Below are positions 1 through 64,000 of a DNA stretch of 64,000 nucleotides, piece by piece. The notes under the pieces were generated by a model. The model ran no database searches. It saw only the letters and a list, made by a program, of their open reading frames with translations, and had not been told where the DNA came from. The stretch is from Thermogutta terrifontis (lineage in GTDB: Bacteria; Planctomycetota; Planctomycetia; Pirellulales; Thermoguttaceae): positions 4,175,206 to 4,239,205 of the forward strand of contig NZ_CP018477.1 of the NCBI RefSeq assembly GCF_002277955.1, read 5' to 3'. Position 1 is the stretch's first letter; every line of letters starts with the position of its first letter. The position numbers and the translations under genes were made by a program.

Positions 1-1704
1 AGAGGTGATCGCATCACACCGCTGTGCGTGGCGGCCACGGATTTTGGAGCAATCGGTATAGTTCCTCGGCGCTTTTGGGAGGAATTCCCCAAGCGAATAA
101 GTGTTTTTCCCAGGTCGGTGCGAATTGCGTTGTTGGCCGGTTACGATGAGCAGGTTCATGAACTTCAGGGAGGCGAGCAAAAAACGTTTAACGTCTGGGT
201 TGTTTATCCAGATTGTAAAACACAAAACGTGCATGGTTTATTAAGCCAGTTAGTGGGCCTGTCTTTTTCAAGCGTTACTGTTGATCACATTCCTTCCGAT
301 TTCCCCGAGGTGCTGGCTCCGCTCCCTTGCACGAATCAGTGGGCGAATAGTCGATTGGCAGAATTCGCGGAAAAAGCCGCCTTTGGCCCAACTGGAATTC
401 TCGCGAATCGGGAAAAAGTGGATGAATTCGGGTGGCGGCATTTCGGCGATACATACGCTGATCACGAGGAGACGCATTATCAAGGATCGTTGCCGCTTAC
501 CTCGCATTATAACAACCAGTTTGATTTGCTGTATGGATGCATTCTTCAGAGGTTGATCAGCAGGGATCCGCGGTGGGACGAGATCATCGTTCCGTTGGCA
601 AATCACGTCATCGATATTGATATTTATCACACCGATCAGGATCGCTCTACATTTAACCATGGTCTATTCTGGATGACGGACCACTATCGAACTGCATATA
701 CAGCGACACACCGGGCATTTTCACGCTTCAACGCTAGCACCAAGCGGTATGGTGGCGGACCATGTAACGAGCATAATTATACGAGTGGCCTTGCATTATA
801 TTACTTTCTATGGGGCGATGAGCGCGCCAAAGAGGCGGTCCTCGAACTGGCGAATTGGGTTATTGCCATGGAGGACGGATCGCAAACGCCCTATTTTGTT
901 GTGGACTGCGGCCCCACCGGACTTTCCACCATGACGAGTTCTCACGATTATCACGGACCGGGGCGAGGAGCGGCTAACTCCATCAACGCCTTGCTCGATG
1001 CGTGGTTGCTAACGGGGGAAAAAAGATATTTAGAATTTGCGGAAGTACTCATCAGGAGGACTGTCCACCCTGAGGACAACATCGCAGCTTTAGATCTGCG
1101 AAATGCCGAGCTGCGATGGTCGTACACGATGTACCTGGAGGTTCTCGGTAAATACTTGCGCATCAAACGTGCGTTTGGTGATATGGACACAATGCACGAG
1201 TATGTTAGACGTTCTCTCGTGAGATACGCAGAATGGATGGTTGACAACGAAGAACCATATCTGGCACGGGCGGAACAGCTTGAATATCCAACTGAGGCGT
1301 GGGCGGCGCAGGATTTTCGCAAGACAACCGTGCTCTTGTGTGCAAGCCAATATGCTGCACCGGAAGTTGCCGCCGGATTTCGTAACAAGGCAATCGCTCT
1401 GGCGGAGGCTGCTTGGCGCGACTTATTGAGGTTTCCGCGACCGCACAATGTTCGAGCTGCCGCGGTGATTTTAACGCAGGGAATCTGGCATCTGGCCCTC
1501 GAACAGTCAAGCACGGATGTTTGCTGCACCGCTCAGAATACAAATGGGCGGAATCTATGGCCCCGTGAGATGTTTATCCCACAACGGACTCGAGTGAGGA
1601 ATAAGCTGAAAAGTCCGCGTGGTTGGCTGACGTTGCTGCTTCGGGTTACCAATCCTCGGACTATGGGACGCCTTTTATATTTACTGTGGAAATGGCGCAA
1701 CTGA
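1..1704 (+). CDS. Alpha/alpha-toroid carbohydrate-active-like protein, 5' partial
   Basis: The reading frame is open to the left edge of the window, so the true start is probably upstream; the first internal start codon is a GTG at 28. After about 150 residues of mixed character, the middle (about residues 230-470) is rich in regularly spaced amphipathic helices with Trp, His and Tyr, including the motif NEHNYTSG and the segment GRGAANSINALLDAW. This looks like the alpha/alpha toroid fold of polysaccharide lyases and related glycoside-active enzymes. No catalytic residues can be assigned and I cannot name a family. The C-terminus is basic with a Trp/Leu-rich end. It is followed by sugar-transfer genes on the same strand, which suggests a role in making or trimming a surface polysaccharide. 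That role is inferred from context only. Confidence 0.55.
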   Translation, partial: RGDRITPLCVAATDFGAIGIVPRRFWEEFPKRISVFPRSVRIALLAGYDEQVHELQGGEQKTFNVWVVYPDCKTQNVHGLLSQLVGLSFSSVTVDHIPSDFPEVLAPLPCTNQWANSRLAEFAEKAAFGPTGILANREKVDEFGWRHFGDTYADHEETHYQGSLPLTSHYNNQFDLLYGCILQRLISRDPRWDEIIVPLANHVIDIDIYHTDQDRSTFNHGLFWMTDHYRTAYTATHRAFSRFNASTKRYGGGPCNEHNYTSGLALYYFLWGDERAKEAVLELANWVIAMEDGSQTPYFVVDCGPTGLSTMTSSHDYHGPGRGAANSINALLDAWLLTGEKRYLEFAEVLIRRTVHPEDNIAALDLRNAELRWSYTMYLEVLGKYLRIKRAFGDMDTMHEYVRRSLVRYAEWMVDNEEPYLARAEQLEYPTEAWAAQDFRKTTVLLCASQYAAPEVAAGFRNKAIALAEAAWRDLLRFPRPHNVRAAAVILTQGIWHLALEQSSTDVCCTAQNTNGRNLWPREMFIPQRTRVRNKLKSPRGWLTLLLRVTNPRTMGRLLYLLWKWRN

Positions 1705-1785
1705 TCGGTGATTAGTACTCAGCAATCCTTGTGACGTGACAGATAATCGGAACAAAATATCATAACGTGGCGAACAGGATGTGAG

Positions 1786-2379
1786 ATGCGTGTGTGGTGG
1801 CTACCGGATTTTTATGTCAGGAGCGTTACTGATCTTTCTCCAGAATGGTTGCAGAGCGTGCATGTTAAAGGGCTTTGCATCGACGTGGATTGTACTTTGA
1901 CGGACTATGTGTCAAATGATATTCCGGCGGAAGTTGCCGCCTGGCTGAGCCAAATAAGGCAAAGTGGAATAAACATCTGTCTCCTCTCAAATGGTGGAAA
2001 ACGCCGAATAAGTCGGCTTGCCGACCGGCTCGGAGTGCCCTATGTAGCGCGGGCGATGAAGCCGCTTCCGTTCGGATGTCATCGGGCGGTGCGCAAGCTG
2101 GGGCTACCGCGTTCCGAGGTGGTGCTCGTGGGTGATCAACTTTTCGCTGACGTGTTAGCCGGTCGCTGGGCTGGGCTGCGCACCGTTCTGGTGGTACCGC
2201 GGGGGGCTGCTCGGGAAGCGTGGGTTACGAGATGGAAGCGCCCATTGGAGCGGTTCGTTTTAAAGTCGTTAACGCCTCAATCCCTGGCTCCCTATTCGCA
2301 GGAAACCGACTCAGGTGGCCAGACTACGGAAGAGGATAGTTCGGCGGACGATACTACTTCCGACCGTGGCCGTAATTGA
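1786..2379 (+). CDS. HAD-superfamily phosphatase, YqeG/HAD-IIIA type
   Basis: 197 residues. The HAD motif I is seen as DVDCTLTDY near residue 35 (nucleophile Asp and general acid Asp two residues later). Motif II is LLSNGG, and motif IV is VLVGDQLFADVLAG. The small size and the absence of a large cap fit the HAD-IIIA group that includes YqeG. The family removes phosphate from small or sugar-linked substrates. The gene lies directly upstream of, and nearly overlaps, a UbiA-type transferase, so a lipid-linked phosphosugar is a possible substrate (inference). The C-terminal 30 residues are acidic, Ser/Thr-rich and probably disordered. Confidence 0.75.
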   Translation: MRVWWLPDFYVRSVTDLSPEWLQSVHVKGLCIDVDCTLTDYVSNDIPAEVAAWLSQIRQSGINICLLSNGGKRRISRLADRLGVPYVARAMKPLPFGCHRAVRKLGLPRSEVVLVGDQLFADVLAGRWAGLRTVLVVPRGAAREAWVTRWKRPLERFVLKSLTPQSLAPYSQETDSGGQTTEEDSSADDTTSDRGRN

Positions 2380-2396
2380 GGTTTATATCCGCACAG

Positions 2397-3380
2397 ATGG
2401 GTTTAGGCCGACTTATCGTCAATGTCATTCGCATGATTCGGCCCGACTACTGGCCGAAGAATTTGTTTGTATTCATCGGTTCGGCGCTGGCGGTCTTTTA
2501 TCTGCAACAGGTAACACCTATTAACGGCTGCCTGTTGTCGTTAGGGTTTCGTTCCCTGGTCGCGTTGGTGATCGCTATTCTGGCCGCCTCTGCGAACTAC
2601 ATTCTGAATGAACTGTGCGATGCCAAAACAGACATCTATCATCCGATAAAAAATGCCCGAGCCGTCGCGGCTGGCGAGATAGCTCCGGTGTTGGCTCTCT
2701 GTCTCTGGGGTCTGTTCGCGGTTGCCGCAGTGGCGGTGGCAGTGCTGGTTAGCAGAGTGGTGGTTGTCACGACGCTGTTTTTTTTAGCCTCGGGCTTTGC
2801 GTATAATGTGAAACCCTTTCGACTGAAGGATATTCCCTATCTTGACATTATCGCGGAGTCCTTTAATAACCCGATCCGCCTGTTTCTGGGTTGGTTCGCC
2901 ATATTAGATTCTTTTGTTCCACCGCTTTCAGCCATTTTCGCCTATTGGATGGGAGGTGCCTTTTTAATGGCAGCGAAGCGACTCGTGGAAATGCGGCATC
3001 TGGGCTCACCCACGCGCGCTGGACAATACCGAAAGTCGCTCGCCTACTATAACAAAGAAAATATAATCCTCCAAATGTTCTTTTATGCGACAATGACAGC
3101 ATTTCTTCTCGGAGTTTTCATTGCCCGCTATCACGTTGAATTGGTGATTATAATTCCTTTGCTGGCAGCATGCTTCACCGGCTACGTCAAAGCCGCTATT
3201 TCGGCGCCGATCGGAAATGAGCCTGAGGCTCTCTATAAAGAAAAGTGGCTCGCAGTACTTCTGGGGTTGACCTTCATCATAGGTGCCATCTTGCTTTTTA
3301 TCAACCTGGATTTCATGCGGCGCATTTTCAACATCCAGAAGCCTGTGCTCCCGCCGCTTTGGCCAACCGCGGGGATGTGA
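2397..3380 (+). CDS. UbiA-family prenyltransferase, decaprenyl-phosphate phosphoribosyltransferase-like
   Basis: An integral membrane protein with about eight to nine hydrophobic segments. The first Asp-rich UbiA motif is NELCDAKTDIYHP, followed by K-x-x-R and AAGEI. The second motif region is LKDIPYLDIIAESF. The basic-HP-K-x-x-R-x-(I/V)-A-A-G pattern resembles the DPPR-synthase branch (Rv3806c-like), which moves phosphoribose to a polyprenyl phosphate, more than the quinone branch. The ATG at 2397 is preferred; a TTG at 2376 overlapping the stop of the HAD gene would add seven residues. Neither start has a strong ribosome site. It sits in a HAD, UbiA, GT, GT cluster and ends 3 bases before the next start, so it is probably co-transcribed. 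The exact substrate is unknown. Confidence 0.75.
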   Translation: MGLGRLIVNVIRMIRPDYWPKNLFVFIGSALAVFYLQQVTPINGCLLSLGFRSLVALVIAILAASANYILNELCDAKTDIYHPIKNARAVAAGEIAPVLALCLWGLFAVAAVAVAVLVSRVVVVTTLFFLASGFAYNVKPFRLKDIPYLDIIAESFNNPIRLFLGWFAILDSFVPPLSAIFAYWMGGAFLMAAKRLVEMRHLGSPTRAGQYRKSLAYYNKENIILQMFFYATMTAFLLGVFIARYHVELVIIIPLLAACFTGYVKAAISAPIGNEPEALYKEKWLAVLLGLTFIIGAILLFINLDFMRRIFNIQKPVLPPLWPTAGM

Positions 3381-3383
3381 CCA

Positions 3384-4505
3384 ATGTCTGAGCCCTGCAT
3401 CCTCGAAGTACTGCATAGTCTCGACTACGGCGGGGCCGAGGTGCTGGCCGTAAGATTGGCGCAGCGATTTTCAATAAAGTATCCGGTTGCAATCGCTTTG
3501 ATCGATGGCCGCGGCCCATTGGAGAAACATCTTGACACTCAACGCATTCGGACCTGCGTGATCGGTCGCAAACCAGGGTTGGATTGGGGATGTGTTTTTC
3601 GCCTAAGGCGAATGCTGATGGAACGAATGCCCGCGGTGATCATCGCTCATCAATATACGCCGTTTTTTTACTGTTCGGTTGCAAGAAGCTTAGTGAAACA
3701 CTTCCCGATTATTTACGTCGAGCACGGGCGATTTTATCCCGACCACAAAAAATTACGGCGTTTTTTGTTTAATCGGTTTCTGCTTCGCAAAAATGATGTG
3801 ATCGTTGCCGTAGGCCACGCCGTTAAGCGGGCGTTGGTTGAAAAGGAAGGATTTCCGGCACGACGTGTGTCGGTAATCTATAACGGGGTGGATTCGCGGC
3901 GGTTTGACAGTTGTTTTGCGAAAAGGAATGACTACCGCCGCTTGCTCGGTGCGATGCCTGATGATGTCATAGTGGCGCATGTGGCGAGGTTCGATCCACT
4001 GAAGGACCATCTTACTGCTGTGAAAGCGATGCAGGACCTGCGCAATAGCGCAATAAAATTGGTCCTCGTGGGCGACGGTCCGACGCGAACGGAGGTGGAA
4101 GCGACAGTGCGGGATATGAAGTTGGGGGACTCGGTTCAGGTACTTGGATATCGAGAGGATATTCCCGAGATTTTGATGGCAAGCGATATTTTTTTGCTAA
4201 CTAGCCTCAACGAGGGAATTCCCGTTACTATTATCGAGGCCATGATGGCGGGGCTGCCGGTTGTAGCAACGGAGGTAGGCGGCGTTTCCGAAATTGTTGT
4301 GAATGGTGAAACGGGTTTGCTTGTCCCTCCGGGAAACCCGGACGCGATAGCAAAAGCCCTGCGGCAACTTGCGACCGATGTTGATCTGAGAATTAGGCTC
4401 GGGCGAGCTGGCCGGCAACGGGCGGAAATACTCTTTTCAGAAGACCGCATGTTTGCAGAGTATGATGCTATTGTGAGTAGGTTTATTACTCCAAACGCGC
4501 AGTAA
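3384..4505 (+). CDS. Glycosyltransferase family 4 (GT-B fold)
   Basis: 373 residues with the usual two Rossmann lobes. The N-terminal LHSLDYGGAEVLAVRLA matches the acceptor-side glycine loop of GT4 enzymes. The C-terminal lobe has VARFDPLKDH, LVGDGPTR, LGYREDIPEILMASDIFLLTS and the nucleotide-sugar E-x7-E motif (EGIPVTIIEAMMAGLPVVAT, 20 residues). It is a retaining, cytoplasmic or membrane-associated sugar transferase, probably adding a hexose to a lipid-linked glycan. It starts 3 bases after the UbiA gene, consistent with one operon. The donor and acceptor cannot be read from sequence. Confidence 0.9.
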   Translation: MSEPCILEVLHSLDYGGAEVLAVRLAQRFSIKYPVAIALIDGRGPLEKHLDTQRIRTCVIGRKPGLDWGCVFRLRRMLMERMPAVIIAHQYTPFFYCSVARSLVKHFPIIYVEHGRFYPDHKKLRRFLFNRFLLRKNDVIVAVGHAVKRALVEKEGFPARRVSVIYNGVDSRRFDSCFAKRNDYRRLLGAMPDDVIVAHVARFDPLKDHLTAVKAMQDLRNSAIKLVLVGDGPTRTEVEATVRDMKLGDSVQVLGYREDIPEILMASDIFLLTSLNEGIPVTIIEAMMAGLPVVATEVGGVSEIVVNGETGLLVPPGNPDAIAKALRQLATDVDLRIRLGRAGRQRAEILFSEDRMFAEYDAIVSRFITPNAQ

Positions 4506-4605
4506 TCATTAGAAAAGACTGTCACTAGTAACGTGGTTGATATTCTGATGTGTGATTGACGCCGGCTAGAATTAGAATCTATGACCACTGATCATTAAGA
4601 ATCAA

Positions 4606-5808
4606 ATGACGGCGGCCAGGGGAGCCAGAATTGGATCGTTTATCGTGTTTGCCGATGATTGGGGGCGACATCCCTCGAGCTGTCAGCATATTTTTCGGCA
4701 CCTGCTCGACGAATTCCCCGTGATGTGGGTCAATACAATCGGCATGCGACCACCGCGCCTGGATTTATTTACTCTTCGGCGGGGACTGGAAAAAGTGGGG
4801 CAGTGGCTGAAAATCTTCGATGCGAGACCAAGTCCGGCGATTTTGCCTCGTCCAAATATTTGCGAGAAAACTCCCAGGGTTGTCAATCCGGTAATGTGGC
4901 CTCGGTTAAGGCAAGGCTGGGAGCGAGCGTTCAATCGCATGCTTTTGAAGTGGCAACTCGCTGCAGAGGTCCGCCGCTATCCGAGGCCGCGCATCTTGGT
5001 CTCTACGGTGCCAGTAGCAGCGATTCTGGTCTCGGCTTTGCAAGTCGATCGATGGCTCTATTACTGCGTGGATGACTTTCGCAACTGGCCCGAAATGGAT
5101 AAGGAAGGAATTGGGGATTTAGAGCGAAGTCTTGTGGAAGTTGCTGACGTTATCGTTGCGGCTAATGAGCAGTTAAAAAAGCATATAGAGGAATATGGGA
5201 AAACTGCTGTAGTCATCACGCATGGCATCAATTGGGAGATTTGGTCTTCGCCGGCGTGCCAAGCAACTCCCGAACCCGTCTCCGATTGGCTTCAGCGGTA
5301 TGAACGACCCTGGATCGTGTTTTGGGGTTCCATCAATTGGCAGGTCGATGCAAACGCTGTGGCAGCAATAAGTGAGCGGCTCAAGCGGGGGAGTATTCTT
5401 CTGGTGGGACCGGTTAACACACACGATCCGAAGCTGAAAGAAAGTGCACGGGTCACAATGCCTGGTCCCATCCCTCAGGTTATGCTTCCGGTCTTAGCTT
5501 GTTATGCAGACGTGCTCATTATGCCCTATCGCCGTGGACCTGGTGTCGATGAATCCGAGCCGTTAAAGCTGCGAGAATATTTAGCGACGGACCGACCCGT
5601 AGTCGTTTGTGACATACCCGCCACTCGTCGGTGGGCAGATGCACTCGATATTGCGGCCACGCCAGAAGAGTTCGCCGCGTGCGTGGATTTTCGGGTCAAA
5701 ACGGGGGTCGATCCCAGGCAGTTGGAGGCACGGCGGCGCGTCCGCGGCGAGAGTTGGGCGGAGAAGGCGAGGCAGTTCGTCGAGGTTGCTTTCGACTCGC
5801 TGGGATAG
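4606..5808 (+). CDS. Glycosyltransferase, GT-B fold, TuaH-like
   Basis: 400 residues. The start IGSFIVFADDWGRHPSSCQH and the segment YYCVDDFRNWPEMD resemble the TuaH-like glycosyltransferases of exopolysaccharide clusters. The C-terminal half has the donor-site elements FWGSINWQVD, ILLVGPV, a run of acidic and Pro residues (MPYRRGPGVDESEPLKLREY) and the helix following it, as in GT4/GT1 enzymes. It follows the GT4 gene after a 100-base gap on the same strand, so it is likely part of the same polysaccharide-assembly locus. The sugar is not predictable. Confidence 0.75.
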   Translation: MTAARGARIGSFIVFADDWGRHPSSCQHIFRHLLDEFPVMWVNTIGMRPPRLDLFTLRRGLEKVGQWLKIFDARPSPAILPRPNICEKTPRVVNPVMWPRLRQGWERAFNRMLLKWQLAAEVRRYPRPRILVSTVPVAAILVSALQVDRWLYYCVDDFRNWPEMDKEGIGDLERSLVEVADVIVAANEQLKKHIEEYGKTAVVITHGINWEIWSSPACQATPEPVSDWLQRYERPWIVFWGSINWQVDANAVAAISERLKRGSILLVGPVNTHDPKLKESARVTMPGPIPQVMLPVLACYADVLIMPYRRGPGVDESEPLKLREYLATDRPVVVCDIPATRRWADALDIAATPEEFAACVDFRVKTGVDPRQLEARRRVRGESWAEKARQFVEVAFDSLG

Positions 5809-5987
5809 TGGGCCGATGGATTCGGCCCCTGGCCGGATGGGGTGATGCATGATAAAGATAATAATGAATGAGCGAGAGGGGGCGGGCAGTACCATACAGC
5901 GGTGAGGATGCAGTTGTGCAGCCTTTGAATTAGATTGTGCGATGCCGCAAAAAGAGTGATTGATTCATCGCAGACCTTGAGACGGCG

Positions 5988-6980
5988 ATGCCAGCGAATC
6001 TGACACCGCAATATCTGAAGGCCGAGGAGGAATATCGGCGGGCTTCAACTCCAGAGGAGGAGTTGAAGTGGCTGCAGATAATGCTTCAGGAAATCCCGAA
6101 GCATAAAGGGACGGATAAGCTCCAGGCGGAGCTGAAGAGGAAAATCAGTGAGGTCAAGAAGCAGATCCAGACAGAGCGGAGCACAGGGCGACGCACCCGG
6201 GGATTTCGCATTCCGCGCCAGGGGGCAGGAACGGTCGTCATTTTGGGTGGACCCAATGCGGGGAAGAGTGCCCTCTTGCGTGCGCTGACTCGCGCCACAC
6301 CGGAGGTGGCACCCTATCCATTCACGACGAAGGTGCCTTTACCCGGGATGATGCCGTGGGAGGACGTGTTCGTCCAACTGATTGATACTCCGCCGATTAC
6401 TGCGGACTTTATCGACCCGTGCATGCACGGGCTTATTCGGAGTGCCGATCTAGCCCTGCTCATGGTCGATCTGGGGGCTGATGAAGGAATCGTGCAGTGC
6501 CAGGAGGTCATTGACAAGCTGAATAAAACGAAGAGTCGTTTGAGCGCCACGTCTTATCTGGACGAAGAAGACGTGGGACTATCTTATACGCGGGCATTTC
6601 TTGTGCCGAATAAAATAGACTTAGAAGAAGCACCTGCGCGCCTCGAGCTTCTTCATGAACTTCTGCCGCTGGATTTTCCAGAGTATGTGATTTCCGCGGA
6701 AAAAGGCATCGGTTTGGAGCCGCTTCGGGAAGCGATCTACAAGGCGCTGGACGTCGTCCGTGTGTATGCCAAGCCTCCCTCTGCGAAAGAGCCCGATCTG
6801 GAGCGGCCATTCACATTTCGCCGTGGCAGCACCGTTGCTGACATGGCAGCAGAAATTCACAAGGATCTGGCGAAAAACCTGAAATTCGCGCGGGTTTGGG
6901 GATCGGCAGTCCATCCCGGGACGATTGTCAAAGGTGATTACGTGCTGCAGGATCGCGATATTGTTGAGCTTCATATGTAG
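5988..6980 (+). CDS. OBG/DRG-type GTPase with C-terminal TGS domain
   Basis: 330 residues. An N-terminal charged coiled-coil-like helix (about 10-60) is followed by a G domain: G1 GGPNAGKS at 87-94, G2 Thr in the YPFTTK segment near 113, G3 D-T-P-P at 133-136, G4 NKID at 208-211 and G5 SAEKG near 236. The last 60 residues (PFTFRRGSTVADMAAEIHKD to the end) form a TGS domain. This is the DRG architecture. G3 is DTPP rather than DxxG. Members associate with ribosomes or RNA; the exact role in bacteria is unclear. It is a single gene with about 180 bases on its upstream side. Confidence 0.85.
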   Translation: MPANLTPQYLKAEEEYRRASTPEEELKWLQIMLQEIPKHKGTDKLQAELKRKISEVKKQIQTERSTGRRTRGFRIPRQGAGTVVILGGPNAGKSALLRALTRATPEVAPYPFTTKVPLPGMMPWEDVFVQLIDTPPITADFIDPCMHGLIRSADLALLMVDLGADEGIVQCQEVIDKLNKTKSRLSATSYLDEEDVGLSYTRAFLVPNKIDLEEAPARLELLHELLPLDFPEYVISAEKGIGLEPLREAIYKALDVVRVYAKPPSAKEPDLERPFTFRRGSTVADMAAEIHKDLAKNLKFARVWGSAVHPGTIVKGDYVLQDRDIVELHM

Positions 6981-7091
6981 TACCGGATTGTCACAAACCC
7001 AACGGATAGAGATCCACTATTCATAATGTACATGACATAGTAGCGATTAAAGCGCATAGCGTTGAAATTTCAGAACTTATGGGGAGTATTT

Positions 7092-8822
7092 GTGACTGTG
7101 ACGAACGCGGAGATTGCGGCAGTTTTTGAGCAGATTGCGGACCTTTTAGAGTTCCAAGGGGCAAATCCGTTCCGAGTCCGAGCTTATCGCACGGCAGCCC
7201 GAACAATCAGCGAACTGACCGAGCCAGTAGCGGAGCTGGCTCACGCAGGCCCAGACGCACTCACCGAGTTGCCTGGTATCGGAGCCGATTTGGCCGACAA
7301 GATCACGACCCTCGTCAACACAGGGTCGTTGCCACTTTTGGAAGAGTTAAAAGCCCAGGTGCCCGAGAGTGTTTTGACTCTCATGCGGGTTCCGGGGTTG
7401 GGACCGAAGCGCGTTGCTGCAATTTATAACAAATTGAAGATTAAAACGCTTGAGGAGTTGCGCGAGGCTTGTCTTCAGCATAAAATCCGCGATTTGGAGG
7501 GCTTTGGGGCGAAAACTGAGGAGAACATTCTCAAGGGTATAGAGGCGGCGCTTCTCGCGACCCAGCGTATCCTGTGGTGTGACGCGGATCAGATCGTCCA
7601 GGAGATTCTTGCTCATCTGGAGGGAACCAAGGGGTTGCGCCGCCTGGCCCCGGCTGGAAGTTATCGCCGCGGTAAAGATACCGTCGGTGATCTCGATTTT
7701 CTGGCCGTTGCCGACGACCCCAATCCGGTTATGGATCGCCTGGCAAAGTACCGAGCGGTGAAGGATGTTATTGCTCGCGGCGATACAAAGATGTCGGTGG
7801 TGCTGCAATCGGGACTTCATGTGGACCTGCGGGTGGTTCCGGAAGAATCTTTCGGGGCGGCGCTGCAGTATTTTACAGGCTCAAAAGAGCACAACGTTAT
7901 TTTGCGGGGCATGGCTAAAGACCTGGGACTCAAGATCAACGAGTATGGCGTCTTTCGGGGGGATAAACGTATCGCTGGACGCGAAGAGGAAGAGGTCTAC
8001 GGGGCATTGGGACTGCCGTGGTTTCCGCCGGAGTTGCGAGAAGGCCGAAAGGAGTTCGAATGGGCAGCCGCCGGATCCCTGCCAGAGCTTATTACACTGG
8101 AGGACATCCGAGGCGATTTGCATATGCATAGTACGTGGTCGGACGGTCTGGCGACGATCGAGGAGATGGCTGAAGCGGCCAGGAAAAAGGGGTACCAGTA
8201 CATCGCAATCACCGACCACTCTCAGCGCGTCAGTGTTGCCAACGGACTGAATCCGGAGCGGCTCCTTTCCCAGTGGAATGCGCTCGATCAGTTGGCAGGT
8301 AAATGGCGAAACTTTCGGATTTTAAAAGGGGTTGAAGTGGACATTCTGGAGGATGGACGTTTGGACCTCCCCGACGAAGTGCTCAATCAAGCGGATTGGG
8401 TAGTGGCCAGCGTGCATTTTGGCCAGAATCAATCCCGGGAGGAAATTACCCGACGGATAATCGGGGCTCTCAAACATCCTGCCGTGTGTGCTATTGCTCA
8501 TCCAACCGGTCGGTTACTTCTCGAACGGCCGGCTTACCAGGTGGATCTCGACGCAGTGTTGCGCGCAGCCCGGGATTACGGGAAGATGATGGAGCTTAAT
8601 GCGCACCCGCGACGCCTGGACCTCGACGACGTAGCCTGTGCGGCCGCCAAAGCGTACGGTGTCCCTATTGCAATTTCGACAGATGCGCATAGCATAAATG
8701 GACTCGAGGCTATGCGCTACGGGGTCCTTCAGGCCCGCCGGGGCGGACTGACGAAGGCAGACGTTGTCAATACCCTGCCCTGGGGAGAATTGAAAAGGCG
8801 GCTGCCTCGATACCGTAGATAA
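7092..8822 (+). CDS. polX: DNA polymerase/3'-5' exonuclease PolX
   Basis: 576 residues from the GTG at 7092, which has GGGGAG six bases upstream. The N-terminal helix-hairpin-helix domain contains [13 protein letters not shown] and VPGLGPKRV, which bind DNA. The family X polymerase palm has [16 protein letters not shown], with the metal-binding D-x-D. The C-terminal PHP domain begins with [10 protein letters not shown] and carries further His and Asp residues in ITDHSQR, AHPTGR and STDAHS, giving exonuclease or AP-endonuclease activity. The length and domain order match bacterial PolX. It acts in gap filling and base-excision-type repair in the cytoplasm. Confidence 0.95.
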
Positions 8823-8957
8823 ACCCGATTCACTCGGGATTCGTGCCGCGTAAGGCCGTCTGAAGGGATTTCCAATTGAGTAAGGGATGTTTCCCCGACC
8901 AAGCGTAAGCTGCGCGCCGGTGTTTCCTCATTTATACAGCTTCAGAAGTCACGATCT

Positions 8958-10151
8958 ATGAAAATCCACGAGTATCAAGCCAAGGCGTTGTTCCGAGAGT
9001 TTGGGGTTCCCGTGCCCGCTGGCAAGGTGGCGGAAACTCCCGAGGAAGCGGGCCACCTCTTTGACGAGCTGGCGGTGCCACGGGCGGTTGTCAAGGCCCA
9101 GATTCATGCCGGAGGAAGGGGAAAGGGAACCTTTCGTGAGTTTCCCGACCAGCACGGGGTACAGCTGGTAATGTCTTCGGAAGAGACGCGGGAGGTTGCG
9201 GGCCGGATGCTCGGGCACACATTGGTGACGGCGCAAACCGGGCCAGAAGGACGGGTAGTTCGCCGCGTCCTAGTCGAGGAAGCGACTGATGTCACACGCG
9301 AACTGTACGTGGGAATGGTGGTGGACCGACAGCGAGCAAGCCCTGTCATATTGGCCTCGACGGCAGGTGGAATGGATATCGAGACTGTTGCGGCGACCCA
9401 ACCGGAAGCCATTTTCTATGAACCCGTGGACATTGGTTTGGGCGTCCGCGCCTATCAGAGCCGCAAGTTGAGCCAGAAGCTAGGACTGGGTCAGGGCGAT
9501 TTTGCTCGGCAGTTGGATTTGGTGCTCCGGGGAATATCGAGGATTTTTGTGGAAAAAGACTGTAGTTTGGTGGAAATCAATCCTTTGGGAGTCACTGCGG
9601 ACGGGCGTCTTTTGGCAATGGACGCCAAGATCAACTTTGACGATAACGCTGCATTCCGACATCCGGAATGGAAAGAGTTGCGAGATGTCGATGAGGAAGA
9701 TCCGATTGAGCTTCGGGCAAGCGAAGCGGGACTGAGCTATGTCAAACTGGATGGGGATATTGGGTGCCTCGTGAATGGAGCGGGTTTGGCGATGAGCACG
9801 ATGGACCTGATCATGCTCCACGGAGGGCGTCCGGCCAACTTTCTGGATGTCGGTGGAGGTGCGGACCTCAACCAGGTGATCGAGGCGTTTCGGATTCTCC
9901 TAGCTGATTCTAAAGTCAGGGCGGTGCTGGTGAATATTTTTGGCGGGATCATGCGCTGCAGCACCATTGCTCAGGCCCTCGTGGAGGCGCACCGTACGGT
10001 AGGGATTACCGTTCCCGTGGTCGTTCGCCTGGAAGGGAATGAAGTGGAACAAGGGCGTAAGATTTTGGCAGAGAGCGGTTTGGCGATTATCCCGGCCAAC
10101 GATCTGACGGATGCTGCACAGAAGGTGGTTGCCGCAGCAGCAGGCCGTTGA
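8958..10151 (+). CDS. sucC: Succinyl-CoA ligase (ADP/GDP-forming), beta subunit
   Basis: 397 residues, normal length. It opens with MKIHEYQAKALFREFGVPVP, the SucC signature, followed by an ATP-grasp domain (AQIHAGGRGKGTF, VEINPLGVT, AMDAKINFDDNA). The CoA-ligase-type C-terminal domain contains NGAGLAMSTMDLI, FLDVGGGA and IFGGIMRCS. With SucD it makes succinate and ATP or GTP from succinyl-CoA in the TCA cycle, in the cytoplasm. sucD follows 120 bases downstream on the same strand. Confidence 0.97.
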   Translation: MKIHEYQAKALFREFGVPVPAGKVAETPEEAGHLFDELAVPRAVVKAQIHAGGRGKGTFREFPDQHGVQLVMSSEETREVAGRMLGHTLVTAQTGPEGRVVRRVLVEEATDVTRELYVGMVVDRQRASPVILASTAGGMDIETVAATQPEAIFYEPVDIGLGVRAYQSRKLSQKLGLGQGDFARQLDLVLRGISRIFVEKDCSLVEINPLGVTADGRLLAMDAKINFDDNAAFRHPEWKELRDVDEEDPIELRASEAGLSYVKLDGDIGCLVNGAGLAMSTMDLIMLHGGRPANFLDVGGGADLNQVIEAFRILLADSKVRAVLVNIFGGIMRCSTIAQALVEAHRTVGITVPVVVRLEGNEVEQGRKILAESGLAIIPANDLTDAAQKVVAAAAGR

Positions 10152-10271
10152 TGACTCGGCTTTTGGGGGTGACGGGGCTCAAAGTTTTGCGGCAAACGAA
10201 GTTGTTCCGCGTGGGATGTGGTCTCACCATCGAGGAATACGTTTTCATAGCCCTTTTACACGGTTTCTTTT

Positions 10272-11153
10272 ATGAGCATCTTGGTTAACAAAGGCACACG
10301 GGTCATTTGTCAGGGAATCACAGGCAAGGCTGGAAGATTTCACACCCAGCAGTGCCTGGCTTATGGCACCCAGGTCGTTGGCGGGGTCACGCCAGGGAAG
10401 GGAGGAACCACCGTCGACGGGGTGCCCGTATTCGACACTGTGGAAGAGGCGGTGCGCTCCACGGGTGCTGACGCGACGATGATATTTGTGCCACCACCCT
10501 TTGCGGCCGATGCCATCCTGGAAGCCGTGGATGCAGGAATTAAGCTGATCGTCGCGATTACGGAGGGTATTCCCACTTTGGACATGGTCCGCGTCATGCC
10601 GGTTGTCCGCCGAGCCGGGGCCCGACTTATTGGACCCAATTGCCCCGGAGTGATTACCCCCGGCGAATGTAAAATTGGGATCATGCCGGGTTACATCCAC
10701 AGGCCGGGACGCATTGGGGTGGTCAGCCGATCAGGAACATTAACGTACGAGGCTGTGTGGCAGTTAACGCAGAGGGGACTCGGCCAATCGACCTGCATAG
10801 GCCTGGGAGGAGATCCCGTCGTGGGAACGAGCTTTATTGATGTGCTGGAACTGTTTGCCGCCGATTCCCAAACCGAAGGTGTTTTCCTGATTGGGGAAAT
10901 TGGCGGAAATGCAGAGGAACTCGCCGCAGAATATATCGCCAAGCACTTCCCCAAGCCGGTAGCAGCGTTCATTGCGGGAAGAACGGCCCCGCCGGGCAAA
11001 CGGATGGGCCATGCAGGGGCCGTCATCTCGGGTGGAAAGGGGACCGCAGATGATAAAATCAGGGCCTTGAAAGCGGCCGGCATCGAAGTCGCCGAAAGCC
11101 CGGCGGACATGGGCGAGGCAATGGAACGGGCATTGAAAAAGTGGCGGCGATGA
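10272..11153 (+). CDS. sucD: Succinyl-CoA ligase, alpha subunit
   Basis: 293 residues. The CoA-binding Rossmann domain ([29 protein letters not shown]) is followed by the ligase domain. The active-site histidine that becomes phosphorylated is His247 in [29 protein letters not shown] and SRSGTLTYE are also family hallmarks. It pairs with the upstream beta subunit to form the enzyme. It converges on the sigma-factor gene, with a hairpin between the two genes. Confidence 0.97.
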
Positions 11154-11164
11154 CGCCCGTTCGC

Positions 11165-11190
11165 GGCTGCCCAATCGCGGCAGCCTATAT
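11165..11190. terminator. Putative bidirectional terminator between sucD and the sigma factor
   Basis: A perfect 7-bp stem GGCTGCC/GGCAGCC (11165-11171 with 11179-11185) with a 7-base loop, followed by TATATTTG. It lies between convergent genes. The T-run is short, so efficiency is uncertain. Confidence 0.45.
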
Positions 11191-11215
11191 TTGACTGGCC
11201 TAACTTGACAGCGGA

Positions 11216-12070
11216 TCACTGAGGGTCGCCTTCCAGAGCGCGGGCAAGCTTCTGAAGCGCCTCGGTTTCGATTTGCCGGACCCGCTCTCGAGTGAGACCC
11301 AGAATCTCCCCGATTTCCTTGAGGGTTTTAGGCTGCTTGTCGTCCAGACCAAATCGCATTCGCAAAACGGCAGCCTCTCGCGGGTCCATGTCTTTCAGTT
11401 TTTCCCGAATATGATTGAGGCTGTCGTGGGTGACGAGTTCTTCGTCGGGAGGACGGAATCGCTCGTCCTCCAGCATTTCCCCAAGCGACCATCCGTTGTC
11501 CGACTGATCTGTCTGCGGTGTCAGGTTGTAGATCCGAATCGCCTTCTTAATAATACCCAACTTCTTGCGAGGTATTCCCAGAACTCGGGCGACTTCTTCT
11601 GGAGTGGGTGTTCGCCCCAGCTCTTCGGCGAGCCGCGTGCTGGCTCTTCGCCATTTGGATAGCAGTTCCACCATATACGCGGGAATTCGCACAGTTTTCC
11701 CGCAGTTGATGAGTGCCCGCTTGATGGACTGTTTGATCCAGTAACTGGCATAAGTGGAAAACCGAGTACCGATGGCGGGATCGTATCCCTCTACCGCACG
11801 CAGTAACCCCAGATTTCCCTCCTCAATGAGGTCCTGCAGGCTGAGGCCTTTACCTACGTAGTTTCGGGCAATGTTGACTACGAGACGGAGATTCGCGCGA
11901 ACCATTCGGTCTCTCGCTACCGGATCGCCATTTCCGATGGCGATGGCGAGCTCCATCTCCTCCTCAGGGGTAAGAAGGGGGGTTTCGTTAATCTCGCGGA
12001 GATACGACTCCAGTGGTGAATGCACATCATGATCCTCGGAGTACCGTCGTTTCGTCTTGGCCTTCTTCAT
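11216..12070 (-). CDS. RNA polymerase sigma-70 family factor (group 2-like)
   Basis: 284 residues. Region 1.2 is SPLESYLREINETPLLTPEEE; region 2 contains VRANLRLVVNIARNYV, DLIEEGNLGLLRAVEGYD and FSTYASYWIKQSIKRAL; region 3 follows (IPAYMVELLSKWRRA); region 4 ends with TLKEIGEILGLTRERVRQIE. It lacks the long region 1.1 and the non-conserved insertion of the primary RpoD, so it is best called a group 2/RpoS-like alternative sigma factor. It is monocistronic on the minus strand. Confidence 0.9.
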   Translation of the reverse strand: MKKAKTKRRYSEDHDVHSPLESYLREINETPLLTPEEEMELAIAIGNGDPVARDRMVRANLRLVVNIARNYVGKGLSLQDLIEEGNLGLLRAVEGYDPAIGTRFSTYASYWIKQSIKRALINCGKTVRIPAYMVELLSKWRRASTRLAEELGRTPTPEEVARVLGIPRKKLGIIKKAIRIYNLTPQTDQSDNGWSLGEMLEDERFRPPDEELVTHDSLNHIREKLKDMDPREAAVLRMRFGLDDKQPKTLKEIGEILGLTRERVRQIETEALQKLARALEGDPQ

Positions 12071-12603
12071 AGGTGCTCAACTGACATTGGAACGACATTG
12101 AGACTCCCTGACCCAATCAACCTATCGACCCTTCACAGAGGTTTCCTGCACGTCGTTGGAAAACTGACAAGCTAAACCGACGCAATTGGTTGTACGGAAT
12201 GTGATGACGACGTCAGGTTTGAGTGGTTGCGGAGATCGTGCCCGCTGTAGGGGAGGGCAGGAAAGACGGACTACCCAACTGGCTGGGCCCAGCCCGAGTC
12301 AGACGCCTTGCCATACCTGTGGAAACTGATAAACTGATGTTAGATGGAACTAGGTGCCCGATCCCCGCTCCGGTTGCACCAGCCTGGATTGGCTTGGGGA
12401 TTAGACTCTCCGAGCAGGTGCGGCCCCAGGGGTGGAGAACCCCATGTGTATTTTTCGGGCCTCATTTGCATCATAGGGTGAAATAACGCTGATGGTGCGA
12501 TGCCCCCCATGCGGGTCGGGTGCCAATGTCCCATCAAAGATGCCAGTAGAGGAAAAAGACACTCCATTACTGGGAAATAATGTCCCATGGTGGGGTGATG
12601 TAC
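12071..12603. other. Intergenic region upstream of the sigma factor and tRNA-Ser
   Basis: 533 bases without a convincing gene. It must hold the promoters of the minus-strand sigma gene and of tRNA-Ser, but no clear -35/-10 pair is visible. A 14-bp perfect palindrome (GGCTGGGCCCAGCC) lies at 12281-12294. The plus-strand frame at 12223-12486 has no ribosome site and low-complexity translation, and I do not regard it as a gene. Confidence 0.5.
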
Positions 12604-12691
12604 GGAGAGGTGGCCGAGTGGTCTAAGGCGCGGGTTTGCTAAATCCGTAGGGGTGTTCAACCCCTCGCAGGTTCGAATCCTGTCCTCTCCG
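12604..12691 (+). tRNA. tRNA-Ser(GCT)
   Basis: A complete class II tRNA. The acceptor stem GGAGAGG (12604-12610) pairs with CCTCTCC (12684-12690). The anticodon arm has GCT in the loop TTGCTAA. A long variable arm AGGGGT/ACCCCT marks it as serine, and the T-loop is TTCGAAT. CCA is not encoded. The 3' end is the integration site of the adjacent element and overlaps the antisense 3' end of the integrase gene. Confidence 0.97.
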
Positions 12692-14036
12692 CTAAGTTAT
12701 GTTGTACCAATAAGTTACGACTCGCAGGGCGTTGCATAATGTCGCAATTGAACAGGCTTTGGGATTCAAAGTTCTCTATCTTGCAACCCCTTGCGGGAGC
12801 CTGCTGTGCCGTATTTTGTGCCACCCGTGTGCCGGATTCTGTGCCACTGTTCGTTTGAACACCAGTGGTGTCCGGCTGTACACGGTTCGAGTCCACTTTG
12901 GTCTTGGGCCTCCACTGGAGGGCTACCTGGTATGCCGCATCCGTGGGATCCACATAATGGCGTAACGCGATAGAGGGGGTATTGCCCAACCACTTGGTGA
13001 CCACGGCCAGAGGAAACGCTTGGGCTAGATCGGATTCACACGAAGCCCGTAAATTGTGCCAGAGTCTTGGCCATGGTTCCAATCCCGCCCGGCGGATTAT
13101 CTTCTCAAAGGTAGTTCGCAGGTTGCAGTTGATCCAGCCGGCCGGGCCTTGAGCACGGCGGCGGTATTCCTCCGGGAACACGTATTCCGCCCCGGGTAAC
13201 GTGGCGTCCCAGGCCTCTTCCAGGTAGGGCTTCAGCAGAGGAAACATCGGTATGACGCGGTAGGGCTTCCCCTTACTGGCCGTCTTCGGTGAGGATACCA
13301 CGATCCGGCCATCCGCCCAGTTGACGTCCGCCCAACGTAGAGAGAATGCTTCCGATGGGATCCGCAATCCACCGAAGCGGGCGAGGGCGATGAGAAGCCG
13401 CCACCATACGTTGGGGGCGTTCTCAATCAGCCGGAGTGTGTCCTCTACGCTCACGTAGACGCGCCGGCCTGATGGATCGCCTGCCCGATGCGTGACGAAT
13501 CCAAAAGGATTGCCCTGGATCAACCCCATCCGCTGAGCGTGGGCAAAGAACATCCGGGCAAACTGCAGCCGCTTGTTGATCGTGGTATCAGCCAACCCCT
13601 GCCCCATCAGATACTGGCGGAAGGCCTCCGCTTTCTCTGGCGTGATATCCGCAAGCCGACACTCCCGCCCGAAGAAGTCGCAAAGGTTGCGGATCGTATG
13701 GCCCCACACGATCCTTGTAGCGGGGGCATACGTTGCGGTGCGAGTCGCTAAGTAAGCCTCCAGATACGAGCCAAGCTTTGCTGTGGCTGCCGAGTCAATC
13801 AACCCCGCCTTGGCCAATTTCTCTTTGAGGGCCTCACCGATCGTGTTCAACCAGGTTGCGGTGGCCTGCTGGACCGGTAAGCCGCTGATGCGGGAAGCCA
13901 GCAACGCCTCCACGTGGACACGGATGCTCTCCGCCGTCTTTTTGTCCACACGGCCAAGGCGAAGGGTTTTCCGCTTGCCATCGGGAGCCACAAAGAGGAT
14001 TCGCCAGCCTTTGCCATCTTTTGCTACGCTTGCCAT
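12657..14036 (-). CDS. int: Tyrosine recombinase/integrase of the tRNA-Ser element
   Basis: 459 residues from the ATG at 14036, which has GGAG eight bases upstream; a longer frame to 14069 lacks a ribosome site. An N-terminal AP2-like domain (SVAKDGKGWRILFVAPDGKR) is followed by a SAM-like core-binding domain and the catalytic domain. Catalytic residues from this start are Arg225 (GGLRIPSE), Lys251, His327 and Arg330 (HNLR) and the nucleophile Tyr361 (RHYVDPTD). The usual second His of LGH is Asn (WLGN). The last 11 codons (AERTGFEPARG) and the stop are antisense to the 3' end of tRNA-Ser, so this tail comes from the attachment site itself. It should catalyse integration and excision at tRNA-Ser. 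Confidence 0.93.
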   Translation of the reverse strand: MASVAKDGKGWRILFVAPDGKRKTLRLGRVDKKTAESIRVHVEALLASRISGLPVQQATATWLNTIGEALKEKLAKAGLIDSAATAKLGSYLEAYLATRTATYAPATRIVWGHTIRNLCDFFGRECRLADITPEKAEAFRQYLMGQGLADTTINKRLQFARMFFAHAQRMGLIQGNPFGFVTHRAGDPSGRRVYVSVEDTLRLIENAPNVWWRLLIALARFGGLRIPSEAFSLRWADVNWADGRIVVSSPKTASKGKPYRVIPMFPLLKPYLEEAWDATLPGAEYVFPEEYRRRAQGPAGWINCNLRTTFEKIIRRAGLEPWPRLWHNLRASCESDLAQAFPLAVVTKWLGNTPSIALRHYVDPTDAAYQVALQWRPKTKVDSNRVQPDTTGVQTNSGTESGTRVAQNTAQQAPARGCKIENFESQSLFNCDIMQRPASRNLLVQHNLAERTGFEPARG

Positions 14037-14204
14037 AGGATGCTCCTTTTTGCTTGTTGGCACTGTCAACTGCTATTGGATACACTAGGCCGCTACAAAG
14101 CAACCCACAGAGAAAACGTGGAAAGAAAGTGTGGTCGAAGGCCCGGTGGTTCCCGCCCGCCCTCGCGAGGGGATAGTGCTGGGTAGGACCCGTTGGGGTT
14201 GGAA

Positions 14205-14239
14205 GGGGAAAAAGAACCGCCCGAGAGTAACTCGGGCGG
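14205..14239 (-). terminator. Intrinsic terminator after the capsid gene
   Basis: On the minus strand a perfect 9-bp stem CCGCCCGAG/CTCGGGCGG (14217-14225 with 14231-14239) with a 5-base loop is followed by TTCTTTTTCCCC. It lies just downstream of the capsid-fusion stop and upstream of the integrase gene, separating the structural genes from int. Confidence 0.8.
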
Positions 14240-14274
14240 GTAAGCAGAAGGAGACGGTGACGGAGATGCCGGTG

Positions 14275-16101
14275 TCAGGCACCGGATGCTTTCACGGCAC
14301 ACCGCCAGTCCGCGGCAGCCGCTCCTATATCGATGTAGCATCGCCAGCCGGTGCCAAGCTTATCCGCTCCGGGGTCCACTGGTTCGATGGTTGGCCCCTG
14401 TTGGCCATTCAAGAAGGCCACAAGGAAGCTACCATCCGCAGGGCCGCAGAGCAGATACCAGGCAGCGGTGCTGTTACCAGGGAAGTACGTATTACTCAGC
14501 CGTGGCTCGACCTCTAACGCGATGTTCAGGCCAGCGAAGGGATTACCAGCAGGGAGCTGGTCTCCGCCCGAGCGGTAGAGTTCGACACTGTTGAGCACTT
14601 GCCGGGCGGTCGCCTCCAGTTCGGGTGGGACGAGAAGAACACGGGGCACCAGGTCCAGCGGCAAGCCGTCGGCGTCCGTTTGTTTGCGTAGGGCCGCGAT
14701 GGCTTCGGCAAGGCTGGCGACACTCAGCCCAGATTCCGCACCAGTAATCAGGTTGCTGTGGGCAGCGGAGAAAAAACCGCCCGGATTACTGAGAAGCACC
14801 GTGTAAACCAGATCGGCCACCTTCCGCGCAGCGGCACGTCCGAAGATCGTGGGGATTTGGTCCAGGATCGCGATGTCATCATTGATGATGTGTTGGCGGT
14901 CCAGCATGAGCATTTTGGCGTAGGTGGTCACCTTGTAAGTGATGGTTTCCTCTCCCACATTGGCGTGCCTAATTTCGCCGTGGGCGGCCAGCTCTTCAAG
15001 TTTGAAGTCACCGGTCAAGCGGATACCAGTATGTTCCTTGAAATCCTTGGCCGACACAATCCGGGCAAAGGATTTCCATGTCGCGGGGGCTTGCTGGTAG
15101 GCATCGAGGGCGATTTTGTTGGCCGCCACACCCAGGGCAACGGGCAAGTCTGTCGTGGAGAAAGCCGCCCGAATAATCTCGTTGGTTCCCCGGGGGGCAT
15201 AGCCCAAACTCATTTGACAAGCCATGCCGCAAAGATCAAGAGCGGTTCGCGGCTTGTAGCTGGCAGCCGCCGATAGAGTCTCCGCACCAAGTTCCTTTTC
15301 CGCCAATGACTCTTTACCAAGCAGTTTCAAGGCGGCGGCGGCAAGGATGGAAGCGGGTGTGTCCTTGACCTCAGCATTGAGTACTGGAGGAATCACCGGG
15401 CGGCGGCGGGTCTCAGCGAGAGCTTTCGCGGTCTCAAGTGGCAACCGGTTTTCGATGGCTTGCCTGAATGTGCTCATGTCATCTCCGCACACAGAGAGTA
15501 AGTCCAGGATATATTTCGCCTCGATCGTCTCACCAGGTGACGAGTTCTCAGGGGGAGCTGGTTGGTGTGTCATATTCCTCACTCCTGCTGCTAACGTGAC
15601 CATCGTCTGTTTGTCCGCTCCCAGCGGGACAACTGAAACTTCCCGGAGGATTCCACCCTCGATAAGAAAAGTGTCTGATTCGACAGTGATTGTTTGCCCG
15701 TTGACCGTGATGGTATCCCCAGGCTTCAACGGCCGGTATTGGTTCGTTTCAACACCCACACTGGCCTGCAAGGGGACGTCATCTTTCAGTAGAGCAATGA
15801 CGAGTTTGCCGGCGTCCGTGGCTTCTGTTACCGTACCGTCAATCACTAAGGTTTTTCCGTCGGTTTTAGGTATTCCCCAACCAATGGTGGCTTCGGTACG
15901 GCCTTCGTGATCCAAGAGCAGAGTAACCCGCTGCGGTAAATCAAGGCCCTGCAGATCGATGATGACCGGTCCCCACCCCGGCACAGTCATGATGCCCCCG
16001 GTGTAGGCCGTGATGCGTACCTTAACTGGCTTCTTTTCCTTTTCGGCCTCAACAATTAACGGGGCGGCTTTTAGTTGGAGGGTTCTTGTTGCGGTCGTCA
16101 T
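14275..16101 (-). CDS. Prohead protease/major capsid protein fusion
   Basis: 608 residues. The N-terminal part (about 25-175) resembles HK97-type (S78) prohead proteases: a candidate catalytic His65 in LLLDHEG, Ser114 in LQASVGVE, and the strand REVSVVPLGAD that often ends this domain. A linker follows, then residues about 230-608 resemble the Mu gpT-like major head subunit (TYAKMLMLDRQHIINDD, AARKVADLVYTVLLSN, LLVPPELEATARQVL). The fused layout implies that the protease first acts as scaffold or processes itself out of the precursor. It starts 3 bases after the preceding gene and is followed by a terminator. It is the only structural phage gene in the element. Confidence 0.85.
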   Translation of the reverse strand: MTTATRTLQLKAAPLIVEAEKEKKPVKVRITAYTGGIMTVPGWGPVIIDLQGLDLPQRVTLLLDHEGRTEATIGWGIPKTDGKTLVIDGTVTEATDAGKLVIALLKDDVPLQASVGVETNQYRPLKPGDTITVNGQTITVESDTFLIEGGILREVSVVPLGADKQTMVTLAAGVRNMTHQPAPPENSSPGETIEAKYILDLLSVCGDDMSTFRQAIENRLPLETAKALAETRRRPVIPPVLNAEVKDTPASILAAAALKLLGKESLAEKELGAETLSAAASYKPRTALDLCGMACQMSLGYAPRGTNEIIRAAFSTTDLPVALGVAANKIALDAYQQAPATWKSFARIVSAKDFKEHTGIRLTGDFKLEELAAHGEIRHANVGEETITYKVTTYAKMLMLDRQHIINDDIAILDQIPTIFGRAAARKVADLVYTVLLSNPGGFFSAAHSNLITGAESGLSVASLAEAIAALRKQTDADGLPLDLVPRVLLVPPELEATARQVLNSVELYRSGGDQLPAGNPFAGLNIALEVEPRLSNTYFPGNSTAAWYLLCGPADGSFLVAFLNGQQGPTIEPVDPGADKLGTGWRCYIDIGAAAADWRCAVKASGA

Positions 16102-16104
16102 TTC

Positions 16105-16494
16105 TCAGTTTGATTTTGCGTTGGCTAGTTGCAAAATCCGGTTTTTGTATTGGGGGTTTTGTTCTAAGAGGTGGTTCACGAGCGTGGGCTTTGCCCGCTT
16201 TGTTTTCACGCACCACTCAAAAAAGCACTCGGCCAGAGGGAGGGAGAAAAAGGTGTTTTCGGGCGTCACTGGCTCCCCGTCGCTCCACTTCCCTCCCGTG
16301 ATCTCACGCAACCAATCCTCAATGTCCTGGCGGGTGATGATCAATCCACGCCCCTCAGCCTCACTGATAAGACCTGTTCCCAACATCGGCCAGCGGGCAG
16401 CCAACAAGGTTTGAATCTGGCTTTGCGTCAACCCATAGCGTTTTAATGCTAGGGTGGCGATGGCTTCGTATTCTTCATTGCTCAGGTACTGCAT
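16105..16494 (-). CDS. Small protein of unknown function in the satellite element
   Basis: 129 residues from the ATG at 16494, which has AAGGAG eight bases upstream. I do not recognise a family. The sequence is helical, with an N-terminal segment (YEAIATLALKRYGLTQSQI) that could be a helix-turn-helix-like bundle, and an ITRQDIEDWLREI segment in the middle. It overlaps the 3' end of the zinc-ribbon gene by 20 bases and ends 3 bases before the capsid fusion, so translation is probably coupled. A role in capsid assembly or regulation is possible from position only. Confidence 0.7.
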   Translation of the reverse strand: MQYLSNEEYEAIATLALKRYGLTQSQIQTLLAARWPMLGTGLISEAEGRGLIITRQDIEDWLREITGGKWSDGEPVTPENTFFSLPLAECFFEWCVKTKRAKPTLVNHLLEQNPQYKNRILQLANAKSN

Positions 16495-16738
16495 TGGCTT
16501 TCTCCTTGCTCTCACTGTCATTGTAGTGGGCCTCTGCCCTGTTTTGCGGGCTGTTGGGGGAGTCGCATTGTACGGGTACAGTGTTTTTCTTCCCCCATCC
16601 GCAACTCCGACACTTCAGATAGCGGATGCGATACAGGCCCACTTGCTTACTGGTTCTGACGATCACTTCGGCACCACATTGTGGGCATACTCTCCAGGCG
16701 TAACGTGCTATAACGATAGGGATGAGTGGGTGGGACAT
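16475..16738 (-). CDS. Ogr/Delta-like zinc-ribbon protein
   Basis: 87 residues, with GGAG eight bases before the ATG. It carries C-P-x-C at residues 18-21, then six residues to R-T-S, then eight to R-Y, two to C, and a final C-x-x-C-G pair. This spacing closely follows the Ogr/Delta zinc fingers of phages P2 and P4 (CPxC-x6-RTS-x9-RY-x2-C). Those proteins activate late, structural promoters. Here the gene lies two positions upstream of the capsid fusion, a sensible place for a late-gene regulator. The tail after residue 55 is polar and probably disordered. The match is by eye; a generic zinc ribbon is the alternative. Confidence 0.6.
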   Translation of the reverse strand: MSHPLIPIVIARYAWRVCPQCGAEVIVRTSKQVGLYRIRYLKCRSCGWGKKNTVPVQCDSPNSPQNRAEAHYNDSESKEKANAVPEQ

Positions 16739-16829
16739 GAGAAGTCTCCTTACTGCTTTTCCAGGGGCGTTTTTTTGTGCGGGAACCTAGCTTCCCGATG
16801 CAAAATAGGGGTATCCGTGGGGTCCTTTT

Positions 16830-17393
16830 TCAGCCTCGCGCCGGCCTTTCCGGCTTGGTGAGGCACTCTTCCCGGCGGAGTGCCGCTTCCCTCACGAATC
16901 TTTCGGCAGCCTTCGGCCAATCCATGGGATCGATCTTGAGCAACCGGCAGGCGTCCAGTAGCAGGGCAACCGCGGAGTCGTGGAAAGTGTCGTAGAGTTC
17001 AAAGAGGGCCGGGAAGTCCGCGCGCTGTGTCGGCGTCCCCGTTGGCATGAGAACGTATCCCGGGCCGTATTCGCTTGGTTGCAACCGGATGGAATATCCC
17101 GCGTCCCAGAGTTTGTGAAGTAGCAGCCAACCGCCCACTTCCTCTTTGTGTGCCCGCAAGAGGGCTAGTTCCTCTTTGGTCAAGGCCTCCGGGGCTACGT
17201 GGAAGTGAAGTTCTCCACGTTCCCACGTGACGGACACTCCCGGGCGGTTGAGCACATGCAAGACGCCTTTGGGGGGAGTTCCGCATAGATTCACCCGCTG
17301 ACCCGCAGTGGGGGCGGTCACCTTGCCAGTGGAAGATTCCCTCTGAGTGGTGGTACAATCTAGCCACGCTAGTGGGTCGAGAGAGTTTCTCAT
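16830..17393 (-). CDS. TubC N-terminal docking-like domain protein
   Basis: 187 residues, with AGGGAAG upstream of the ATG. Residues about 42-95 (GVLHVLNRPGVSVTWERGEL, then L-x-V-A-P-E-A-L-T, LLRAHKEEVGGWL) have the pattern of the TubC docking-like domain, which is common next to primases in phage-related elements of many bacteria. The C-terminal half (FPALFELYDTFHDSAVALL) is helical and unrecognised. It lies just downstream of the iteron-like repeats and the ATPase gene. Its position suggests a replication-associated function; this is inference. Confidence 0.65.
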   Translation of the reverse strand: MRNSLDPLAWLDCTTTQRESSTGKVTAPTAGQRVNLCGTPPKGVLHVLNRPGVSVTWERGELHFHVAPEALTKEELALLRAHKEEVGGWLLLHKLWDAGYSIRLQPSEYGPGYVLMPTGTPTQRADFPALFELYDTFHDSAVALLLDACRLLKIDPMDWPKAAERFVREAALRREECLTKPERPARG

Positions 17394-17416
17394 AATTTCT
17401 TCCCTCTTACTTCTGG

Positions 17417-17607
17417 TTTCCGCATTTCCGCTAGTCGTAACTCTTGTTGAAAAAATGACTTAAGTGGAAAGTGCTGCGAATTTCCGCTAGTTTCCGCTTT
17501 TCGGCTAGTTGCCACGTTCGTGCCTTGTGGAAATGCCGAAATTAGTGGAAAGTAAGGCCAATTTCCGCTTTAGTTCTGTTCAATTCACAACTTGCGCCTA
17601 GCGGAAA
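17417..17607. repeat. Iteron-like cluster of TTTCCGCTAG motifs
   Basis: Eight or more copies of TTTCCGCTAG or close variants in both orientations: forward at 17417, 17425, 17481, 17491 and 17562, and reverse (TAGTGGAAA/CTAGCGGAAA type) at 17463, 17527, 17543 and 17598. They fill the gap between the ATPase and TubC-like genes and overlap the last codons of the ATPase gene. Dense short repeats beside a primase and an ATPase suggest an origin of replication or a multi-operator control site. Confidence 0.65.
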
Positions 17608-19091
17608 GTGAGAAACCGGGAGGAAGTAAAAACTTTTTCTGGTTCAGGGAGCACCCCCCGGCCGTGGTATTCCCCGATGATTCTCCAGGTGGCCGACTTA
17701 GGCCCTCCTCCGGGGGATACTTGCTCAATAGCTCCCTGTTCTGCTAGGGCGCGGAGGGCCTGTCGTGTCCACTGTGGGGTCATGCCACCAATGTCGGCCG
17801 CTTCCTTTGTCGAAAACTCCCCGTCCCCGACAGCCGCTTTCAGTTTTTCAAGCAAGCGTTCAAATGACGTGTGCACCTCCCGCCCCAGCAACCGAGCGGC
17901 GGGCCGTTGCAGTAGGCGATAGGCCACGTAGTAATCCGCCGGGTCGGCGATGATCGCCTCGCCATCCCGCTCGCGTTGGAACTGATGGGCGAGGGTACTC
18001 GCTCGAATCAGCGCCACACAGTGTCTTGCGATACGCCGGCACTCCGGTCTGTCCACCGGGAATTTTTCCGCGAGTTGTTCCGCAAACGGGATCACAACCT
18101 GCGGCGGGTGGCTGCCGATGAGCCGCTGAAAAGCCCAATGCTTCGCGATGAGCGTTTCGCAACCTCCACTTTGCGGCTTACTCGCATCGCTGAACACTTT
18201 CTTGACGACCCGGCTGGTCTGTTCCTCCGAGTCGTCGGAATTCAAGATCAGCATCCGCGACGCGTCCTCATCGAGAAGTTTGCTTTTTGTCGTGGATTCG
18301 CAAAACGCGACGGGGCCTTCCTGAATGACCACTTCCGTGGTCATCTGCCCATCCGGCCCGCGAGTGGCGACAGCCTTGACGAGCCGCCCTTCGCTGACCA
18401 GCTCTCGCCAGCTCCGGTTGGCGTCCACAACTTCGGGTGTTTCCCCCTGCGGGCGTTCACCCAGGGTCACGAAACGATGACGCAGGCTTCCCGGGGGAAG
18501 ATAGAACCAACTCTGCGGGCTGGCCTGAGTCAACTTGATTGTTGCTTCGGGAGGGAAGAGCGCGCCCACTTTCTGTAACACATGCGATTTTCCAGTGGAC
18601 GTGGGACCCACGATAACGGCCGCCAACGGGCTTGCCAGCAAACGGCTCACCCCCACGAGCCATACAGTCAAGGCTGTCTCGGCCTCTCCGGCAACACCCA
18701 GTGTGCAAACGTCGTCATAAACCTCCCGGAGTAATTCGGGGCTGTTTGCCATCCGCTCCGCCTCGGCGACGATCTCTGGCGGTGTTTTTTCTAACTCACG
18801 GCGGGCGATTTCAAAGGGATCAGTGGAATTGCCGTTGCCGCGGGCTGCCTGTTCTTTCGCCGCTTTATCCACTTCATCGGCTAGGTTAAGAAGCATGCCC
18901 TCGAACGCCCGGGCTAACTCCTGCCCCGGGCGCTGAAGCGTCTGCCCTAACCTCTCAAAAAAGCGTTTACGAGCGTTTGCGTTGTCAACATCAACTTTGT
19001 CACGGAACACTTCCGCCCCATTTTCCCATACCATGACGAGTCGGCGGACGGACCCGTTATGGGGAGTGACAACAAAATTCAGTGGAATCAT
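17598..19091 (-). CDS. P-loop ATPase with C-terminal winged-helix (replication helicase-like)
   Basis: 497 residues. The Walker A motif GPTSTGKS is at 162-169, after an N-terminal region of charged helices. The ATPase core includes LLDEDASRMLILNSDDSEEQ, which may include Walker B. Residues about 415-475 (FSTKEAADIGGMTPQWTRQALRAL) form a winged helix-turn-helix. Similar ATPases beside prim-pol genes act as replicative helicases or initiators of plasmids and satellites. Its ATG overlaps the stop of the primase gene by four bases, so the two are translationally coupled. Confidence 0.75.
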   Translation of the reverse strand: MIPLNFVVTPHNGSVRRLVMVWENGAEVFRDKVDVDNANARKRFFERLGQTLQRPGQELARAFEGMLLNLADEVDKAAKEQAARGNGNSTDPFEIARRELEKTPPEIVAEAERMANSPELLREVYDDVCTLGVAGEAETALTVWLVGVSRLLASPLAAVIVGPTSTGKSHVLQKVGALFPPEATIKLTQASPQSWFYLPPGSLRHRFVTLGERPQGETPEVVDANRSWRELVSEGRLVKAVATRGPDGQMTTEVVIQEGPVAFCESTTKSKLLDEDASRMLILNSDDSEEQTSRVVKKVFSDASKPQSGGCETLIAKHWAFQRLIGSHPPQVVIPFAEQLAEKFPVDRPECRRIARHCVALIRASTLAHQFQRERDGEAIIADPADYYVAYRLLQRPAARLLGREVHTSFERLLEKLKAAVGDGEFSTKEAADIGGMTPQWTRQALRALAEQGAIEQVSPGGGPKSATWRIIGEYHGRGVLPEPEKVFTSSRFLTFR

Positions 19092-19906
19092 TTGCGAAAC
19101 CTCCTGCGATGAGCGATAGCGCGAGACCAGGCCCGGTGAAATGCCGGCGGAAGCGACACAGGCCCAGTTGGGTACTTTGAAATGGACTTTGCGATGGCCA
19201 GTACTTCCCGCTCAGGAAGCGGCGGGCGACAACGCGACTGATTGGCCGCCAAAAGAGCGGCCGCTATCTCATCCTGTGAAAAGCCCAGTCGGCGGAGTCG
19301 GCCCGCAAGACGCGTCAGGCCGATATTTCTTTGCCCTTCGCAAAGGATCGAACCCTCTCGGGCCATTTCTTCGGCGGACTTCGGATCGGGGGCGTGTTCG
19401 ATGGCCTTCGCGGCGGCTTTCAGTGCTGCGTCCAGCCACTCCGGCGGCGGTGGGAGTTGATCGCGTGGCACAAGTGGCCGGATCCAGCGGTATGCTTTGC
19501 CGTTGACCAATGATGGTGGTGCCACCACATAGCCCCGTGGGCCTTTCGTATCGACCCCCGGGGCAATCACCCCAACTGAATTTCCCCAATCCGCCCTGAA
19601 GTAAAGATGAAAACCACCCCGCGGGGTTTGGACCAACGGGCACCCTGTGGCCTTCAGCTCCTGCCGGCGCTGGTCACCGGGCCACCCTGCCTCCAGGGCT
19701 GCTGGGTCGATGTCCAGCACAGAGAAGCCTTCTCCGGTTGCTATGCCCCAGTTGCACCCCGGAAACTCTGCCAGCCACTGGCGGACGGTCGCCTCGTCAC
19801 GGGCGGCCCGTTCCGGCCATCCTGGTAGGAGTGGACGCTTACTGCCGCAGTGAAGAGGGTGGACCCGGTAGCCCAGGCGTTGGTAGGTGAACAAAACTTG
19901 GCTCAC
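19088..19906 (-). CDS. Bifunctional DNA primase/polymerase (prim-pol)
   Basis: 272 residues from the GTG at 19906, which has AAGGAG six bases upstream; a TTG at 19927 is less likely. The prim-pol (AEP) domain shows YQRLGYRVHPLHCGSKRPL, the metal-binding SVLDIDP and the GGFHLYF strand with its His. The C-terminal section (EGQRNIGLTRLAGRLRRLGF to the end) resembles a PriCT domain. It makes primers, and possibly extends them, for element replication. It is coupled to the ATPase gene by a four-base overlap. Confidence 0.9.
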   Translation of the reverse strand: MSQVLFTYQRLGYRVHPLHCGSKRPLLPGWPERAARDEATVRQWLAEFPGCNWGIATGEGFSVLDIDPAALEAGWPGDQRRQELKATGCPLVQTPRGGFHLYFRADWGNSVGVIAPGVDTKGPRGYVVAPPSLVNGKAYRWIRPLVPRDQLPPPPEWLDAALKAAAKAIEHAPDPKSAEEMAREGSILCEGQRNIGLTRLAGRLRRLGFSQDEIAAALLAANQSRCRPPLPEREVLAIAKSISKYPTGPVSLPPAFHRAWSRAIAHRRRFRK

Positions 19907-20026
19907 GGGACGCTCCTTTCCAGGCAAACTGGGGTTGCGTCCACGCGGCCCAGAACCTAAAATATAAACGTCGGTTTAGGTTGTGGGGGTGGACGCACCC
20001 CACGGCGGCGGCGTCGGTCACTGGGA

Positions 20027-20251
20027 CTAGCGATCGACGCCCTTTTCTTTTGTGGTCTTCAGTTGGGAAGCAATCCACTCATCTAAGGCCCGCACGTCGT
20101 ACCGAATTAAGGCACCCACCCGGACGTACGGGATTTCCCCTCGGCGGCGTAAGTTGCCCAAATGGCTGGTGCTCACGCCCAACCGCCGGGCTGCCGTTTT
20201 TTCGTCGATCAGTACTTGCTCGGGCTGGCTTCCTGTCGCGTTCTGTCGCAT
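20027..20251 (-). CDS. Excisionase-like helix-turn-helix protein
   Basis: 74 residues from the ATG at 20251, which has GGAG nine bases upstream. The core VLIDEKTAARRLGVSTSHLG followed by LRRRGEIPYVRVGALIRY and DVRALDEWI is the MerR-like HTH_17 fold of excisionases and AlpA-type regulators. It is the first gene in the direction of transcription. It could direct integrase toward excision and also regulate the replication genes. AlpA-type control of int in P4-like satellites is known; which role applies here is not shown. Confidence 0.85.
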   Translation of the reverse strand: MRQNATGSQPEQVLIDEKTAARRLGVSTSHLGNLRRRGEIPYVRVGALIRYDVRALDEWIASQLKTTKEKGVDR

Positions 20252-21001
20252 GCGTTTACTCCGTAAGCTGGAACCACGAAACTGAAACAAAACCAACGCT
20301 TTTCTGTCAGTTTAGCAACGCTGCGCGATACAAATTTCGCTGTGTCTGTATGTGGTTCCATATGTGTAACTGGCTACGTGGAAGCTGGCGGTTAGCGGAA
20401 AAGACGTCCCATTGAGTTTAGGGCTGCCCAACACCGGGGGCACATATTGTGAAACACCGACAGAAAAGGGGCCGTTCGAGGTTACAATTTTCGGACAAGA
20501 TGTGTCAATGAGATGGCTTACTGTATTGCACCCCCCACAAGATGCAGGGCCACTTTTAGGTCCACCACCTTTGTGAGACGCGGAAAAAATCAGTGTTTTG
20601 AAAGTAAATTCGAATCCTCTCCAGGGCATTGATCCTTTTCCGTTTCTTTCCTATTGCGTGCTTTTCGATTTCAATAGCGTAGTTCTCAAAGCTTTCACGG
20701 GTGCGCCCTCGGGGGCGGCCCTTGTAAAACCTCGATTTAAAGCGATTTAAAGCCGTGCTTTTAAATTTAAAGCCGCCCTTTTAAAGAGAGGCGAGTTTAT
20801 CGACATTTCCGACACAGGCGGCGGGGCAGTGCTCGCAACAATTCCCCTCTCGTGGCACGTGGAACGCCTGACTCGCATCATCTCTCAAGTTGATTGCCGA
20901 TTCCGGACCTCTCCCCGGTCAACGATTTCCAGTTATACTCTGAGGAAACTCGACACCGGTCAGCCTCAAAAAGACACCTTTTTCGTGGAGAGGACGGATT
21001 C
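20252..21001. other. Right flank of the element and upstream region of the BNR gene
   Basis: 750 bases without a convincing gene. It should include the promoter of the excisionase-replication operon (minus strand), the candidate right attachment site at 20609-20618, the TTTAAA cluster at 20736-20785, and the leader of the BNR-repeat gene. The minus-strand frame 20312-20629 has no ribosome site and no recognisable motif. Confidence 0.5.
20733..20786. repeat. TTTAAA repeat cluster
   Basis: Five TTTAAA motifs at 20736, 20746, 20760, 20766 and 20780. The first two belong to a direct tandem repeat of CGATTTAAAG (20733-20742 and 20743-20752); the others form a near-palindromic block with GCTTT and AAAGC flanks. 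It is an AT-rich island in a GC-rich setting. Its function is unknown. Confidence 0.6.
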
Positions 21002-22342
21002 ATGTCTGCGTTCTTCTGGACTTGCCTTGCGGTGGCGTGCGCGGCGAACGCACCTTGCGATCTTGTCACGGAGAAGTGGGAAATCCTGGACGCTTGGGAA
21101 ATTGGGCCGGCTTGGGCTGGCCATCCGGTGGGCTTCTTTCTGCTTACAGTTCCGCCCTACCAGTACGTGGCCTTTTATGACGCCGAGCGACAACTGGTTG
21201 TCGGACAGCGGAAACTCGATGAATCACCTTTTCGCTTCAAAAAGCTGCCAACGTCGGTGGGATGGGACAGTCATAACAGCATCGTGATGGCAGTGGACAA
21301 ACGCGGGTACCTTCATGTCAGTGGTAACATGCACGTCACACCGCTCATTCATTTTCGGATGACCAGGCCCCACGATCTGGAGAGCTTAATTCCCATCCAC
21401 AAAATGGTTGGGGAAAATGAAGACCGCGTCACCTATCCTCATTTCATCACCACACCAAACGGTGATCTCGTCTTTTATTACCGCGACGGCGCCAGCGGCC
21501 GTGGACGCCAACTTTTTAACGTTTATGACGCGGAATCGCAGTCCTGGCGGCGGCTTTTGCCGGTCCCACTGTTGGATGGGGGAGAAGAAATGAGCGCGTA
21601 TCCGTCGGGGCCGATTTTGGGCCCAGACGGGATGTGGCATCTCTGCTGGATGTGGCGGGATACGCCGGATTGCAGCACCAACCACGACATCAGCTACGCC
21701 CGAAGCCGCGATCTCGTCCACTGGGAAACGGTGGATGGCAGACCTCTCAACTTACCCATCACACCAGCGACGCCAGGTGTAATTGTCGATCCGGTGCCCA
21801 TCAAACTGGGACTAATCAACGTCGGGCATCATGTAGGATTCGACAGCCAGCGCCGGCCCATCGTCACCTATCACAAATACGACCAGGCAGGCCGAAGCCA
21901 AATCTACAACGCCCGGTGGGAAAACGATCGATGGGTGATTTATCAGACGAGTAACTGGGAGTATCGATGGGAGTTTTCCGGAGGAGGAAGTATCGGCGCG
22001 GAAATCACAGCCGGCCCCGTCCAGATTGCAAAGGCGGGATACCTCGTTCAGAAGTTCAGTCACAGTCAGTACGGAAGCGGCACCTGGGTTCTGGACGAAA
22101 AGACACTGCGTCCGATTGACACCTGTCTGCACACTGTCCGCTTGCCTGCGGAGATTGCGCGACGGGAATCTGAATTTCCGGGAATGGAGGTCCGCCTGGC
22201 CTGGGACTCGGGGAAACCACCGGCCGAAGAATCTTACTTGCTTAAATGGGAAACCTTGCCGCCCAATCGAGACCGACCTCGTGCGGGGCCGCTGCCACCC
22301 CCAAGCACCTTGCGGCTGTATCATCTGAGGCGCATGCCATGA
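21002..22342 (+). CDS. Secreted BNR-4 repeat-containing protein
   Basis: 446 residues from the ATG at 21002, which has GAGAGGACGG upstream. An apparent signal peptide (MSAFFWTCLAVACAANA) precedes a beta-propeller-like body with repeated blade motifs such as GWDSHNSIVMAVDKRGYLHVSG (22 residues, central part SHNSIVMAVD), YPHFITTPNGDLVFYYRDG, LGPDGMWHLCWMWRD and VGFDSQRRPIVTYHKYD. The pattern is that of BNR_4 proteins, a fold shared with some polysaccharide lyases such as ulvan lyases of PL24/PL25. A catalytic site cannot be assigned. A sugar-polymer lyase or binding protein in the periplasm is possible. Confidence 0.75.
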   Translation: MSAFFWTCLAVACAANAPCDLVTEKWEILDAWEIGPAWAGHPVGFFLLTVPPYQYVAFYDAERQLVVGQRKLDESPFRFKKLPTSVGWDSHNSIVMAVDKRGYLHVSGNMHVTPLIHFRMTRPHDLESLIPIHKMVGENEDRVTYPHFITTPNGDLVFYYRDGASGRGRQLFNVYDAESQSWRRLLPVPLLDGGEEMSAYPSGPILGPDGMWHLCWMWRDTPDCSTNHDISYARSRDLVHWETVDGRPLNLPITPATPGVIVDPVPIKLGLINVGHHVGFDSQRRPIVTYHKYDQAGRSQIYNARWENDRWVIYQTSNWEYRWEFSGGGSIGAEITAGPVQIAKAGYLVQKFSHSQYGSGTWVLDEKTLRPIDTCLHTVRLPAEIARRESEFPGMEVRLAWDSGKPPAEESYLLKWETLPPNRDRPRAGPLPPPSTLRLYHLRRMP

Positions 22343-22489
22343 CCAGGCCCTGCCAGCCGCAAAACATCGAGCACGTTGGCCGTGGAATGCGACGGATCTT
22401 GACGGATCTTTCCGTGCTTGACCGGAGCCGATTCCCCTGAGAGAAGTATGCACGAGGCAGAACTTCAGGGCAACCGCGATACGCAACGT

Positions 22490-23542
22490 CTAACCGTACG
22501 ATCCCGTGCGGCCCGAGTTCAACCGTGGCGACGGCTCTGGAAATCGAACAACTTTGGCCTCGTGTCTATTTGACACCAAAGAGCGGACCAGATACGGGGC
22601 GTTCCTTCCCCCAGACATGGCCAGGCGGACCTGCAGTTCGGCGAGGAGCCCAACGGCTAGAAGGATCAGACTCATCCCCCAAGAGACAACCGCTGCTGCC
22701 AAAAGAGGGATGCCGAGGGGCAAACGCCCCAGGACGGTCCACACCAGTCCCGGCACCGCCATCATGGTCCCCAGGCATCCCACCATAGCAGATAAGGCTG
22801 CCATCAGGCGGATGGGTTTCCATCGATAGCGGGTAAGGAACACAATCAGGGGCAAGTCCGCCAGAACTGCGAAGAATCTGCGCAGTCCGTATTTGCTTTT
22901 TCCAGATCTTCTCGGCCGGTGATTCACGACAATCACGGTGCTTTTTGCCCCCAGGTCGCGGGCCAGGATGGGCAGGTAGCGGTGCATGTCGCCCACCAGT
23001 TCGAGATGCTCCACCACCCAGCGGCGCATCGCACGTATCCCGCAACCCAGATCGGGTGTGGGGGCACCTGTCAGTTTGCGAATCAGCCAGTTGGCGACCC
23101 GGGAGGGAAGTCGGCGACTCAGGTAGGAATCCTGCCGGTGCAGTCGCCAGCCATGAACGATGTCGTAGCCCTCCGCGATCTTCGCCAGAAAATGCGGGAT
23201 GTCCCGCGGATCGTTCTGAAGGTCTCCGTCGAGCGTGATAATGACGTCCCCCTGCGAGGCGTCCATGGCCGCGCGGAGTGCCGCGGCCTGACCGAAGCGT
23301 CGTGTGAGAAAGATTACCTGGACATTGCCATCTTTTTCAGCAATCTGAGACAGCTTTTGAGGAGTTTCGTCGGTGGAACCATCGTCCACGTAGTAGATAT
23401 CCCAGGGGCAGTTGAGGGATTGCAGAACCTCGCTCAATTCGTTGTGCAAGGTCTCAATGTTGCCCGCTTCGTTGTGAAGCGGAATCACCACAGACACCGA
23501 AGGCGGCTGGCGCGTTGTTTCACCGCACGCGGCAAAATCCAT
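22490..23542 (-). CDS. GT2 polyprenyl-phosphate glycosyltransferase with two TM helices
   Basis: 350 residues. The GT-A domain has VSVVIPLHNEAGNIETL, VDDGSTDETP, RRFGQAAALRAAMD and TLDGDLQNDPRDIP, the last with the DxD-like DGD. The RSGKSKYGLRRFF motif precedes two C-terminal transmembrane helices, as in GtrB, ArnC and DPM1-like enzymes, which charge undecaprenyl phosphate with a sugar on the inner membrane face. AAGGAAG lies upstream of the ATG. It is convergent with the BNR gene and has no close operon partner. Confidence 0.92.
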   Translation of the reverse strand: MDFAACGETTRQPPSVSVVIPLHNEAGNIETLHNELSEVLQSLNCPWDIYYVDDGSTDETPQKLSQIAEKDGNVQVIFLTRRFGQAAALRAAMDASQGDVIITLDGDLQNDPRDIPHFLAKIAEGYDIVHGWRLHRQDSYLSRRLPSRVANWLIRKLTGAPTPDLGCGIRAMRRWVVEHLELVGDMHRYLPILARDLGAKSTVIVVNHRPRRSGKSKYGLRRFFAVLADLPLIVFLTRYRWKPIRLMAALSAMVGCLGTMMAVPGLVWTVLGRLPLGIPLLAAAVVSWGMSLILLAVGLLAELQVRLAMSGGRNAPYLVRSLVSNRHEAKVVRFPEPSPRLNSGRTGSYG

Positions 23543-24309
23543 CGTTTCAGCTTCCTTGCCGAAAGCGTTTTAAACCTGGCCGGGGGCAGCAAGAATCTGA
23601 CCGAGCCTCGGGCTAGTTGATTACTCCGAAATAGGGCATAGCGCCGGAGATTGGCCGGCGCCCGATCTTCGGGATTTTCGCCACAACGCCTCTGTGCTAA
23701 GCTTCATGCGGAACAGGGCGAGTATAGCGGAACTGGGCAAACTCGGGCAACGTCAAATTCTCGGTGACATCCGAGAGGAGCACGATCCGCCGCGGATTCC
23801 AAGATCGGTTAGGGCTTGTCATGAATCGCCCCCGATCGGCCGCACTTTTGTGTTGCAGGACCAATTCCTGAATTCTCCCTACCGGCGGGAATTGCCCGGG
23901 CGGGATCCGACGGGCTCCTTGCAAATGGTGGGCGCTTTTTGCAGAGCACGACGAAAAGAAGACGAAAAGAACTCGTCCTTTCCCGTATTTCCTGCGTTGC
24001 ATCTACCACTTCCGGCGGGGAACTTCGGGTTTCCTCACTCTTGACTTGGATAGCTGGAATCAGAAACTGAAATTAAAGTGGCGACCAAATACGAGCGGGC
24101 CTGTCTACGCAGTCGCGTGGACTAATCGCTTGCGCGGGAGATAATTCTCTCTGTCTTGCACCCCGGAATGGCAGGTGGCAATGCAGGCAAGGACGCGGCA
24201 GCTTTCGTGAGAAGGCTCGCGGCAATGCTACGCTGGCCCTGCCGGAGCCCGGAAGGCCACCGATAACGCAGGATGGATTCAACTCACCGAGGCATCGGAG
24301 GAAGCAAAC
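23543..24309. other. Intergenic region upstream of the GT2 gene
   Basis: 767 bases between divergent genes. Two adjacent hairpins are visible: GCGCCGG/CCGGCGC (23641-23647 with 23655-23661) and CCCGA/TCGGG (23661-23665 with 23669-23673), followed on the plus strand by ATTTTCG. Frames at 23694-24044 and 23697-24002 lack ribosome sites and recognisable motifs. I see no RNA gene. Confidence 0.4.
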
Positions 24310-24774
24310 ATGTGGGCAGGCGATTCACATGCCCAATCGGATCGGCCGGAAAAGCAATCCGGTCAGCCCGAAAAGTCGGCTGAACAAGTGGGATCGGCTG
24401 ACGAGCGAATTGTTGTGGACGAAGAGTGGAAAGCCCGGGTGGAAAAAGAAAAACGGGAGACTCGCCAGCAGCGCCAGTCATCTTCGTCGCCCGGGGAGGG
24501 TGATCCTCCATTACCCCCGCCCACCCTCACCGGGTTGGCCAGCAGCTTTTCCATGCAGGCTCTGGCCGCCCTGGGGCTTTTGCCCGATCCTTTGACTGGC
24601 AAGGTCGAGGTACGGCTGAATCGGGCCCGGCACCTCATCGACACAATCAATCTGCTTTATGAGAAGACAAGCGGAAACATCACGCCGGAAGAGAAACAGG
24701 CCCTGGAACAGATGCTGCACGAACTTCGCCTTGCCTATGTACAGATTCAGGCGGCGCAACAGCGATCCTCTTGA
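24310..24774 (+). CDS. DUF1844 domain-containing protein
   Basis: 154 residues, with GGAGGAAGC upstream of the ATG. The first half is charged and Gln/Ser/Pro-rich, probably disordered. The second half fits DUF1844: LASSFSMQALAALGLLPDP, LNRARHLIDTINLLYEKTSGN, then TPEEKQALEQMLHELRLAYV. The function of this family is unknown. It has no operon partner; the next gene converges on it. Confidence 0.85.
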   Translation: MWAGDSHAQSDRPEKQSGQPEKSAEQVGSADERIVVDEEWKARVEKEKRETRQQRQSSSSPGEGDPPLPPPTLTGLASSFSMQALAALGLLPDPLTGKVEVRLNRARHLIDTINLLYEKTSGNITPEEKQALEQMLHELRLAYVQIQAAQQRSS

Positions 24775-24969
24775 TCTTGCTCTCCTTCGCCGATGGGTGT
24801 TGAAAATACCCAGGTGTGAATACCCCAGCCACTTGAAGGTGGGGGCCGAGCATCCAGAAATAACAGGGACGCCCCCGGCTTCGCAGCTTTGCCACTGAAT
24901 TTGCGATATCAGGGTGCTTGTCGTCTATTTTTGCGTTCCGCTCGAGAGGCGATCACTTTTGCCGGTTCG

Positions 24970-25602
24970 TTAGACGAGGCCTTTCCTTACCGCCCAAACG
25001 GCGGCCTGCGTGCGGTCGTTCACGTTCAATTTTCGTAAAATATTTTGCACGTGTTCCTTGACTGTTTCCACACTGATGTCCAGCGAGTTGGCGATCTCCC
25101 TGTTGGAAAGTCCCAGCGCGATATGCCGCAGCACCTGAGTCTCCCGCTGGGTGAGCTGGACCATATCATCCTCGATGGGCTGCTTGGATTGCATCGCCTG
25201 AATGACCTCCCCCAGTCGGCTATCGACCTTGGGCGGTTCGCCGGCTGCCGCGGCGTGAATTGCCCGAATGATCTCGTCCCGACCGGCCCCTTTGAGAAGG
25301 TATTCCGATACCCCAAGGGCAACGGCTCTCGCAGCGTAGCTTTGATAGTCATAGGTGGAAAGCAAAACCACCCGAGTGTCGAGGCCTTCTTCGCGAATTT
25401 TCACCAAAGTTTCCAGGCCGTCCAGGTCGGGAAAGCGAATGTCCAAAACGAGTACGTCTGGGCGGAGGGTCTTCACCTTTTCCACGGTTTCGGCACCAGT
25501 GGCCGCCTCACCGATAACCTCGATATCAGAGCCCTTGAGAAGCTCCTTCAGACCCCAGCGGATTACTTCATGATCGTCGGCTATGAGAACTCGAATCGCC
25601 AT
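24970..25602 (-). CDS. NarL/FixJ-type response regulator
   Basis: 210 residues. The receiver domain has the acidic pocket ADDHE near residue 9, the phosphoacceptor Asp54 in LVLDIRFPD, and Lys in LLKGAGR near 104. A linker leads to a LuxR-type helix-turn-helix (LTQRETQVLRHIALGLSNRE, then IANSLDISVETVKEHVQNIL) at about 148-205. It is expected to bind DNA as a dimer after phosphorylation. No histidine kinase gene is next to it, so its partner is elsewhere. Confidence 0.93.
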   Translation of the reverse strand: MAIRVLIADDHEVIRWGLKELLKGSDIEVIGEAATGAETVEKVKTLRPDVLVLDIRFPDLDGLETLVKIREEGLDTRVVLLSTYDYQSYAARAVALGVSEYLLKGAGRDEIIRAIHAAAAGEPPKVDSRLGEVIQAMQSKQPIEDDMVQLTQRETQVLRHIALGLSNREIANSLDISVETVKEHVQNILRKLNVNDRTQAAVWAVRKGLV

Positions 25603-25959
25603 CTTACGGTCCCTCCAGGTTTGAGACCATTCGTTCCGCCTGCTTGCATAAGATATTTAGGCAATCCTTCCCATCAGGGGGAGTTTGCCCCCGAGGGCTA
25701 TCTGAAAAATAATCCTACCACCCTATAGGCGTAAAGCAAACCACCACCAAGGTGAGTTAGGGATCGCCCCCCCAATTCTGATGGTATCCGACCACGCCGA
25801 GATTTCGCATTCTTCTCGAAAGAGTTCGCCATGTTTCCCAGATTGCGCATGTTGACTATCAGCCTTGCATAAGGTAGATACTTCTCGACGGGTTATCGGT
25901 CTTGGCTCTCATTGAGAGTTCCCCCCTCAAGGGTTGATCTCGATTCAGCAGGTGACCTC
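25603..25959. other. Divergent regulatory region between two response regulators
   Basis: 357 bases between the divergent NarL-type and NtrC-type genes. It contains the sigma-70-like promoter at 25852-25880 pointing to the NtrC-type gene. No coding sequence is supported. Confidence 0.5.
25852..25880 (+). promoter_or_regulatory. Sigma-70-type promoter of the NtrC-type gene
   Basis: TTGACT (25852-25857), a 17-base spacer and TAGATA (25875-25880). It lies about 80 bases before the start at 25960 and points to it. Confidence 0.6.
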
Positions 25960-27372
25960 ATGCCCAAGGCAGCGCTCTTGCTCGTTGACGATGATCGTCA
26001 CCTTCTTCAGGCGATGGCCAACTGGCTGCGGGAGCAGGATTATCGCGTGGACACTGCCACGGGGGTACAGGAGGCGCTCCGCGAACTGGCGAGGCGGTCC
26101 TATGACGTTGCCGTTGTGGACATCCGACTTGGCGACGGCGACGGCTTTGATGTCCTCAGGTTCTGCCGGGAACGTTACCCGGAGATGCCAGTCATTCTCG
26201 TGACCGGCTACGGTTCCGTGGACCTGGCAGTGGAGGCGATTCGTGCCGGGGCGTTTGACTTTCTCACCAAACCCCTCATCGACGAGGAGCTCCAGGTAGC
26301 CATTGAGCGGGCGCTCAACCAGAAACGCGTGGTCGAAGAGAACAAAAACCTGAAGACTCAGCTCGACATGCGTTACGGCCTGGATGCCATCGTGGGGCGG
26401 GACCACCGGATGCTCCGCGTGTACGACGTCATCGAGGCTGTCGCCGACACAAAAGCGACCGTGCTCATTACCGGGGAAAGTGGCACAGGCAAGTCGCTGA
26501 TCGCGCGTGCCATTCATCGACGGAGCAGTCGGCGGGACAAACCGTTCGTGGAAGTTGCCTGTGGAGCGTTGCCGGAGACACTCCTGGAAAGCGAACTCTT
26601 TGGCCACGTGGCGGGGGCCTTCACCGGCGCCACTGGGGACAAGATCGGAAAATTCAAGCAAGCGGATGGAGGCACGATTTTTCTCGACGAAATTGGGACG
26701 GCCAGCCCGGCACTCCAGGTGAAACTCCTCCGCGTTCTCCAGGACTACCAGTTTGAGCCTGTGGGCGGTACGGAGACGATTACGGTGGATGTGCGGGTTA
26801 TTCTGGCCACCAACGAAGACCTGCAAAAGGCAGTCCAGGAAGGACGGTTCCGACGGGACCTCTATTATCGGATCAACGTCATCAACATCGAGTTGCCTCC
26901 GCTGCGGGAGCGTGTGTCGGATATTCCCCTTCTCGCGGAGCACTTCCTGAAACGCATCTGCGAGGAGATGGGACGACCACTGAAAACCCTCAGCGATGAG
27001 GCCCTGGCGGCCCTCCAGGCATATCGGTGGCCCGGCAATGTGCGTGAGCTTCAGAACGTCCTTGAACGGGCGGTCCTTCTTGGCCGAAAACCGGTCATCA
27101 CCCTGGAGGACCTCCCCCCGGATGTCGCGGCGGCTCTTACCCCTGGACTGGGCCCTCCGGAAAAAGCTCCGTTAAAACAGGCACTCCAGCTTCCCGAACG
27201 GCAGATTATTCTACAGATGCTGGAGATGCACAACTGGAACCGGCAGGCGACGGCCAAAGCCCTGGGGATCAACCGCACGACGCTCTACAAAAAGATGAAG
27301 CGTCTGGGAATCGAGGAGCCCGAGTCAACGCGGGAAAAATCCGAGGAACACGGCTCAACCGTGTGTCGATGA
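25960..27372 (+). CDS. Sigma-54-dependent response regulator, NtrC family
   Basis: 470 residues from the ATG at 25960, which has AGGTGA upstream. The receiver domain has LVDDD at 8-12, phosphoacceptor Asp54 and Lys104. The AAA+ domain has Walker A GESGTGKS at 172-179, the sigma-54 contact loop GAFTGA at 219-224, Walker [11 protein letters not shown] and the arginine-finger region. The C-terminal Fis-type helix-turn-helix is [20 protein letters not shown]. All elements needed to activate sigma-54 polymerase are intact. No kinase is adjacent. GTGTCGA repeats follow its stop codon. Confidence 0.95.
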
Positions 27373-27390
27373 TCTCGACACGCGTGTCGA
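27363..27390. repeat. GTGTCGA/TCGACAC inverted-repeat cluster
   Basis: GTGTCGA at 27363-27369 is followed by a perfect 16-bp palindrome TCGACACGCGTGTCGA at 27375-27390. A further TCGTGTCAC lies at about 27432. It straddles the stop codon of the NtrC-type gene and lies upstream of the prenyltransferase-repeat gene. It may be an operator or a terminator without a T-run. A TATAAT at 27460-27465 lies downstream but has no good -35 element. Confidence 0.5.
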
Positions 27391-27644
27391 TCGGCGCAAC
27401 ACAACCCAACGTGGCCGCGGAATTCGATCAGTCGTGTCACACAAACGCGGTCCATTCCCTATAATCTAAGTTGGCAATTGAGCGGAAGTTAAATCGCGAT
27501 CCCCTGGCTAACTCTAAAAACAACTCGAAAATCGTTGGTATTTATTTTGCTTAGCTCCAACGCGATCGCTTTATTGAGCTGACCGACCTTGCCCAAGAGG
27601 GGGCATCTTCTGGTGGACTTGAATTTCAGAGGAAGGAAAAAACC

Positions 27645-28844
27645 ATGAGCAAGCGTAGTTTTTCATTTTGGATTCTTCCTGTGGCAATTGCGATACACTC
27701 AATCACGCTATGGACCATTTCGTGCGGAGGCGTATACGGCGAAGAGGCGGCCGCCGTCAGGGTCGGTCCGGATCCGACAGCGTACAAAACCTGTGTGGAT
27801 AAGGGCGTCAACTACTTGGTGACGCATCAGATGCCGGATGGGTCGTTTTCTCCGGAAACGGGGGTGGGTATTACGGCTTTAGCTGTGGCAGCCCTGGTGC
27901 GGAGCGGCCTGACTACTCATGATCCGCCGGTTCGCGCAGGCCTGGCTTATCTGGAAAAGCAGATCCAACCGGACGGCGGCATCTATACGCCCGAGGGCTT
28001 CTACAAAAACTACGAAACCTGCATTGCCATGATGTGTTTCCAGTGGGCTGATCCCGAGCGTTACAAAGACGTCATCGCCCGGGCCGAAAAGTTCGTTAAG
28101 GACATTCAATGGGATGAGAGTGAAGACAAAAATCCCAGTGATTATTTTTATGGGGGTGCCGGTTATGGCCGAAGTAAGAGACCCGATCTTTCCAATACAG
28201 CGTTTCTCATCGATGCCCTGCGCGCTGTGGGGCGTGGGCCGGACGACCCAGCTATCCAGAAGGCCCTCATCTTTGTTTCGCGGTGCCAGAATCTAGAGAC
28301 GGAGTACAATACGACCCCATTTGCCAGTAAGAATCCCGATGGCGGTTTTTATTACACCTGCGCTGCGGGCGGGCAGAGCATGGCCGGTCAGACCCCGACG
28401 GGTGGCCTTCGCAGTTATGGATCGATGACGTATGCGGGTTTGAAGAGCCTCATCTATGCCGGTCTTACGGCGGATGACCCCCGCGTCCAGGCGGCCAAGC
28501 GGTGGATCGCGCAGCACTACGACCTCGATAGTAATCCTGGGCTGGGCCAGCAGGGGCTTTACTACTACTATCACACCTTCGCCAAAACGATGGACGCTCT
28601 TGGAGAACCGTTCTTCGTGGATGCCCAGGGAAGGCGGCACGATTGGCGGGCTGAATTGTTTGAAGCGCTGGCAAAACGTCAACGCGAGGATGGGTCCTGG
28701 GTCAACACGGCGGATCGCTGGATGGAGGGCGACCCCAATCTCGTGACGGCGTACGCACTGCTGGCCCTGTCGTACTGTCGGCCCACCGAAATCAAACCGA
28801 CTGGCACCGGTTCCACCCAGTCGGGTGGCTCGGCGCGACCGTGA
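27645..28844 (+). CDS. Secreted prenyltransferase/squalene-cyclase-repeat protein
   Basis: 399 residues, with AGGAAGG upstream of the ATG. A signal peptide ends near residue 37. The body repeats the alpha/alpha-barrel motif of terpene-cyclase-like proteins: VNYLVTHQMPDGSFSPETGV, GLAYLEKQIQPDGGIYTPEG, GRSKRPDLSNTAFLIDALRA, LAKRQREDGSWVNTADRWME. The catalytic DxDD of true cyclases is not seen. Such proteins are common in planctomycetes and of unknown function. The C-terminus is Gly/Thr/Ser-rich. It stands alone, followed by a DUF971 gene after 57 bases. Confidence 0.8.
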   Translation: MSKRSFSFWILPVAIAIHSITLWTISCGGVYGEEAAAVRVGPDPTAYKTCVDKGVNYLVTHQMPDGSFSPETGVGITALAVAALVRSGLTTHDPPVRAGLAYLEKQIQPDGGIYTPEGFYKNYETCIAMMCFQWADPERYKDVIARAEKFVKDIQWDESEDKNPSDYFYGGAGYGRSKRPDLSNTAFLIDALRAVGRGPDDPAIQKALIFVSRCQNLETEYNTTPFASKNPDGGFYYTCAAGGQSMAGQTPTGGLRSYGSMTYAGLKSLIYAGLTADDPRVQAAKRWIAQHYDLDSNPGLGQQGLYYYYHTFAKTMDALGEPFFVDAQGRRHDWRAELFEALAKRQREDGSWVNTADRWMEGDPNLVTAYALLALSYCRPTEIKPTGTGSTQSGGSARP

Positions 28845-28901
28845 GTCGCAATTCAGTCGTCGTTCACATGCATCTGGTGTCAACCTGGCAGACAGTTCCG
28901 T

Positions 28902-29189
28902 ATGTCTTCCCCAAGACCTCTCGCGCTGCGTTTAGAAGGTGGTGACCTCGTCATTGAATGGAATGACGGGGTCACCGCACGTTATCCTCCCGATCGGCTT
29001 CGTCAACTGTGTCCCTGCGCCACGTGCAAAGAGATAAACGCGCGAGGCAGTTCCGGAGAGGCTCCTCGGGTCACCCTCAAAGAAGTGACGCCGGTGGGCA
29101 ACTATGCCTACAAAATCGGCTTCAGCGACGGTCACGACACAGGAATTTACACCCTCGAGTACCTTTACGAAATCGGCCTGCGGTCATAG
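28902..29189 (+). CDS. DUF971 domain protein
   Basis: 95 residues filled by one domain. The pattern LEGGDLVIEWNDGVTARYPP, LRQLCPCATCKE, then Y-x-I-G-F-S-D-G-H-D-T-G-I-Y is that of DUF971, the N-terminal domain of gamma-butyrobetaine hydroxylase. As a stand-alone protein it often lies near Fe-S-related genes, but none is adjacent here. The C-x-C-x-x-C residues could bind metal. Confidence 0.88.
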   Translation: MSSPRPLALRLEGGDLVIEWNDGVTARYPPDRLRQLCPCATCKEINARGSSGEAPRVTLKEVTPVGNYAYKIGFSDGHDTGIYTLEYLYEIGLRS

Positions 29190-29337
29190 TCGGCCGTCTT
29201 GGATGCTGATCTTTTTCTCTACCGGCTGATCGGTGGACCAAGCTTGTTATCGCGGCCCATTGGAAGAACAATGGAAAAGGGCCGTGACGGAGCGTAGTGT
29301 TCTCTTTCCGCGGGCAAATTCTGAATGAGGTCGTTTT

Positions 29338-30186
29338 ATGCTTTCGCGCGTTTGCTACTTCGGCGACGATGAACTGACGGGACCAGCCGCTTATTTGGCC
29401 GGGGTCATGGAGTACTGCGGCTTTGAGTACGAGCATGTTCCAAGTCGGCGACGGGTTGCGGATGAGTTGCTTAAGGAACCGTTTGCCCTCTACGTCATCA
29501 GCGATTATCCATCGGTCGGGTTTACCCTGCCGCAGCTTCAACGGATCAAGGAACATGTCGAGCAGGGCTCGGGCCTCCTCATGATTGGCGGCTGGGAAAG
29601 CTACTTCGGACGCGTGGGAGAATACGTGAATCGCCCGATCGCCGAGGTATTGCCCGTCTATCTCAGTATGTCTGACGACCGCGTCAATTGTGCGCAGGGG
29701 TGCGTTGTTCGAATGGTAAAACGGCATCCCATCACGGACGGCCTTCCCTGGGATAAACCGCCGCTGGTCGCCGGGTTCAACCGTATCTTTCCCAAGCCGC
29801 AGGGCACCACGCTGCTCGCTGGCGACCGTCTTACAATTACCGACGATGCGAACGGGTTAGATGTGTCCGTGGCGGACACGGTGCCCTTGCTCGTTGTGGG
29901 GCGATTTGTGGCCGGCCGGACGGCCGCTCTTGCGTTTGACGTGGCCCCTCATTGGATCGGCGGAATGGTCGATTGGGGCGAGCACCGGATCGTAGTGCAG
30001 ATTCCGGCAGGCGGCTACATCGAGGTGGGGGACGCCTACGTCCGCTTGTTGGGCAATATCATTGCCTGGACGGGCAAACTGCGGGAACTGCCCGACGCGT
30101 ATCCAGAAGAAGACCTTTCCGCTTCGGCGTCTGTAACGGTCGTGGCAACCGATAGCGAAAACGGGCTTCCTTCAGCGAATGGCTGA
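29338..30186 (+). CDS. GATase1-like (ThuA/glutamine amidotransferase-like) protein
   Basis: 282 residues. SRVCYFGDDELTGPAAYLAG starts a flavodoxin/amidotransferase-like fold, with LYVISDYPSVGF and GSGLLMIGGWESYFG in the positions of the class I amidotransferase strands, and RHPITDGLPW typical of the GATase1_like family. The nucleophile Cys is not evident at the expected elbow, so enzymatic activity is uncertain. GAGG lies upstream of the ATG. Confidence 0.75.
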   Translation: MLSRVCYFGDDELTGPAAYLAGVMEYCGFEYEHVPSRRRVADELLKEPFALYVISDYPSVGFTLPQLQRIKEHVEQGSGLLMIGGWESYFGRVGEYVNRPIAEVLPVYLSMSDDRVNCAQGCVVRMVKRHPITDGLPWDKPPLVAGFNRIFPKPQGTTLLAGDRLTITDDANGLDVSVADTVPLLVVGRFVAGRTAALAFDVAPHWIGGMVDWGEHRIVVQIPAGGYIEVGDAYVRLLGNIIAWTGKLRELPDAYPEEDLSASASVTVVATDSENGLPSANG

Positions 30187-30214
30187 ATTGGCCGCGGCAC
30201 GGTCGCGATATCTG

Positions 30215-30352
30215 TCAGTAGTCACTTCGCGAACCGAACCCGCGCAACCAGAGGGCCCCCACGGCAAGGCCCACGACGGCCACAATCAACCATTCGCGAG
30301 GACCGAGATAACCTAACCAGCGATCCACGAACGACAGGCACCGTTCAAGCAT
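30215..30352 (-). CDS. Small single-pass membrane protein
   Basis: 45 residues, with GGAAGG ten bases before the ATG at 30352. One hydrophobic segment (WLIVAVVGLAVGALWLRGF) is followed by a short polar end. A longer frame extends upstream without a better start. No function can be assigned. It converges on the GATase1-like gene. Confidence 0.4.
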   Translation of the reverse strand: MLERCLSFVDRWLGYLGPREWLIVAVVGLAVGALWLRGFGSRSDY

Positions 30353-30643
30353 GGTACAACAGACCTTCCACACTCCGCTGTCAAAATCAGAACTAAGGCG
30401 CATATCGAGGCGCCCTGTGAAAAGTTTAACACACGTTTTTGCGAGGACAGAAAACCGTTTTATTTGTGGGGTCGCAACCCCAATTCGAGAGGGGCATCTG
30501 CCTGCCGTTTGGGTCTGGTGCGGGGCAGGGAAGCGGTTCACCACGGGTCGAATGTCCCCGGGACCTGAGTCATCCCCATTTGATGCCGGGAAGCGGCACG
30601 GATCTGGACCGCTCCTTGGGCAGGAGCAGGTTTCAGCCCGGTG

Positions 30644-30826
30644 GGACGTGCTCGTCGCGTCCATATTCGCCCGTCCATATTCGGAGGGACCTGCTTGTCA
30701 GGTCCGTGCCTGGCGGGACGTGCCTGTCACGTCCGCTTGTCAAGGTTGGATGATCGATTGTCTTTGCGCGGGCACGACAAGCGTGCCCCTCCGACGAATA
30801 CTCGGAGGGACATGCCTGTCACGTCC
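30644..30826. repeat. Hairpin (REP-like) repeat cluster 1
   Basis: Five 19-base hairpins: 30644-30662 (GGACGTG/CGCGTCC), 30687-30705 (GGACCTG/CAGGTCC), 30716-30734 (GGACGTG/CACGTCC), 30770-30788 (GGGCACG/CGTGCCC) and 30808-30826 (GGACATG/CACGTCC). The loops are CTTGT, CCTGT or ACAAG type. The last two form a doublet joined by CTCCGA/TCGGAG. Confidence 0.8.
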
Positions 30827-30870
30827 GCTTGCCAACATTGGATGATCCACCCCAAGTCACTCGCCTTTCG

Positions 30871-30897
30871 GTAGGGGCCATTCATGAATTGTCCTAC
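30871..30897. repeat. GTAGGGG palindrome, copy 1
   Basis: An imperfect copy of the 28-base palindrome seen complete at 39668-39695. It keeps the central ATTCATGAAT core and the GTAGGGG and CCTAC arms. Confidence 0.65.
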
Positions 30898-31018
30898 AAC
30901 ACCTTGCGCTGGTGGCATGCCATGGATTTTTGCAAAAATGGGAATGGCTCAGCGGGGGCGGGGCTTGACCAATCGGCCGCGCTGAGGAAAATTCTAAATA
31001 AGAAAGGACCAATGATAC

Positions 31019-31092
<74 letters not shown>

Positions 31093-31101
31093 CTCAACAA
31101 G

Positions 31102-31133
31102 GGACTGCGTCTTAACCGGACGCAGTCCTTTTT
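31102..31133 (+). terminator. Intrinsic terminator of tRNA-Asp
   Basis: A perfect 10-bp stem GGACTGCGTC/GACGCAGTCC (31102-31111 with 31119-31128) with a 7-base loop is followed by TTTTTG. Confidence 0.9.
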
Positions 31134-31283
31134 GTTTGGAGTTTCAGCCCTGGCTACAATCAGACGCTGAGAGCTTGTCTACCACCTTTGGTGCCACTTG
31201 GTGCCCCCAAACTAGGGTATGCCGTGTGGCTAACGTTGGAGAGCTGGAGCCATCGACGAGCGGCGGTTGCCGCGTTCCAGGGA

Positions 31284-33404
31284 TTATTCCTCAGCCGCGG
31301 CACACTCGGCCATCTTGGCGAGATAAAACTCGTCCGTCAGGAATTCGTTCTCATAGAGCACATTCAGCATCCGAACGCGACCGGCTACCTGGGATTTGCT
31401 GAACGGAGCCCGGCCAGCTTCCTTAATGGCCTTTCGAGCGGCCTCCACCAATTCCGGCGGGACCTGGGGCGGAGTACGCTTTGGCTGCGGCTGATAGGAA
31501 GGATCGTACACCTGGGCCACCAAGTCTCCCACGGGAAGCAGGTGCCGCCATAGAAACGCCTGCATCTTGTCCTCGGCGGCGACGGCCTCATGGACAATCT
31601 CCTGGTCGCCGATCTTGGCCTTCCCGATCACCGTGAGCGGTACCGCCCCGTTGGAGTCCTTCAGTGTAGTCTTCACTCCGAGCGAGACCATTTCCTGATT
31701 GGCCCGAAGAATCACCGGGGAATTGGCAAAACCTTCCGGCGGATCCTTCAGGCTGACCTGGATATCGCCCTCGAACCCGTCTTTCCGGATTGCGTACACC
31801 CGCAGGGCGGCGGTGCTTTGGCTACGAATGGCTAACGCTGACGGGATTACCCGGAGGGCAAAATCAGGGCGTGGTTCACTTAATCGCAGGCGATAAGCGT
31901 ATTCCTCGCCGCCGTGTCGCGTTGTGTCCCCCAAGTAGACGAGATACGTTCCATCCGCCGGTAACTGGAACATGATGTAAGAGTCGGCGTGATACGTCAT
32001 CTGGCCCATTCCCGGATCTTCATAATCATCGTTGATGGCGAGAAGTTTACCGCTCGCATCGGTAATCCGGAGCAAGGAGTCCAGCGGAGAGTTCAGCCGT
32101 CGTGCCATGACTTCCGCCACAAGCGTTTGGCCTGCCTTGCCTTCCACACGAAAAACGTCCCAGTCGCCTGGTTGATCAATCCGGCCGTTGATGATCGCCG
32201 GGAGGGAAACAGGTTGGGCCTGATCTGGCTGGTTATTGGGTTCTTTTTCCATCACTTCGGGGAGGGTGTCCCGCGCAAACGGCACACGATTGGAAACCAG
32301 GCCGTTTCGGACCGCGCGGACGAAATGAATCCCAGGCCCAGCATCTTGCGGCGGCATTTCCACCTGGGCGCCTTCCGTATTCCAACCTTTCACCTCCAGG
32401 GAAACGGGTTGCCCGACTTGGCTTCCCAGGGGAAAGATATGCGTGATGAAGGGCGCCTCGGCAATGGAGACCCGATAGACGAAATCTTCCCGGCCCCGGA
32501 AAAGGGCATCGGAGATGGTGAGCACATACTCACCGTCTTCCGGGACCTCGTAATAGATGACGGGATCAGGGTCGAATCGAAAGCTATCGCTGAATGCAAC
32601 CTCGCGACCATTGGCGTCATAGAGAGTAAGTACCGCCTGAAACCAACCGGGTACCGCGTCCGCAATGTACGGAATCAGTTCTCGCGTGGACGCTTTAATC
32701 ACCAATCGCTGACCCTTTTTGGCCTCGAAGCGGTAGGCGTCCACAAACCCAGGCGCGATCTGTCCATTCACCACGCAGGGGATGCTCACCTTAACTTCTT
32801 TCTCTTCCGGCGGACGGCGGATTTCAGCAGCCTGTTCATTGCCGAGGATCGGTTTGGGGCACGATTTAAGCGGCTTCCGGACCACCTCGGGGAATTGACT
32901 GACGTAAAACACGACTGGATTGGTTGGGCCCTGCGTGGTCACCAGCCGGATTTCGCGCGGACCTGGATCGGCATCGGGAGCCACCTTGATTTCCACGATC
33001 GCCAGATCCACGATCGACCGATTGGCCGGGAAATTCTGCCATTCGGCGATCCGTTCGCGCAGTCGGTCCATCATGCGTTGCGTGGCTTCATCGATCTTCT
33101 GGCCGGCTTTTTCCTTCTCCTTGGCCTGGTTTTCCAGGATTCGGAGCTGTTCCTGCATGACGGCGACTTCCTGATTGTTGAGATACCAGCGGTACTCCAC
33201 GAGTTTCGCCTCCACCCCTTTTCCGGAGACAATCGCACCTTGAGGGATGGCAAGTCGCTGGCCGCCGAGACGAACCTGCACCGTCGTGCCCTGCTGGGCC
33301 CCCGCAGGATAGACATACCCGATGTAAGGCTGTGGCAGAGCGATGTGTTCCGTCAGAATCGCGATCAGCACTGCGAGGAAGAAAGGAAGGCATTTCTTTT
33401 TCAT
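31284..33404 (-). CDS. Secreted planctomycete protein with PPC domain
   Basis: 706 residues from the ATG at 33404, which has GGAGGCG upstream; the start gives a clear signal peptide (MKKKCLPFFLAVLIAIL). An N-terminal IPT-like beta domain (IGYVYPAGAQQGTTVQVRLG) is followed by two PPC-type (bacterial pre-peptidase C-terminal) domains; one is DVFRVEGKAGQTLVAEVMAR with the later NDDYEDPGMGQMTYHADSY. It is the third gene of a DUF1553-DUF1501-PPC arrangement on the minus strand. A role in extracellular adhesion or polymer handling is likely but not shown. Confidence 0.85.
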   Translation of the reverse strand: MKKKCLPFFLAVLIAILTEHIALPQPYIGYVYPAGAQQGTTVQVRLGGQRLAIPQGAIVSGKGVEAKLVEYRWYLNNQEVAVMQEQLRILENQAKEKEKAGQKIDEATQRMMDRLRERIAEWQNFPANRSIVDLAIVEIKVAPDADPGPREIRLVTTQGPTNPVVFYVSQFPEVVRKPLKSCPKPILGNEQAAEIRRPPEEKEVKVSIPCVVNGQIAPGFVDAYRFEAKKGQRLVIKASTRELIPYIADAVPGWFQAVLTLYDANGREVAFSDSFRFDPDPVIYYEVPEDGEYVLTISDALFRGREDFVYRVSIAEAPFITHIFPLGSQVGQPVSLEVKGWNTEGAQVEMPPQDAGPGIHFVRAVRNGLVSNRVPFARDTLPEVMEKEPNNQPDQAQPVSLPAIINGRIDQPGDWDVFRVEGKAGQTLVAEVMARRLNSPLDSLLRITDASGKLLAINDDYEDPGMGQMTYHADSYIMFQLPADGTYLVYLGDTTRHGGEEYAYRLRLSEPRPDFALRVIPSALAIRSQSTAALRVYAIRKDGFEGDIQVSLKDPPEGFANSPVILRANQEMVSLGVKTTLKDSNGAVPLTVIGKAKIGDQEIVHEAVAAEDKMQAFLWRHLLPVGDLVAQVYDPSYQPQPKRTPPQVPPELVEAARKAIKEAGRAPFSKSQVAGRVRMLNVLYENEFLTDEFYLAKMAECAAAEE

Positions 33405-33579
33405 TGATGAATCGCCTCCACCACGATCCCAGGCCGTAGCCAGGTTCACAGAGTCAAAGCCACGTTCCAGTCCTGTTTGGAAATCGCCTCTCAATAGGTG
33501 ACATCAACGGGCAGGGATCATCTGTGTTCAGGAAACCCTGTCCGCCAACGCTCGTCTTTGTCTTAAAGCGTGGGCATTC

Positions 33580-33652
33580 TGACACTGCCCCTGCCCGTTC
33601 CGCAGGCAGGTATTCCGCTGTTCAGGCCGTCTGACACAACAGGGGAGTGTCA
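33580..33652. other. Structured inverted repeat downstream of the DUF1501 gene
   Basis: An outer stem TGACACTGCCCC (33580-33591) pairs with GGGGAGTGTCA (33642-33652) with one bulge, and encloses a hairpin CCTGCC/GGCAGG (33590-33595 with 33605-33610). It lies between the DUF1501 and PPC genes. It may be a processing or partial termination site within the operon. Confidence 0.45.
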
Positions 33653-33671
33653 AACCCTCATTTTTTCCCGG

Positions 33672-35036
33672 TCAGGCGATCAATTCCGTCAGCAGGCCCG
33701 CGGACTTCACGCGGTCATTGGGTTCTGGAAGCACGGGGGCATCCAGGCCTTCCGGGTGCGGGAGTTTGGCCGTGTAGTCAATACCACCGAGGGCGTAAAT
33801 CGTACCCAGGAGGTCCACTGGGTAAACCGGCCGTTCCTTGACAGCAGCGCCCACTTCGTCCGAGGCGCCCACCACCCGGCCACCCTTGAAGCCGCCACCG
33901 GCCACAAGGACGGTGAACACATTACCATAGTGGTGTCGTCCGCCATTCCACGGTGGCTCCCAGGAAACCTTCGGCGTTCGCCCAAATTCGCCCGTGCACC
34001 AAACAAGTGTGGTCTCCAAGAGGCCGCGATCGTGGAGGTCCTGCAGGAGCATGGCCAGCCCTTCGTCAAGCTGCGGGCATTGCCGCCGCATGGTGGCGAA
34101 ATGGTTGCTGTGTGTATCCCACCCGCCAGGATAGTTGATGACAATGTAGGGAACTCCGGCTTCCACCAGCCGTCGCGCGACAAGGCAGCACTGGCCAAAC
34201 GTATGCCGGCCGTAGGCATCGCGGAGTTTCGGGTCTTCCTTGCTGAGGTCAAATACCTCTCGACCGGGCCCGAGGATCAGCTCATACGCTGTTCGCTTGC
34301 TCTCTTCCGCGAGGGCAATTTCGGGATGGTCCACGACCAAGCGGCCGAACGTGTTCAGCTTGTCCAGCAGCTCGCGTCGGGCCTTCTGACGGTCGTCGGT
34401 GATTCCCCGTGCCACGACACCCTCCACCTCGAACCGTGTCGCGTTCGGATCACCACCGGTCGCAAACGACTTGTAGTTGGGGCCCAAAAAACCCTCTTCC
34501 GAGAACCGCCCCGGGGAGCGGGTAAGAACGACGTAAGGGGGGATGATCCCCTTGTAGTCTTTGCCCTTAAAGTACGCGAACACGGCGCCGATGCTCGGAT
34601 AGGCCAGGCGTTCTCCGGGCAGATGACCGGTCTGCATGATGTAGGCGGCCGTCTCATGCCCGTTGTTACCATGGGTCATACTGCGAATGAGCGAGAACTT
34701 ATCGGCCTGCTTGGCCAGTTTGGGGAACAGGCCACTGAGCTGAATTCCCGGTACATTGGTCTCGATGACGTCCGTGAATTCGCCCAGATAATCCCGTCCT
34801 GTGCCGGGTTTCGGGTCCCATGTGTCGTTATGGGACATTCCACCCCAGAGGAAAATCTGGATGATGGACTTCGCCTTGGGCTCGATCTTGGGTGCGGTCG
34901 GTGATGCGGCCTCCAGAGCACCGATGGATTTTGCCAGGGTGCTGCCCAGAAGCATTCCACCTGCACCGTACACCCCATGTCGGAGGACCTCCCGGCGAGA
35001 CACACGCGTTTCTGTGAGACGTTCATCCTTCACCAT
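33672..35036 (-). CDS. DUF1501 domain protein with TAT signal
   Basis: 454 residues. The twin-arginine motif VSRREVLRHG is followed by a hydrophobic Gly/Leu stretch, so the protein is exported folded. The sulfatase-like DUF1501 body shows IIQIFLWGGMSHNDTWDPKP near the N-terminus, SLIRSMTHGNNGHETAAYIM, and the C-terminal LVWCTGEFGRTPKV and GGRHHYGNVFTVLVAGGG with the conserved His and Asp positions. The family is highly expanded in Planctomycetota. The partner DUF1549/DUF1553 gene is directly upstream. Confidence 0.94.
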   Translation of the reverse strand: MVKDERLTETRVSRREVLRHGVYGAGGMLLGSTLAKSIGALEAASPTAPKIEPKAKSIIQIFLWGGMSHNDTWDPKPGTGRDYLGEFTDVIETNVPGIQLSGLFPKLAKQADKFSLIRSMTHGNNGHETAAYIMQTGHLPGERLAYPSIGAVFAYFKGKDYKGIIPPYVVLTRSPGRFSEEGFLGPNYKSFATGGDPNATRFEVEGVVARGITDDRQKARRELLDKLNTFGRLVVDHPEIALAEESKRTAYELILGPGREVFDLSKEDPKLRDAYGRHTFGQCCLVARRLVEAGVPYIVINYPGGWDTHSNHFATMRRQCPQLDEGLAMLLQDLHDRGLLETTLVWCTGEFGRTPKVSWEPPWNGGRHHYGNVFTVLVAGGGFKGGRVVGASDEVGAAVKERPVYPVDLLGTIYALGGIDYTAKLPHPEGLDAPVLPEPNDRVKSAGLLTELIA

Positions 35037-35088
35037 GGTCGGGCCTCCCTCTCATGCATCACACTTTTTGTACAGGTGATTTCCATGC

Positions 35089-36756
35089 TCAATGCCGATA
35101 CAAAAACTCCGGTGAATTGATAAGGGCCCATGCCACGTCAACCATCGCCTCTGTACGGGCCCGCGATTTTTCAATGTACTCCCTGCAGGCTTGCAGTTCC
35201 TCAGGAGACGGACTGCGGGAGAGGATGGTGAGATAAAGTTCCTCCACAATCTCGGGTATCGGACGACCTGAGCGGAAAAGCGCTGTGAGCTTCGGCCCGC
35301 TTACCAGTTTACTGTAAATCGCGCTGGAATTGAGCATGTGCAGCCATTGGGAGGGCGTGGGCTTGTTGGATCGCTCATTGAATGCGCCTGTGGCGCGGGC
35401 CGATCGTCCGAAGAGGGTGAGGAAGGGACTGATGATGCTCCCATCTGCCAGCGACACTGCAGAGACATCGCGCGGCATGTAAGTGAACGGCTCGGGGATG
35501 GCACTCGTATACAAATCGCTTGTTCCGGTGATGTCGTTGATGGCGTCGATCAGCACTTCGGCTTCCAGCCGCCGCGGGAGATAGCTCGCGAAATTGGCCA
35601 TGGCTTCCGGGGACGAATTACGGGGAATGGAGGAGAACTGGTACGTCTGGGATGTGAGAATGATCCGATAGAGATGCCGCAGATTGTAACCGCTCTGGAT
35701 CATTTCCTTTTCCAGGTAGGCGAGGAGTTCCGGATTGCTCGGCGGGTTGTCGTCGCGGATGTCGTCCGGTTCGTGGATGATGCCCCGCCCCATAATCCAC
35801 GCCCAGACGCGATTGACGATGCATTTGGTAAACCACGGATTTTCCGGCCTGATGAGCCAATCGGCGAGAACTTCCCGGGGATCCTTGTCAGGAGGAATTG
35901 TCACTTTTGTGCCATCGGGAAAGACACCCACCAGGGGTTCAGACGAAATGGGAGGGGGAACGGGCGATATGACCTCATCCGCTGGTTTGGGACGTACTGT
36001 GCCGGGTGTGTCACGTCCCGGGACGAAGTTGCTGGGCACCAGTCGCAACCCCCACGGATCCCAGAACACCACTTCCTCTTTCCATTCGCTCGTGGGTTTG
36101 TAAGCGATCTGGGAGAAAAACACCGCCAAGCCGTCCAGACGCTCTTTGGGCCAGTGATCCGTTCGCACACCCATGAATGTGAGAGCCACCACCGAGGCGA
36201 TTCCCGTGGGGCTCCTGTCCTGCACAGCGCGATAGAAGTTGACCGCGCCCACGCGGAAGTTACTTCCACTCGCCGTCAGCATTTCCCGGACGAACTGGTC
36301 ATATGGCTTATTGGCTGCCAGCGACGCCCAGACAAATCGATGGAAGGCTCTCGCCCCGTTGGGCCACAAGTTGACGGGAATTTCCGCCTTAATCCGCAGG
36401 GTGTCAGCCCATTTCATGGCCCAGTAATCCACGAACTCACGGCGCTCCATGAGACGATCCACGAGTCGCGTTCGCTTGTCCGGGGACTGGTCGGCGAGAA
36501 ACTCCCGGACCTCGGCGGAAGTGGGCAATTTCCCAAGCATGTCCAGATAGACGCGACGTACGAATACGGCGTCCGAACACAGGACTGGCTTGATCCCAAG
36601 CTGCTCCAGCTTGGCGAAAACAATGCGATCCAACTCTCCTGCGGGTTGGGGTGGCGTGGGACTCTCAAAGATGTTCGTTGCTTCTTCCCCCCGCACGAAT
36701 CCCTGGCAGACAAGGAGCGCACATAATAAAACACCGAGTACGGTAAAGTTCCTCAT
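35089..36756 (-). CDS. DUF1549/DUF1553 domain protein
   Basis: 555 residues from the ATG at 36756, which gives a signal peptide (MRNFTVLGVLLCALLVCQG) and has AAAGGTG upstream. DUF1549 occupies about residues 40-240 (LDRIVFAKLEQLGIKP, VFVRRVYLDMLGKLP, WAMKWADTLRIKAEIP). DUF1553 occupies about 290-540 (WLIRPENPWFTKCIVNRVWA, RGIIHEPDDIRDDNPPSNPE, LYLTILSRSPSPEELQACRE). It lacks the cytochrome-c-like (PSCyt1) domain often present and is short for the family. It is probably secreted and functions with the downstream DUF1501 protein; the molecular role is unknown. Confidence 0.94.
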   Translation of the reverse strand: MRNFTVLGVLLCALLVCQGFVRGEEATNIFESPTPPQPAGELDRIVFAKLEQLGIKPVLCSDAVFVRRVYLDMLGKLPTSAEVREFLADQSPDKRTRLVDRLMERREFVDYWAMKWADTLRIKAEIPVNLWPNGARAFHRFVWASLAANKPYDQFVREMLTASGSNFRVGAVNFYRAVQDRSPTGIASVVALTFMGVRTDHWPKERLDGLAVFFSQIAYKPTSEWKEEVVFWDPWGLRLVPSNFVPGRDTPGTVRPKPADEVISPVPPPISSEPLVGVFPDGTKVTIPPDKDPREVLADWLIRPENPWFTKCIVNRVWAWIMGRGIIHEPDDIRDDNPPSNPELLAYLEKEMIQSGYNLRHLYRIILTSQTYQFSSIPRNSSPEAMANFASYLPRRLEAEVLIDAINDITGTSDLYTSAIPEPFTYMPRDVSAVSLADGSIISPFLTLFGRSARATGAFNERSNKPTPSQWLHMLNSSAIYSKLVSGPKLTALFRSGRPIPEIVEELYLTILSRSPSPEELQACREYIEKSRARTEAMVDVAWALINSPEFLYRH

Positions 36757-37240
36757 GAGCGGGCACCTTTCCGCGAGAGAGTGCAATCGCTGCACAATCG
36801 CCGACAGAAAACGAAGTTGCATGGATGATCTCGGTTTGGCGGGAGTGTTACGAAACTTGCGAAGCTACGCCCACCAGTGGTTAGCCGCAGGCCAATCCGC
36901 TCGCTGCGCGCTGGCAGTCGCTTTCAAGTTCTAATCGGGGACAATTGTGGTCTGGGGGAGAATCGCCGGGGATGCTCTGAAGCTCTATCAAACCATTGAT
37001 CCGTTGAGTAGGTTAACCGCGGTTTGTCAATATGTCAACTATCGCACCAACAAAATTATTACTGTCTATTCTGATAGACATTAATGTGCAAATAAATTGT
37101 CACTGCCAACTCGCAGTCACCGAATGAATCGCGTCTCAAGTTCTGGCTGGCCGAGTGCCTGCCTGCAAAACACGATTGTGCTGACCGCATGCCATGGGCA
37201 TGAAGCATTGCCCGCTCCGCGACTCTGCAAGCCGGAAAGA
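36757..37240. other. Intergenic region upstream of the DUF1553 operon
   Basis: 484 bases. It includes an AT-rich stretch at about 37020-37110 with a perfect palindrome TGTCTAT/ATAGACA (37063-37080) and two TTGACA boxes on the minus strand (37033-37038 and 37025-37030). No gene is supported. Confidence 0.45.
37010..37038 (-). promoter_or_regulatory. Candidate promoter of the DUF1553-DUF1501-PPC operon
   Basis: On the minus strand TTGACA (37033-37038) is 17 bases from TAACCT (37010-37015). The -35 is perfect and the -10 weak. It would give a leader of about 250 bases. Confidence 0.35.
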
Positions 37241-39229
37241 TCAGTTAGTTATTGGAAGAGGGCCGCGGCCCAGAGCGACGGTACCTCTCACAGGAACGTC
37301 CGGCAGGTATTGCGGCAGTGCCACCAACTTGAACCACTCATAATTGGGTTTGGACGTTAATTCCTTGAGTTTCTGTCCCACGTTCTCGCCCGGTCGTAAA
37401 AACAGAATGAAGGGAACGCCCCCCGCGGATGTTTCCCAAAGCACCTGCGTGCCGACCACAATTTTTAGCGATAATATGTATTCCTTCACCTTGTAGTCGC
37501 CGGAGTGGATGTATGACACCGTGCGTTCTTTGGGACCGGTGACTGCCGCAACAATCGCGACCCGGGCGTCAGGCTCGATGTTGCAATCCATGCTCCGCAG
37601 CCGCTCGGTGAGAATTTCTCGAACCTTTTCTCGACCGTCTTCAGGAACAGCCGAAACGTCAATTTTTACAGGGATGCCTCTTCGGAAGGCGAAGGTTTCC
37701 GGGTTATGGAGAGCCCGATCGATCGCCTGAAACGCCGCGGCATGAGGCACGTGCGTCAGCACGAGAGCCCTCACCCCAGTCTCGCTCCCTGCTCGGGGGT
37801 CCACCGCTGCACAAACGAGATCGCCCACTGTCGCCGTGGGCCCAAGATCGTCATATTCCCAGACTAGAAGTTGCGACCTCCAGTGAAACAGATAGCGATT
37901 TCCGATCAAAACAAAATCGTCGTGAGGAAAGACGAGGGTGTCCTTTTGAACGGCGAGGCCGGTGGGCAGTGAAAAGCTCGCTTCGAGCTTGCCCGTCGCT
38001 ACATCCCAAACGTGGATAGACGATCGATTTGCCAGAGACGCCAGTTGCCGCCCCGAAGGACTAAACGCGAGCACAGGGAAATTTAGCTGTTGCGGAGCCT
38101 GTTGCACCGCGATCACTTGCCGTCTTTTCAAATCCAGGATGCCGACTTCGTTCCGGGTGGCAAACGCCAGCCATTGACGATGCGGACTGAGCGCGGGAAC
38201 ATGTCCGAATCCCGTGGGGAGACTTGCCTCAGGCTGCATCGTTTCCAGGTTCCAGATGGCGATGAGTCCATCGCCGCTGCACGTGACCAGCGTCCGCTCA
38301 TCGGGGAAATCAGCCCATTTCACATCCCGTCCAACACCCTTTTTCGTGTCATACGGAACCCATGTCGCGAGCGTGGTGAGCGAAACCGGAGAGTCGAGTT
38401 TTCCCTCCTCGCTTCCCGAAGCGGGAATGAGGCTGTGAATAAACAACGTGTCCTGGTTTCCAAAGCCGAACTCGTCCCGGCGGAACAGAAAATAGCGGCG
38501 GGAAGAAGTGCCCTCGCAGTAAATTGCCAGCGGGGTCTGCGCGGGTCCAGAACGTGAGGCTACCGCCGTCCGCCCCGACGTGAGATCGCAAATGACAATC
38601 CGTTCCGATGTTCTGGGCATCCCTGGCCGACGATTCGTCAATTTGACAACCGCCCATTTCGCCTGGGGATGAACGACCATCGCGCTGATTTCATCGAAGA
38701 AGTCCGTTTTGGGTGGCAGTGCGATGGTTTTGGGCTGGGGGCTGGGCAGCGCGACTTCCGGGACCATGACTTGCCAGCCCACTCCCGGATTAACCGAAAT
38801 CGGTTTGACGGCTGTCCAGTTGACGGCCACCGGCCCACCATGGGCGAGAAAATATGGTTGGAAAGATTCTTTGCCGGATGGTGCCTTTGGCAGTGGCGAC
38901 TTCGGTTCGGGTGGGGCTGGTGGCTCTTCTGACGGCCGGGCGACTTCCGGTTGCTTTGCCGAATCCTCCCGTAATGGCTTAAATGGGTTCTCGGCCATCA
39001 GGCTATCCAAATAGGAGCGGTCCTGGGGACTCAGTTTTTCGATCTCCACGGCCACTTTCGTGCCATCCTTCTGCTCCAGGATAGCGAGATTGCCGTCCAC
39101 CGTGATGAGTCGTGCCTGGATAGTGAAACGGCCGGTCACGTCGGACCAGCGGCGGAATTCCTCGCCGCTTGCCCAGGCCATGCTTACAAGGAAAAGCGTC
39201 ACCGCCGGAATGAACTTGCGAAGAGTCAT
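37241..39229 (-). CDS. Secreted SHD1 and beta-propeller (WD40-like) protein
   Basis: 662 residues from the ATG at 39229, which has a strong GGAGGTG; the longer upstream frame runs through hairpin repeats and is not coding. A signal peptide (MTLRKFIPAVTLFLVSMAWA) is followed by an SHD1/SLA1-homology domain at about 24-72 (FRRWSDVTGRFTIQARLITV, VAVEIEKLSPQDRSYLDSL). A Pro/Glu-rich linker leads to WD40-like blades, for example DVKWADFPDERTLVTCSGDG, LIAIWNLETMQPEASLPTG and LNFPVLAFSPSGRQLASL. SHD1 plus propeller is a common planctomycete design of unknown function. Confidence 0.8.
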   Translation of the reverse strand: MTLRKFIPAVTLFLVSMAWASGEEFRRWSDVTGRFTIQARLITVDGNLAILEQKDGTKVAVEIEKLSPQDRSYLDSLMAENPFKPLREDSAKQPEVARPSEEPPAPPEPKSPLPKAPSGKESFQPYFLAHGGPVAVNWTAVKPISVNPGVGWQVMVPEVALPSPQPKTIALPPKTDFFDEISAMVVHPQAKWAVVKLTNRRPGMPRTSERIVICDLTSGRTAVASRSGPAQTPLAIYCEGTSSRRYFLFRRDEFGFGNQDTLFIHSLIPASGSEEGKLDSPVSLTTLATWVPYDTKKGVGRDVKWADFPDERTLVTCSGDGLIAIWNLETMQPEASLPTGFGHVPALSPHRQWLAFATRNEVGILDLKRRQVIAVQQAPQQLNFPVLAFSPSGRQLASLANRSSIHVWDVATGKLEASFSLPTGLAVQKDTLVFPHDDFVLIGNRYLFHWRSQLLVWEYDDLGPTATVGDLVCAAVDPRAGSETGVRALVLTHVPHAAAFQAIDRALHNPETFAFRRGIPVKIDVSAVPEDGREKVREILTERLRSMDCNIEPDARVAIVAAVTGPKERTVSYIHSGDYKVKEYILSLKIVVGTQVLWETSAGGVPFILFLRPGENVGQKLKELTSKPNYEWFKLVALPQYLPDVPVRGTVALGRGPLPITN

Positions 39230-40107
39230 GAGCCACCTCCCTTTTTCGGACTGAAGAAAAGCACCCGGAGTCTTGTCATCGCGAGTGACAATGACTCCTC
39301 CAAAAACGGCGCATGCATTGTACCCGATAAAGCCGCCCCCCTCAAATGATAGGTTCAACGGACGCCGTGGCAGGCGTCCCGCCAATGGACACGGATTCCG
39401 CGCCGTCGGGATCATTAGAGGGGATCGAGGGTTGGTTGCATTGCAGGACCCGGTCCCAACCGGGCCATGGCACTTCGGACGGAGGTGCTTGTCAGGTGTG
39501 CATTCGGAGGGACCCGCTTGTCGGGTCCGATAAACGCCCATCGATAATCCAATCTTTTTTCGCGGGCACGACGAGCGTGCCCCTCCGACCTTTCGGAATC
39601 CGCATTCGGAGGGACCTGCTTGTCAGGTCCGCCAAACTTGTCCCGGAACTACGACAGGTGTTCAATAGTAGGGGCAATTCATGAATTGCCCCTACAACGC
39701 CGGAGGGACCTGCCCGTCACGCTTACCTGTCAAGGTTGGACGATCGATTGTCTTTTCGTGGGCACGACAAGCGTGCCCCTCCGACCTTTCGGAATCCGCA
39801 TTCGGAGGGACCTGCTTGTCAGGTCCGCATATCAACGTTCGATTATCCACTCGCCTTCAATGGGCACGACAAGCGTGCCCCTCCGCAGTTCAACGAACGC
39901 CGTGGCAGGCGTCCCGCCAATGCCCACGCGCCCCACGCCGGTGCTTTCGGGGATTCGGTCGTGCCCAGTGTTTCCAGAACCTCCAGTCCCTGGTAGGCTT
40001 GAAAGTTCAGGCCATCATTTCCGCGTGCGGCTTGCTGATCAGTCGGGCGAGCCATTCCTGCATTTGCTGTGGCCAAGGACCGGTACATTGAGTTGGTGTC
40101 TTCTAAG
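39230..40107. other. Repeat-rich intergenic region before tmk
   Basis: 878 bases. It holds the densest set of hairpin repeats in the window (39360-39914). The rest, 39915-40107, contains the leader of tmk; no clear promoter is visible. Open frames here derive from the repeats. Confidence 0.55.
39360..39914. repeat. Hairpin (REP-like) repeat cluster 2
   Basis: Seven REP-like hairpins or palindromes are clear: 39510-39528 (GGACCCG/CGGGTCC), 39564-39582 (GGGCACG/CGTGCCC), 39612-39630 and 39808-39826 (GGACCTG/CAGGTCC), 39760-39778 and 39862-39880 (GGGCACG/CGTGCCC), and a perfect 28-base palindrome at 39668-39695 (GTAGGGGC arms, ATTCATGAAT core). A third type, GGACGCC-GTGGCA-GGCGTCC, is at 39360-39379 and 39895-39914. 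The unit around 39728-39790 is also similar to 30738-30795 outside the hairpins, so longer modules have been copied. Confidence 0.85.
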
Positions 40108-40731
40108 ATGTTCATTGCAATTGAAGGTGGAGACGGAACCGGAAAAACGACGCAGGTCGAGTTGCTCTGCCGATGGTTGGAGGAGCAGGGCCACGTCGTG
40201 ACGCGCTGTCGCGATCCCGGGGGCACCGTACTGGGAGAATCCATCCGTTCGATTCTCCTTCATCGCGATGACATCCCCATGTGCCTCGAAGCGGAGACAC
40301 TCCTTTACATGGCTGCCCGGGCGCAACTTGTTCGCGAGACCATTCGACCGGCTTTGGCGGCCGGAAAAATTGTGGTTTCCGACCGGTACCTGCTTTCCAA
40401 TATCGCTTACCAGGGGTACGGTGGTGGCCTTCCCGTGGAAGAAGTTCGGAAGATCGGTCTCTTTGCCACCGGCGGATTGTTACCGGACCTGACGGTTGTG
40501 CTCGATATGCCTGTCGAGGAAGCATTAGCCAGGATCGATCGCACGCTCGATCGTCTGGAATCGCGCGGACGGGAGTTTCTGGAGAGAGTCCGCGACGGGT
40601 TTCTGCAGGAGGCCGTGCGTGCTGCGGACCGAATAGCCGTAGTCCGGGCGGACCGACCTGTGGAAGAAGTTCATGCAGCCATTCGGCGGATTGTCGAGTC
40701 GATGCTGGTTTCCCGGAGATCCGCGACGTAG
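40108..40731 (+). CDS. tmk: Thymidylate kinase
   Basis: 207 residues from the ATG at 40108, chosen because the family begins at this point (MFIAIEGGDGTGKTTQVELL); the ribosome site is weak and an in-frame start further upstream (ATG 40069 or TTG/GTG near 40090) cannot be excluded. The P-loop is GGDGTGKTT, the DR motif is VVSDRYLLSNIAYQG and the LID region is RIDRTLDRLESRG. It phosphorylates dTMP to dTDP. holB follows 77 bases downstream, an arrangement common in bacteria. Confidence 0.95.
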   Translation: MFIAIEGGDGTGKTTQVELLCRWLEEQGHVVTRCRDPGGTVLGESIRSILLHRDDIPMCLEAETLLYMAARAQLVRETIRPALAAGKIVVSDRYLLSNIAYQGYGGGLPVEEVRKIGLFATGGLLPDLTVVLDMPVEEALARIDRTLDRLESRGREFLERVRDGFLQEAVRAADRIAVVRADRPVEEVHAAIRRIVESMLVSRRSAT

Positions 40732-40808
40732 TTCGATGGAGCACGGCGAGGGCAGAGCTTTCTCATCCCAAGGCAAAGGTGTGGTTTGGGGATACACAGG
40801 GCAAGGCC

Positions 40809-41876
40809 ATGAGTTGGCAGGGAATTGAAGGACACGACGCGATTGCGGAGCGGTTTCGGCGGGCGTTTGTCCGCGGTCGGATTGGCGGAACCTATCTCTT
40901 TGTGGGCCCGCCGGGGATCGGGAAACGGACCTTTGCCCATAAACTGGCCCAGGTGCTGCTTTGCGAAAAGCCATCCAAAGAGGCCTTTGCTCCGTGCAAT
41001 GCATGCTCAGCCTGCGTGCAGGTGATTTCGGGCACGCATCCCGATCTTCTGCTCATCAGCAAGCCGCCAGATAGATCTTTCATTCCGCTGGAAATGCTCA
41101 TCGGTGACCGGTCCGAGCGGGGGACAGAGCGCGCTGGCTTGGTGGGGCATCTCGCTTTGACGCCATTTTCCGGTCGTTACCGGGTTGCCATCATCGACGA
41201 CGCAGACTACTTAAATCTCGAAGGGGCTAACGCCCTCCTCAAGACGCTGGAAGAACCGCCCGCAACGGCGGTGCTCATTCTTATCAGCAACTCTCCGGCA
41301 AAGCAACTCCCTACAATCCGGTCCCGCAGCCAAATGATACGCTTCCGGCCCCTTCCCGAAGAAATCGCCGCCCGATTGTTGATCGAACAGGGCATCGTGG
41401 ACAATCCTGATTGGGCGCGGGAACTCATTCGACTTGCCGACGGAAGTCTTGCCCGGGCTGCTGAGCTTGCCTCGCAGGAGCTGTGGGAGCTTGCCGCAAA
41501 ATGGAGAAAGGCCCTGTCCACACGGCGCTTTGATGTGACCGCCTGGAGCGATGAAGTGCGGGGTTATCTGGAGTCCGCCGGGAAAGAGGCGGCCGTGCGA
41601 CGCCGGGCGCTCCAGCAGTTGATTGGGCTGACTCTGGAGTTTTTCCGTCAGGCCCTGCGCGCGGTGGTATCCCACAGTGTGAAAACCGCGGCAACCTCTG
41701 TCGGCGAAGAGGTGATCGCCCTCCTCCAAAGTACCCCACCTCTCACCGAGGACGTGCTCCATGAATGTCTCGAATCCTGTCTGGCGGCCTACCAGGACGT
41801 CGAGCGGAACATTAATCAGGCCTTGCTTATTGACGACTGGCTGCTTCAGCTTTGGCAGCTTTTGAATGCAGCCTGA
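40809..41876 (+). CDS. holB: DNA polymerase III delta' subunit
   Basis: 355 residues from the ATG at 40809, where the family alignment starts (MSWQGIEGHDAIAERFRRAF). The open frame runs much further upstream inside tmk but is not coding there. Walker A is GPPGIGKRTF, and the zinc-binding Cys cluster is CNACSACVQVISGTHPDL, with a fourth Cys (LLCEKP) before it. DDADYLNLEGANALLKTLEE and the sensor SRSQMIRFRPL follow, as in clamp-loader subunits. It is part of the clamp loader that places the sliding clamp on DNA. Confidence 0.93.
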   Translation: MSWQGIEGHDAIAERFRRAFVRGRIGGTYLFVGPPGIGKRTFAHKLAQVLLCEKPSKEAFAPCNACSACVQVISGTHPDLLLISKPPDRSFIPLEMLIGDRSERGTERAGLVGHLALTPFSGRYRVAIIDDADYLNLEGANALLKTLEEPPATAVLILISNSPAKQLPTIRSRSQMIRFRPLPEEIAARLLIEQGIVDNPDWARELIRLADGSLARAAELASQELWELAAKWRKALSTRRFDVTAWSDEVRGYLESAGKEAAVRRRALQQLIGLTLEFFRQALRAVVSHSVKTAATSVGEEVIALLQSTPPLTEDVLHECLESCLAAYQDVERNINQALLIDDWLLQLWQLLNAA

Positions 41877-41892
41877 TGGATTGCAGCCACGT

Positions 41893-42390
41893 TTATAGTC
41901 CGAAACCCACATAGCCGCCCTTGGAGGCCGTTTCGGCCTCCAGCTTTTGGAGACGCTCCACGGTCTTGGCCAGATCACCTGCCGCGATGTAGCGATCGAA
42001 CTCGGCCATCACGGCGTGCCTCACCGTCTCCGAGAACCATCGAATGATCGGCTCAGTCGCCCAGTCGCATGTATCCCCTCGCAGTTCCACGTCCAGGTCG
42101 CAGGCAACGGTTTTCCTGTCTTCCGGGTCGGTGATGGCGCAGCCTTCGAAACTGAATTCAAGCAGCCCCCGGTTGGGGTCATTGGTAAGGTGAAAGCGGC
42201 AGTGGGCATTGAACAGGTAATACGTATTGTGGCGTCCGTGCTTACGGATGGCTTTTTGGACCCGTTCCCATAAAGCGAGAAACTTCGGCGATGCGTCCAG
42301 AGGTGGATCGTTTCTCGTGACGGTCCGCAGGGGAACGCAATCGAAACTGATTTCCACCCAGGTCTTACCTTGAGCAGCCGCGTCGCTCAT
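41893..42390 (-). CDS. Conserved-looking protein of unknown function
   Basis: 165 residues, no signal peptide or membrane segment. It is an alpha/beta protein with WVEISFDCVPLRTV near the N-terminus and YYLFNAHCRFHLTNDPNRGL in the middle. The codon use matches its neighbours. It ends 16 bases from the convergent holB gene. I do not recognise a family. Confidence 0.7.
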   Translation of the reverse strand: MSDAAAQGKTWVEISFDCVPLRTVTRNDPPLDASPKFLALWERVQKAIRKHGRHNTYYLFNAHCRFHLTNDPNRGLLEFSFEGCAITDPEDRKTVACDLDVELRGDTCDWATEPIIRWFSETVRHAVMAEFDRYIAAGDLAKTVERLQKLEAETASKGGYVGFGL

Positions 42391-42802
42391 CAGCAGACTC
42401 CCGTTTCTTGATTTCCCGTTGGCTGTGCTGTTTCCACCAAAAAGCGACGATGTTTCAGTACACCCTCGTCCCGGCGGCAGGCGAACCCTGAGGCATCCGG
42501 GCCAGTGACTCGCTGCGCAAACTGCGACCGCCCGGATTCACCACACCGGTCACACGGCCGGATGAGGCCTTCCATTTATCATACAGCCAAAAGAAAGATA
42601 CACCTGGCGAAAAAGACAGAAAATAGCGCCTGGCGGACGCGGTGTGGCGCATTTCACTCCCAAATCATCGCGGGGGGCAGTCATCGATTGACGAATCGAT
42701 CGGCTTTTCCAGTCGGGAGCACCAACCAGCAAGCCACGCCGTCGCAGGGTTGCGATTGACCTCGTGGGAGGCGCTCTGGCGGCCGCAGTTTTCGAACACG
42801 GT
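42391..42802. other. Intergenic region between two hypothetical genes
   Basis: 412 bases between two minus-strand genes. No gene, RNA or clear promoter is visible. A short near-palindrome (ATCGATT-GAC-GAATCGAT) lies at about 42684-42701. Confidence 0.4.
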
Positions 42803-44650
42803 TCACCGGACGCGGTCGAGCACCGCTTTCAGCCATCCCCCGGTGCTTTCCAAATGCGTGACGACGAGCGGCCCGGCCTTGGCCCATTGGCCCTCCAATT
42901 TGATCGGTTCGATCGTGATTGTTTCCCGGAAGATTTTTTCGAATCGTCGTTCCAGCAAACTGCGAATGGTCTGTTGCCGGACCGACAGGCGATCCCGCTC
43001 CGGGTCAAAATTCGGTGGCAAAACACTCAGCGGTCCTTCACGGACAAGGCGAATCTCGGGGCCTTTGTCTTCGGTGCTGGATTCAATGCGATACGTGGCG
43101 CGGACGTCCATGCCGGGGTAGGATCGGTCGCCGCGCCAGTAAGTCTCGCCGCGGAATTCCACCACCAGTCGTCCGTCAGAGAACGTCACCGCGATCGGAC
43201 GGCGAGCGGCAAAGCGTACGGTCCAGGGTTCTTCTCCTTCGTCTCGCTTGAGTTCCTCGGGGACTCGTCCCAGCAGATCCTGGGCAAGCTGCTGAAGGCG
43301 TTCTTCCTTGAGAATCATTCCGCCCAGAAAACCTTCCAGCAGATTGTTAAACCACGTGTGGTGAACCTGGAGTCGTATGGCTCCCTCTTCCGTCATCTCA
43401 GGGGGCGTCCCGGCAGCCCCCAAGCCGCCATGCCCGAGCTGAAGAACCGTCATACTCAACTCGTCGTCGGACGTGCTCAAATGCCATTGCGGGAAAAGGC
43501 CACGGTCGAGAAGGGGTTGCCGAACACGGTTCTGGTAGCGCTCGGCCGCTTTTTCCAACTGAGGGTTGGCCTCCTTGTCGACACGGCGTTCCACACGGCG
43601 TTCTGCTTTCCGAGCGGCTTCCCATTCGGCAGCACTTTTCTGCTTGAATGTCCGCCGCCAGGCAATGCGTTCCACACACGCGCTGTTGCATGTTACGTCC
43701 ACGTCCTGGATGTCACTGTGGGTTGTGGCGGAGCAGGTTGCAGGTTCGAAGGACACACCGTCCGGCGTAAACGACACCAGCTTGCGAGCGGTGAAAGGGG
43801 TCTCCGATCGTGAATAAATGCGTGCCGGTCCGTTGAATCCGACGGTGTCCGAATGAATGGTTCCCTGAACCACGATCGACAGCAGGGCCCGATCGACAGA
43901 AGGCACGAGCTCCAACGAGCGCTGTCCGACAATGTGCCCTTTGCCACGGACGTCGGTTCCCAGAATAATCTCGCGAACGTCTTCTGTGACATCGACCGGT
44001 TCGGCGAATGCGGAAGCGAGAAAATCCTCTCTCACTCGGACAAAGACATTCGGTTGGGTGAAAGCTTCCCGAACAGCCGCACGCAGCCGCGGAGCCTGCC
44101 CAGCCAATTCCAACCAGTCCAGCATGTCCTGAACGGTGGATGCCAGGCGTGGATCTTGTGACTGTTGATACTCGGCAAGCGCTTTCTGAAGGTTGTCCAA
44201 CACGGTTCGGTAGCGGATTTCGATACTCGCATCGCCAAAAGCTCGAGACAGGGCCACGTAGCGCTGGAGTGCCCGGCGAACGTCCGCAAAACAGGTCAAT
44301 TGCAATCCCTCATGACCGGCAGACAGTCGCGAATATACTTCTTCGAGTACTCTCAGATCGGGGGAATCTTTTCCAAGCTCCGATTTGAGAGCAGTCCACT
44401 GGAGGTATTTTTTCCAGCCTTCCACCTCGGGGCCGGCCCTTTCAAAGCGAGCCTCCAGGCGTGAGACGGCTGCCAGCAAATCCTGTCGGGCTGTTTTGAC
44501 ATCTTCTTCCGTGATCGGCCGAAATTGCTTGGCCGCTTCCGCACAAAGAGCGGTCCAATCGGGAACCTGGGCTATCGAGGAGCCAGTCCGTCCTAACACG
44601 GCCCCCAGAATCAGCAATACCACAGTCCAGGCAATTTTTTTTCGTCTCAC
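42803..44650 (-). CDS. Secreted protein of unknown function
   Basis: 615 residues from the GTG at 44650, which has GAGGAG nine bases upstream. A signal peptide (MRRKKIAWTVVLLILGAVL) is followed by a helical N-terminal part rich in Arg and Glu and a beta-rich C-terminal half (RLVVEFRGETYWRGDRSY, VRATYRIESSTEDKGPEIRL). It contains CSATTHSDIQDVDVTCNSAC, a Cys pair likely to form a disulfide. No known domain is recognised; probably a planctomycete-specific exported protein. Confidence 0.75.
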   Translation of the reverse strand: MRRKKIAWTVVLLILGAVLGRTGSSIAQVPDWTALCAEAAKQFRPITEEDVKTARQDLLAAVSRLEARFERAGPEVEGWKKYLQWTALKSELGKDSPDLRVLEEVYSRLSAGHEGLQLTCFADVRRALQRYVALSRAFGDASIEIRYRTVLDNLQKALAEYQQSQDPRLASTVQDMLDWLELAGQAPRLRAAVREAFTQPNVFVRVREDFLASAFAEPVDVTEDVREIILGTDVRGKGHIVGQRSLELVPSVDRALLSIVVQGTIHSDTVGFNGPARIYSRSETPFTARKLVSFTPDGVSFEPATCSATTHSDIQDVDVTCNSACVERIAWRRTFKQKSAAEWEAARKAERRVERRVDKEANPQLEKAAERYQNRVRQPLLDRGLFPQWHLSTSDDELSMTVLQLGHGGLGAAGTPPEMTEEGAIRLQVHHTWFNNLLEGFLGGMILKEERLQQLAQDLLGRVPEELKRDEGEEPWTVRFAARRPIAVTFSDGRLVVEFRGETYWRGDRSYPGMDVRATYRIESSTEDKGPEIRLVREGPLSVLPPNFDPERDRLSVRQQTIRSLLERRFEKIFRETITIEPIKLEGQWAKAGPLVVTHLESTGGWLKAVLDRVR

Positions 44651-45050
44651 CGTCAGAAACTCCTCGTGGAATAGTGTGGGTTATCTACCGGATCACCAAC
44701 AAGCCGCCCAGTCACGTGCCCTAGCCAGTGTGATCTCCAGGGAAATGAAGAGCGGCTATCAAAACATGTCTCAAAATGCGCGACGCGGCCCATCAACCGA
44801 AGGCCGACGAGGCTCACACGTTACTCTCCCAGTGCCCCCAGGTTCGCTCTTGTTTTATCTTCGCTGACCGAAAAAGTCAACTTGTGTTGGCTATTCTTCG
44901 CTTTCCGGTGATTGGTTGCAATTTGATGATTTTGTGTGTTTAATCTAGTGTTTCATGTTTAACAACTGGAGTTGATGCGCAGAGTGGGACGAATAGGTCA
45001 CCAGGGACGGTTGTAGGACGCTTTTGGTAACCAGCAGCGGAGTCCCTGTT
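44651..45050. other. Divergent promoter region
   Basis: 400 bases between divergent secreted-protein genes, AT-rich at 44850-44960. It carries the promoter candidate at 44923-44951. No RNA gene or coding region is supported. Confidence 0.45.
44923..44951 (+). promoter_or_regulatory. Candidate promoter of the Trx/CAP-like gene
   Basis: TTGATG (44923-44928), a 17-base spacer and TAGTGT (44946-44951) in an AT-rich stretch, about 100 bases before the start at 45051. Confidence 0.35.
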
Positions 45051-46640
45051 ATGCCAACCGCGTTGTGTGTGCGCAGCCGAAGAATGCTTTTCGCCCCCAT
45101 GAACGTCTTCGCCCCTGTGGCTTTCGTTTTGGGGCTGGGTGTCCTGATGTTAGCCCAAACCGGGGTCAGGAGGGAACAACCCGGTCCGTCTCCGGAAAAT
45201 TCCGCCTCCTCGCATCGATCGTCTCCTTCCGGGCAGGACCACAACCTTCCTCCTAATTCGTTGCAAAAGAGTGACGGCTCCGCGCAAGAGGCACAACATG
45301 CAATAAATACATCGGAAGAGACAGTCCATACTCGCTACGCTCTGGCATACCCCCTAGCAAGGGATCACCGCAAGTTGCTGCTTGTTTTCTTCGCGGAGCG
45401 AAGTTCCTCGGAAACGGCTGTTAAGACGCTCTCGGAATTGCGGGCGCCATTCCGTACGGCATGCGAAGCGGTGATCGTGCAGCCGGACGAAAAGATTCGC
45501 ACCGCCAGCGGCGAAATACTCCTCCGCAACGATCCAGCCTTCGCTGAGCTTGGCAATCATCCGGGGTTGGCGATTATCAGCTTCCTGAAAAGTCCTAAGG
45601 AAAACGAAGATTTTGGGAAAGTGGTGGCCACCTTTGCATGCGATGAGCAGGACGGTTTTAGTCCTGCGCGGCGGCAAGCCATTGTGGAGGCTCTCGCCTC
45701 TTTAATCGGTTCTGGCCCAGCGTCCACGCCGAAGCCCATGCAGGGGACTGCCGATGCCCCAGCGGGAAGCGGTCCACAATCGGCCTCTCAATCACCTCGT
45801 CCTGGGAACTCCGACGTAGCCCTGGCGACCCATTTGGCTCCCATCCAGGAAGCTGACATGTGGCTTTCCAGCTACGCGCAGGGGGTGGCTCAGGCTCGCC
45901 GCGAAAAAAAGATGCTCCTTGTTTATCTGTATCCGGAGAAAAACGTTTCGTTGCGCGAGAAGTTCGAGGGCACGGCACTTCGCGATTCCCGTGTGCTCCA
46001 GGAGCTCGTGCATTATGTGCGCGTTCGCTTGCCGGAATCAGTTACCGTGGATCGCGACGGGAAGACGGTTCGCCTGCTCGATGCCCCATCGCTGTCCGAA
46101 ATGGAAGGCCAGCCAGGGCTGTTCATCGTGGACTATGCTTCCGAAGGGGAAAAATATTACGGCGAAGTGGTCAGCGTGTTTCCGTTCCTCGACGGACGAC
46201 CCTATACTGCCGACGAGATGCTGGCCATTTTGACGCTCCCACCGGGCACACTCACGCAGCGGACGATGGTCTATGCGGTGCGGGTCCACCCGGAGCGCCC
46301 GCGCAGCATTTTAGGACGCCCTGACCCCTACCTCTTTTCCGAAGCAGAACAACATTCCCAGTATCAGGCGAGAATCCGCCTCCAGGGGCACCATTTTTGG
46401 GAGTCACGTTTTGCCCGCATTATCAGGGCCATGCGTGGACAAAACACAGCTAGCGAGGTGTGCGCGGAGAGTTGGCCCGGCCAGGGATTGCTCCGAGCGG
46501 CCCTGGAATGTGTCCGGTGTTGGCGGTTGTCTCCAGGTCACTGGCGCGCGGTTTCCTCCCGTGCAGACGCCTACGGATATGACATTAAACGGGGAAGTAA
46601 CGGTGTCTGGTATGCCACCGGAATTTTTGTCAATCGGTGA
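45051..46640 (+). CDS. Secreted protein with two thioredoxin-like modules and a CAP-like C-terminus
   Basis: 529 residues from the ATG at 45051, which has GGAG upstream. A signal-peptide-like segment follows (MNVFAPVAFVLGLGVLMLAQ within the first 35 residues). Two similar modules each begin with A-x-x-x-A-R-x-x-K-(L/M)-L-L-V-(F/Y), at about residues 95-215 and 265-390. They resemble thioredoxin-like folds but lack a CxxC. The C-terminal part has HHFWESRF, CAESWPGQGLLRAALECVRC, SPGHWRAV and NGVWYATGIF, which recalls CAP/SCP domains. Function unknown. Confidence 0.65.
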   Translation: MPTALCVRSRRMLFAPMNVFAPVAFVLGLGVLMLAQTGVRREQPGPSPENSASSHRSSPSGQDHNLPPNSLQKSDGSAQEAQHAINTSEETVHTRYALAYPLARDHRKLLLVFFAERSSSETAVKTLSELRAPFRTACEAVIVQPDEKIRTASGEILLRNDPAFAELGNHPGLAIISFLKSPKENEDFGKVVATFACDEQDGFSPARRQAIVEALASLIGSGPASTPKPMQGTADAPAGSGPQSASQSPRPGNSDVALATHLAPIQEADMWLSSYAQGVAQARREKKMLLVYLYPEKNVSLREKFEGTALRDSRVLQELVHYVRVRLPESVTVDRDGKTVRLLDAPSLSEMEGQPGLFIVDYASEGEKYYGEVVSVFPFLDGRPYTADEMLAILTLPPGTLTQRTMVYAVRVHPERPRSILGRPDPYLFSEAEQHSQYQARIRLQGHHFWESRFARIIRAMRGQNTASEVCAESWPGQGLLRAALECVRCWRLSPGHWRAVSSRADAYGYDIKRGSNGVWYATGIFVNR

Positions 46641-46675
46641 CCAGAAAGGCTGATATTCCTTGCAGAGAGCAGCAA

Positions 46676-48307
46676 CTATCTGGACATGGCCGAGGAACTC
46701 CCGGTGGCGGTTGCCGCTGTGGGTTCCAGGAAATGGAAACCCTCCATGAACTTGCGGTCGGCTTCCTCGAAAAGCGGCCATGACAGGTCGTCCACGGTAA
46801 ACACCGCGGCATAATAGCCGCCCCGAGGCGACCCCAGGAGGTAGTATATCCAGTGAATTTTGAGGTCATCTGTGCGACCCAGAGCATGAATTCGCAGCAG
46901 GCGATGTCCGGTTGGACTTTCCATCTCATCTGCGCCCAGAAATTGCCCGAAACTGTTGCCCAGCGTCTGACGCACGTTGTTCTGAAAGGCTGCTAAAGTC
47001 AATTGGGCAGTGCCCTGAAAATCGCTGCGTGCTAGATTACATTGCCCCAATAGCCCGCGTTGATCGACCAAACGAAACACCACCATGTCGGGAGCGTCTG
47101 TGACGACGTACCATCTTCGATCGTGGACAATTTGAAACCCGCCGCTACTGGACCGGAAGACAAGGCGTGTTTGCTCCTCGGGGGGTGGAAAAGTCAGCGT
47201 CGGTATTTTGCCTGGCGTTAAAAGCTGTGGCTCCGGGCGCCGCTGGCGCGTCAACTGAAGCCGGACCGTTCCCTGAAACGGGCTGTCCACATAGCCCGCC
47301 GTACGATTGTCACGAAGCGCGAGGGCCAGCGCGGTCACGCGGCGATCCATCAGCGACCATTGAAACCGCATGGCCACCTGCATTTGACTTGTAGCCCCCA
47401 TAACCCGGCCCTGCACTTTTCCAGAGACCTCGGCTTCGGCAAACCCCTGTGTGATCTGGGTGATGCGCCCCTGAAGTGTGTTCTCGGTGATGGATTCGAG
47501 CCCCAGCAGGCCGGGGAGTGCCTCGTCGGGAATCTCCCATGAAAAACCCATGCTAACCAGCTGTGCCGGGAGTAACTGATCCAGGAGGATACTGTTGGCG
47601 ATTACGTCCAGAAGGTCCAGCTCATCGCGCGTCAACGGGTTCTCCGGCGAAAAGATCGTGAACTGCCCCTCCGCCATGAAGAATGCGAGCCGCGTAACTT
47701 CCGGCCGGAGCTGAACCTGGAATGACTTATCCCCGACCTGGAATTGTGCCGCAGCGGTTCGGTATGCGCGGAGCCCCTGGATGGGGGTTGTCCGTCCATT
47801 CCCTGATTGCAGCACCTGCTCTTCATATGCGAGGTGCCCGTCCATCTTTATGGCAGTGGAACGTCCTCCGCTCTGGCCGGGGAATTGGCCCTCGGCGGAT
47901 ATGCGGAGCTCAATCCAATCGACTTTGTCTGACGCTACCGGCGACACCACAGTAGGCGCGGCTGGGGCTGGTTGTGCCTGTACCCTAGATGGGGGAGTCA
48001 CCATGGGTGGCGGAGCGACCGTTGGTCGGGTTGCGGGACTTCCGGGCGAAGTTGGGGGTCGAATCTCTTGCGGGAGCGCCGGTGTACGCTGGCCCGAGCT
48101 TTTCGTGCTCGGAAGGTCTTGAATTCTGGGCGGAAGGGGAGGGGTTCGGACGGCAGAGGGGCGTTGCGCACTTGGGGACTGACCTTCGTTCTGGCCTAAA
48201 ACGGGTGAAACAAACAGTCCTCCACAGGCAACAAAGGTACTGGCCAGCAACCAGACGCGAAGGCCCGATCGGAGTGGGCTTCCGGTGAGTTTTGTAAAGA
48301 TGGACAT
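46676..48307 (-). CDS. Secreted Pro-rich protein of unknown function
   Basis: 543 residues from the ATG at 48307, which has AAGGAT upstream; the longer frame lacks a ribosome site. A signal peptide (MSIFTKLTGSPLRSGLRVWL and on to SPVLGQ) is followed by about 110 residues of Pro/Ser/Arg-rich linker and then a beta-rich body (WIELRISAEGQFPGQSGGRS, FQIVHDRRWYVVTDAPDMVV). No catalytic motif is seen. The layout is typical of planctomycete exported proteins. Confidence 0.7.
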   Translation of the reverse strand: MSIFTKLTGSPLRSGLRVWLLASTFVACGGLFVSPVLGQNEGQSPSAQRPSAVRTPPLPPRIQDLPSTKSSGQRTPALPQEIRPPTSPGSPATRPTVAPPPMVTPPSRVQAQPAPAAPTVVSPVASDKVDWIELRISAEGQFPGQSGGRSTAIKMDGHLAYEEQVLQSGNGRTTPIQGLRAYRTAAAQFQVGDKSFQVQLRPEVTRLAFFMAEGQFTIFSPENPLTRDELDLLDVIANSILLDQLLPAQLVSMGFSWEIPDEALPGLLGLESITENTLQGRITQITQGFAEAEVSGKVQGRVMGATSQMQVAMRFQWSLMDRRVTALALALRDNRTAGYVDSPFQGTVRLQLTRQRRPEPQLLTPGKIPTLTFPPPEEQTRLVFRSSSGGFQIVHDRRWYVVTDAPDMVVFRLVDQRGLLGQCNLARSDFQGTAQLTLAAFQNNVRQTLGNSFGQFLGADEMESPTGHRLLRIHALGRTDDLKIHWIYYLLGSPRGGYYAAVFTVDDLSWPLFEEADRKFMEGFHFLEPTAATATGSSSAMSR

Positions 48308-48616
48308 TCCGGCCATCCTTGGAGTTAACGGCAGACTCTTTCGCCCTGTGAAGTTGGGCATATCGGTTCGCGGGTAATTGGCAGGGCAAAACTGTAACCG
48401 GTCGCACGTCACGGCGTCAATATCAAGGACAAGAAGTTTCTGTGTGGCGTTACTCGGCCGGGTAGGGCCTGCCGTGAAGGATTCTCTGCACAGTTTTGGC
48501 GCAAGTTGTTCGATTTGTTCGATTTTGCAAAGGAACCGGTCCACATACTGCTTCCGCATGATGGGCCATTATTCAGCAATTTGCGGGCTGGCGTTTTTTG
48601 CGTTTTCGGTCACTGA

Positions 48617-48633
48617 TTGGAACGATTCTTGCA
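48617..48633 (+). promoter_or_regulatory. Candidate sigma-54 promoter
   Basis: TTGGAACGATTCTTGCA matches the -24/-12 consensus with GG and GC separated by exactly 10 bases; only one base of the core (C to A) differs from TTGGCACG-N4-TTGCA. It points toward the sigma-factor gene 320 bases downstream. Confidence 0.45.
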
Positions 48634-48773
48634 CCAAATGGGGCTTTCGGCGTGCCTGCCGACAAACTTGGCAGAACCGACAGAAAGGGACTAATCGATA
48701 CCACCTGAAAGAATGGTCCGACCTGAATTACCGACAAGATTTTTGTCGATTTTGAAATTTTGCGAAGACTCAG

Positions 48774-48801
48774 TTGCAAAAAATTGCAGGTATGGTACAC
48801 T
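48774..48801 (+). promoter_or_regulatory. Sigma-70-type extended -10 promoter
   Basis: TTGCAA (48774-48779), a 16-base spacer and TACACT (48796-48801), with TGG directly before the -10 (extended -10 form). It is 150 bases before the sigma-factor start. Confidence 0.5.
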
Positions 48802-48950
48802 GGCCTCTTGAGGCGGAGGCCAATAAGTGCTGGCAAATTTAACAAATAGTTCTCGAACCTTTCTGTCGGGCAATGCGTCGATTAACTGGCAGCGGACGGC
48901 TAGCAGGTTCTCAACGACCGGCTGGTCTTCGCGCAACAAGGGGTGTTGCC

Positions 48951-50657
48951 ATGAGCGAGGTCGCAAAAGTCAGTACCGATTATCGTATCCCGGCCATGAA
49001 GGAGCTTTGCCTCCAGGTGGTCCGGTTTACACCCCGAGCCAAAAAGATTGAGCAGATGGCACGGGCGGAAGCCCTTTTGAGCGAAATCAAGCCCGACAAG
49101 TTTTATCCTTATAGCACCATTTGTTACAAAATCACCCGTTTTCGGCCAGACAAAAATATCGGCGAGTTTCTCGGCGAAGATCTGCGTCACGACCTGATTC
49201 TGTTCATCGAGGATGTCGCCGAATCCGTGCCGCTTAAGCCCGAAGAAGTGAATGAGAAATACTACACCCTCCAGGAGTTGGCGGAGAAATTCAATGTCTC
49301 CACGAAGACGATTACCAGGTGGCGGCGAGCGGGCCTCGTCAGTCGCCGGTTCCTGGTGGACGGGCGGGTTCGACTGGGCTTTCTGGAAAGCACCGTCGAT
49401 CGCTTTGCCAAAGAGGAGGAAAAGCGAATCAAACGGGCGTCCCAGTTCAGCCAACTTAGTCCTCAGGAACGCGATGCCATCATCGAGCGGGCAAGGCGAC
49501 TGGCCCAGGCCGGTGCTTGTCGTCCGGAAGTGACACGGCGGTTAGCCCTTCGCACAGGAAGAAGCATGGAAACCATTCGATACATATTGCAACAATTCGA
49601 TCAGGCCAATCCCGAAATGGCGATCTTCCCGGAAACGCGGGGGCCGCTCAGCGAAGAAACCAAGGAGCGGATCTACCGCGATTACCGGGCGGGGGAGTCT
49701 CTGGATGTGATCGCCAAGCGGTACTGTCTCACCCGCGCCCGCGTTACGCGGATCATCGACGAAATGCGGGCCAAGCGGATTATGGAGTTGCCGCTGGATT
49801 ACATTCCCAACGAAATGTTCGAGAAGGTGACTCCCGAGCAGGAGAAGGAGATTCTCGGACCTCCTCCGCCTGCGGAGCGCCCGCAGCGCGCGGCAAAGCT
49901 ACCGCAGGGATTGCCGCCCTATCTTGCCAGTCTGTACGAGGTCCCGCTCCTCACGCAGGAGCAGGAAGTTCATCTCTTCCGGAAGATGAACTACCTCAAG
50001 TACAAAGCGTCCAAGCTCCGCGAACAATTGCGCCAAGAGATGGACGCCAGAAAGCGTCCCAACCGGGCCCTCATGGACGAGATCGAACGACTCTATGAGG
50101 AGTCGGTTAAGACCAAGAACGAGATCATATCGGCAAACCTCCGCCTGGTGGTGTCGATTGCCAAGCGACACGTGGGACCGGCTGAAAACTTCTTCGAGCT
50201 GGTCAGCGATGGCAATATGTCGCTCATTCGGGCGGTGGAGAAATTCGACTACTCCCGCGGCAATAAATTCAGCACCTACGCGAGCTGGGCAATCATGAAG
50301 AATTTCGCCCGAACCATCCCGGACGAACACCGTTATCGGGAGCGGTTCCGGACCAGCCAGAACGAACTCTTCACTCTGACCCAGGACGAGCGGTCGGACC
50401 AGGTGGAGCAGGAGGCCAACCAACTCCAGCGGGAAATTCAAATCCAGAATATTCTCCAGCGGTTGGACGAGCGCGAGCGGCAGATCATCATCCGACGGTT
50501 CGGCCTCGATCGGCAACAGGAACCGCTGACCCTCAAGGAGGTGGGGGCTGAGTTGGGCGTAACGAAGGAACGTGTTCGGCAGCTTGAAGCCCGGGCGATT
50601 AGCAAGCTCCGCAAGCTGGCAGAGGAAGAGAAGATCGATCTCTCCGATCTCGAATAA
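48951..50657 (+). CDS. Sigma-70 family factor with long DNA-binding N-terminal extension
   Basis: 568 residues from the ATG at 48951. About 300 residues precede the sigma core. They include a MerR/HTH_17-like unit (YTLQELAEKFNVSTKTITRW then RRAGLVSRRFLVDGRVRLGF) and two further HTH-like segments (RRLALRTGRSMETIRYIL; YRAGESLDVIAKRYCLTRAR then VTRIIDEMRAKRIMEL). The core has region 1.2 (LPPYLASLYEVPLLTQEQEV), region 2 (NLRLVVSIAKRHV, LVSDGNMSLIRAVEKFDYSR, FSTYASWAIMKNFAR) and region 4 (LTLKEVGAELGVTKERVRQL). Region 3 looks reduced. This fusion appears typical of Planctomycetota. A terminator follows the gene. Confidence 0.9.
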   Translation: MSEVAKVSTDYRIPAMKELCLQVVRFTPRAKKIEQMARAEALLSEIKPDKFYPYSTICYKITRFRPDKNIGEFLGEDLRHDLILFIEDVAESVPLKPEEVNEKYYTLQELAEKFNVSTKTITRWRRAGLVSRRFLVDGRVRLGFLESTVDRFAKEEEKRIKRASQFSQLSPQERDAIIERARRLAQAGACRPEVTRRLALRTGRSMETIRYILQQFDQANPEMAIFPETRGPLSEETKERIYRDYRAGESLDVIAKRYCLTRARVTRIIDEMRAKRIMELPLDYIPNEMFEKVTPEQEKEILGPPPPAERPQRAAKLPQGLPPYLASLYEVPLLTQEQEVHLFRKMNYLKYKASKLREQLRQEMDARKRPNRALMDEIERLYEESVKTKNEIISANLRLVVSIAKRHVGPAENFFELVSDGNMSLIRAVEKFDYSRGNKFSTYASWAIMKNFARTIPDEHRYRERFRTSQNELFTLTQDERSDQVEQEANQLQREIQIQNILQRLDERERQIIIRRFGLDRQQEPLTLKEVGAELGVTKERVRQLEARAISKLRKLAEEEKIDLSDLE

Positions 50658-50671
50658 TGCCACGCGGATAA

Positions 50672-50704
50672 TCCCCCAAGGAGAGATCCTCGGGGGGCTC
50701 TTTC
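50672..50704 (+). terminator. Intrinsic terminator of the sigma-factor gene
   Basis: The stem CCCCC-AA-GGA pairs with TCC-TC-GGGGG (50673-50697 area), a GAGA loop, then CTCTTTC. It lies 15 bases after the stop codon. Confidence 0.65.
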
Positions 50705-50822
50705 GTCACCGGATGGGGACGTCTTTTGCCGTTGCTCCGGACCGAGACCAGGCAGGACGGGCAAGCCACGGCCGCGTTTTCTAACTTTGGATGAACCCTG
50801 CCGTTTTATTCGGCCCTTTTCC

Positions 50823-50850
50823 GTAGGGGCAATTCATGAATTGTCGCTGC
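50823..50850. repeat. GTAGGGG palindrome, degenerate copy
   Basis: The left arm and core match the perfect palindrome at 39668-39695; the right arm (TTGTCGCTGC) has decayed. Confidence 0.6.
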
Positions 50851-51042
50851 ACCGCGTGGAGGCTCGCCCAGATCCTCACAAAATGAGGGTGGGCGAGACT
50901 TCTGCGGAACTTGCCGATAGCACTCGGTGGGAGTAAAATGGCATCTCATGGGATTTGCGGCCGCTTGCAGCCATATCTGCTAAAGTGCCATCGTCGTCCC
51001 TGGGTCGGCCGGTGGGCGGCGATTAAAACTGAAAACAGCTTG

Positions 51043-51074
51043 CCGCGACGGCCCGGTTGTGCGTCGCGGTTTTT
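51043..51074 (+). terminator. Intrinsic terminator (possible attenuator) upstream of the CGS-like genes
   Basis: A perfect 8-bp stem CCGCGACG/CGTCGCGG (51043-51050 with 51062-51069) is followed by TTTTTATTT. GCGGC at 51016-51020 can instead pair with GCCGC at 51042-51046, which would break the terminator stem. It lies about 105 bases before the start codon at 51179. Confidence 0.75.
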
Positions 51075-51178
51075 ATTTAGGCACGAAAGTAGAGAGCAGC
51101 GAGCTGGTTCGGAGGAAGACCTGACTACGTCTTCCGTCATTCATTCCAAAGTTCCTCATTGAAAGAAACGGTGTCACT

Positions 51179-52390
51179 ATGTCGAACAAGCCGACTGCTC
51201 AGCCTGAGACCAATCGCCCTCAAGGTTTCTCCACCCTCTGTGTGCACGGTGGTGAAGATCGCATCAAACCCTGCTATTCCATTACTGATCCAATTTTCTG
51301 TACGGCCACGTATACCTTTGAGAATACCCAGGCCGTCATCGAGTACGTTACCAAGAAGCTACCACGGGAAGAATACGGCCGATATGGCAATCCTACAGAG
51401 AAAGTGCTGGAAAGGAAGCTCGCCGCTCTCGAGGGTGGTGAAAGCTGTGTGACCTTCGCCACGGGGATGGCTGCCGTCGCGTGTTATTTGATGGCCAAAG
51501 TCCGCCCCGGCGATGAAATCGTGATGTTCGATGAGTGCTATCATCGCACGCGGGAATTCTGTACCAAGGTGCTTGGCCAGTTCGGCGTGGTCACGCACCA
51601 GATTCCCGCCTGTGATTATGAAAAGATGGAGGCCGCCATCAACAAGCGGACCAGGCTCCTTATCAGTGAATCACCGACCAATCCGCATTTGAGTGTCGTG
51701 GATCTCGAGCGCTTCGCAGCGCTGGGCAAAAAATACGGGGTGGAAACCCTCATCGATGCGACACTCGCCACACCCTACAACGTGCGACCGCTGGAATATG
51801 GGGTCGATTGCGTCCTGCATTCTTGTACGAAGTATTTAGGGGGGCACAACGACTTACTCGCAGGTGCCATTATCGGCCGGGAAGAGTTGCTTGAACCCGT
51901 CCGCAAGTTGCGGGGTGTGATGGGCATGGGAAATTCGCCACACGCCATCTATCTGTTGCTTCGCGGGCTGAAGACCTTCGAACTTCGCATGGAACGGCAT
52001 AATCAGAACGGCCTGGCCCTGGCCCGATTTCTCGAAAAGCATCCGCGGGTGGAAAAAGTTTATTATCCCGGTCTGGAAAGCCATCGCGATTACGAGGTGG
52101 CCCGCCGCACCATGCGAGGATTCGGCGGACTGGTCACGTTTTTGGTGAAAGATGCCGATGCCCAAACCACCGCCCGCGTGGTGGATGCGGTGCGGATTCC
52201 TCGCATCGGTCCAAGCCTCGGGGGCGTGGAGTCGCTCATCGAGCAGCCCATGTACATGAGTTATCACGACTTCACTCCTGAACAGCGATTGGCGGTCGGT
52301 ATTCCGGACAACATGATCCGGGTGTCCTGCGGGATTGAAAATACCGAGGACCTGATCGCCGATTTTGCTCAGGCGCTGGAAAAGATCTGA
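51179..52390 (+). CDS. PLP-dependent cystathionine gamma-synthase/lyase-family enzyme (1)
   Basis: 403 residues. Fold type I PLP enzyme of the Cys/Met metabolism family: FSTLCVHGGEDR, YGRYGNPTEKVLERKLAALE, GGESCVTFATGMAAV, DATLATPYNVRPLEYGVDCV, and the PLP lysine Lys218 in HSCTKYLGGHNDLLAG. The Tyr and Arg of YGRYGNPT contact the phosphate of the partner subunit. The exact reaction (gamma-synthase, beta- or gamma-lyase, or sulfhydrylase) cannot be told from motifs. A paralogue follows. A terminator-like structure sits in its leader. Confidence 0.9.
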   Translation: MSNKPTAQPETNRPQGFSTLCVHGGEDRIKPCYSITDPIFCTATYTFENTQAVIEYVTKKLPREEYGRYGNPTEKVLERKLAALEGGESCVTFATGMAAVACYLMAKVRPGDEIVMFDECYHRTREFCTKVLGQFGVVTHQIPACDYEKMEAAINKRTRLLISESPTNPHLSVVDLERFAALGKKYGVETLIDATLATPYNVRPLEYGVDCVLHSCTKYLGGHNDLLAGAIIGREELLEPVRKLRGVMGMGNSPHAIYLLLRGLKTFELRMERHNQNGLALARFLEKHPRVEKVYYPGLESHRDYEVARRTMRGFGGLVTFLVKDADAQTTARVVDAVRIPRIGPSLGGVESLIEQPMYMSYHDFTPEQRLAVGIPDNMIRVSCGIENTEDLIADFAQALEKI

Positions 52391-52528
52391 TGCCGTGGCG
52401 ACGATCCCGGGCCAGTCGAACAACTGGGTCCGTTTCGTTCTTGGTTGACGACGAAAGCACCGGCTCTGAATCCCCAGTACGGGGTTGTCCTACTGCTGGT
52501 GAAAGCGTCACACACGGGGGCCGTTTCG

Positions 52529-53677
52529 ATGAAGTTTCGCACCAGGGCCATCCATCTCGGGTTTGATCCTGATCCTCAAACCGGAGCGGTCGTTCCACCC
52601 ATCCATCTGGCAACGACGTTTGCTCAGCCGGCAGCGGGAGAGTGGCGCGAATTCGATTACTCCCGCAGCGGAAACCCCACTCGGAAGGCCTTCGAAAACG
52701 CGATAGCGGCCCTCGAGTCCGGCGTGGGTGGGCTGGCGTTTGCTTCTGGAATGGCCGCCATTCACTGCGTCACTCAGCTTCTGCAGGCGGGTGATCACAT
52801 CGTCACGGGCCAGGATATTTATGGTGGGACGTTCCGGCTTTTTCACAAGATCATCAACCGGGCTGGGATCTCGGTGACGATGGTTCCCACGAACGACCTG
52901 GACGCGGTGGAAAAGGCCTTTCAGCCGAACACCAGACTGCTGTGGTTGGAAAGCCCCGGCAACCCACTTCTGACGATCACCGATATTGTCGCCTGTGCAG
53001 AGATCGCCCATCGGCACGGAGTATTGGTGGGGGTGGATAGCACGTTTGCAACGCCGGCCTTAACTCGTCCCCTCGAACTGGGTGCGGACATCGTCATGCA
53101 CTCAGCGACGAAGTACCTGGGCGGACACAGTGACGTGCTGGGGGGTGTCCTCGTGGTGCGGGATCCGGAGCTTTACCAACGGCTTTACTTCATCCAGAAT
53201 GCCACAGGCGCGGTGATGGGGCCCTGGGAGTCATATCTCTGTCACCGCGGGTTGCGAACTCTGGAACTGAGAATCCGCGAACAGTGCCGGTCGGCCATGG
53301 CTATCGCTCAGTTTCTGGCAGGGCATCCGGCCGTCAGGCGAGTGTACTACCCGGGCCTGCCGGATCACCCGGGCCACGAAATTGCAGCTCGACAGATGTC
53401 GGGCTACTTCGGCGCGATGGTGAGTTTTGAGGTACACGGGGATATCGGGACGGCGAGGAAAGTTGTCAATTCTACCCGTCTTTTCCATCTTGCCGTCAGC
53501 TTGGGAGCAGTCGAGTCGCTTATCGAACAGCCTGCGTTGATGTCTCATGCGAGTTACGATCCCGAGGCTCGTCGGGCCCACGGTATCAGCGACACGCTCA
53601 TTCGCCTTTCCATTGGGTTGGAAGATCCCGAGGACCTGATCGCCGATCTTCAGCAGGCGTTAGCCCAGGTGGCATGA
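52529..53677 (+). CDS. PLP-dependent cystathionine gamma-synthase/lyase-family enzyme (2)
   Basis: 382 residues from the ATG at 52529, where the family begins (MKFRTRAIHLGFDPDPQTGA). It has YSRSGNPTRKAFENAIAALE, GGLAFASGMAAIH, the PLP lysine Lys195 in HSATKYLGGHSDVLGG, and SLGAVESLIEQPALMSHASY. It is closer to typical MetB/MetC-type enzymes than its upstream paralogue. Together the two could carry out transsulfuration (cystathionine formation and cleavage), which is an inference from pairing. The gap between them is 138 bases. Confidence 0.92.
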   Translation: MKFRTRAIHLGFDPDPQTGAVVPPIHLATTFAQPAAGEWREFDYSRSGNPTRKAFENAIAALESGVGGLAFASGMAAIHCVTQLLQAGDHIVTGQDIYGGTFRLFHKIINRAGISVTMVPTNDLDAVEKAFQPNTRLLWLESPGNPLLTITDIVACAEIAHRHGVLVGVDSTFATPALTRPLELGADIVMHSATKYLGGHSDVLGGVLVVRDPELYQRLYFIQNATGAVMGPWESYLCHRGLRTLELRIREQCRSAMAIAQFLAGHPAVRRVYYPGLPDHPGHEIAARQMSGYFGAMVSFEVHGDIGTARKVVNSTRLFHLAVSLGAVESLIEQPALMSHASYDPEARRAHGISDTLIRLSIGLEDPEDLIADLQQALAQVA

Positions 53678-53876
53678 CCGCGGAAGCTCCAAGCCTCACG
53701 CGGCAACCTAACTTTTCAGTCAGGCATGGTTCCTCGCTGGCAAAATTTGTCGGTTGCGCAAGCTTTTCCGAAAGATTCGACTCTTCCGAATCCGATAACT
53801 TTATCGACGGACGGGCGCTGAGTTTGCCCTTTCCGCCCTTCGCGTTATCACTGCTGCCGAGAACAGGAGTTGCCTT

Positions 53877-55151
53877 ATGTCCCGGCGAACGATTTTCGCT
53901 TGGTCCTGCGTCATCGCGTCGGCTTTGTCTGCCCTCGGTTGGGCTTGCCACGGGGAGGCCGCTGAAACGGAATATGTTGAACGGGCAACGGGTTCTCCCG
54001 TGGCGTATTGGAGCTCCCAGGTTGTACGACGGCAACCTCCAACAATTGAGCAGGTGGCACGCAGTCCAGCCCGAACCGCTTCCCGAACACGCCCTGTTAT
54101 GAGAACATCATCGCCGGACGACATCACCTACCAGACAGTGATGACAACCCAGGAGACTGATGAGGAATCCACGGCTGAGGTCATTCCACCGGGTCAGCCG
54201 GTCGTCACAAGCGGAACGGTGGACGAAGAAGGCATGGAAACTGGCATTATGGAGGACAATGGTGTCGTCTATGAGCCGGGAGGATTCATCCAGCCGGATG
54301 TGTACTATGGCGGTGGTTTGCTCTTCGGGCCGTGGATCCAGCATCTCAGCGTGTTCGCCGGCGCTCACGGTTTTAAAGGTCCGGCGGACCTCGGGCGGAA
54401 TGGGAATTTTGGACTTCACGAAGGACTCAACTATTCCGCTCCTATCGGCGGTCCATGGAACATCGGATACCAGGTCGGAGTGCAGGTTGTGCACAGCGAC
54501 TTTGCCGGGCACGAGGCGCTCACGTGGTACGGGGATAATCTCGTTTCCCGGGGCAGTCGGGCCCAGATGTTCCTCACCGCCGGGTTGTTCCATCGACCTG
54601 ACTGCGGTCGATGGCAGTGGAGCGTCCTCTTCGACTGGATGCACGATGACTTCTGGGTAGATTCGGACTTACTCCAGATTCGCCATGAGATCTCGTTTTT
54701 CCTCGATGACGCTCGGGAAATTGGCTACATGGGCATGTACGGCGTCAAGGACGACATGCTCCTTCTGCCGAACGATCCCCAAAATCCCGATCGGCGGCAG
54801 TACCTCGACCTTTCCGTCCTCGATCGCTACGTGGTGTTCTATCGGCGCCACTTCTGCCAGGGTGGCGAGGGCCGATTCTGGGCCGGGGTCTCCGGCTACG
54901 GGGATGGCCTGATTGGGGCGGACATAACTCTGCCGCTCGATGGCAGTTGGGCATTCGAGGCCAGTTTCGCCTATCTGGCTCCCAACACCGGGCGGGGCGT
55001 GGATGGCCAGTTTGATGAAAACTGGAGCCTGTCCATGGGCCTGATCTGGTACCCGGGACGGCACGTCAGCGAGGCCCTCAACGATCTGTTCCGCTCGGTT
55101 CAGGGCGTGGCAGACAACACGAGCATGATGTTCCATGGTCGAGTCCGCTGA
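53877..55151 (+). CDS. Planctomycete outer-membrane-type beta-barrel protein
   Basis: 424 residues, with AGGAG upstream of the ATG. A signal peptide ends near residue 29. About 100 residues of low-complexity linker lead to a beta-rich body with alternating aromatic strands (YGGGLLFGPWIQHLSVFAGA, GPWNIGYQVGVQVVHSDFAG, RWQWSVLFDWMHDDFW, GSWAFEASFAYLAP). It resembles planctomycete proteins of the DUF6666/BBP7-like type (family name from memory). It is followed by a strong terminator and so is monocistronic. Confidence 0.7.
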   Translation: MSRRTIFAWSCVIASALSALGWACHGEAAETEYVERATGSPVAYWSSQVVRRQPPTIEQVARSPARTASRTRPVMRTSSPDDITYQTVMTTQETDEESTAEVIPPGQPVVTSGTVDEEGMETGIMEDNGVVYEPGGFIQPDVYYGGGLLFGPWIQHLSVFAGAHGFKGPADLGRNGNFGLHEGLNYSAPIGGPWNIGYQVGVQVVHSDFAGHEALTWYGDNLVSRGSRAQMFLTAGLFHRPDCGRWQWSVLFDWMHDDFWVDSDLLQIRHEISFFLDDAREIGYMGMYGVKDDMLLLPNDPQNPDRRQYLDLSVLDRYVVFYRRHFCQGGEGRFWAGVSGYGDGLIGADITLPLDGSWAFEASFAYLAPNTGRGVDGQFDENWSLSMGLIWYPGRHVSEALNDLFRSVQGVADNTSMMFHGRVR

Positions 55152-55182
55152 GTACGTTCAGCGAAACACACGCGATCAGATA

Positions 55183-55222
55183 CCCTGCGTGTGTCCCCAG
55201 CACGCGCAGGGCTTCTTTTTTT
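55183..55222 (+). terminator. Intrinsic terminator of the beta-barrel gene
   Basis: CCCTGCG (55183-55189) pairs with CGCAGGG (55205-55211), extended by TGTG/CACG-type pairs, followed by CTTCTTTTTTTATT. Confidence 0.88.
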
Positions 55223-55259
55223 ATTCCTTAACGAAAGACATCCTCCATGGTTGCGAAGC

Positions 55260-55425
55260 GGACCTGACAAGCAGGTCCCTCCAAAAGCGGACCTGACAAG
55301 CAGGTCCCTCCGAAAGGTCGGAGGGGCACGCTTGTCGTGCCCGAGAAAGCGCAACGCGGGGCTCAACATTACAAAGCGGACGTGACAAGCTCATCCCGCC
55401 GAAAGTGGACCTGACAAGCAGGTCC
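55260..55425. repeat. Hairpin (REP-like) repeat cluster 3
   Basis: Copies at 55260-55278, 55289-55307 and 55407-55425 (GGACCTG-ACAAG-CAGGTCC), 55324-55342 (GGGCACG-CTTGT-CGTGCCC) and a degenerate one at 55378-55396. Those at 55289 and 55324 are joined by CTCCGA-AAGG-TCGGAG. The orientation of the doublet is opposite to that in clusters 1 and 2. Confidence 0.85.
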
Positions 55426-55601
55426 CTCCGGGTTGACGCAAACCCGTGTGGCCCTCCGCCTTTTCATCGCCAGTGGAAAACTGGCGATGTGTCAGGCTGC
55501 GTCACTTCTTGACATAGCGAATTCAGTTGATTGCAATGAGGCGAGCATGAAAACCACTGTCAGATACAGTACGGTGTCTTTTTTCCAGAAAGGCCAGACC
55601 T

Positions 55602-56918
55602 ATGTCGCAGAAAACTCACCGACGTGATTTCCTGAAATGGGGTGCCTTGGGCACATCCATCCTGGGAATCCCCCAATTCCTGCCAGCGACCGCGCTGGGA
55701 TTGGAAAAGGCCGTTCCGCCCAGTGAAAAAATCACCCTGGGCGTGATCGGGATCGGTCCGCGGGCGACCTACGACCTCAATGCCATTCTCAAATTGCCAG
55801 ACGTCAAATGCCTGGCCATCGCCGATGTGCAGGCACGTCGCCGGGAGGCGGGAAAGCGTCTGGTGGACGAATTCTACGGGAACCAGGACTGTGCTGTGTA
55901 TCGCGATTTTAGGGAACTACTGGGGCGTCCCGATATTGACACCGTTCTTATCGCGACCGGAGACCGCTGGCACGCGCCTGCCTCAATCATGGCGGCGGAA
56001 GCGGGCAAAGACGTTTACAGTGAGAAACCATGTGGCATCACAATTGCCAAGTGCCAACAACTCGCGGAAACCTTTCAACGCACCAAGCGTATTTTTCAGG
56101 CGGGAACCCAGCGTCGCAGTGTGCCCAATTTTCAGTATGCCGTCGCACTGGCGCAAAGCGGGAAGCTTGGGAAAATTCATACCGTCTATGCGTCGGTGTA
56201 TGAGCCGCAGCTCGAAAACGGTTGGCTGCCGCGAGAACAGACGCCACCTCGCGACGTGGTGGACTGGAACCTGTGGTTGGGACCTGCCCCGTGGCGCCCC
56301 TACAACCATACCTATGTGGACGGCGGCTGGCGGGGCTATTTTGATTTTGACTCCGGTGCGCGACTCCTGGATTGGGGAGCCCATACCGTTGATCTGTGCC
56401 AGTGGGCCCTGAAGGCCGACAATACAGTGCCCGTGCGTTATGTTCCCGAGAAAGACCGGATCGTATGCCACTACGCCGACGGAGTGAAGCTGATTCTGGA
56501 TTTTTTGAAAACCCCGTTTGGCGATCGTTCTCCAAAATTCATTACCCGGTTGGGAACCTGTCCAGTTCGCTTTGTGGGCGACGAGGGTTGGGTAGAAACC
56601 GGTGATGAGGGGGGCATTGAGGTTCAGCCAGAGTCACTCAAGAAGGAACTTCCCGAAGCAGTCACTCGCGTCAAGGGTCTGGATGTTTCAGCCCACGCTC
56701 GCAACTTCTTCGACTGCGTTCGCTCGCGTGAAAAAACGGTCACCAATGAAATGATCATGCGGCGGTCGCACGTGGCCTGTCATGCGGCAGCCATCGCATG
56801 GATCCTCAACCGCGAGCTTCGCTTCGATCCAGAAAAAGAACGGTTTCCGGACGACGAGGAAGCCAATCTCCTTTGTGCACGTCCGGAAAGAAATCCCTGG
56901 TCGGAGACGGGTGTCTGA
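55602..56918 (+). CDS. TAT-exported Gfo/Idh/MocA-family oxidoreductase
   Basis: 438 residues. The twin-arginine signal is THRRDFLKWGALGTSILGIP. The NAD(P)-binding Rossmann fold begins at ITLGVIGIGPRATYDLNAIL, followed by CLAIADVQARRREAGKRLVD, VLIATGDRWHAP and the family EKP motif (VYSEKPCGITIAKCQQLAE). The C-terminal domain has YVDGGWRGYFDFDSGARLLD then WGAHTVDLC. Such exported members are common in planctomycetes and act on sugars or glycosides; the substrate is unknown. Confidence 0.92.
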   Translation: MSQKTHRRDFLKWGALGTSILGIPQFLPATALGLEKAVPPSEKITLGVIGIGPRATYDLNAILKLPDVKCLAIADVQARRREAGKRLVDEFYGNQDCAVYRDFRELLGRPDIDTVLIATGDRWHAPASIMAAEAGKDVYSEKPCGITIAKCQQLAETFQRTKRIFQAGTQRRSVPNFQYAVALAQSGKLGKIHTVYASVYEPQLENGWLPREQTPPRDVVDWNLWLGPAPWRPYNHTYVDGGWRGYFDFDSGARLLDWGAHTVDLCQWALKADNTVPVRYVPEKDRIVCHYADGVKLILDFLKTPFGDRSPKFITRLGTCPVRFVGDEGWVETGDEGGIEVQPESLKKELPEAVTRVKGLDVSAHARNFFDCVRSREKTVTNEMIMRRSHVACHAAAIAWILNRELRFDPEKERFPDDEEANLLCARPERNPWSETGV

Positions 56919-56961
56919 TACCGCCATACCGACCCGGCGAGTGGTGGATTCTCGCGAGTTT

Positions 56962-57004
56962 TTAAAAAGCGGTAGGGAGTTACTCATCGGCCTCCCTACC
57001 GCTT
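56962..57004 (-). terminator. Terminator between the oxidoreductase and trxA
   Basis: A perfect 13-bp stem AAGCGGTAGGGAG/CTCCCTACCGCTT (56967-56979 with 56992-57004). On the minus strand it runs into TTTTTAAAAAC, so it terminates trxA. It may also stop the convergent oxidoreductase transcript. Confidence 0.85.
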
Positions 57005-57056
57005 GCGTCATTTGTATGAAGCTTTACGGGCGGGTATGAGCGGGCTATTGCAGGCG

Positions 57057-57383
57057 TCACGAAGCGGCCTGGACGAGGGCATCCTTGAGCCGATCCTTGG
57101 ATTGAACACCGGTGAACTTCTGCACCACTTGGCCGCCCTTGAAGATCATCAGGGCGGGAATGGCGGTCACGTGATACCGCACAGCCAGGTTCTGGTTTTC
57201 ATCCACGTTGACCTTGCACACTTTTGCCTGACCGGCCAATTCTGTGGCCAGTTGCTCGACAGTCGGTGCAATCATCCGACACGGGCCGCACCAGGGAGCC
57301 CAAAAGTCGACGAGCACTGGCACATTGGCCTGCAGAACTTCTTTATCGAAATTGGTTTCGTTGACTTCAATCGCTTGACCCAT
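57057..57383 (-). CDS. trxA: Thioredoxin
   Basis: 108 residues from the ATG at 57383, which has GGGGAT upstream. The active site is WCGPC at 31-35, preceded by VDFWAP; the cis-proline motif is AIPALMIFKGG. Length and layout match classical Trx1. It reduces disulfides in cytoplasmic proteins. Monocistronic, with a strong terminator. Confidence 0.97.
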   Translation of the reverse strand: MGQAIEVNETNFDKEVLQANVPVLVDFWAPWCGPCRMIAPTVEQLATELAGQAKVCKVNVDENQNLAVRYHVTAIPALMIFKGGQVVQKFTGVQSKDRLKDALVQAAS

Positions 57384-57821
57384 CGCACACAATCCCCGTC
57401 GGTTCTCGTACGTTGACACGAATATCAATTTTGCTACACCAGTGTGCAATCCTGGAAAATGTGACCAAAAGGCTTATTGCCGATTATACGGAAATAGTTT
57501 CTGTCGTCAATTGCGTAAATATTTGACCTTCACTCAGTGTGCCCGCAGATTGGATCGCAGAGAGTTTTCTCGGGCACGACACGTTGTCGCGGGCACGACA
57601 GGCGTGCCCCTCCTTTTTTTGCGGAGGGACCTGCTTGTCAGGTCCGTTTGGCTTTGTCCTCGGGACGCCTCATGGGTTTTGCAAAAGTGGGGATGACTCA
57701 GTGCCTCCCCTGGTTGCACAACCACAGAGTTGCCGATTAGAATTTCCCTCGACTCATAAGCTTGTCCCGTTAAAAAACACGGCTGTGGCACCGGTTCCCT
57801 ATGCATGCGAGGGTTGCGCCG
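57384..57821. other. Intergenic region with repeat cluster 4
   Basis: 438 bases between divergent trxA and the MFS gene. It includes the repeat doublet at 57591-57645. The AT-rich part around 57480-57530 probably holds the trxA promoter, but no clear boxes can be defined. Confidence 0.5.
57591..57645. repeat. Hairpin (REP-like) repeat cluster 4
   Basis: Hairpins 57591-57609 (GGGCACG-ACAGG-CGTGCCC) and 57627-57645 (GGACCTG-CTTGT-CAGGTCC) joined by CTCC/GGAG around a T-rich loop. A decayed copy precedes them at about 57572. Confidence 0.85.
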
Positions 57822-59465
57822 ATGTTGAATGAAAAACTGCTTCTGCGGATTCGACTGTGCATTCTGATGTTCTTCCAGTTTTTCGTGTGGGCCTGCTGGA
57901 TGGTGCCCATCGGCACGTTCGGCCCTTCGGTGCGGGGATTCACGGGATCGGAGATGGGGTGGGTGTTTTCCACCACGGCGATCGCCGCCATCGTGTCACC
58001 CCTTTTTGTGGGCTTTGTGGCGGACCGCCTCTTTGACACCGAAAAGATCCTCGCGGTGCTGCATCTTATTGGCGGAATTTGCCTCATTCTGACGGGCGTG
58101 CAAACCAGTTTCTGGCTGTTTTTCATCTTTCTACTTGTAAACACGCTCGCCTTCATGCCCACGCTGGCGCTGGCGAATTCACTCACGTTTCGTAACCTGG
58201 ACGATCCAGCCACTTTTCCCCGAATTGCCATGTTCGGGACAATCGGGTGGATCATCTCCGGCTGGATTGTGGGGCTGTTCATCGGCGAGCGGAGCCCTGC
58301 TTTCTTTTATCTCGGCGGGGCTGTGGAAATCCTTCTGGCCGCGTATGTCCTGACCCTTCCCCATACTCCGCCCCAGGCCAAGGAGGCGGGAATCGCGGAT
58401 CTGCTTGGTCTGGGCGCCGTCAAACTTCTAAAGGATCCGGAATTCCTCCTGTTTACTCTGTGCGCGTTTTTGATCGGCATTCCGGCTGTGTATTACTTCG
58501 TCAGCGCCAACCTCTACCTGACGCAGATCGGGGCGCCGGCGCCCACCGCCTTGATGACCATGGGCCAGGTCTGCGAAATCGTAGCGATGGCCATCATGCC
58601 GATCTTTATCGCCCAGTTGGGCCTGAACAAAGTACTGGCCCTGGGAATGGCCGTCTGGGCCCTGCGCTACCTTCTGTTTGCCTCCGAGGTGTATCCGCTG
58701 GTCCTCTTGGGAATCCTCGTCCATGGTTTTTGCTACGTCTTTGTGTATGTCGGTTCCTATATCTTCGTTGATACCAAGGCTCCGCGGGAATTGCGTGCCA
58801 GTGGGCAAAGCTTCATTGCTTTCCTCATGCTGGGAGTGGCCTGGCTCATCGGGGCCAACCTCGCCGGCCGAACGAACGACGCCTATCCCGCTAAAGTGAG
58901 CACCTTGATGACCGCGCGGATCATTCCTGAGGGCGTCACGCTTCCCTCCTGGAACGAACTGGCGCAGGATTTTGACCAAAACAAAGACGGAATTATCACG
59001 TCGGATGAGATCCAACAGGCTCTCAACAATGTTCCGCAAGGGCAAAAACAGGAAGATCGGCGAAAGCAGTTCGAGGCACTCAAGGCCGTGATGCCCCTTG
59101 TGCCCGCTTCCTCCTTCGGTCATGTTCAGGCTGCCGTGGCAGGGAAGTCGGTCTACATAACGAAGGGAGACTACCTGGCGGTGAATCGTCTGGGATGGCG
59201 GGATATCTGGCTCTGGCCAGCCATTATGGCTTTGGTGGTCTTCGCGCTGTTTACGCTGGGAATGCCAAGGAAGAAAGAATCCGGCGCGGAAACCACCGGT
59301 GGAGAGACTTCCCCGCCTCCGGCGGCCCCGGCCGAAACAGCGGCGTCTACGCCCGAGTCGGAACCTGCCACGAGCGGAGAGGCAGCGGCCTCTCAGTCTG
59401 AGCCTACACCGGAAACACCATCCGAGGGCGCCTCAACGCCGAGCGATTCCGGCACGTCCGGCTAG
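57822..59465 (+). CDS. MFS transporter (nucleoside-permease-like) with inserted EF-hand
   Basis: 547 residues from the ATG at 57822, which has GAGGG upstream. Eleven to twelve transmembrane helices can be traced. The N-terminal LCILMFFQFFVWACWMVPIG and GTFGPSVRGFTGSEMGWVFS resemble the NUP/nucleoside:H+ symporter group. Between the last two helices lies a soluble insertion of about 110 residues containing a canonical EF-hand loop DQNKDGIITSDE at 385-396. The C-terminus (about 70 residues) is Pro/Ser/Glu/Ala-rich and disordered. Substrate unknown; calcium control is a possibility. Confidence 0.85.
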   Translation: MLNEKLLLRIRLCILMFFQFFVWACWMVPIGTFGPSVRGFTGSEMGWVFSTTAIAAIVSPLFVGFVADRLFDTEKILAVLHLIGGICLILTGVQTSFWLFFIFLLVNTLAFMPTLALANSLTFRNLDDPATFPRIAMFGTIGWIISGWIVGLFIGERSPAFFYLGGAVEILLAAYVLTLPHTPPQAKEAGIADLLGLGAVKLLKDPEFLLFTLCAFLIGIPAVYYFVSANLYLTQIGAPAPTALMTMGQVCEIVAMAIMPIFIAQLGLNKVLALGMAVWALRYLLFASEVYPLVLLGILVHGFCYVFVYVGSYIFVDTKAPRELRASGQSFIAFLMLGVAWLIGANLAGRTNDAYPAKVSTLMTARIIPEGVTLPSWNELAQDFDQNKDGIITSDEIQQALNNVPQGQKQEDRRKQFEALKAVMPLVPASSFGHVQAAVAGKSVYITKGDYLAVNRLGWRDIWLWPAIMALVVFALFTLGMPRKKESGAETTGGETSPPPAAPAETAASTPESEPATSGEAAASQSEPTPETPSEGASTPSDSGTSG

Positions 59466-59569
59466 GCAAGCGCTGCTACACGGGCTCCAGCGACGGTGCG
59501 CGAGTGTCCCTGTCGACCGCGTCGGTGGCTAACTCGCGGAGGAGATGCCCTGTCCAGGTGAGGGGATTT

Positions 59570-60583
59570 TTACGCGCACCAGGGGCGCTCGCGTTTCCCA
59601 AGCTTGCGATACGAGTCGAGGAAGATGGCCACGTCTTCCGCAATTTGAAAATCGAACATCCCGACGATGAGAAAGTCCGCACCATTGCGGAGGGCGTACG
59701 GAAATCCCTGCCGGGGATGAATGGCCCCTGCTGCGAGTACCTTGAAGGCAAACCACGGCTTGGAGACCGTCTTCATAAACTCGATTGTCTCTTCGGGATT
59801 GAGACACCACATATTGTCGTTAAAGGCAAACGGCTCGTTCCGCCGCGGTTTGTGCCAGCAGAAATCTTCTCGCAGTTCTTTGGGAGTCGCGGACCAGTAC
59901 TGGTCGCTGTGGAGCGTCTTGACGTAAAAGTCCGCGCCGATCCCGTTTTTCTCGCACTCCATGGTGACGGTCAGGGAATGGCTTCCGATGCCGGCAGGAA
60001 CCCCGGCCTCCTTGATGCATTCCACCGTGTTGGCCAGCACATCTAATCGGCCGGCCATGACAGGAGGTTCGCTGCGGCCGCCATGCGTGTAGAGCATCGT
60101 TGCCCCGCGGCTGAGAACCTCTTCGATCTCCCGACGAACCGCGTCTTTGTTGGCATCGGGGGTGATACAGACAATTGCCTGAAGTTTTCCCCCGCGTTCC
60201 CGGTTGTACTTTTCCACAAGCGGCAGGCAGGTGGGGTTGCACTGGATCGTGTTGATTCCGTGGGCCTCGGCCAGGGCGAGTGTCTCGAACACTTTCTCTT
60301 CGGTGTTGTATGCTTTCAAAAGCCGCGAAATATAGACGAGGTCCCGACTGTGAGCGAAGCCCCCGATAAGATTGCCGCCGATAACCAGTCGGCTTATCGA
60401 GATGTCGCGCACTTTGCCATGGGGCATCTGAAGGGCGATCTCGCTGGCTGTTGTCTTTTCTTCAGATGGCGCACCTTGCTGGGCAGCCAGAAGGATTTGC
60501 TCTTCACGGCTGACAGCCGCACCCATGGCAGCAACAAATGCTGCCGTACTCAAAAAGCACCGCCGGGAGGTTTGGTGACGCAT
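59570..60583 (-). CDS. TAT-exported TIM-barrel (aldo/keto-reductase-like) protein
   Basis: 337 residues. SRRCFLSTAAFVAAMGAAVS is a twin-arginine-like signal. The body starts with ISRLVIGGNLIGGFAHSRDL and EKVFETLALAEAHGINTIQC, as in the first strands of aldo/keto reductases. The catalytic Asp/Tyr/Lys/His set is not clear, so a different TIM-barrel enzyme cannot be excluded. It is alone on the minus strand. Confidence 0.7.
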   Translation of the reverse strand: MRHQTSRRCFLSTAAFVAAMGAAVSREEQILLAAQQGAPSEEKTTASEIALQMPHGKVRDISISRLVIGGNLIGGFAHSRDLVYISRLLKAYNTEEKVFETLALAEAHGINTIQCNPTCLPLVEKYNRERGGKLQAIVCITPDANKDAVRREIEEVLSRGATMLYTHGGRSEPPVMAGRLDVLANTVECIKEAGVPAGIGSHSLTVTMECEKNGIGADFYVKTLHSDQYWSATPKELREDFCWHKPRRNEPFAFNDNMWCLNPEETIEFMKTVSKPWFAFKVLAAGAIHPRQGFPYALRNGADFLIVGMFDFQIAEDVAIFLDSYRKLGKRERPWCA

Positions 60584-61047
60584 ACTTCGCGATCTCCTGT
60601 TCCCCTACATCGGCCACACCCAGTGAGGGAACATCCCCCTCCAATGTGGAGCTGCCCTCTATTTTAAACGTTGCTTGGCCGTTATCGAAGAGGACACAAG
60701 CGACGGGCGGTTGTGCCCGTGAGAATCGCAGCGCCGCCCGTTGGATTTTGCTTTCTTCCGACCGGCAACCTCCTGCCGGTGCGAGTAGTCTTGCAATCGG
60801 TGCAATGTCGAACTCCGGTGTTGGAATACGGATCGTTTTGGTCCGTCGTTCATCCTACGGAATGAGATTGAAACCACCGAGGAAACGCGTGTATGCCCAG
60901 TTTTCAAATTGCGGGGAGTCGTGAAACCCGAAGAACATCAACAATCCGGGCGCAACAAAAACCGCCGCTTCTTGTGCGGCGGTCTGGTGCGCGATGCGAG
61001 CTCCCCGTTGTCCGCCGGAACCTCTTCAGTGGCGGGAGTAAATTCCC
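60584..61047. other. Intergenic region between the TIM-barrel and FmdB-like genes
   Basis: 464 bases. It carries the FmdB-gene terminator at 60955-60982 and two small hairpins, ACGGGC/GCCCGT (60703-60708 with 60715-60720) and ACCGGCA/TGCCGGT (60761-60767 with 60774-60780). No gene is supported. Confidence 0.5.
60955..60982 (-). terminator. Intrinsic terminator of the FmdB-like gene
   Basis: Minus strand: CCGCCGC/GCGGCGG (60976-60982 with 60962-60968), a 7-base loop, followed by TTTTTGTTG. Confidence 0.88.
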
Positions 61048-61335
61048 TCACTCTCCACTCTTTGTACTTCCTTTGCCTGAAGAGGATTTACTGGACCCTG
61101 ACTCCGAAGAACCGTTGCCGTTATCGCGGGAAGCCGCCTTTTTGTACGATTCACTTCTGTAATCGGTGCAGTAGAAACCCGATCCTTTGAAGAGGATTGC
61201 ACCCCCGGGTCCGATCACTCGGCGAAGCTTATTCTTGCCGCATGCGGGGCATTTCCGCAGCGGTTCGGCGGTGATCGATTGAAACTCTTCAAAGGTGTGC
61301 TCACACGCGTCACACACGTATTCGTAGGTTGGCAT
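61048..61335 (-). CDS. FmdB-type zinc-ribbon protein
   Basis: 95 residues from the ATG at 61335, which has AAGGAG upstream. MPTYEYVCDACEHTFEEFQS and RKCPACGKNKLRRVIGPGG form the zinc ribbon (CxxC-x18-CxxC). GFYCTDYRS and a Ser/Gly/Lys-rich tail follow, as in the family. It is a putative regulator of unknown target. It lies 175 bases downstream of grpE on the same strand. Confidence 0.92.
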   Translation of the reverse strand: MPTYEYVCDACEHTFEEFQSITAEPLRKCPACGKNKLRRVIGPGGAILFKGSGFYCTDYRSESYKKAASRDNGNGSSESGSSKSSSGKGSTKSGE

Positions 61336-61510
61336 CGTCAACTCCTTCCCCACCACAAGACCAACGTTCCAAACTGTGTGCTTTTACAGCAACCCGTATA
61401 CGCCTGAAAATGCTGGTACTGGATTTTTTATCTTCCTTCGGCCAAGCCGGCCTGAGACGCGGACGAACCAATAGCTGCTATCCGACGGTCGAGGGCCACC
61501 GCGAATGAGA

Positions 61511-62290
61511 TCACGCAGGCGGGTGATTGTTCGACGGCTCCTCAGCACTACCCGGCTCTACCGGCTCGCTGGCCCCTTCTCCTCCAGAGCCGGGAAGGGC
61601 CATTGAAACAACCACCTGGCTTGGCCGGACCACGCGGTCATGGAGCACGAAACCCTCCTGGGCAACATAGAGGACGGTATTGGGCGGCACATCTCCCGTG
61701 GCTTGCCTGGAGATGGCATGGTGGAGGTTGGGATCAAAGGGTTGGTGAAGCGCCTCGATCTTTCGGCACTGGTGCTTGGCCAGCACGTCCTCCCATTGCT
61801 TGAGGATCATGCGAATACCCTGCAGGAGCTGGCCGACGTCATGGTTTTGCTCTGCTGATTGCGCGGCACGCTGGAGGTTATCATACACCGGCAGCAGATC
61901 GCGGATAAGTTCAATGGCCGCGTACTTGCGTTCCTCCGCAAGTTGCCGCGCGATCCGTTTCTGATAGTTCTCCAGCTCCGCCTGCCAGCGCATCGCGCGG
62001 TTGCGGAAGTCCTCTACCTCCTGTTTCAGCGCTGCGATCTGTTTTTCATACTCTTCCGCCGTCAGCACGGTTTCCTCGGCCGTGACCTGTTCCTGATCGG
62101 CGGCCGAACCATTCGCGCTCATATCGGACTGCTTGTCCGCGGAATTACTCATGTTTTCCCTCTGAATCACCTCTGATTGATTTTCGTTTTCTGGCGACGG
62201 CCCTTCCGCTTCAGCGGTGTTTTGCGTGACTGTCTGGGCCGCATGAACCTCTTGACGTTCTCGCTCTTCCTGTGTGCGACTGGTGGTCAT
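61511..62290 (-). CDS. grpE: GrpE nucleotide-exchange factor
   Basis: 259 residues from the ATG at 62290, which has GAGGAG nine bases upstream; a shorter start at 62152 with AGAGGG is possible. An acidic, Gln/Glu-rich N-terminal extension of about 80 residues precedes the long helix (EEYEKQIAALKQEVEDFRNR, AMRWQAELENYQKRIARQ) and the beta-sandwich head (HQPFDPNLHHAIS, VLYVAQEGFVLHDRVVRPSQ, VVVSMA). It releases ADP from DnaK. dnaJ is upstream on the same strand, 93 bases away, so they may be one operon. Confidence 0.95.
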   Translation of the reverse strand: MTTSRTQEERERQEVHAAQTVTQNTAEAEGPSPENENQSEVIQRENMSNSADKQSDMSANGSAADQEQVTAEETVLTAEEYEKQIAALKQEVEDFRNRAMRWQAELENYQKRIARQLAEERKYAAIELIRDLLPVYDNLQRAAQSAEQNHDVGQLLQGIRMILKQWEDVLAKHQCRKIEALHQPFDPNLHHAISRQATGDVPPNTVLYVAQEGFVLHDRVVRPSQVVVSMALPGSGGEGASEPVEPGSAEEPSNNHPPA

Positions 62291-62383
62291 GGCGGTAACT
62301 CCTCTGCGGTGTCGGATATCCGAGGGCCAATCTGACACCCAAAGGCTCACCTGATGACCGAGGATGCAATTGCCGTGCCAGCG

Positions 62384-63520
62384 CTACGAGCGGCCGCCGA
62401 GGTATTCCTTTATTTTTGCAAAAAAGCTTTTTCTCTCCGGTAAGACCTCGGTGTGTTCCAATTCCGCCAACTCGCGGATGAGGCGTTCGTACTGGGGGCT
62501 GATTTTCTTCGGTACCTCGATATACACCTCCACAATGAGATCCCCACGACGTCTGGACCGGGTGGGCAGTCCCCGTCCAGAGAGCACAAATACAGCCCCG
62601 CTTTGGGTCCCTGGTGGAATGGTCAGCGTGTCATGCCCTTCCAGAGTGGGAATCTCAACGGTAGCTCCGAGCACGGCCTGGCTGTAACTGATGGGAACCC
62701 GGCAAACAAGGTTTGCCCCTTCACGCCGGAAGATGGGATGTTCCTTGATCCTCACCACACAGTAGCAATCACCCCGGGGACCGCCGGTGAGGCTGATTTC
62801 CCCTTCGCCCGCCAGTCTCAACCGCGTGTTTTCATCGACCCCGGGCGGAATACGAACTTCCCGGGTGACAGTCTCCCGGACCACCCCCCGTCCGCGGCAT
62901 TCTGGGCAGGGATCGCGAATCGTCTGACCGGCGCCCTGACACGCCGGGCAGTCTGTCTGTATGGTGATGAAACCAGCCGACTGACTTACCCGCCCGCGAC
63001 CTCCGCAATACCGACAGACTTCTGGTCGGGTTCCCGGCCGAGCACCTGAACCCTGACATCGCGAGCAGACGGCGTGCCGCTCGATGGAGACTGTCTTTGT
63101 CGCCCCATGGGCTACTTCCCACAGATCGAGCGTCACCTCACACAGAATGTCCTCCCCTTTGCGAACCGCGCGACGACGCCCAAAGCCTCCGAAAATGTCT
63201 CCGAATAGATCGTCGCCGAAAAAGCTGCTGAACAGATCGAAAATTTCGCTGACATCGTGAAATTCTCGCGGCTGGTAGGCCCCGGACAAACCCGCATGCC
63301 CATACCGATCATAGATCGCCCGCTTTTCCGGATTGCTGAGCACCTCGAAGGCCTCCGAGGCCTCTTTGAATTTTTCCACGGCGTCAGGGTCGCCGGGATT
63401 TCGGTCGGGGTGGTATTTCAGGGCGAGCTTCCGGTAGGCATCGGCAATTTCCTTGTCCGTAGCGTTCCGCGAGACACCAAGGATCTCGTAATAATCGCGT
63501 TTTTCCGACATCGTGGCCAT
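62384..63520 (-). CDS. dnaJ: Chaperone DnaJ
   Basis: 378 residues (or 375 from the second ATG at 63511; neither has a good ribosome site). The J domain has the HPD triad (KYHPDRNPG). It is followed by a Gly/Phe-poor linker, four CxxCxGxG-type zinc motifs ([32 protein letters not shown]) and the C-terminal substrate-binding domains. It stimulates DnaK ATPase. A TATAAT-like box on the minus strand (63639-63644) may be its -10 element, but no -35 is visible. Confidence 0.96.
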
Positions 63521-63808
63521 GGCTCAGGCTGATCAGCGGGAACACAAAGAGACGATCCCCCGATTCCGCGCCACTTCGTGATTACGTCAACGTGTTCCCC
63601 AACGGTCAGACGTACCCGGGGATGTCCTAACTCGCGCTATTATATCACAGGATTGCTGCACTCCCTGTGGATGCTCACACCGTCGAGGAGATGCCTCGCG
63701 ATTTCGGTGAACATGCTCATAACAGGGAACATGGGCCACCCCCATACCGGAGGTGGCCCAATTCCACATTTTCGCTTTCGGACCCTCAGGCCGGGCAACG
63801 TCGCTTCA

Positions 63809-64000
63809 TCAGCGAACCACGCCTTCCACCGGCACCTCTTCCTCTTCGTCCTTGGGCACGTCCGTCACAAGGACTTCCGTCATGAGCATCAATCCTGCGA
63901 TACTCGCGGCGTTCTCCAGGGCGCAACGAACGACCTTGGTGGGGTCGATAATCCCGGCCTTGAACATGTCCACGTACTTCTTGGACATGGCATCGAAACC
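63809..64000 (-). CDS. groEL: Chaperonin GroEL, 3' end
   Basis: The C-terminal 63 residues of a GroEL-type chaperonin, cut by the window edge; the gene continues beyond 64000. The reading [20 protein letters not shown], then [20 protein letters not shown] and [20 protein letters not shown], is the family pattern. The Gly-Gly-Met repeat tail is missing; the protein ends in an acidic stretch and V-V-R. A stem GGGCCACC/GGTGGCCC (63733-63740 with 63752-63759) lies downstream but has no T-run. Confidence 0.93.

Follow-up and report, generated by a model that had tools for sequence, protein, structure and literature searches.

A putative phage satellite with its own capsid gene at tRNA-Ser(GCT) of the planctomycete Thermogutta terrifontis

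The heat-loving planctomycete Thermogutta terrifontis carries at its tRNA-Ser(GCT) gene an 8-kb set of genes on one strand, here called element A. It lies in a window of 64,000 nucleotides (the whole stretch of DNA that was analysed; contig NZ_CP018477.1, positions 4,175,206 to 4,239,205) and its features are listed in Table 1. In the order of transcription on the minus strand the genes encode an HTH_17 protein, a prim-pol, a putative AAA ATPase, a TubC_N-like protein, a Zn-ribbon protein, a 138-aa protein, a protease-major capsid protein (MCP) and an integrase, the 3'-terminal codons of which overlap the 3' end of the tRNA gene.

Table 1. Features of element A (window coordinates)
Feature	Position	Strand	Evidence
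tRNA-Ser(GCT), insertion site, left end	12604..12692	+	ARAGORN
Tyrosine integrase	12657..14069	-	PF00589 E 1.3e-11; PHROG 1 E 1.1e-42
HK97-fold major capsid protein, 608 aa, with a maturation-protease domain at the N-terminus	14275..16101	-	PF25209 (Phage_capsid_4) E 1.1e-42; PHROG 4523 E 9.2e-71
138-aa protein, no known family, directly 5' of capsid gene	16105..16521	-	Pfam/PHROG search
Zn-ribbon protein, candidate activator of late genes, resembling Ogr/Delta below threshold	16475..16738	-	PF04606 (Ogr_Delta) E 1.6e-4
TubC_N-like protein (match below cut-off)	16830..17393	-	Junction of B-like and C-like element halves
Repeat cluster, TTTCCGCT/AGCGGAAA x5, candidate origin	17395..17620	.	Repeat count; function inferred
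AAA ATPase, candidate replicative helicase	17598..19091	-	AAA_22 E 5e-4, weak, below cut-off
Prim-pol primase/polymerase with PriCT_1	19088..19927	-	PF09250 E 2.9e-31
HTH_17 protein, regulator resembling excisionase/AlpA and, weakly, TerS	20027..20296	-	PF12728 E 1.7e-10; PHROG 66 excisionase E 6.9e-10
Right end, 21-bp copy of tRNA-Leu(CAG) 3' end	20609..20629	+	Exact match

An initial annotation, made from the sequence alone, had described a one-strand set with an integrase, an excisionase-like protein, a prim-pol and one capsid gene, and this was borne out by the Pfam and PHROG matches. The PHROG family matched by the capsid protein is annotated as 'major head and protease protein'. The ATPase of that description did match AAA_22, though weakly and below the cut-off; relatives of this protein were found in 37 of 392 genomes, that of T. 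terrifontis included. Its Ogr/Delta-like activator holds as a sub-threshold resemblance, the Zn-ribbon protein scoring 22.0 bits against Ogr_Delta at a cut-off of 26.3. Zn-ribbon-like open reading frames, identified visually or from the pattern of their cysteines, likewise lie 5' of the capsid gene in the loci L069-L071, L073 and L080, and 5' of the portal gene in some related phages. The iteron-like repeats were recovered as well: TTTCCGCT/AGCGGAAA, a motif picked after the repeats had been seen, occurs five times in 241 bp (copies at 17425-17607) versus about 0.05 expected, because the whole window holds twelve. As had been stated, portal, large-terminase, tail and lysis families were matched by none of the eight proteins (Pfam/PHROG, E 0.1), a resemblance of the HTH_17 protein to TerS aside. 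The E of 2.6e-5 that the latter protein obtains with PHROG 57 ('terminase small subunit') is weaker than that of its best match PHROG 66, and we read the resemblance as the common HTH fold; a TerS-like role is conceivable. Besides the capsid gene no morphogenesis gene was recognized. With genes for integration and replication but an incomplete set for morphogenesis, element A fits a phage satellite by gene content.

Two further elements of the same genome have modules in common with element A. Element B, in tRNA-Leu(CAG), carries a capsid gene identical to that of A over 1827 bp and a 138-aa protein that is 100% identical, together with other replication and integration genes. Element C, in tRNA-Arg, has no capsid gene and shares the replication genes of A: the other half of element A is 93.5% identical to it over 3 kb, and the AAA ATPase 97%. 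The B-like and C-like halves of element A meet at the TubC_N-like gene. These identities indicate that modules were exchanged among three elements of one genome. Integrase stubs were also seen at other tRNAs of T. terrifontis.

The left end of element A lies in tRNA-Ser(GCT) as had been proposed, whereas the right end repeats tRNA-Ser over TTCGAATCCT only and carries the 3' end of the tRNA that holds element B. A clean tRNA-Ser attL/attR pair was searched for at 17,000-24,000 and none was found. An inversion between A and B as the cause of this right end found no support, a search for a tRNA-Ser fragment at the left end of B (2,855-2,865 kb) having given none. As the right end has no clean attR, this copy of element A may be rearranged and immobile. 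An empty tRNA-Ser site in a relative, which the initial annotation had proposed to look for, was not obtained: none could be demonstrated among the tRNA-Ser copies in five stretches (G392, G393, G394, G397 and G401), because the right flank of the window matched none of them. The 1.38 kb 3' of tRNA-Ser in G393 (same genus) and the 1.07 kb in G397 (same family) gave no integrase match, and G394 offered just 0.37 kb for inspection. In G401 (same family) a different integrase (47%) sits at the tRNA; the stretch from G392 belongs to the occupied contig of a second Thermogutta.

In this second organism, Thermogutta sp. MAG-77 (L250), the same tRNA-Ser is occupied, with sigma factor, sucD and sucC forming the left flank as in T. 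terrifontis, and the capsid and integrase are 78% and 91% identical to those of element A, so that the suggested search for a relative at this tRNA did yield one. The contig scan with a single capsid sequence gave no match; with the capsid alignment as query a match was obtained. For the MCP genes of the two Thermogutta dN/dS was about 0.10-0.11 over 509 codons, which indicates that the capsid is under purifying selection. The dS of the integrase was 0.31, as opposed to 0.57-0.89 for three flanking host genes (YN00). This implies that the integrase moved after the species parted.

An AlphaFold model of the capsid protein (pLDDT 84) matched in the PDB the capsids of tailed phages, of SaPI1 and of the cf-PICI EcCI2, and encapsulins too. 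These last matches, together with a search of the genome with four models that found no helper, would suit a host-domesticated particle, encapsulin-like or transfer-agent-like. Such an origin is hardly credible, as integrase, prim-pol, HTH_17 and the tRNA site adjoin the capsid gene, which moreover is common to more than one element, and as the protein has a maturation-protease domain. His65 and Ser114 of the capsid protein are invariant in 12 of 12 and in 43 of 43 aligned rows.

Element A might also be what is left of an ordinary phage after deletion of portal, terminase and tail genes, with one capsid gene remaining. Complete planctomycete phages do have homologues of its capsid, and from the integrase stubs it follows that decay does occur in this genome. 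However, when rows were de-duplicated on the last 250 residues, a portal gene was found directly 5' of the capsid gene in 123 of 131 phage-class (class II) relatives and in none of the 68 clear members of the clade to which the capsid of element A belongs, each of these being at least 143 bits closer to the clade's own profile; four more rows of the clade (class I), namely L081, L125, L139 and L153, do have a portal and are ties, 1 to 29 bits apart. In the same set, a gene of the c50 family precedes the capsid gene in 60 of 72 clade rows versus 2 of 131 phage-class rows, these two being likewise portal-less. L073, L075 and L092 are class II by score, yet have no portal; L092 is without the protease part, and L063 has no sequence 5' of the capsid gene. 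Element A itself has no c50 gene, the one found at this place in most other clade members, and a homology of its 138-aa protein to c50 found no support (hhalign probability 1%; HMM score below 0).

In a capsid tree of 41 rows, from which element B was omitted as identical to A, the portal state required 2 changes, versus 13.5 when shuffled. A tree of 94 rows was made with 50 randomly drawn portal rows; rows with fewer than 450 matched residues or less than 1 kb upstream were excluded and near-copies removed by shared 4-mers. Here the portal-less proteins formed one clade of 41 rows and a small second group, a pair, with 3 changes. One of these is owed to row L094, which was labelled portal-less because its matched part is without the protease domain; its portal is present, and the label was left uncorrected. 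The trees fit about two origins of the portal-less capsids, which argues strongly against recent decay of a prophage. Considering also the purifying selection on the capsid and the modules common to three elements, decay is very unlikely. It had been foreseen that the element might elsewhere prove to be a full phage of which this copy had lost genes; instead, the portal-less capsids form their own clade, with a common gene neighbourhood.

The helper prophage that the initial annotation had advised to look for was not found in the T. terrifontis genome with the class II portal profile, PF03237, PF05876 and PF04860. A class II portal was present in 7 of 16 genomes with a portal-less capsid versus 55 of 376 others, which may include portal-less capsids that were not retrieved (Fisher p 0.006, kinship ignored; p 0.025 without a weak match in G152). 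This points to a modest co-occurrence of portal-less capsids with class II portals.

Elements with sister capsids were also found within phage genes. On five contigs such an element is embedded in frame in TerL, both halves of which are present, at one Walker B site in L096, L175, L098 and L309 and at another site in L254. In L101 the insertion is in the capsid gene of the phage itself, close to the 3' end. Insertions in gene c10 of L099 (a weak match, 8e-6) and in a tail gene of L102 and L103 (left end alone) were not counted. The embedded elements carry large serine recombinases, and their host phages are of the class related by capsid. Element A, which resides in tRNA-Ser and not in a phage late gene, has about 42-44% capsid identity to them, whereas integrase and c50 give no kinship. 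It seems fairly probable that planctomycetes harbour an independent superfamily of capsid-carrying satellites with an old capsid lineage, resident in tRNA genes or embedded at the TerL Walker B site by large serine recombinases. As the insertion interrupts the ATPase motif of TerL, packaging by the helper would in that case be off until the satellite excises.

The gene set, the portal-less clade, the sister at the same tRNA and the embedded sisters support the satellite nature that had been proposed from the start, and we conclude, with a probability of roughly 0.85, that element A is a PICI-like planctomycete phage satellite with its own capsid gene. For its induction, replication, capsid use and helper we infer the following course. 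The host would be infected by a tailed phage whose head is related (TerL, portal, protease-MCP, decoration and tail), upon which the HTH_17 and Zn-ribbon proteins may turn the element on. The integrase would excise it from tRNA-Ser, and prim-pol and ATPase would copy it, starting at the repeat cluster. The protease-capsid protein would then make or redirect heads fitted to the element, to be filled and tailed by the portal, terminase and tail of the helper. For the capsid of element A we lean slightly towards this building or redirecting of heads. A satellite capsid could also serve to interfere with head assembly of the helper or to protect the host, no satellite heads being made. It is described that the capsid homologue Ccm of SaPIbov5 blocks phage via SaPI-sized capsids (PMC6092414) and that the major capsid gene, present in 21 of 29 reference Gram-negative PICIs, is dispensable for transfer (PMC10111431, 2023). 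Such a role seems rather doubtful for element A, as the protease and shell domains are both retained, with the His and Ser invariant, and interference by itself would not call for this.

The gene content and host phylum had been called unusual. A lone capsid gene is common in PICIs, as the count of PMC10111431 indicates; what is new is the host phylum, together with the lineage of the capsid and the embedding by serine recombinases. No report of phage satellites in Planctomycetota was found in the literature searched, which left most subscription journals outside. To our knowledge, the phage satellites described come chiefly from Pseudomonadota, Bacillota and some Actinomycetota. If the satellite reading is true, satellite biology gains a new phylum, satellite and phage capsids can be distinguished by an old split, helper embedding evolved further with another recombinase class, and the purpose of a satellite's lone capsid gene becomes testable.

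P4 combines tRNA-type integration, its own primase and a Delta/Ogr-type Zn-ribbon late activator, with Sid, Psu and Delta as defining genes. Element A resembles it in tRNA site, own primase and Zn ribbon, but its resemblance to Ogr/Delta stays below threshold, the Pfam/PHROG matches include neither Sid nor Psu, and a capsid gene is present. Genes for a large terminase, a portal and a tail, which a tailed prophage would have, were not found in element A. Like cf-PICIs, element A encodes its own capsid protein and head protease; it differs in having neither portal nor large terminase, and just the weak TerS-like HTH_17 match, whereas cf-PICIs also have genes for a portal, connectors and the two terminase subunits (PMC10690885). 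Like the HE-PICI 11capE, the embedded planctomycete elements lie in frame within late genes of phages and have a capsid gene of their own. In the HE-PICI survey of proteobacterial genomes phage surroundings were confined to Enterobacterales and to one integrase clade, and the text does not contain the word 'serine' (PMC10111431); the embedded planctomycete elements, in contrast, use large serine recombinases and mainly the TerL Walker B site. Element A, being located in a tRNA, is not itself helper-embedded. With Gram-negative PICIs such as EcCICFT073 and PmCI172, which are 10-20 kb in size, it shares an integrase, own replication genes, the single major capsid gene that is common, not universal, among them, and perhaps an AlpA/HTH_17-type regulator (PMC6092414, PMC10111431). 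Its regulator matched HTH_17 and not Phage_AlpA (Pfam), two families that the HE-PICI paper groups in one category (PMC10111431). The PICI-type replication proteins (Primase, DUF5906) were not found in element A, which has Prim-Pol and a weak AAA match, and DUF5906 and D5_N are present in the relatives L073 and L092. Element A is set apart from Gram-negative PICIs by its phylum, its 8 kb, a prim-pol with a separate AAA ATPase, the protease-MCP fusion and the Zn ribbon.

The element in the window (4,175,206-4,239,205 on a single contig of 4,810,751 bases), here called element A, extends from tRNA-Ser(GCT) to about 20,630, with all its genes on the minus strand. Gene calls and family matches bear out the one-strand set of integrase, prim-pol, ATPase and one capsid gene at tRNA-Ser proposed in the initial annotation, and its iteron-like repeats correspond to an 8-base motif, five copies of which span the final part of the ATPase gene and the gap after it. 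The HTH_17 protein also weakly resembles a family of small terminase subunits (PHROG 57, 2.6e-5).

Features of element A, genes in listed order
Feature	Coordinates	Strand	Remark
tRNA-Ser(GCT)	12604-12692		bounds the element
HTH_17 protein		minus	first in gene list
Prim-pol		minus	after HTH_17 protein
AAA ATPase		minus	after prim-pol
TubC_N-like protein		minus	after AAA ATPase
Zn ribbon		minus	after TubC_N-like protein
138-aa protein		minus	between Zn ribbon and protease-capsid fusion
Protease-capsid fusion		minus	between 138-aa protein and integrase
Tyrosine integrase		minus	last gene; end overlaps tRNA-Ser(GCT)

The N-terminal part of the capsid protein matched head-maturation proteases in a profile search, and His65 and Ser114, presumably the catalytic pair by analogy with the HK97 protease family, were invariant across both capsid alignments (12 and 43 rows). 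In the predicted structure (pLDDT 84, pTM 0.58) the shell part resembled HK97-fold capsids, including those of SaPI1 and the capsid-forming PICI (cf-PICI) EcCI2; the same fold search also returned encapsulins.

Relatives of this capsid were present in 61 of 392 planctomycete genomes. The neighbourhoods of 40 of them were retrieved, and A and a second element of the same genome, B, were added. A portal gene accompanied the capsid gene at 24 loci, and most of these also had genes for terminase, decoration and tail proteins; they are prophages (class II). At the other 18 a portal gene was not found, L063 having no upstream sequence and L092 being without the protease part; a third such locus, L056, contains an 87-aa ORF matching the start of the terminase profile. 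At L069 a tape-measure-like gene (11147-13609; PF20155, E 4e-16) lies directly 3' of the portal-less capsid gene. In a tree of 41 capsids the class changed twice, versus 13.5 times in shuffles; 14 portal-less rows, A among them, fell into one group (unstarred, support 89/79); a separate portal-less group consisted of L073, L075 and L092. In a larger tree, with IMG/VR and GTDB loci added, the portal-less rows formed a clade of 41 (SH-aLRT 98) and one pair, which argues against A being merely a deleted copy of an element that elsewhere has a full phage gene set. Upstream genes were counted on a de-duplicated set of 72 capsids of class I, the class that holds the portal-less clade, and 131 of class II. 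The portal was directly upstream of 123 of the 131 class II capsids and of 4 of the 72 in class I, all four being score ties; each of the remaining 68 scored higher against the profile of class I than of class II, the margin being 143 bits or more. A gene named c50 occupied this position in 60/72 class I versus 2/131 class II capsids, the latter two (L073, L310) being portal-less as well. It is absent from A.

Two further mobile elements reside in the T. terrifontis genome. The capsid gene of element B, at tRNA-Leu(CAG) near 2,861-2,870 kb, shows 0 differences in 1827 bases from that of A; the 138-aa protein is likewise shared, the Zn ribbons are 95% identical, and B further encodes a similar TubC-like protein and, by eye, a small XRE-like protein. 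Its ATPase is a different one, of cluster c7, whose relative in L062 is an AAA_25 protein, and its integrase differs too (34% identical). The other element, C, which occupies tRNA-Arg(CCT) at about 3,644-3,650 kb, is without a capsid gene and resembles A in its ATPase (97%), prim-pol (85%) and TubC-like protein (89-91%). Because its ATPase/prim-pol side matches C and its capsid side matches B, A is a mosaic, with replication genes of the C type and capsid genes of the B type joined within the gene for the TubC-like protein. Where a tRNA-Ser copy would be expected at the right end of A, there is a 21-base tRNA-Leu core, a further sign of rearrangement.

Element B is flanked on both sides by long tandem arrays (about 2,847.7-2,853.0 kb and 2,886.6-2,889.6 kb of the genome; L013-L016), CRISPR-like, repeating every 66 bases or so, and seen as self-matches only. 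The same genome contains five integrase remnants (L018 9048-9749, L019 9902-10549, L020 9883-10555, L022 9484-9970, L024 9197-9889), four at tRNA genes according to ARAGORN. They have in common an internal deletion of about 215 codons relative to the integrase of A, and some also contain frameshifts. This could reflect the spread of one deleted form or repeated deletion between short repeats.

In a Thermogutta MAG (L250, a contig of 6,992 bases that begins within the capsid gene) integrase and capsid occupy the tRNA-Ser site used by A, and the left flank is shared as well. Between this capsid and that of A dN was 0.13 and dS 1.33 (YN00; NG86 0.14 and 1.22; 509 codons), and the capsid is under purifying selection. 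The integrase dS was 0.31 and that of three flanking host genes 0.57, 0.89 and 0.62; judged from these values, the integrase has moved after the two Thermogutta species separated.

A large serine recombinase was found in 31 of the 53 class I elements with enough downstream sequence (domains checked in L062). In four contigs (L096, L175, L098, L309) the element interrupts the terminase gene of a phage, in frame, at a site where the intact gene reads LVVIDDPQTDESA, which we take by convention to be Walker B; the two halves of the gene are retained at a distance of 10.3-10.7 kb, and the reading frame of the recombinase continues into the second. The terminase of L254 is split at a different site, its halves 11.5 kb apart, and only one side of such a split is visible in L302, L163 (perhaps not a different phage from L098), L187 and L209; the capsid is not seen in the last two because these contigs start inside the recombinase. 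In L175 and L101 the contig also contains the class II capsid gene of the phage itself, which in L101 is interrupted by the element about 10-12 codons before its end. Just 5' of the capsid gene, at least one of these elements, L060, encodes a sigma-70-region-2 protein, in a position similar to that of the Zn ribbon in A, with a homologue in L061 and, by eye, similar proteins in L095 and L099. In two other contigs the genes after a class I capsid gene are of phage type, tail genes in L097 and a class II capsid gene without its protease half in L100; both are likely satellite-phage recombinants. Serine recombinases also lie 0.5-1.6 kb 5' of portal fragments, both beginning at portal position 307, in L226 (344-2738) and L245 (6411-9888), where a class I capsid is not seen; these are possibly other embedded elements. 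Near a class I element in L062 an ORF (15320-17617) with a portal-like start, by eye, is fused to a serine recombinase.

The embedding in phage genes shows that class I elements occur in the same cells and genomes as class II phages. Class II portals were found in 7 of the 16 genomes with a portal-less capsid versus 55 of the 376 others, where capsid places were retrieved in part (Fisher p 0.006, kinship ignored; p 0.025 without a weak match in genome G152). The helper prophage suggested in the initial annotation was not found in the T. terrifontis genome with four portal/terminase models, the class II portal profile, PF03237, PF05876 and PF04860, of which the last three matched in 6/14, 3/14 and 4/14 control genomes. 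That one morphogenesis gene alone has been kept suggests that the element would supply the shell and a helper the portal, terminase and tail. Such a shell could be smaller, mixed or an interference device.

The gene content and phylum had been considered unusual. The phylum was not found described in a literature search covering few subscription journals, nor were the capsid lineage, recombinase class or Walker B site. The gene content is less unusual: a single capsid gene, as in A, is reported to be common in Gram-negative PICIs (GN-PICIs; 21/29), whose transfer does not require it (PMC10111431), and SaPIbov5 Ccm and a capsid homologue in PmCI172 are reported in PMC6092414. This kind of element is already known, since GN-PICIs, helper-embedded PICIs (HE-PICIs) and cf-PICIs have been described with capsid genes or helper embedding. 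HE-PICIs sit in helper prophage late genes, as do the embedded class I sisters of A in phage late genes; phage surroundings are reported for HE-PICIs, in a survey of Proteobacteria, among Enterobacterales only (PMC10111431). The large serine recombinase and the terminase Walker B site are features of the embedded class I elements. cf-PICIs carry a portal and terminase of their own besides the capsid (PMC10690885), whereas no portal or large terminase was found in A.
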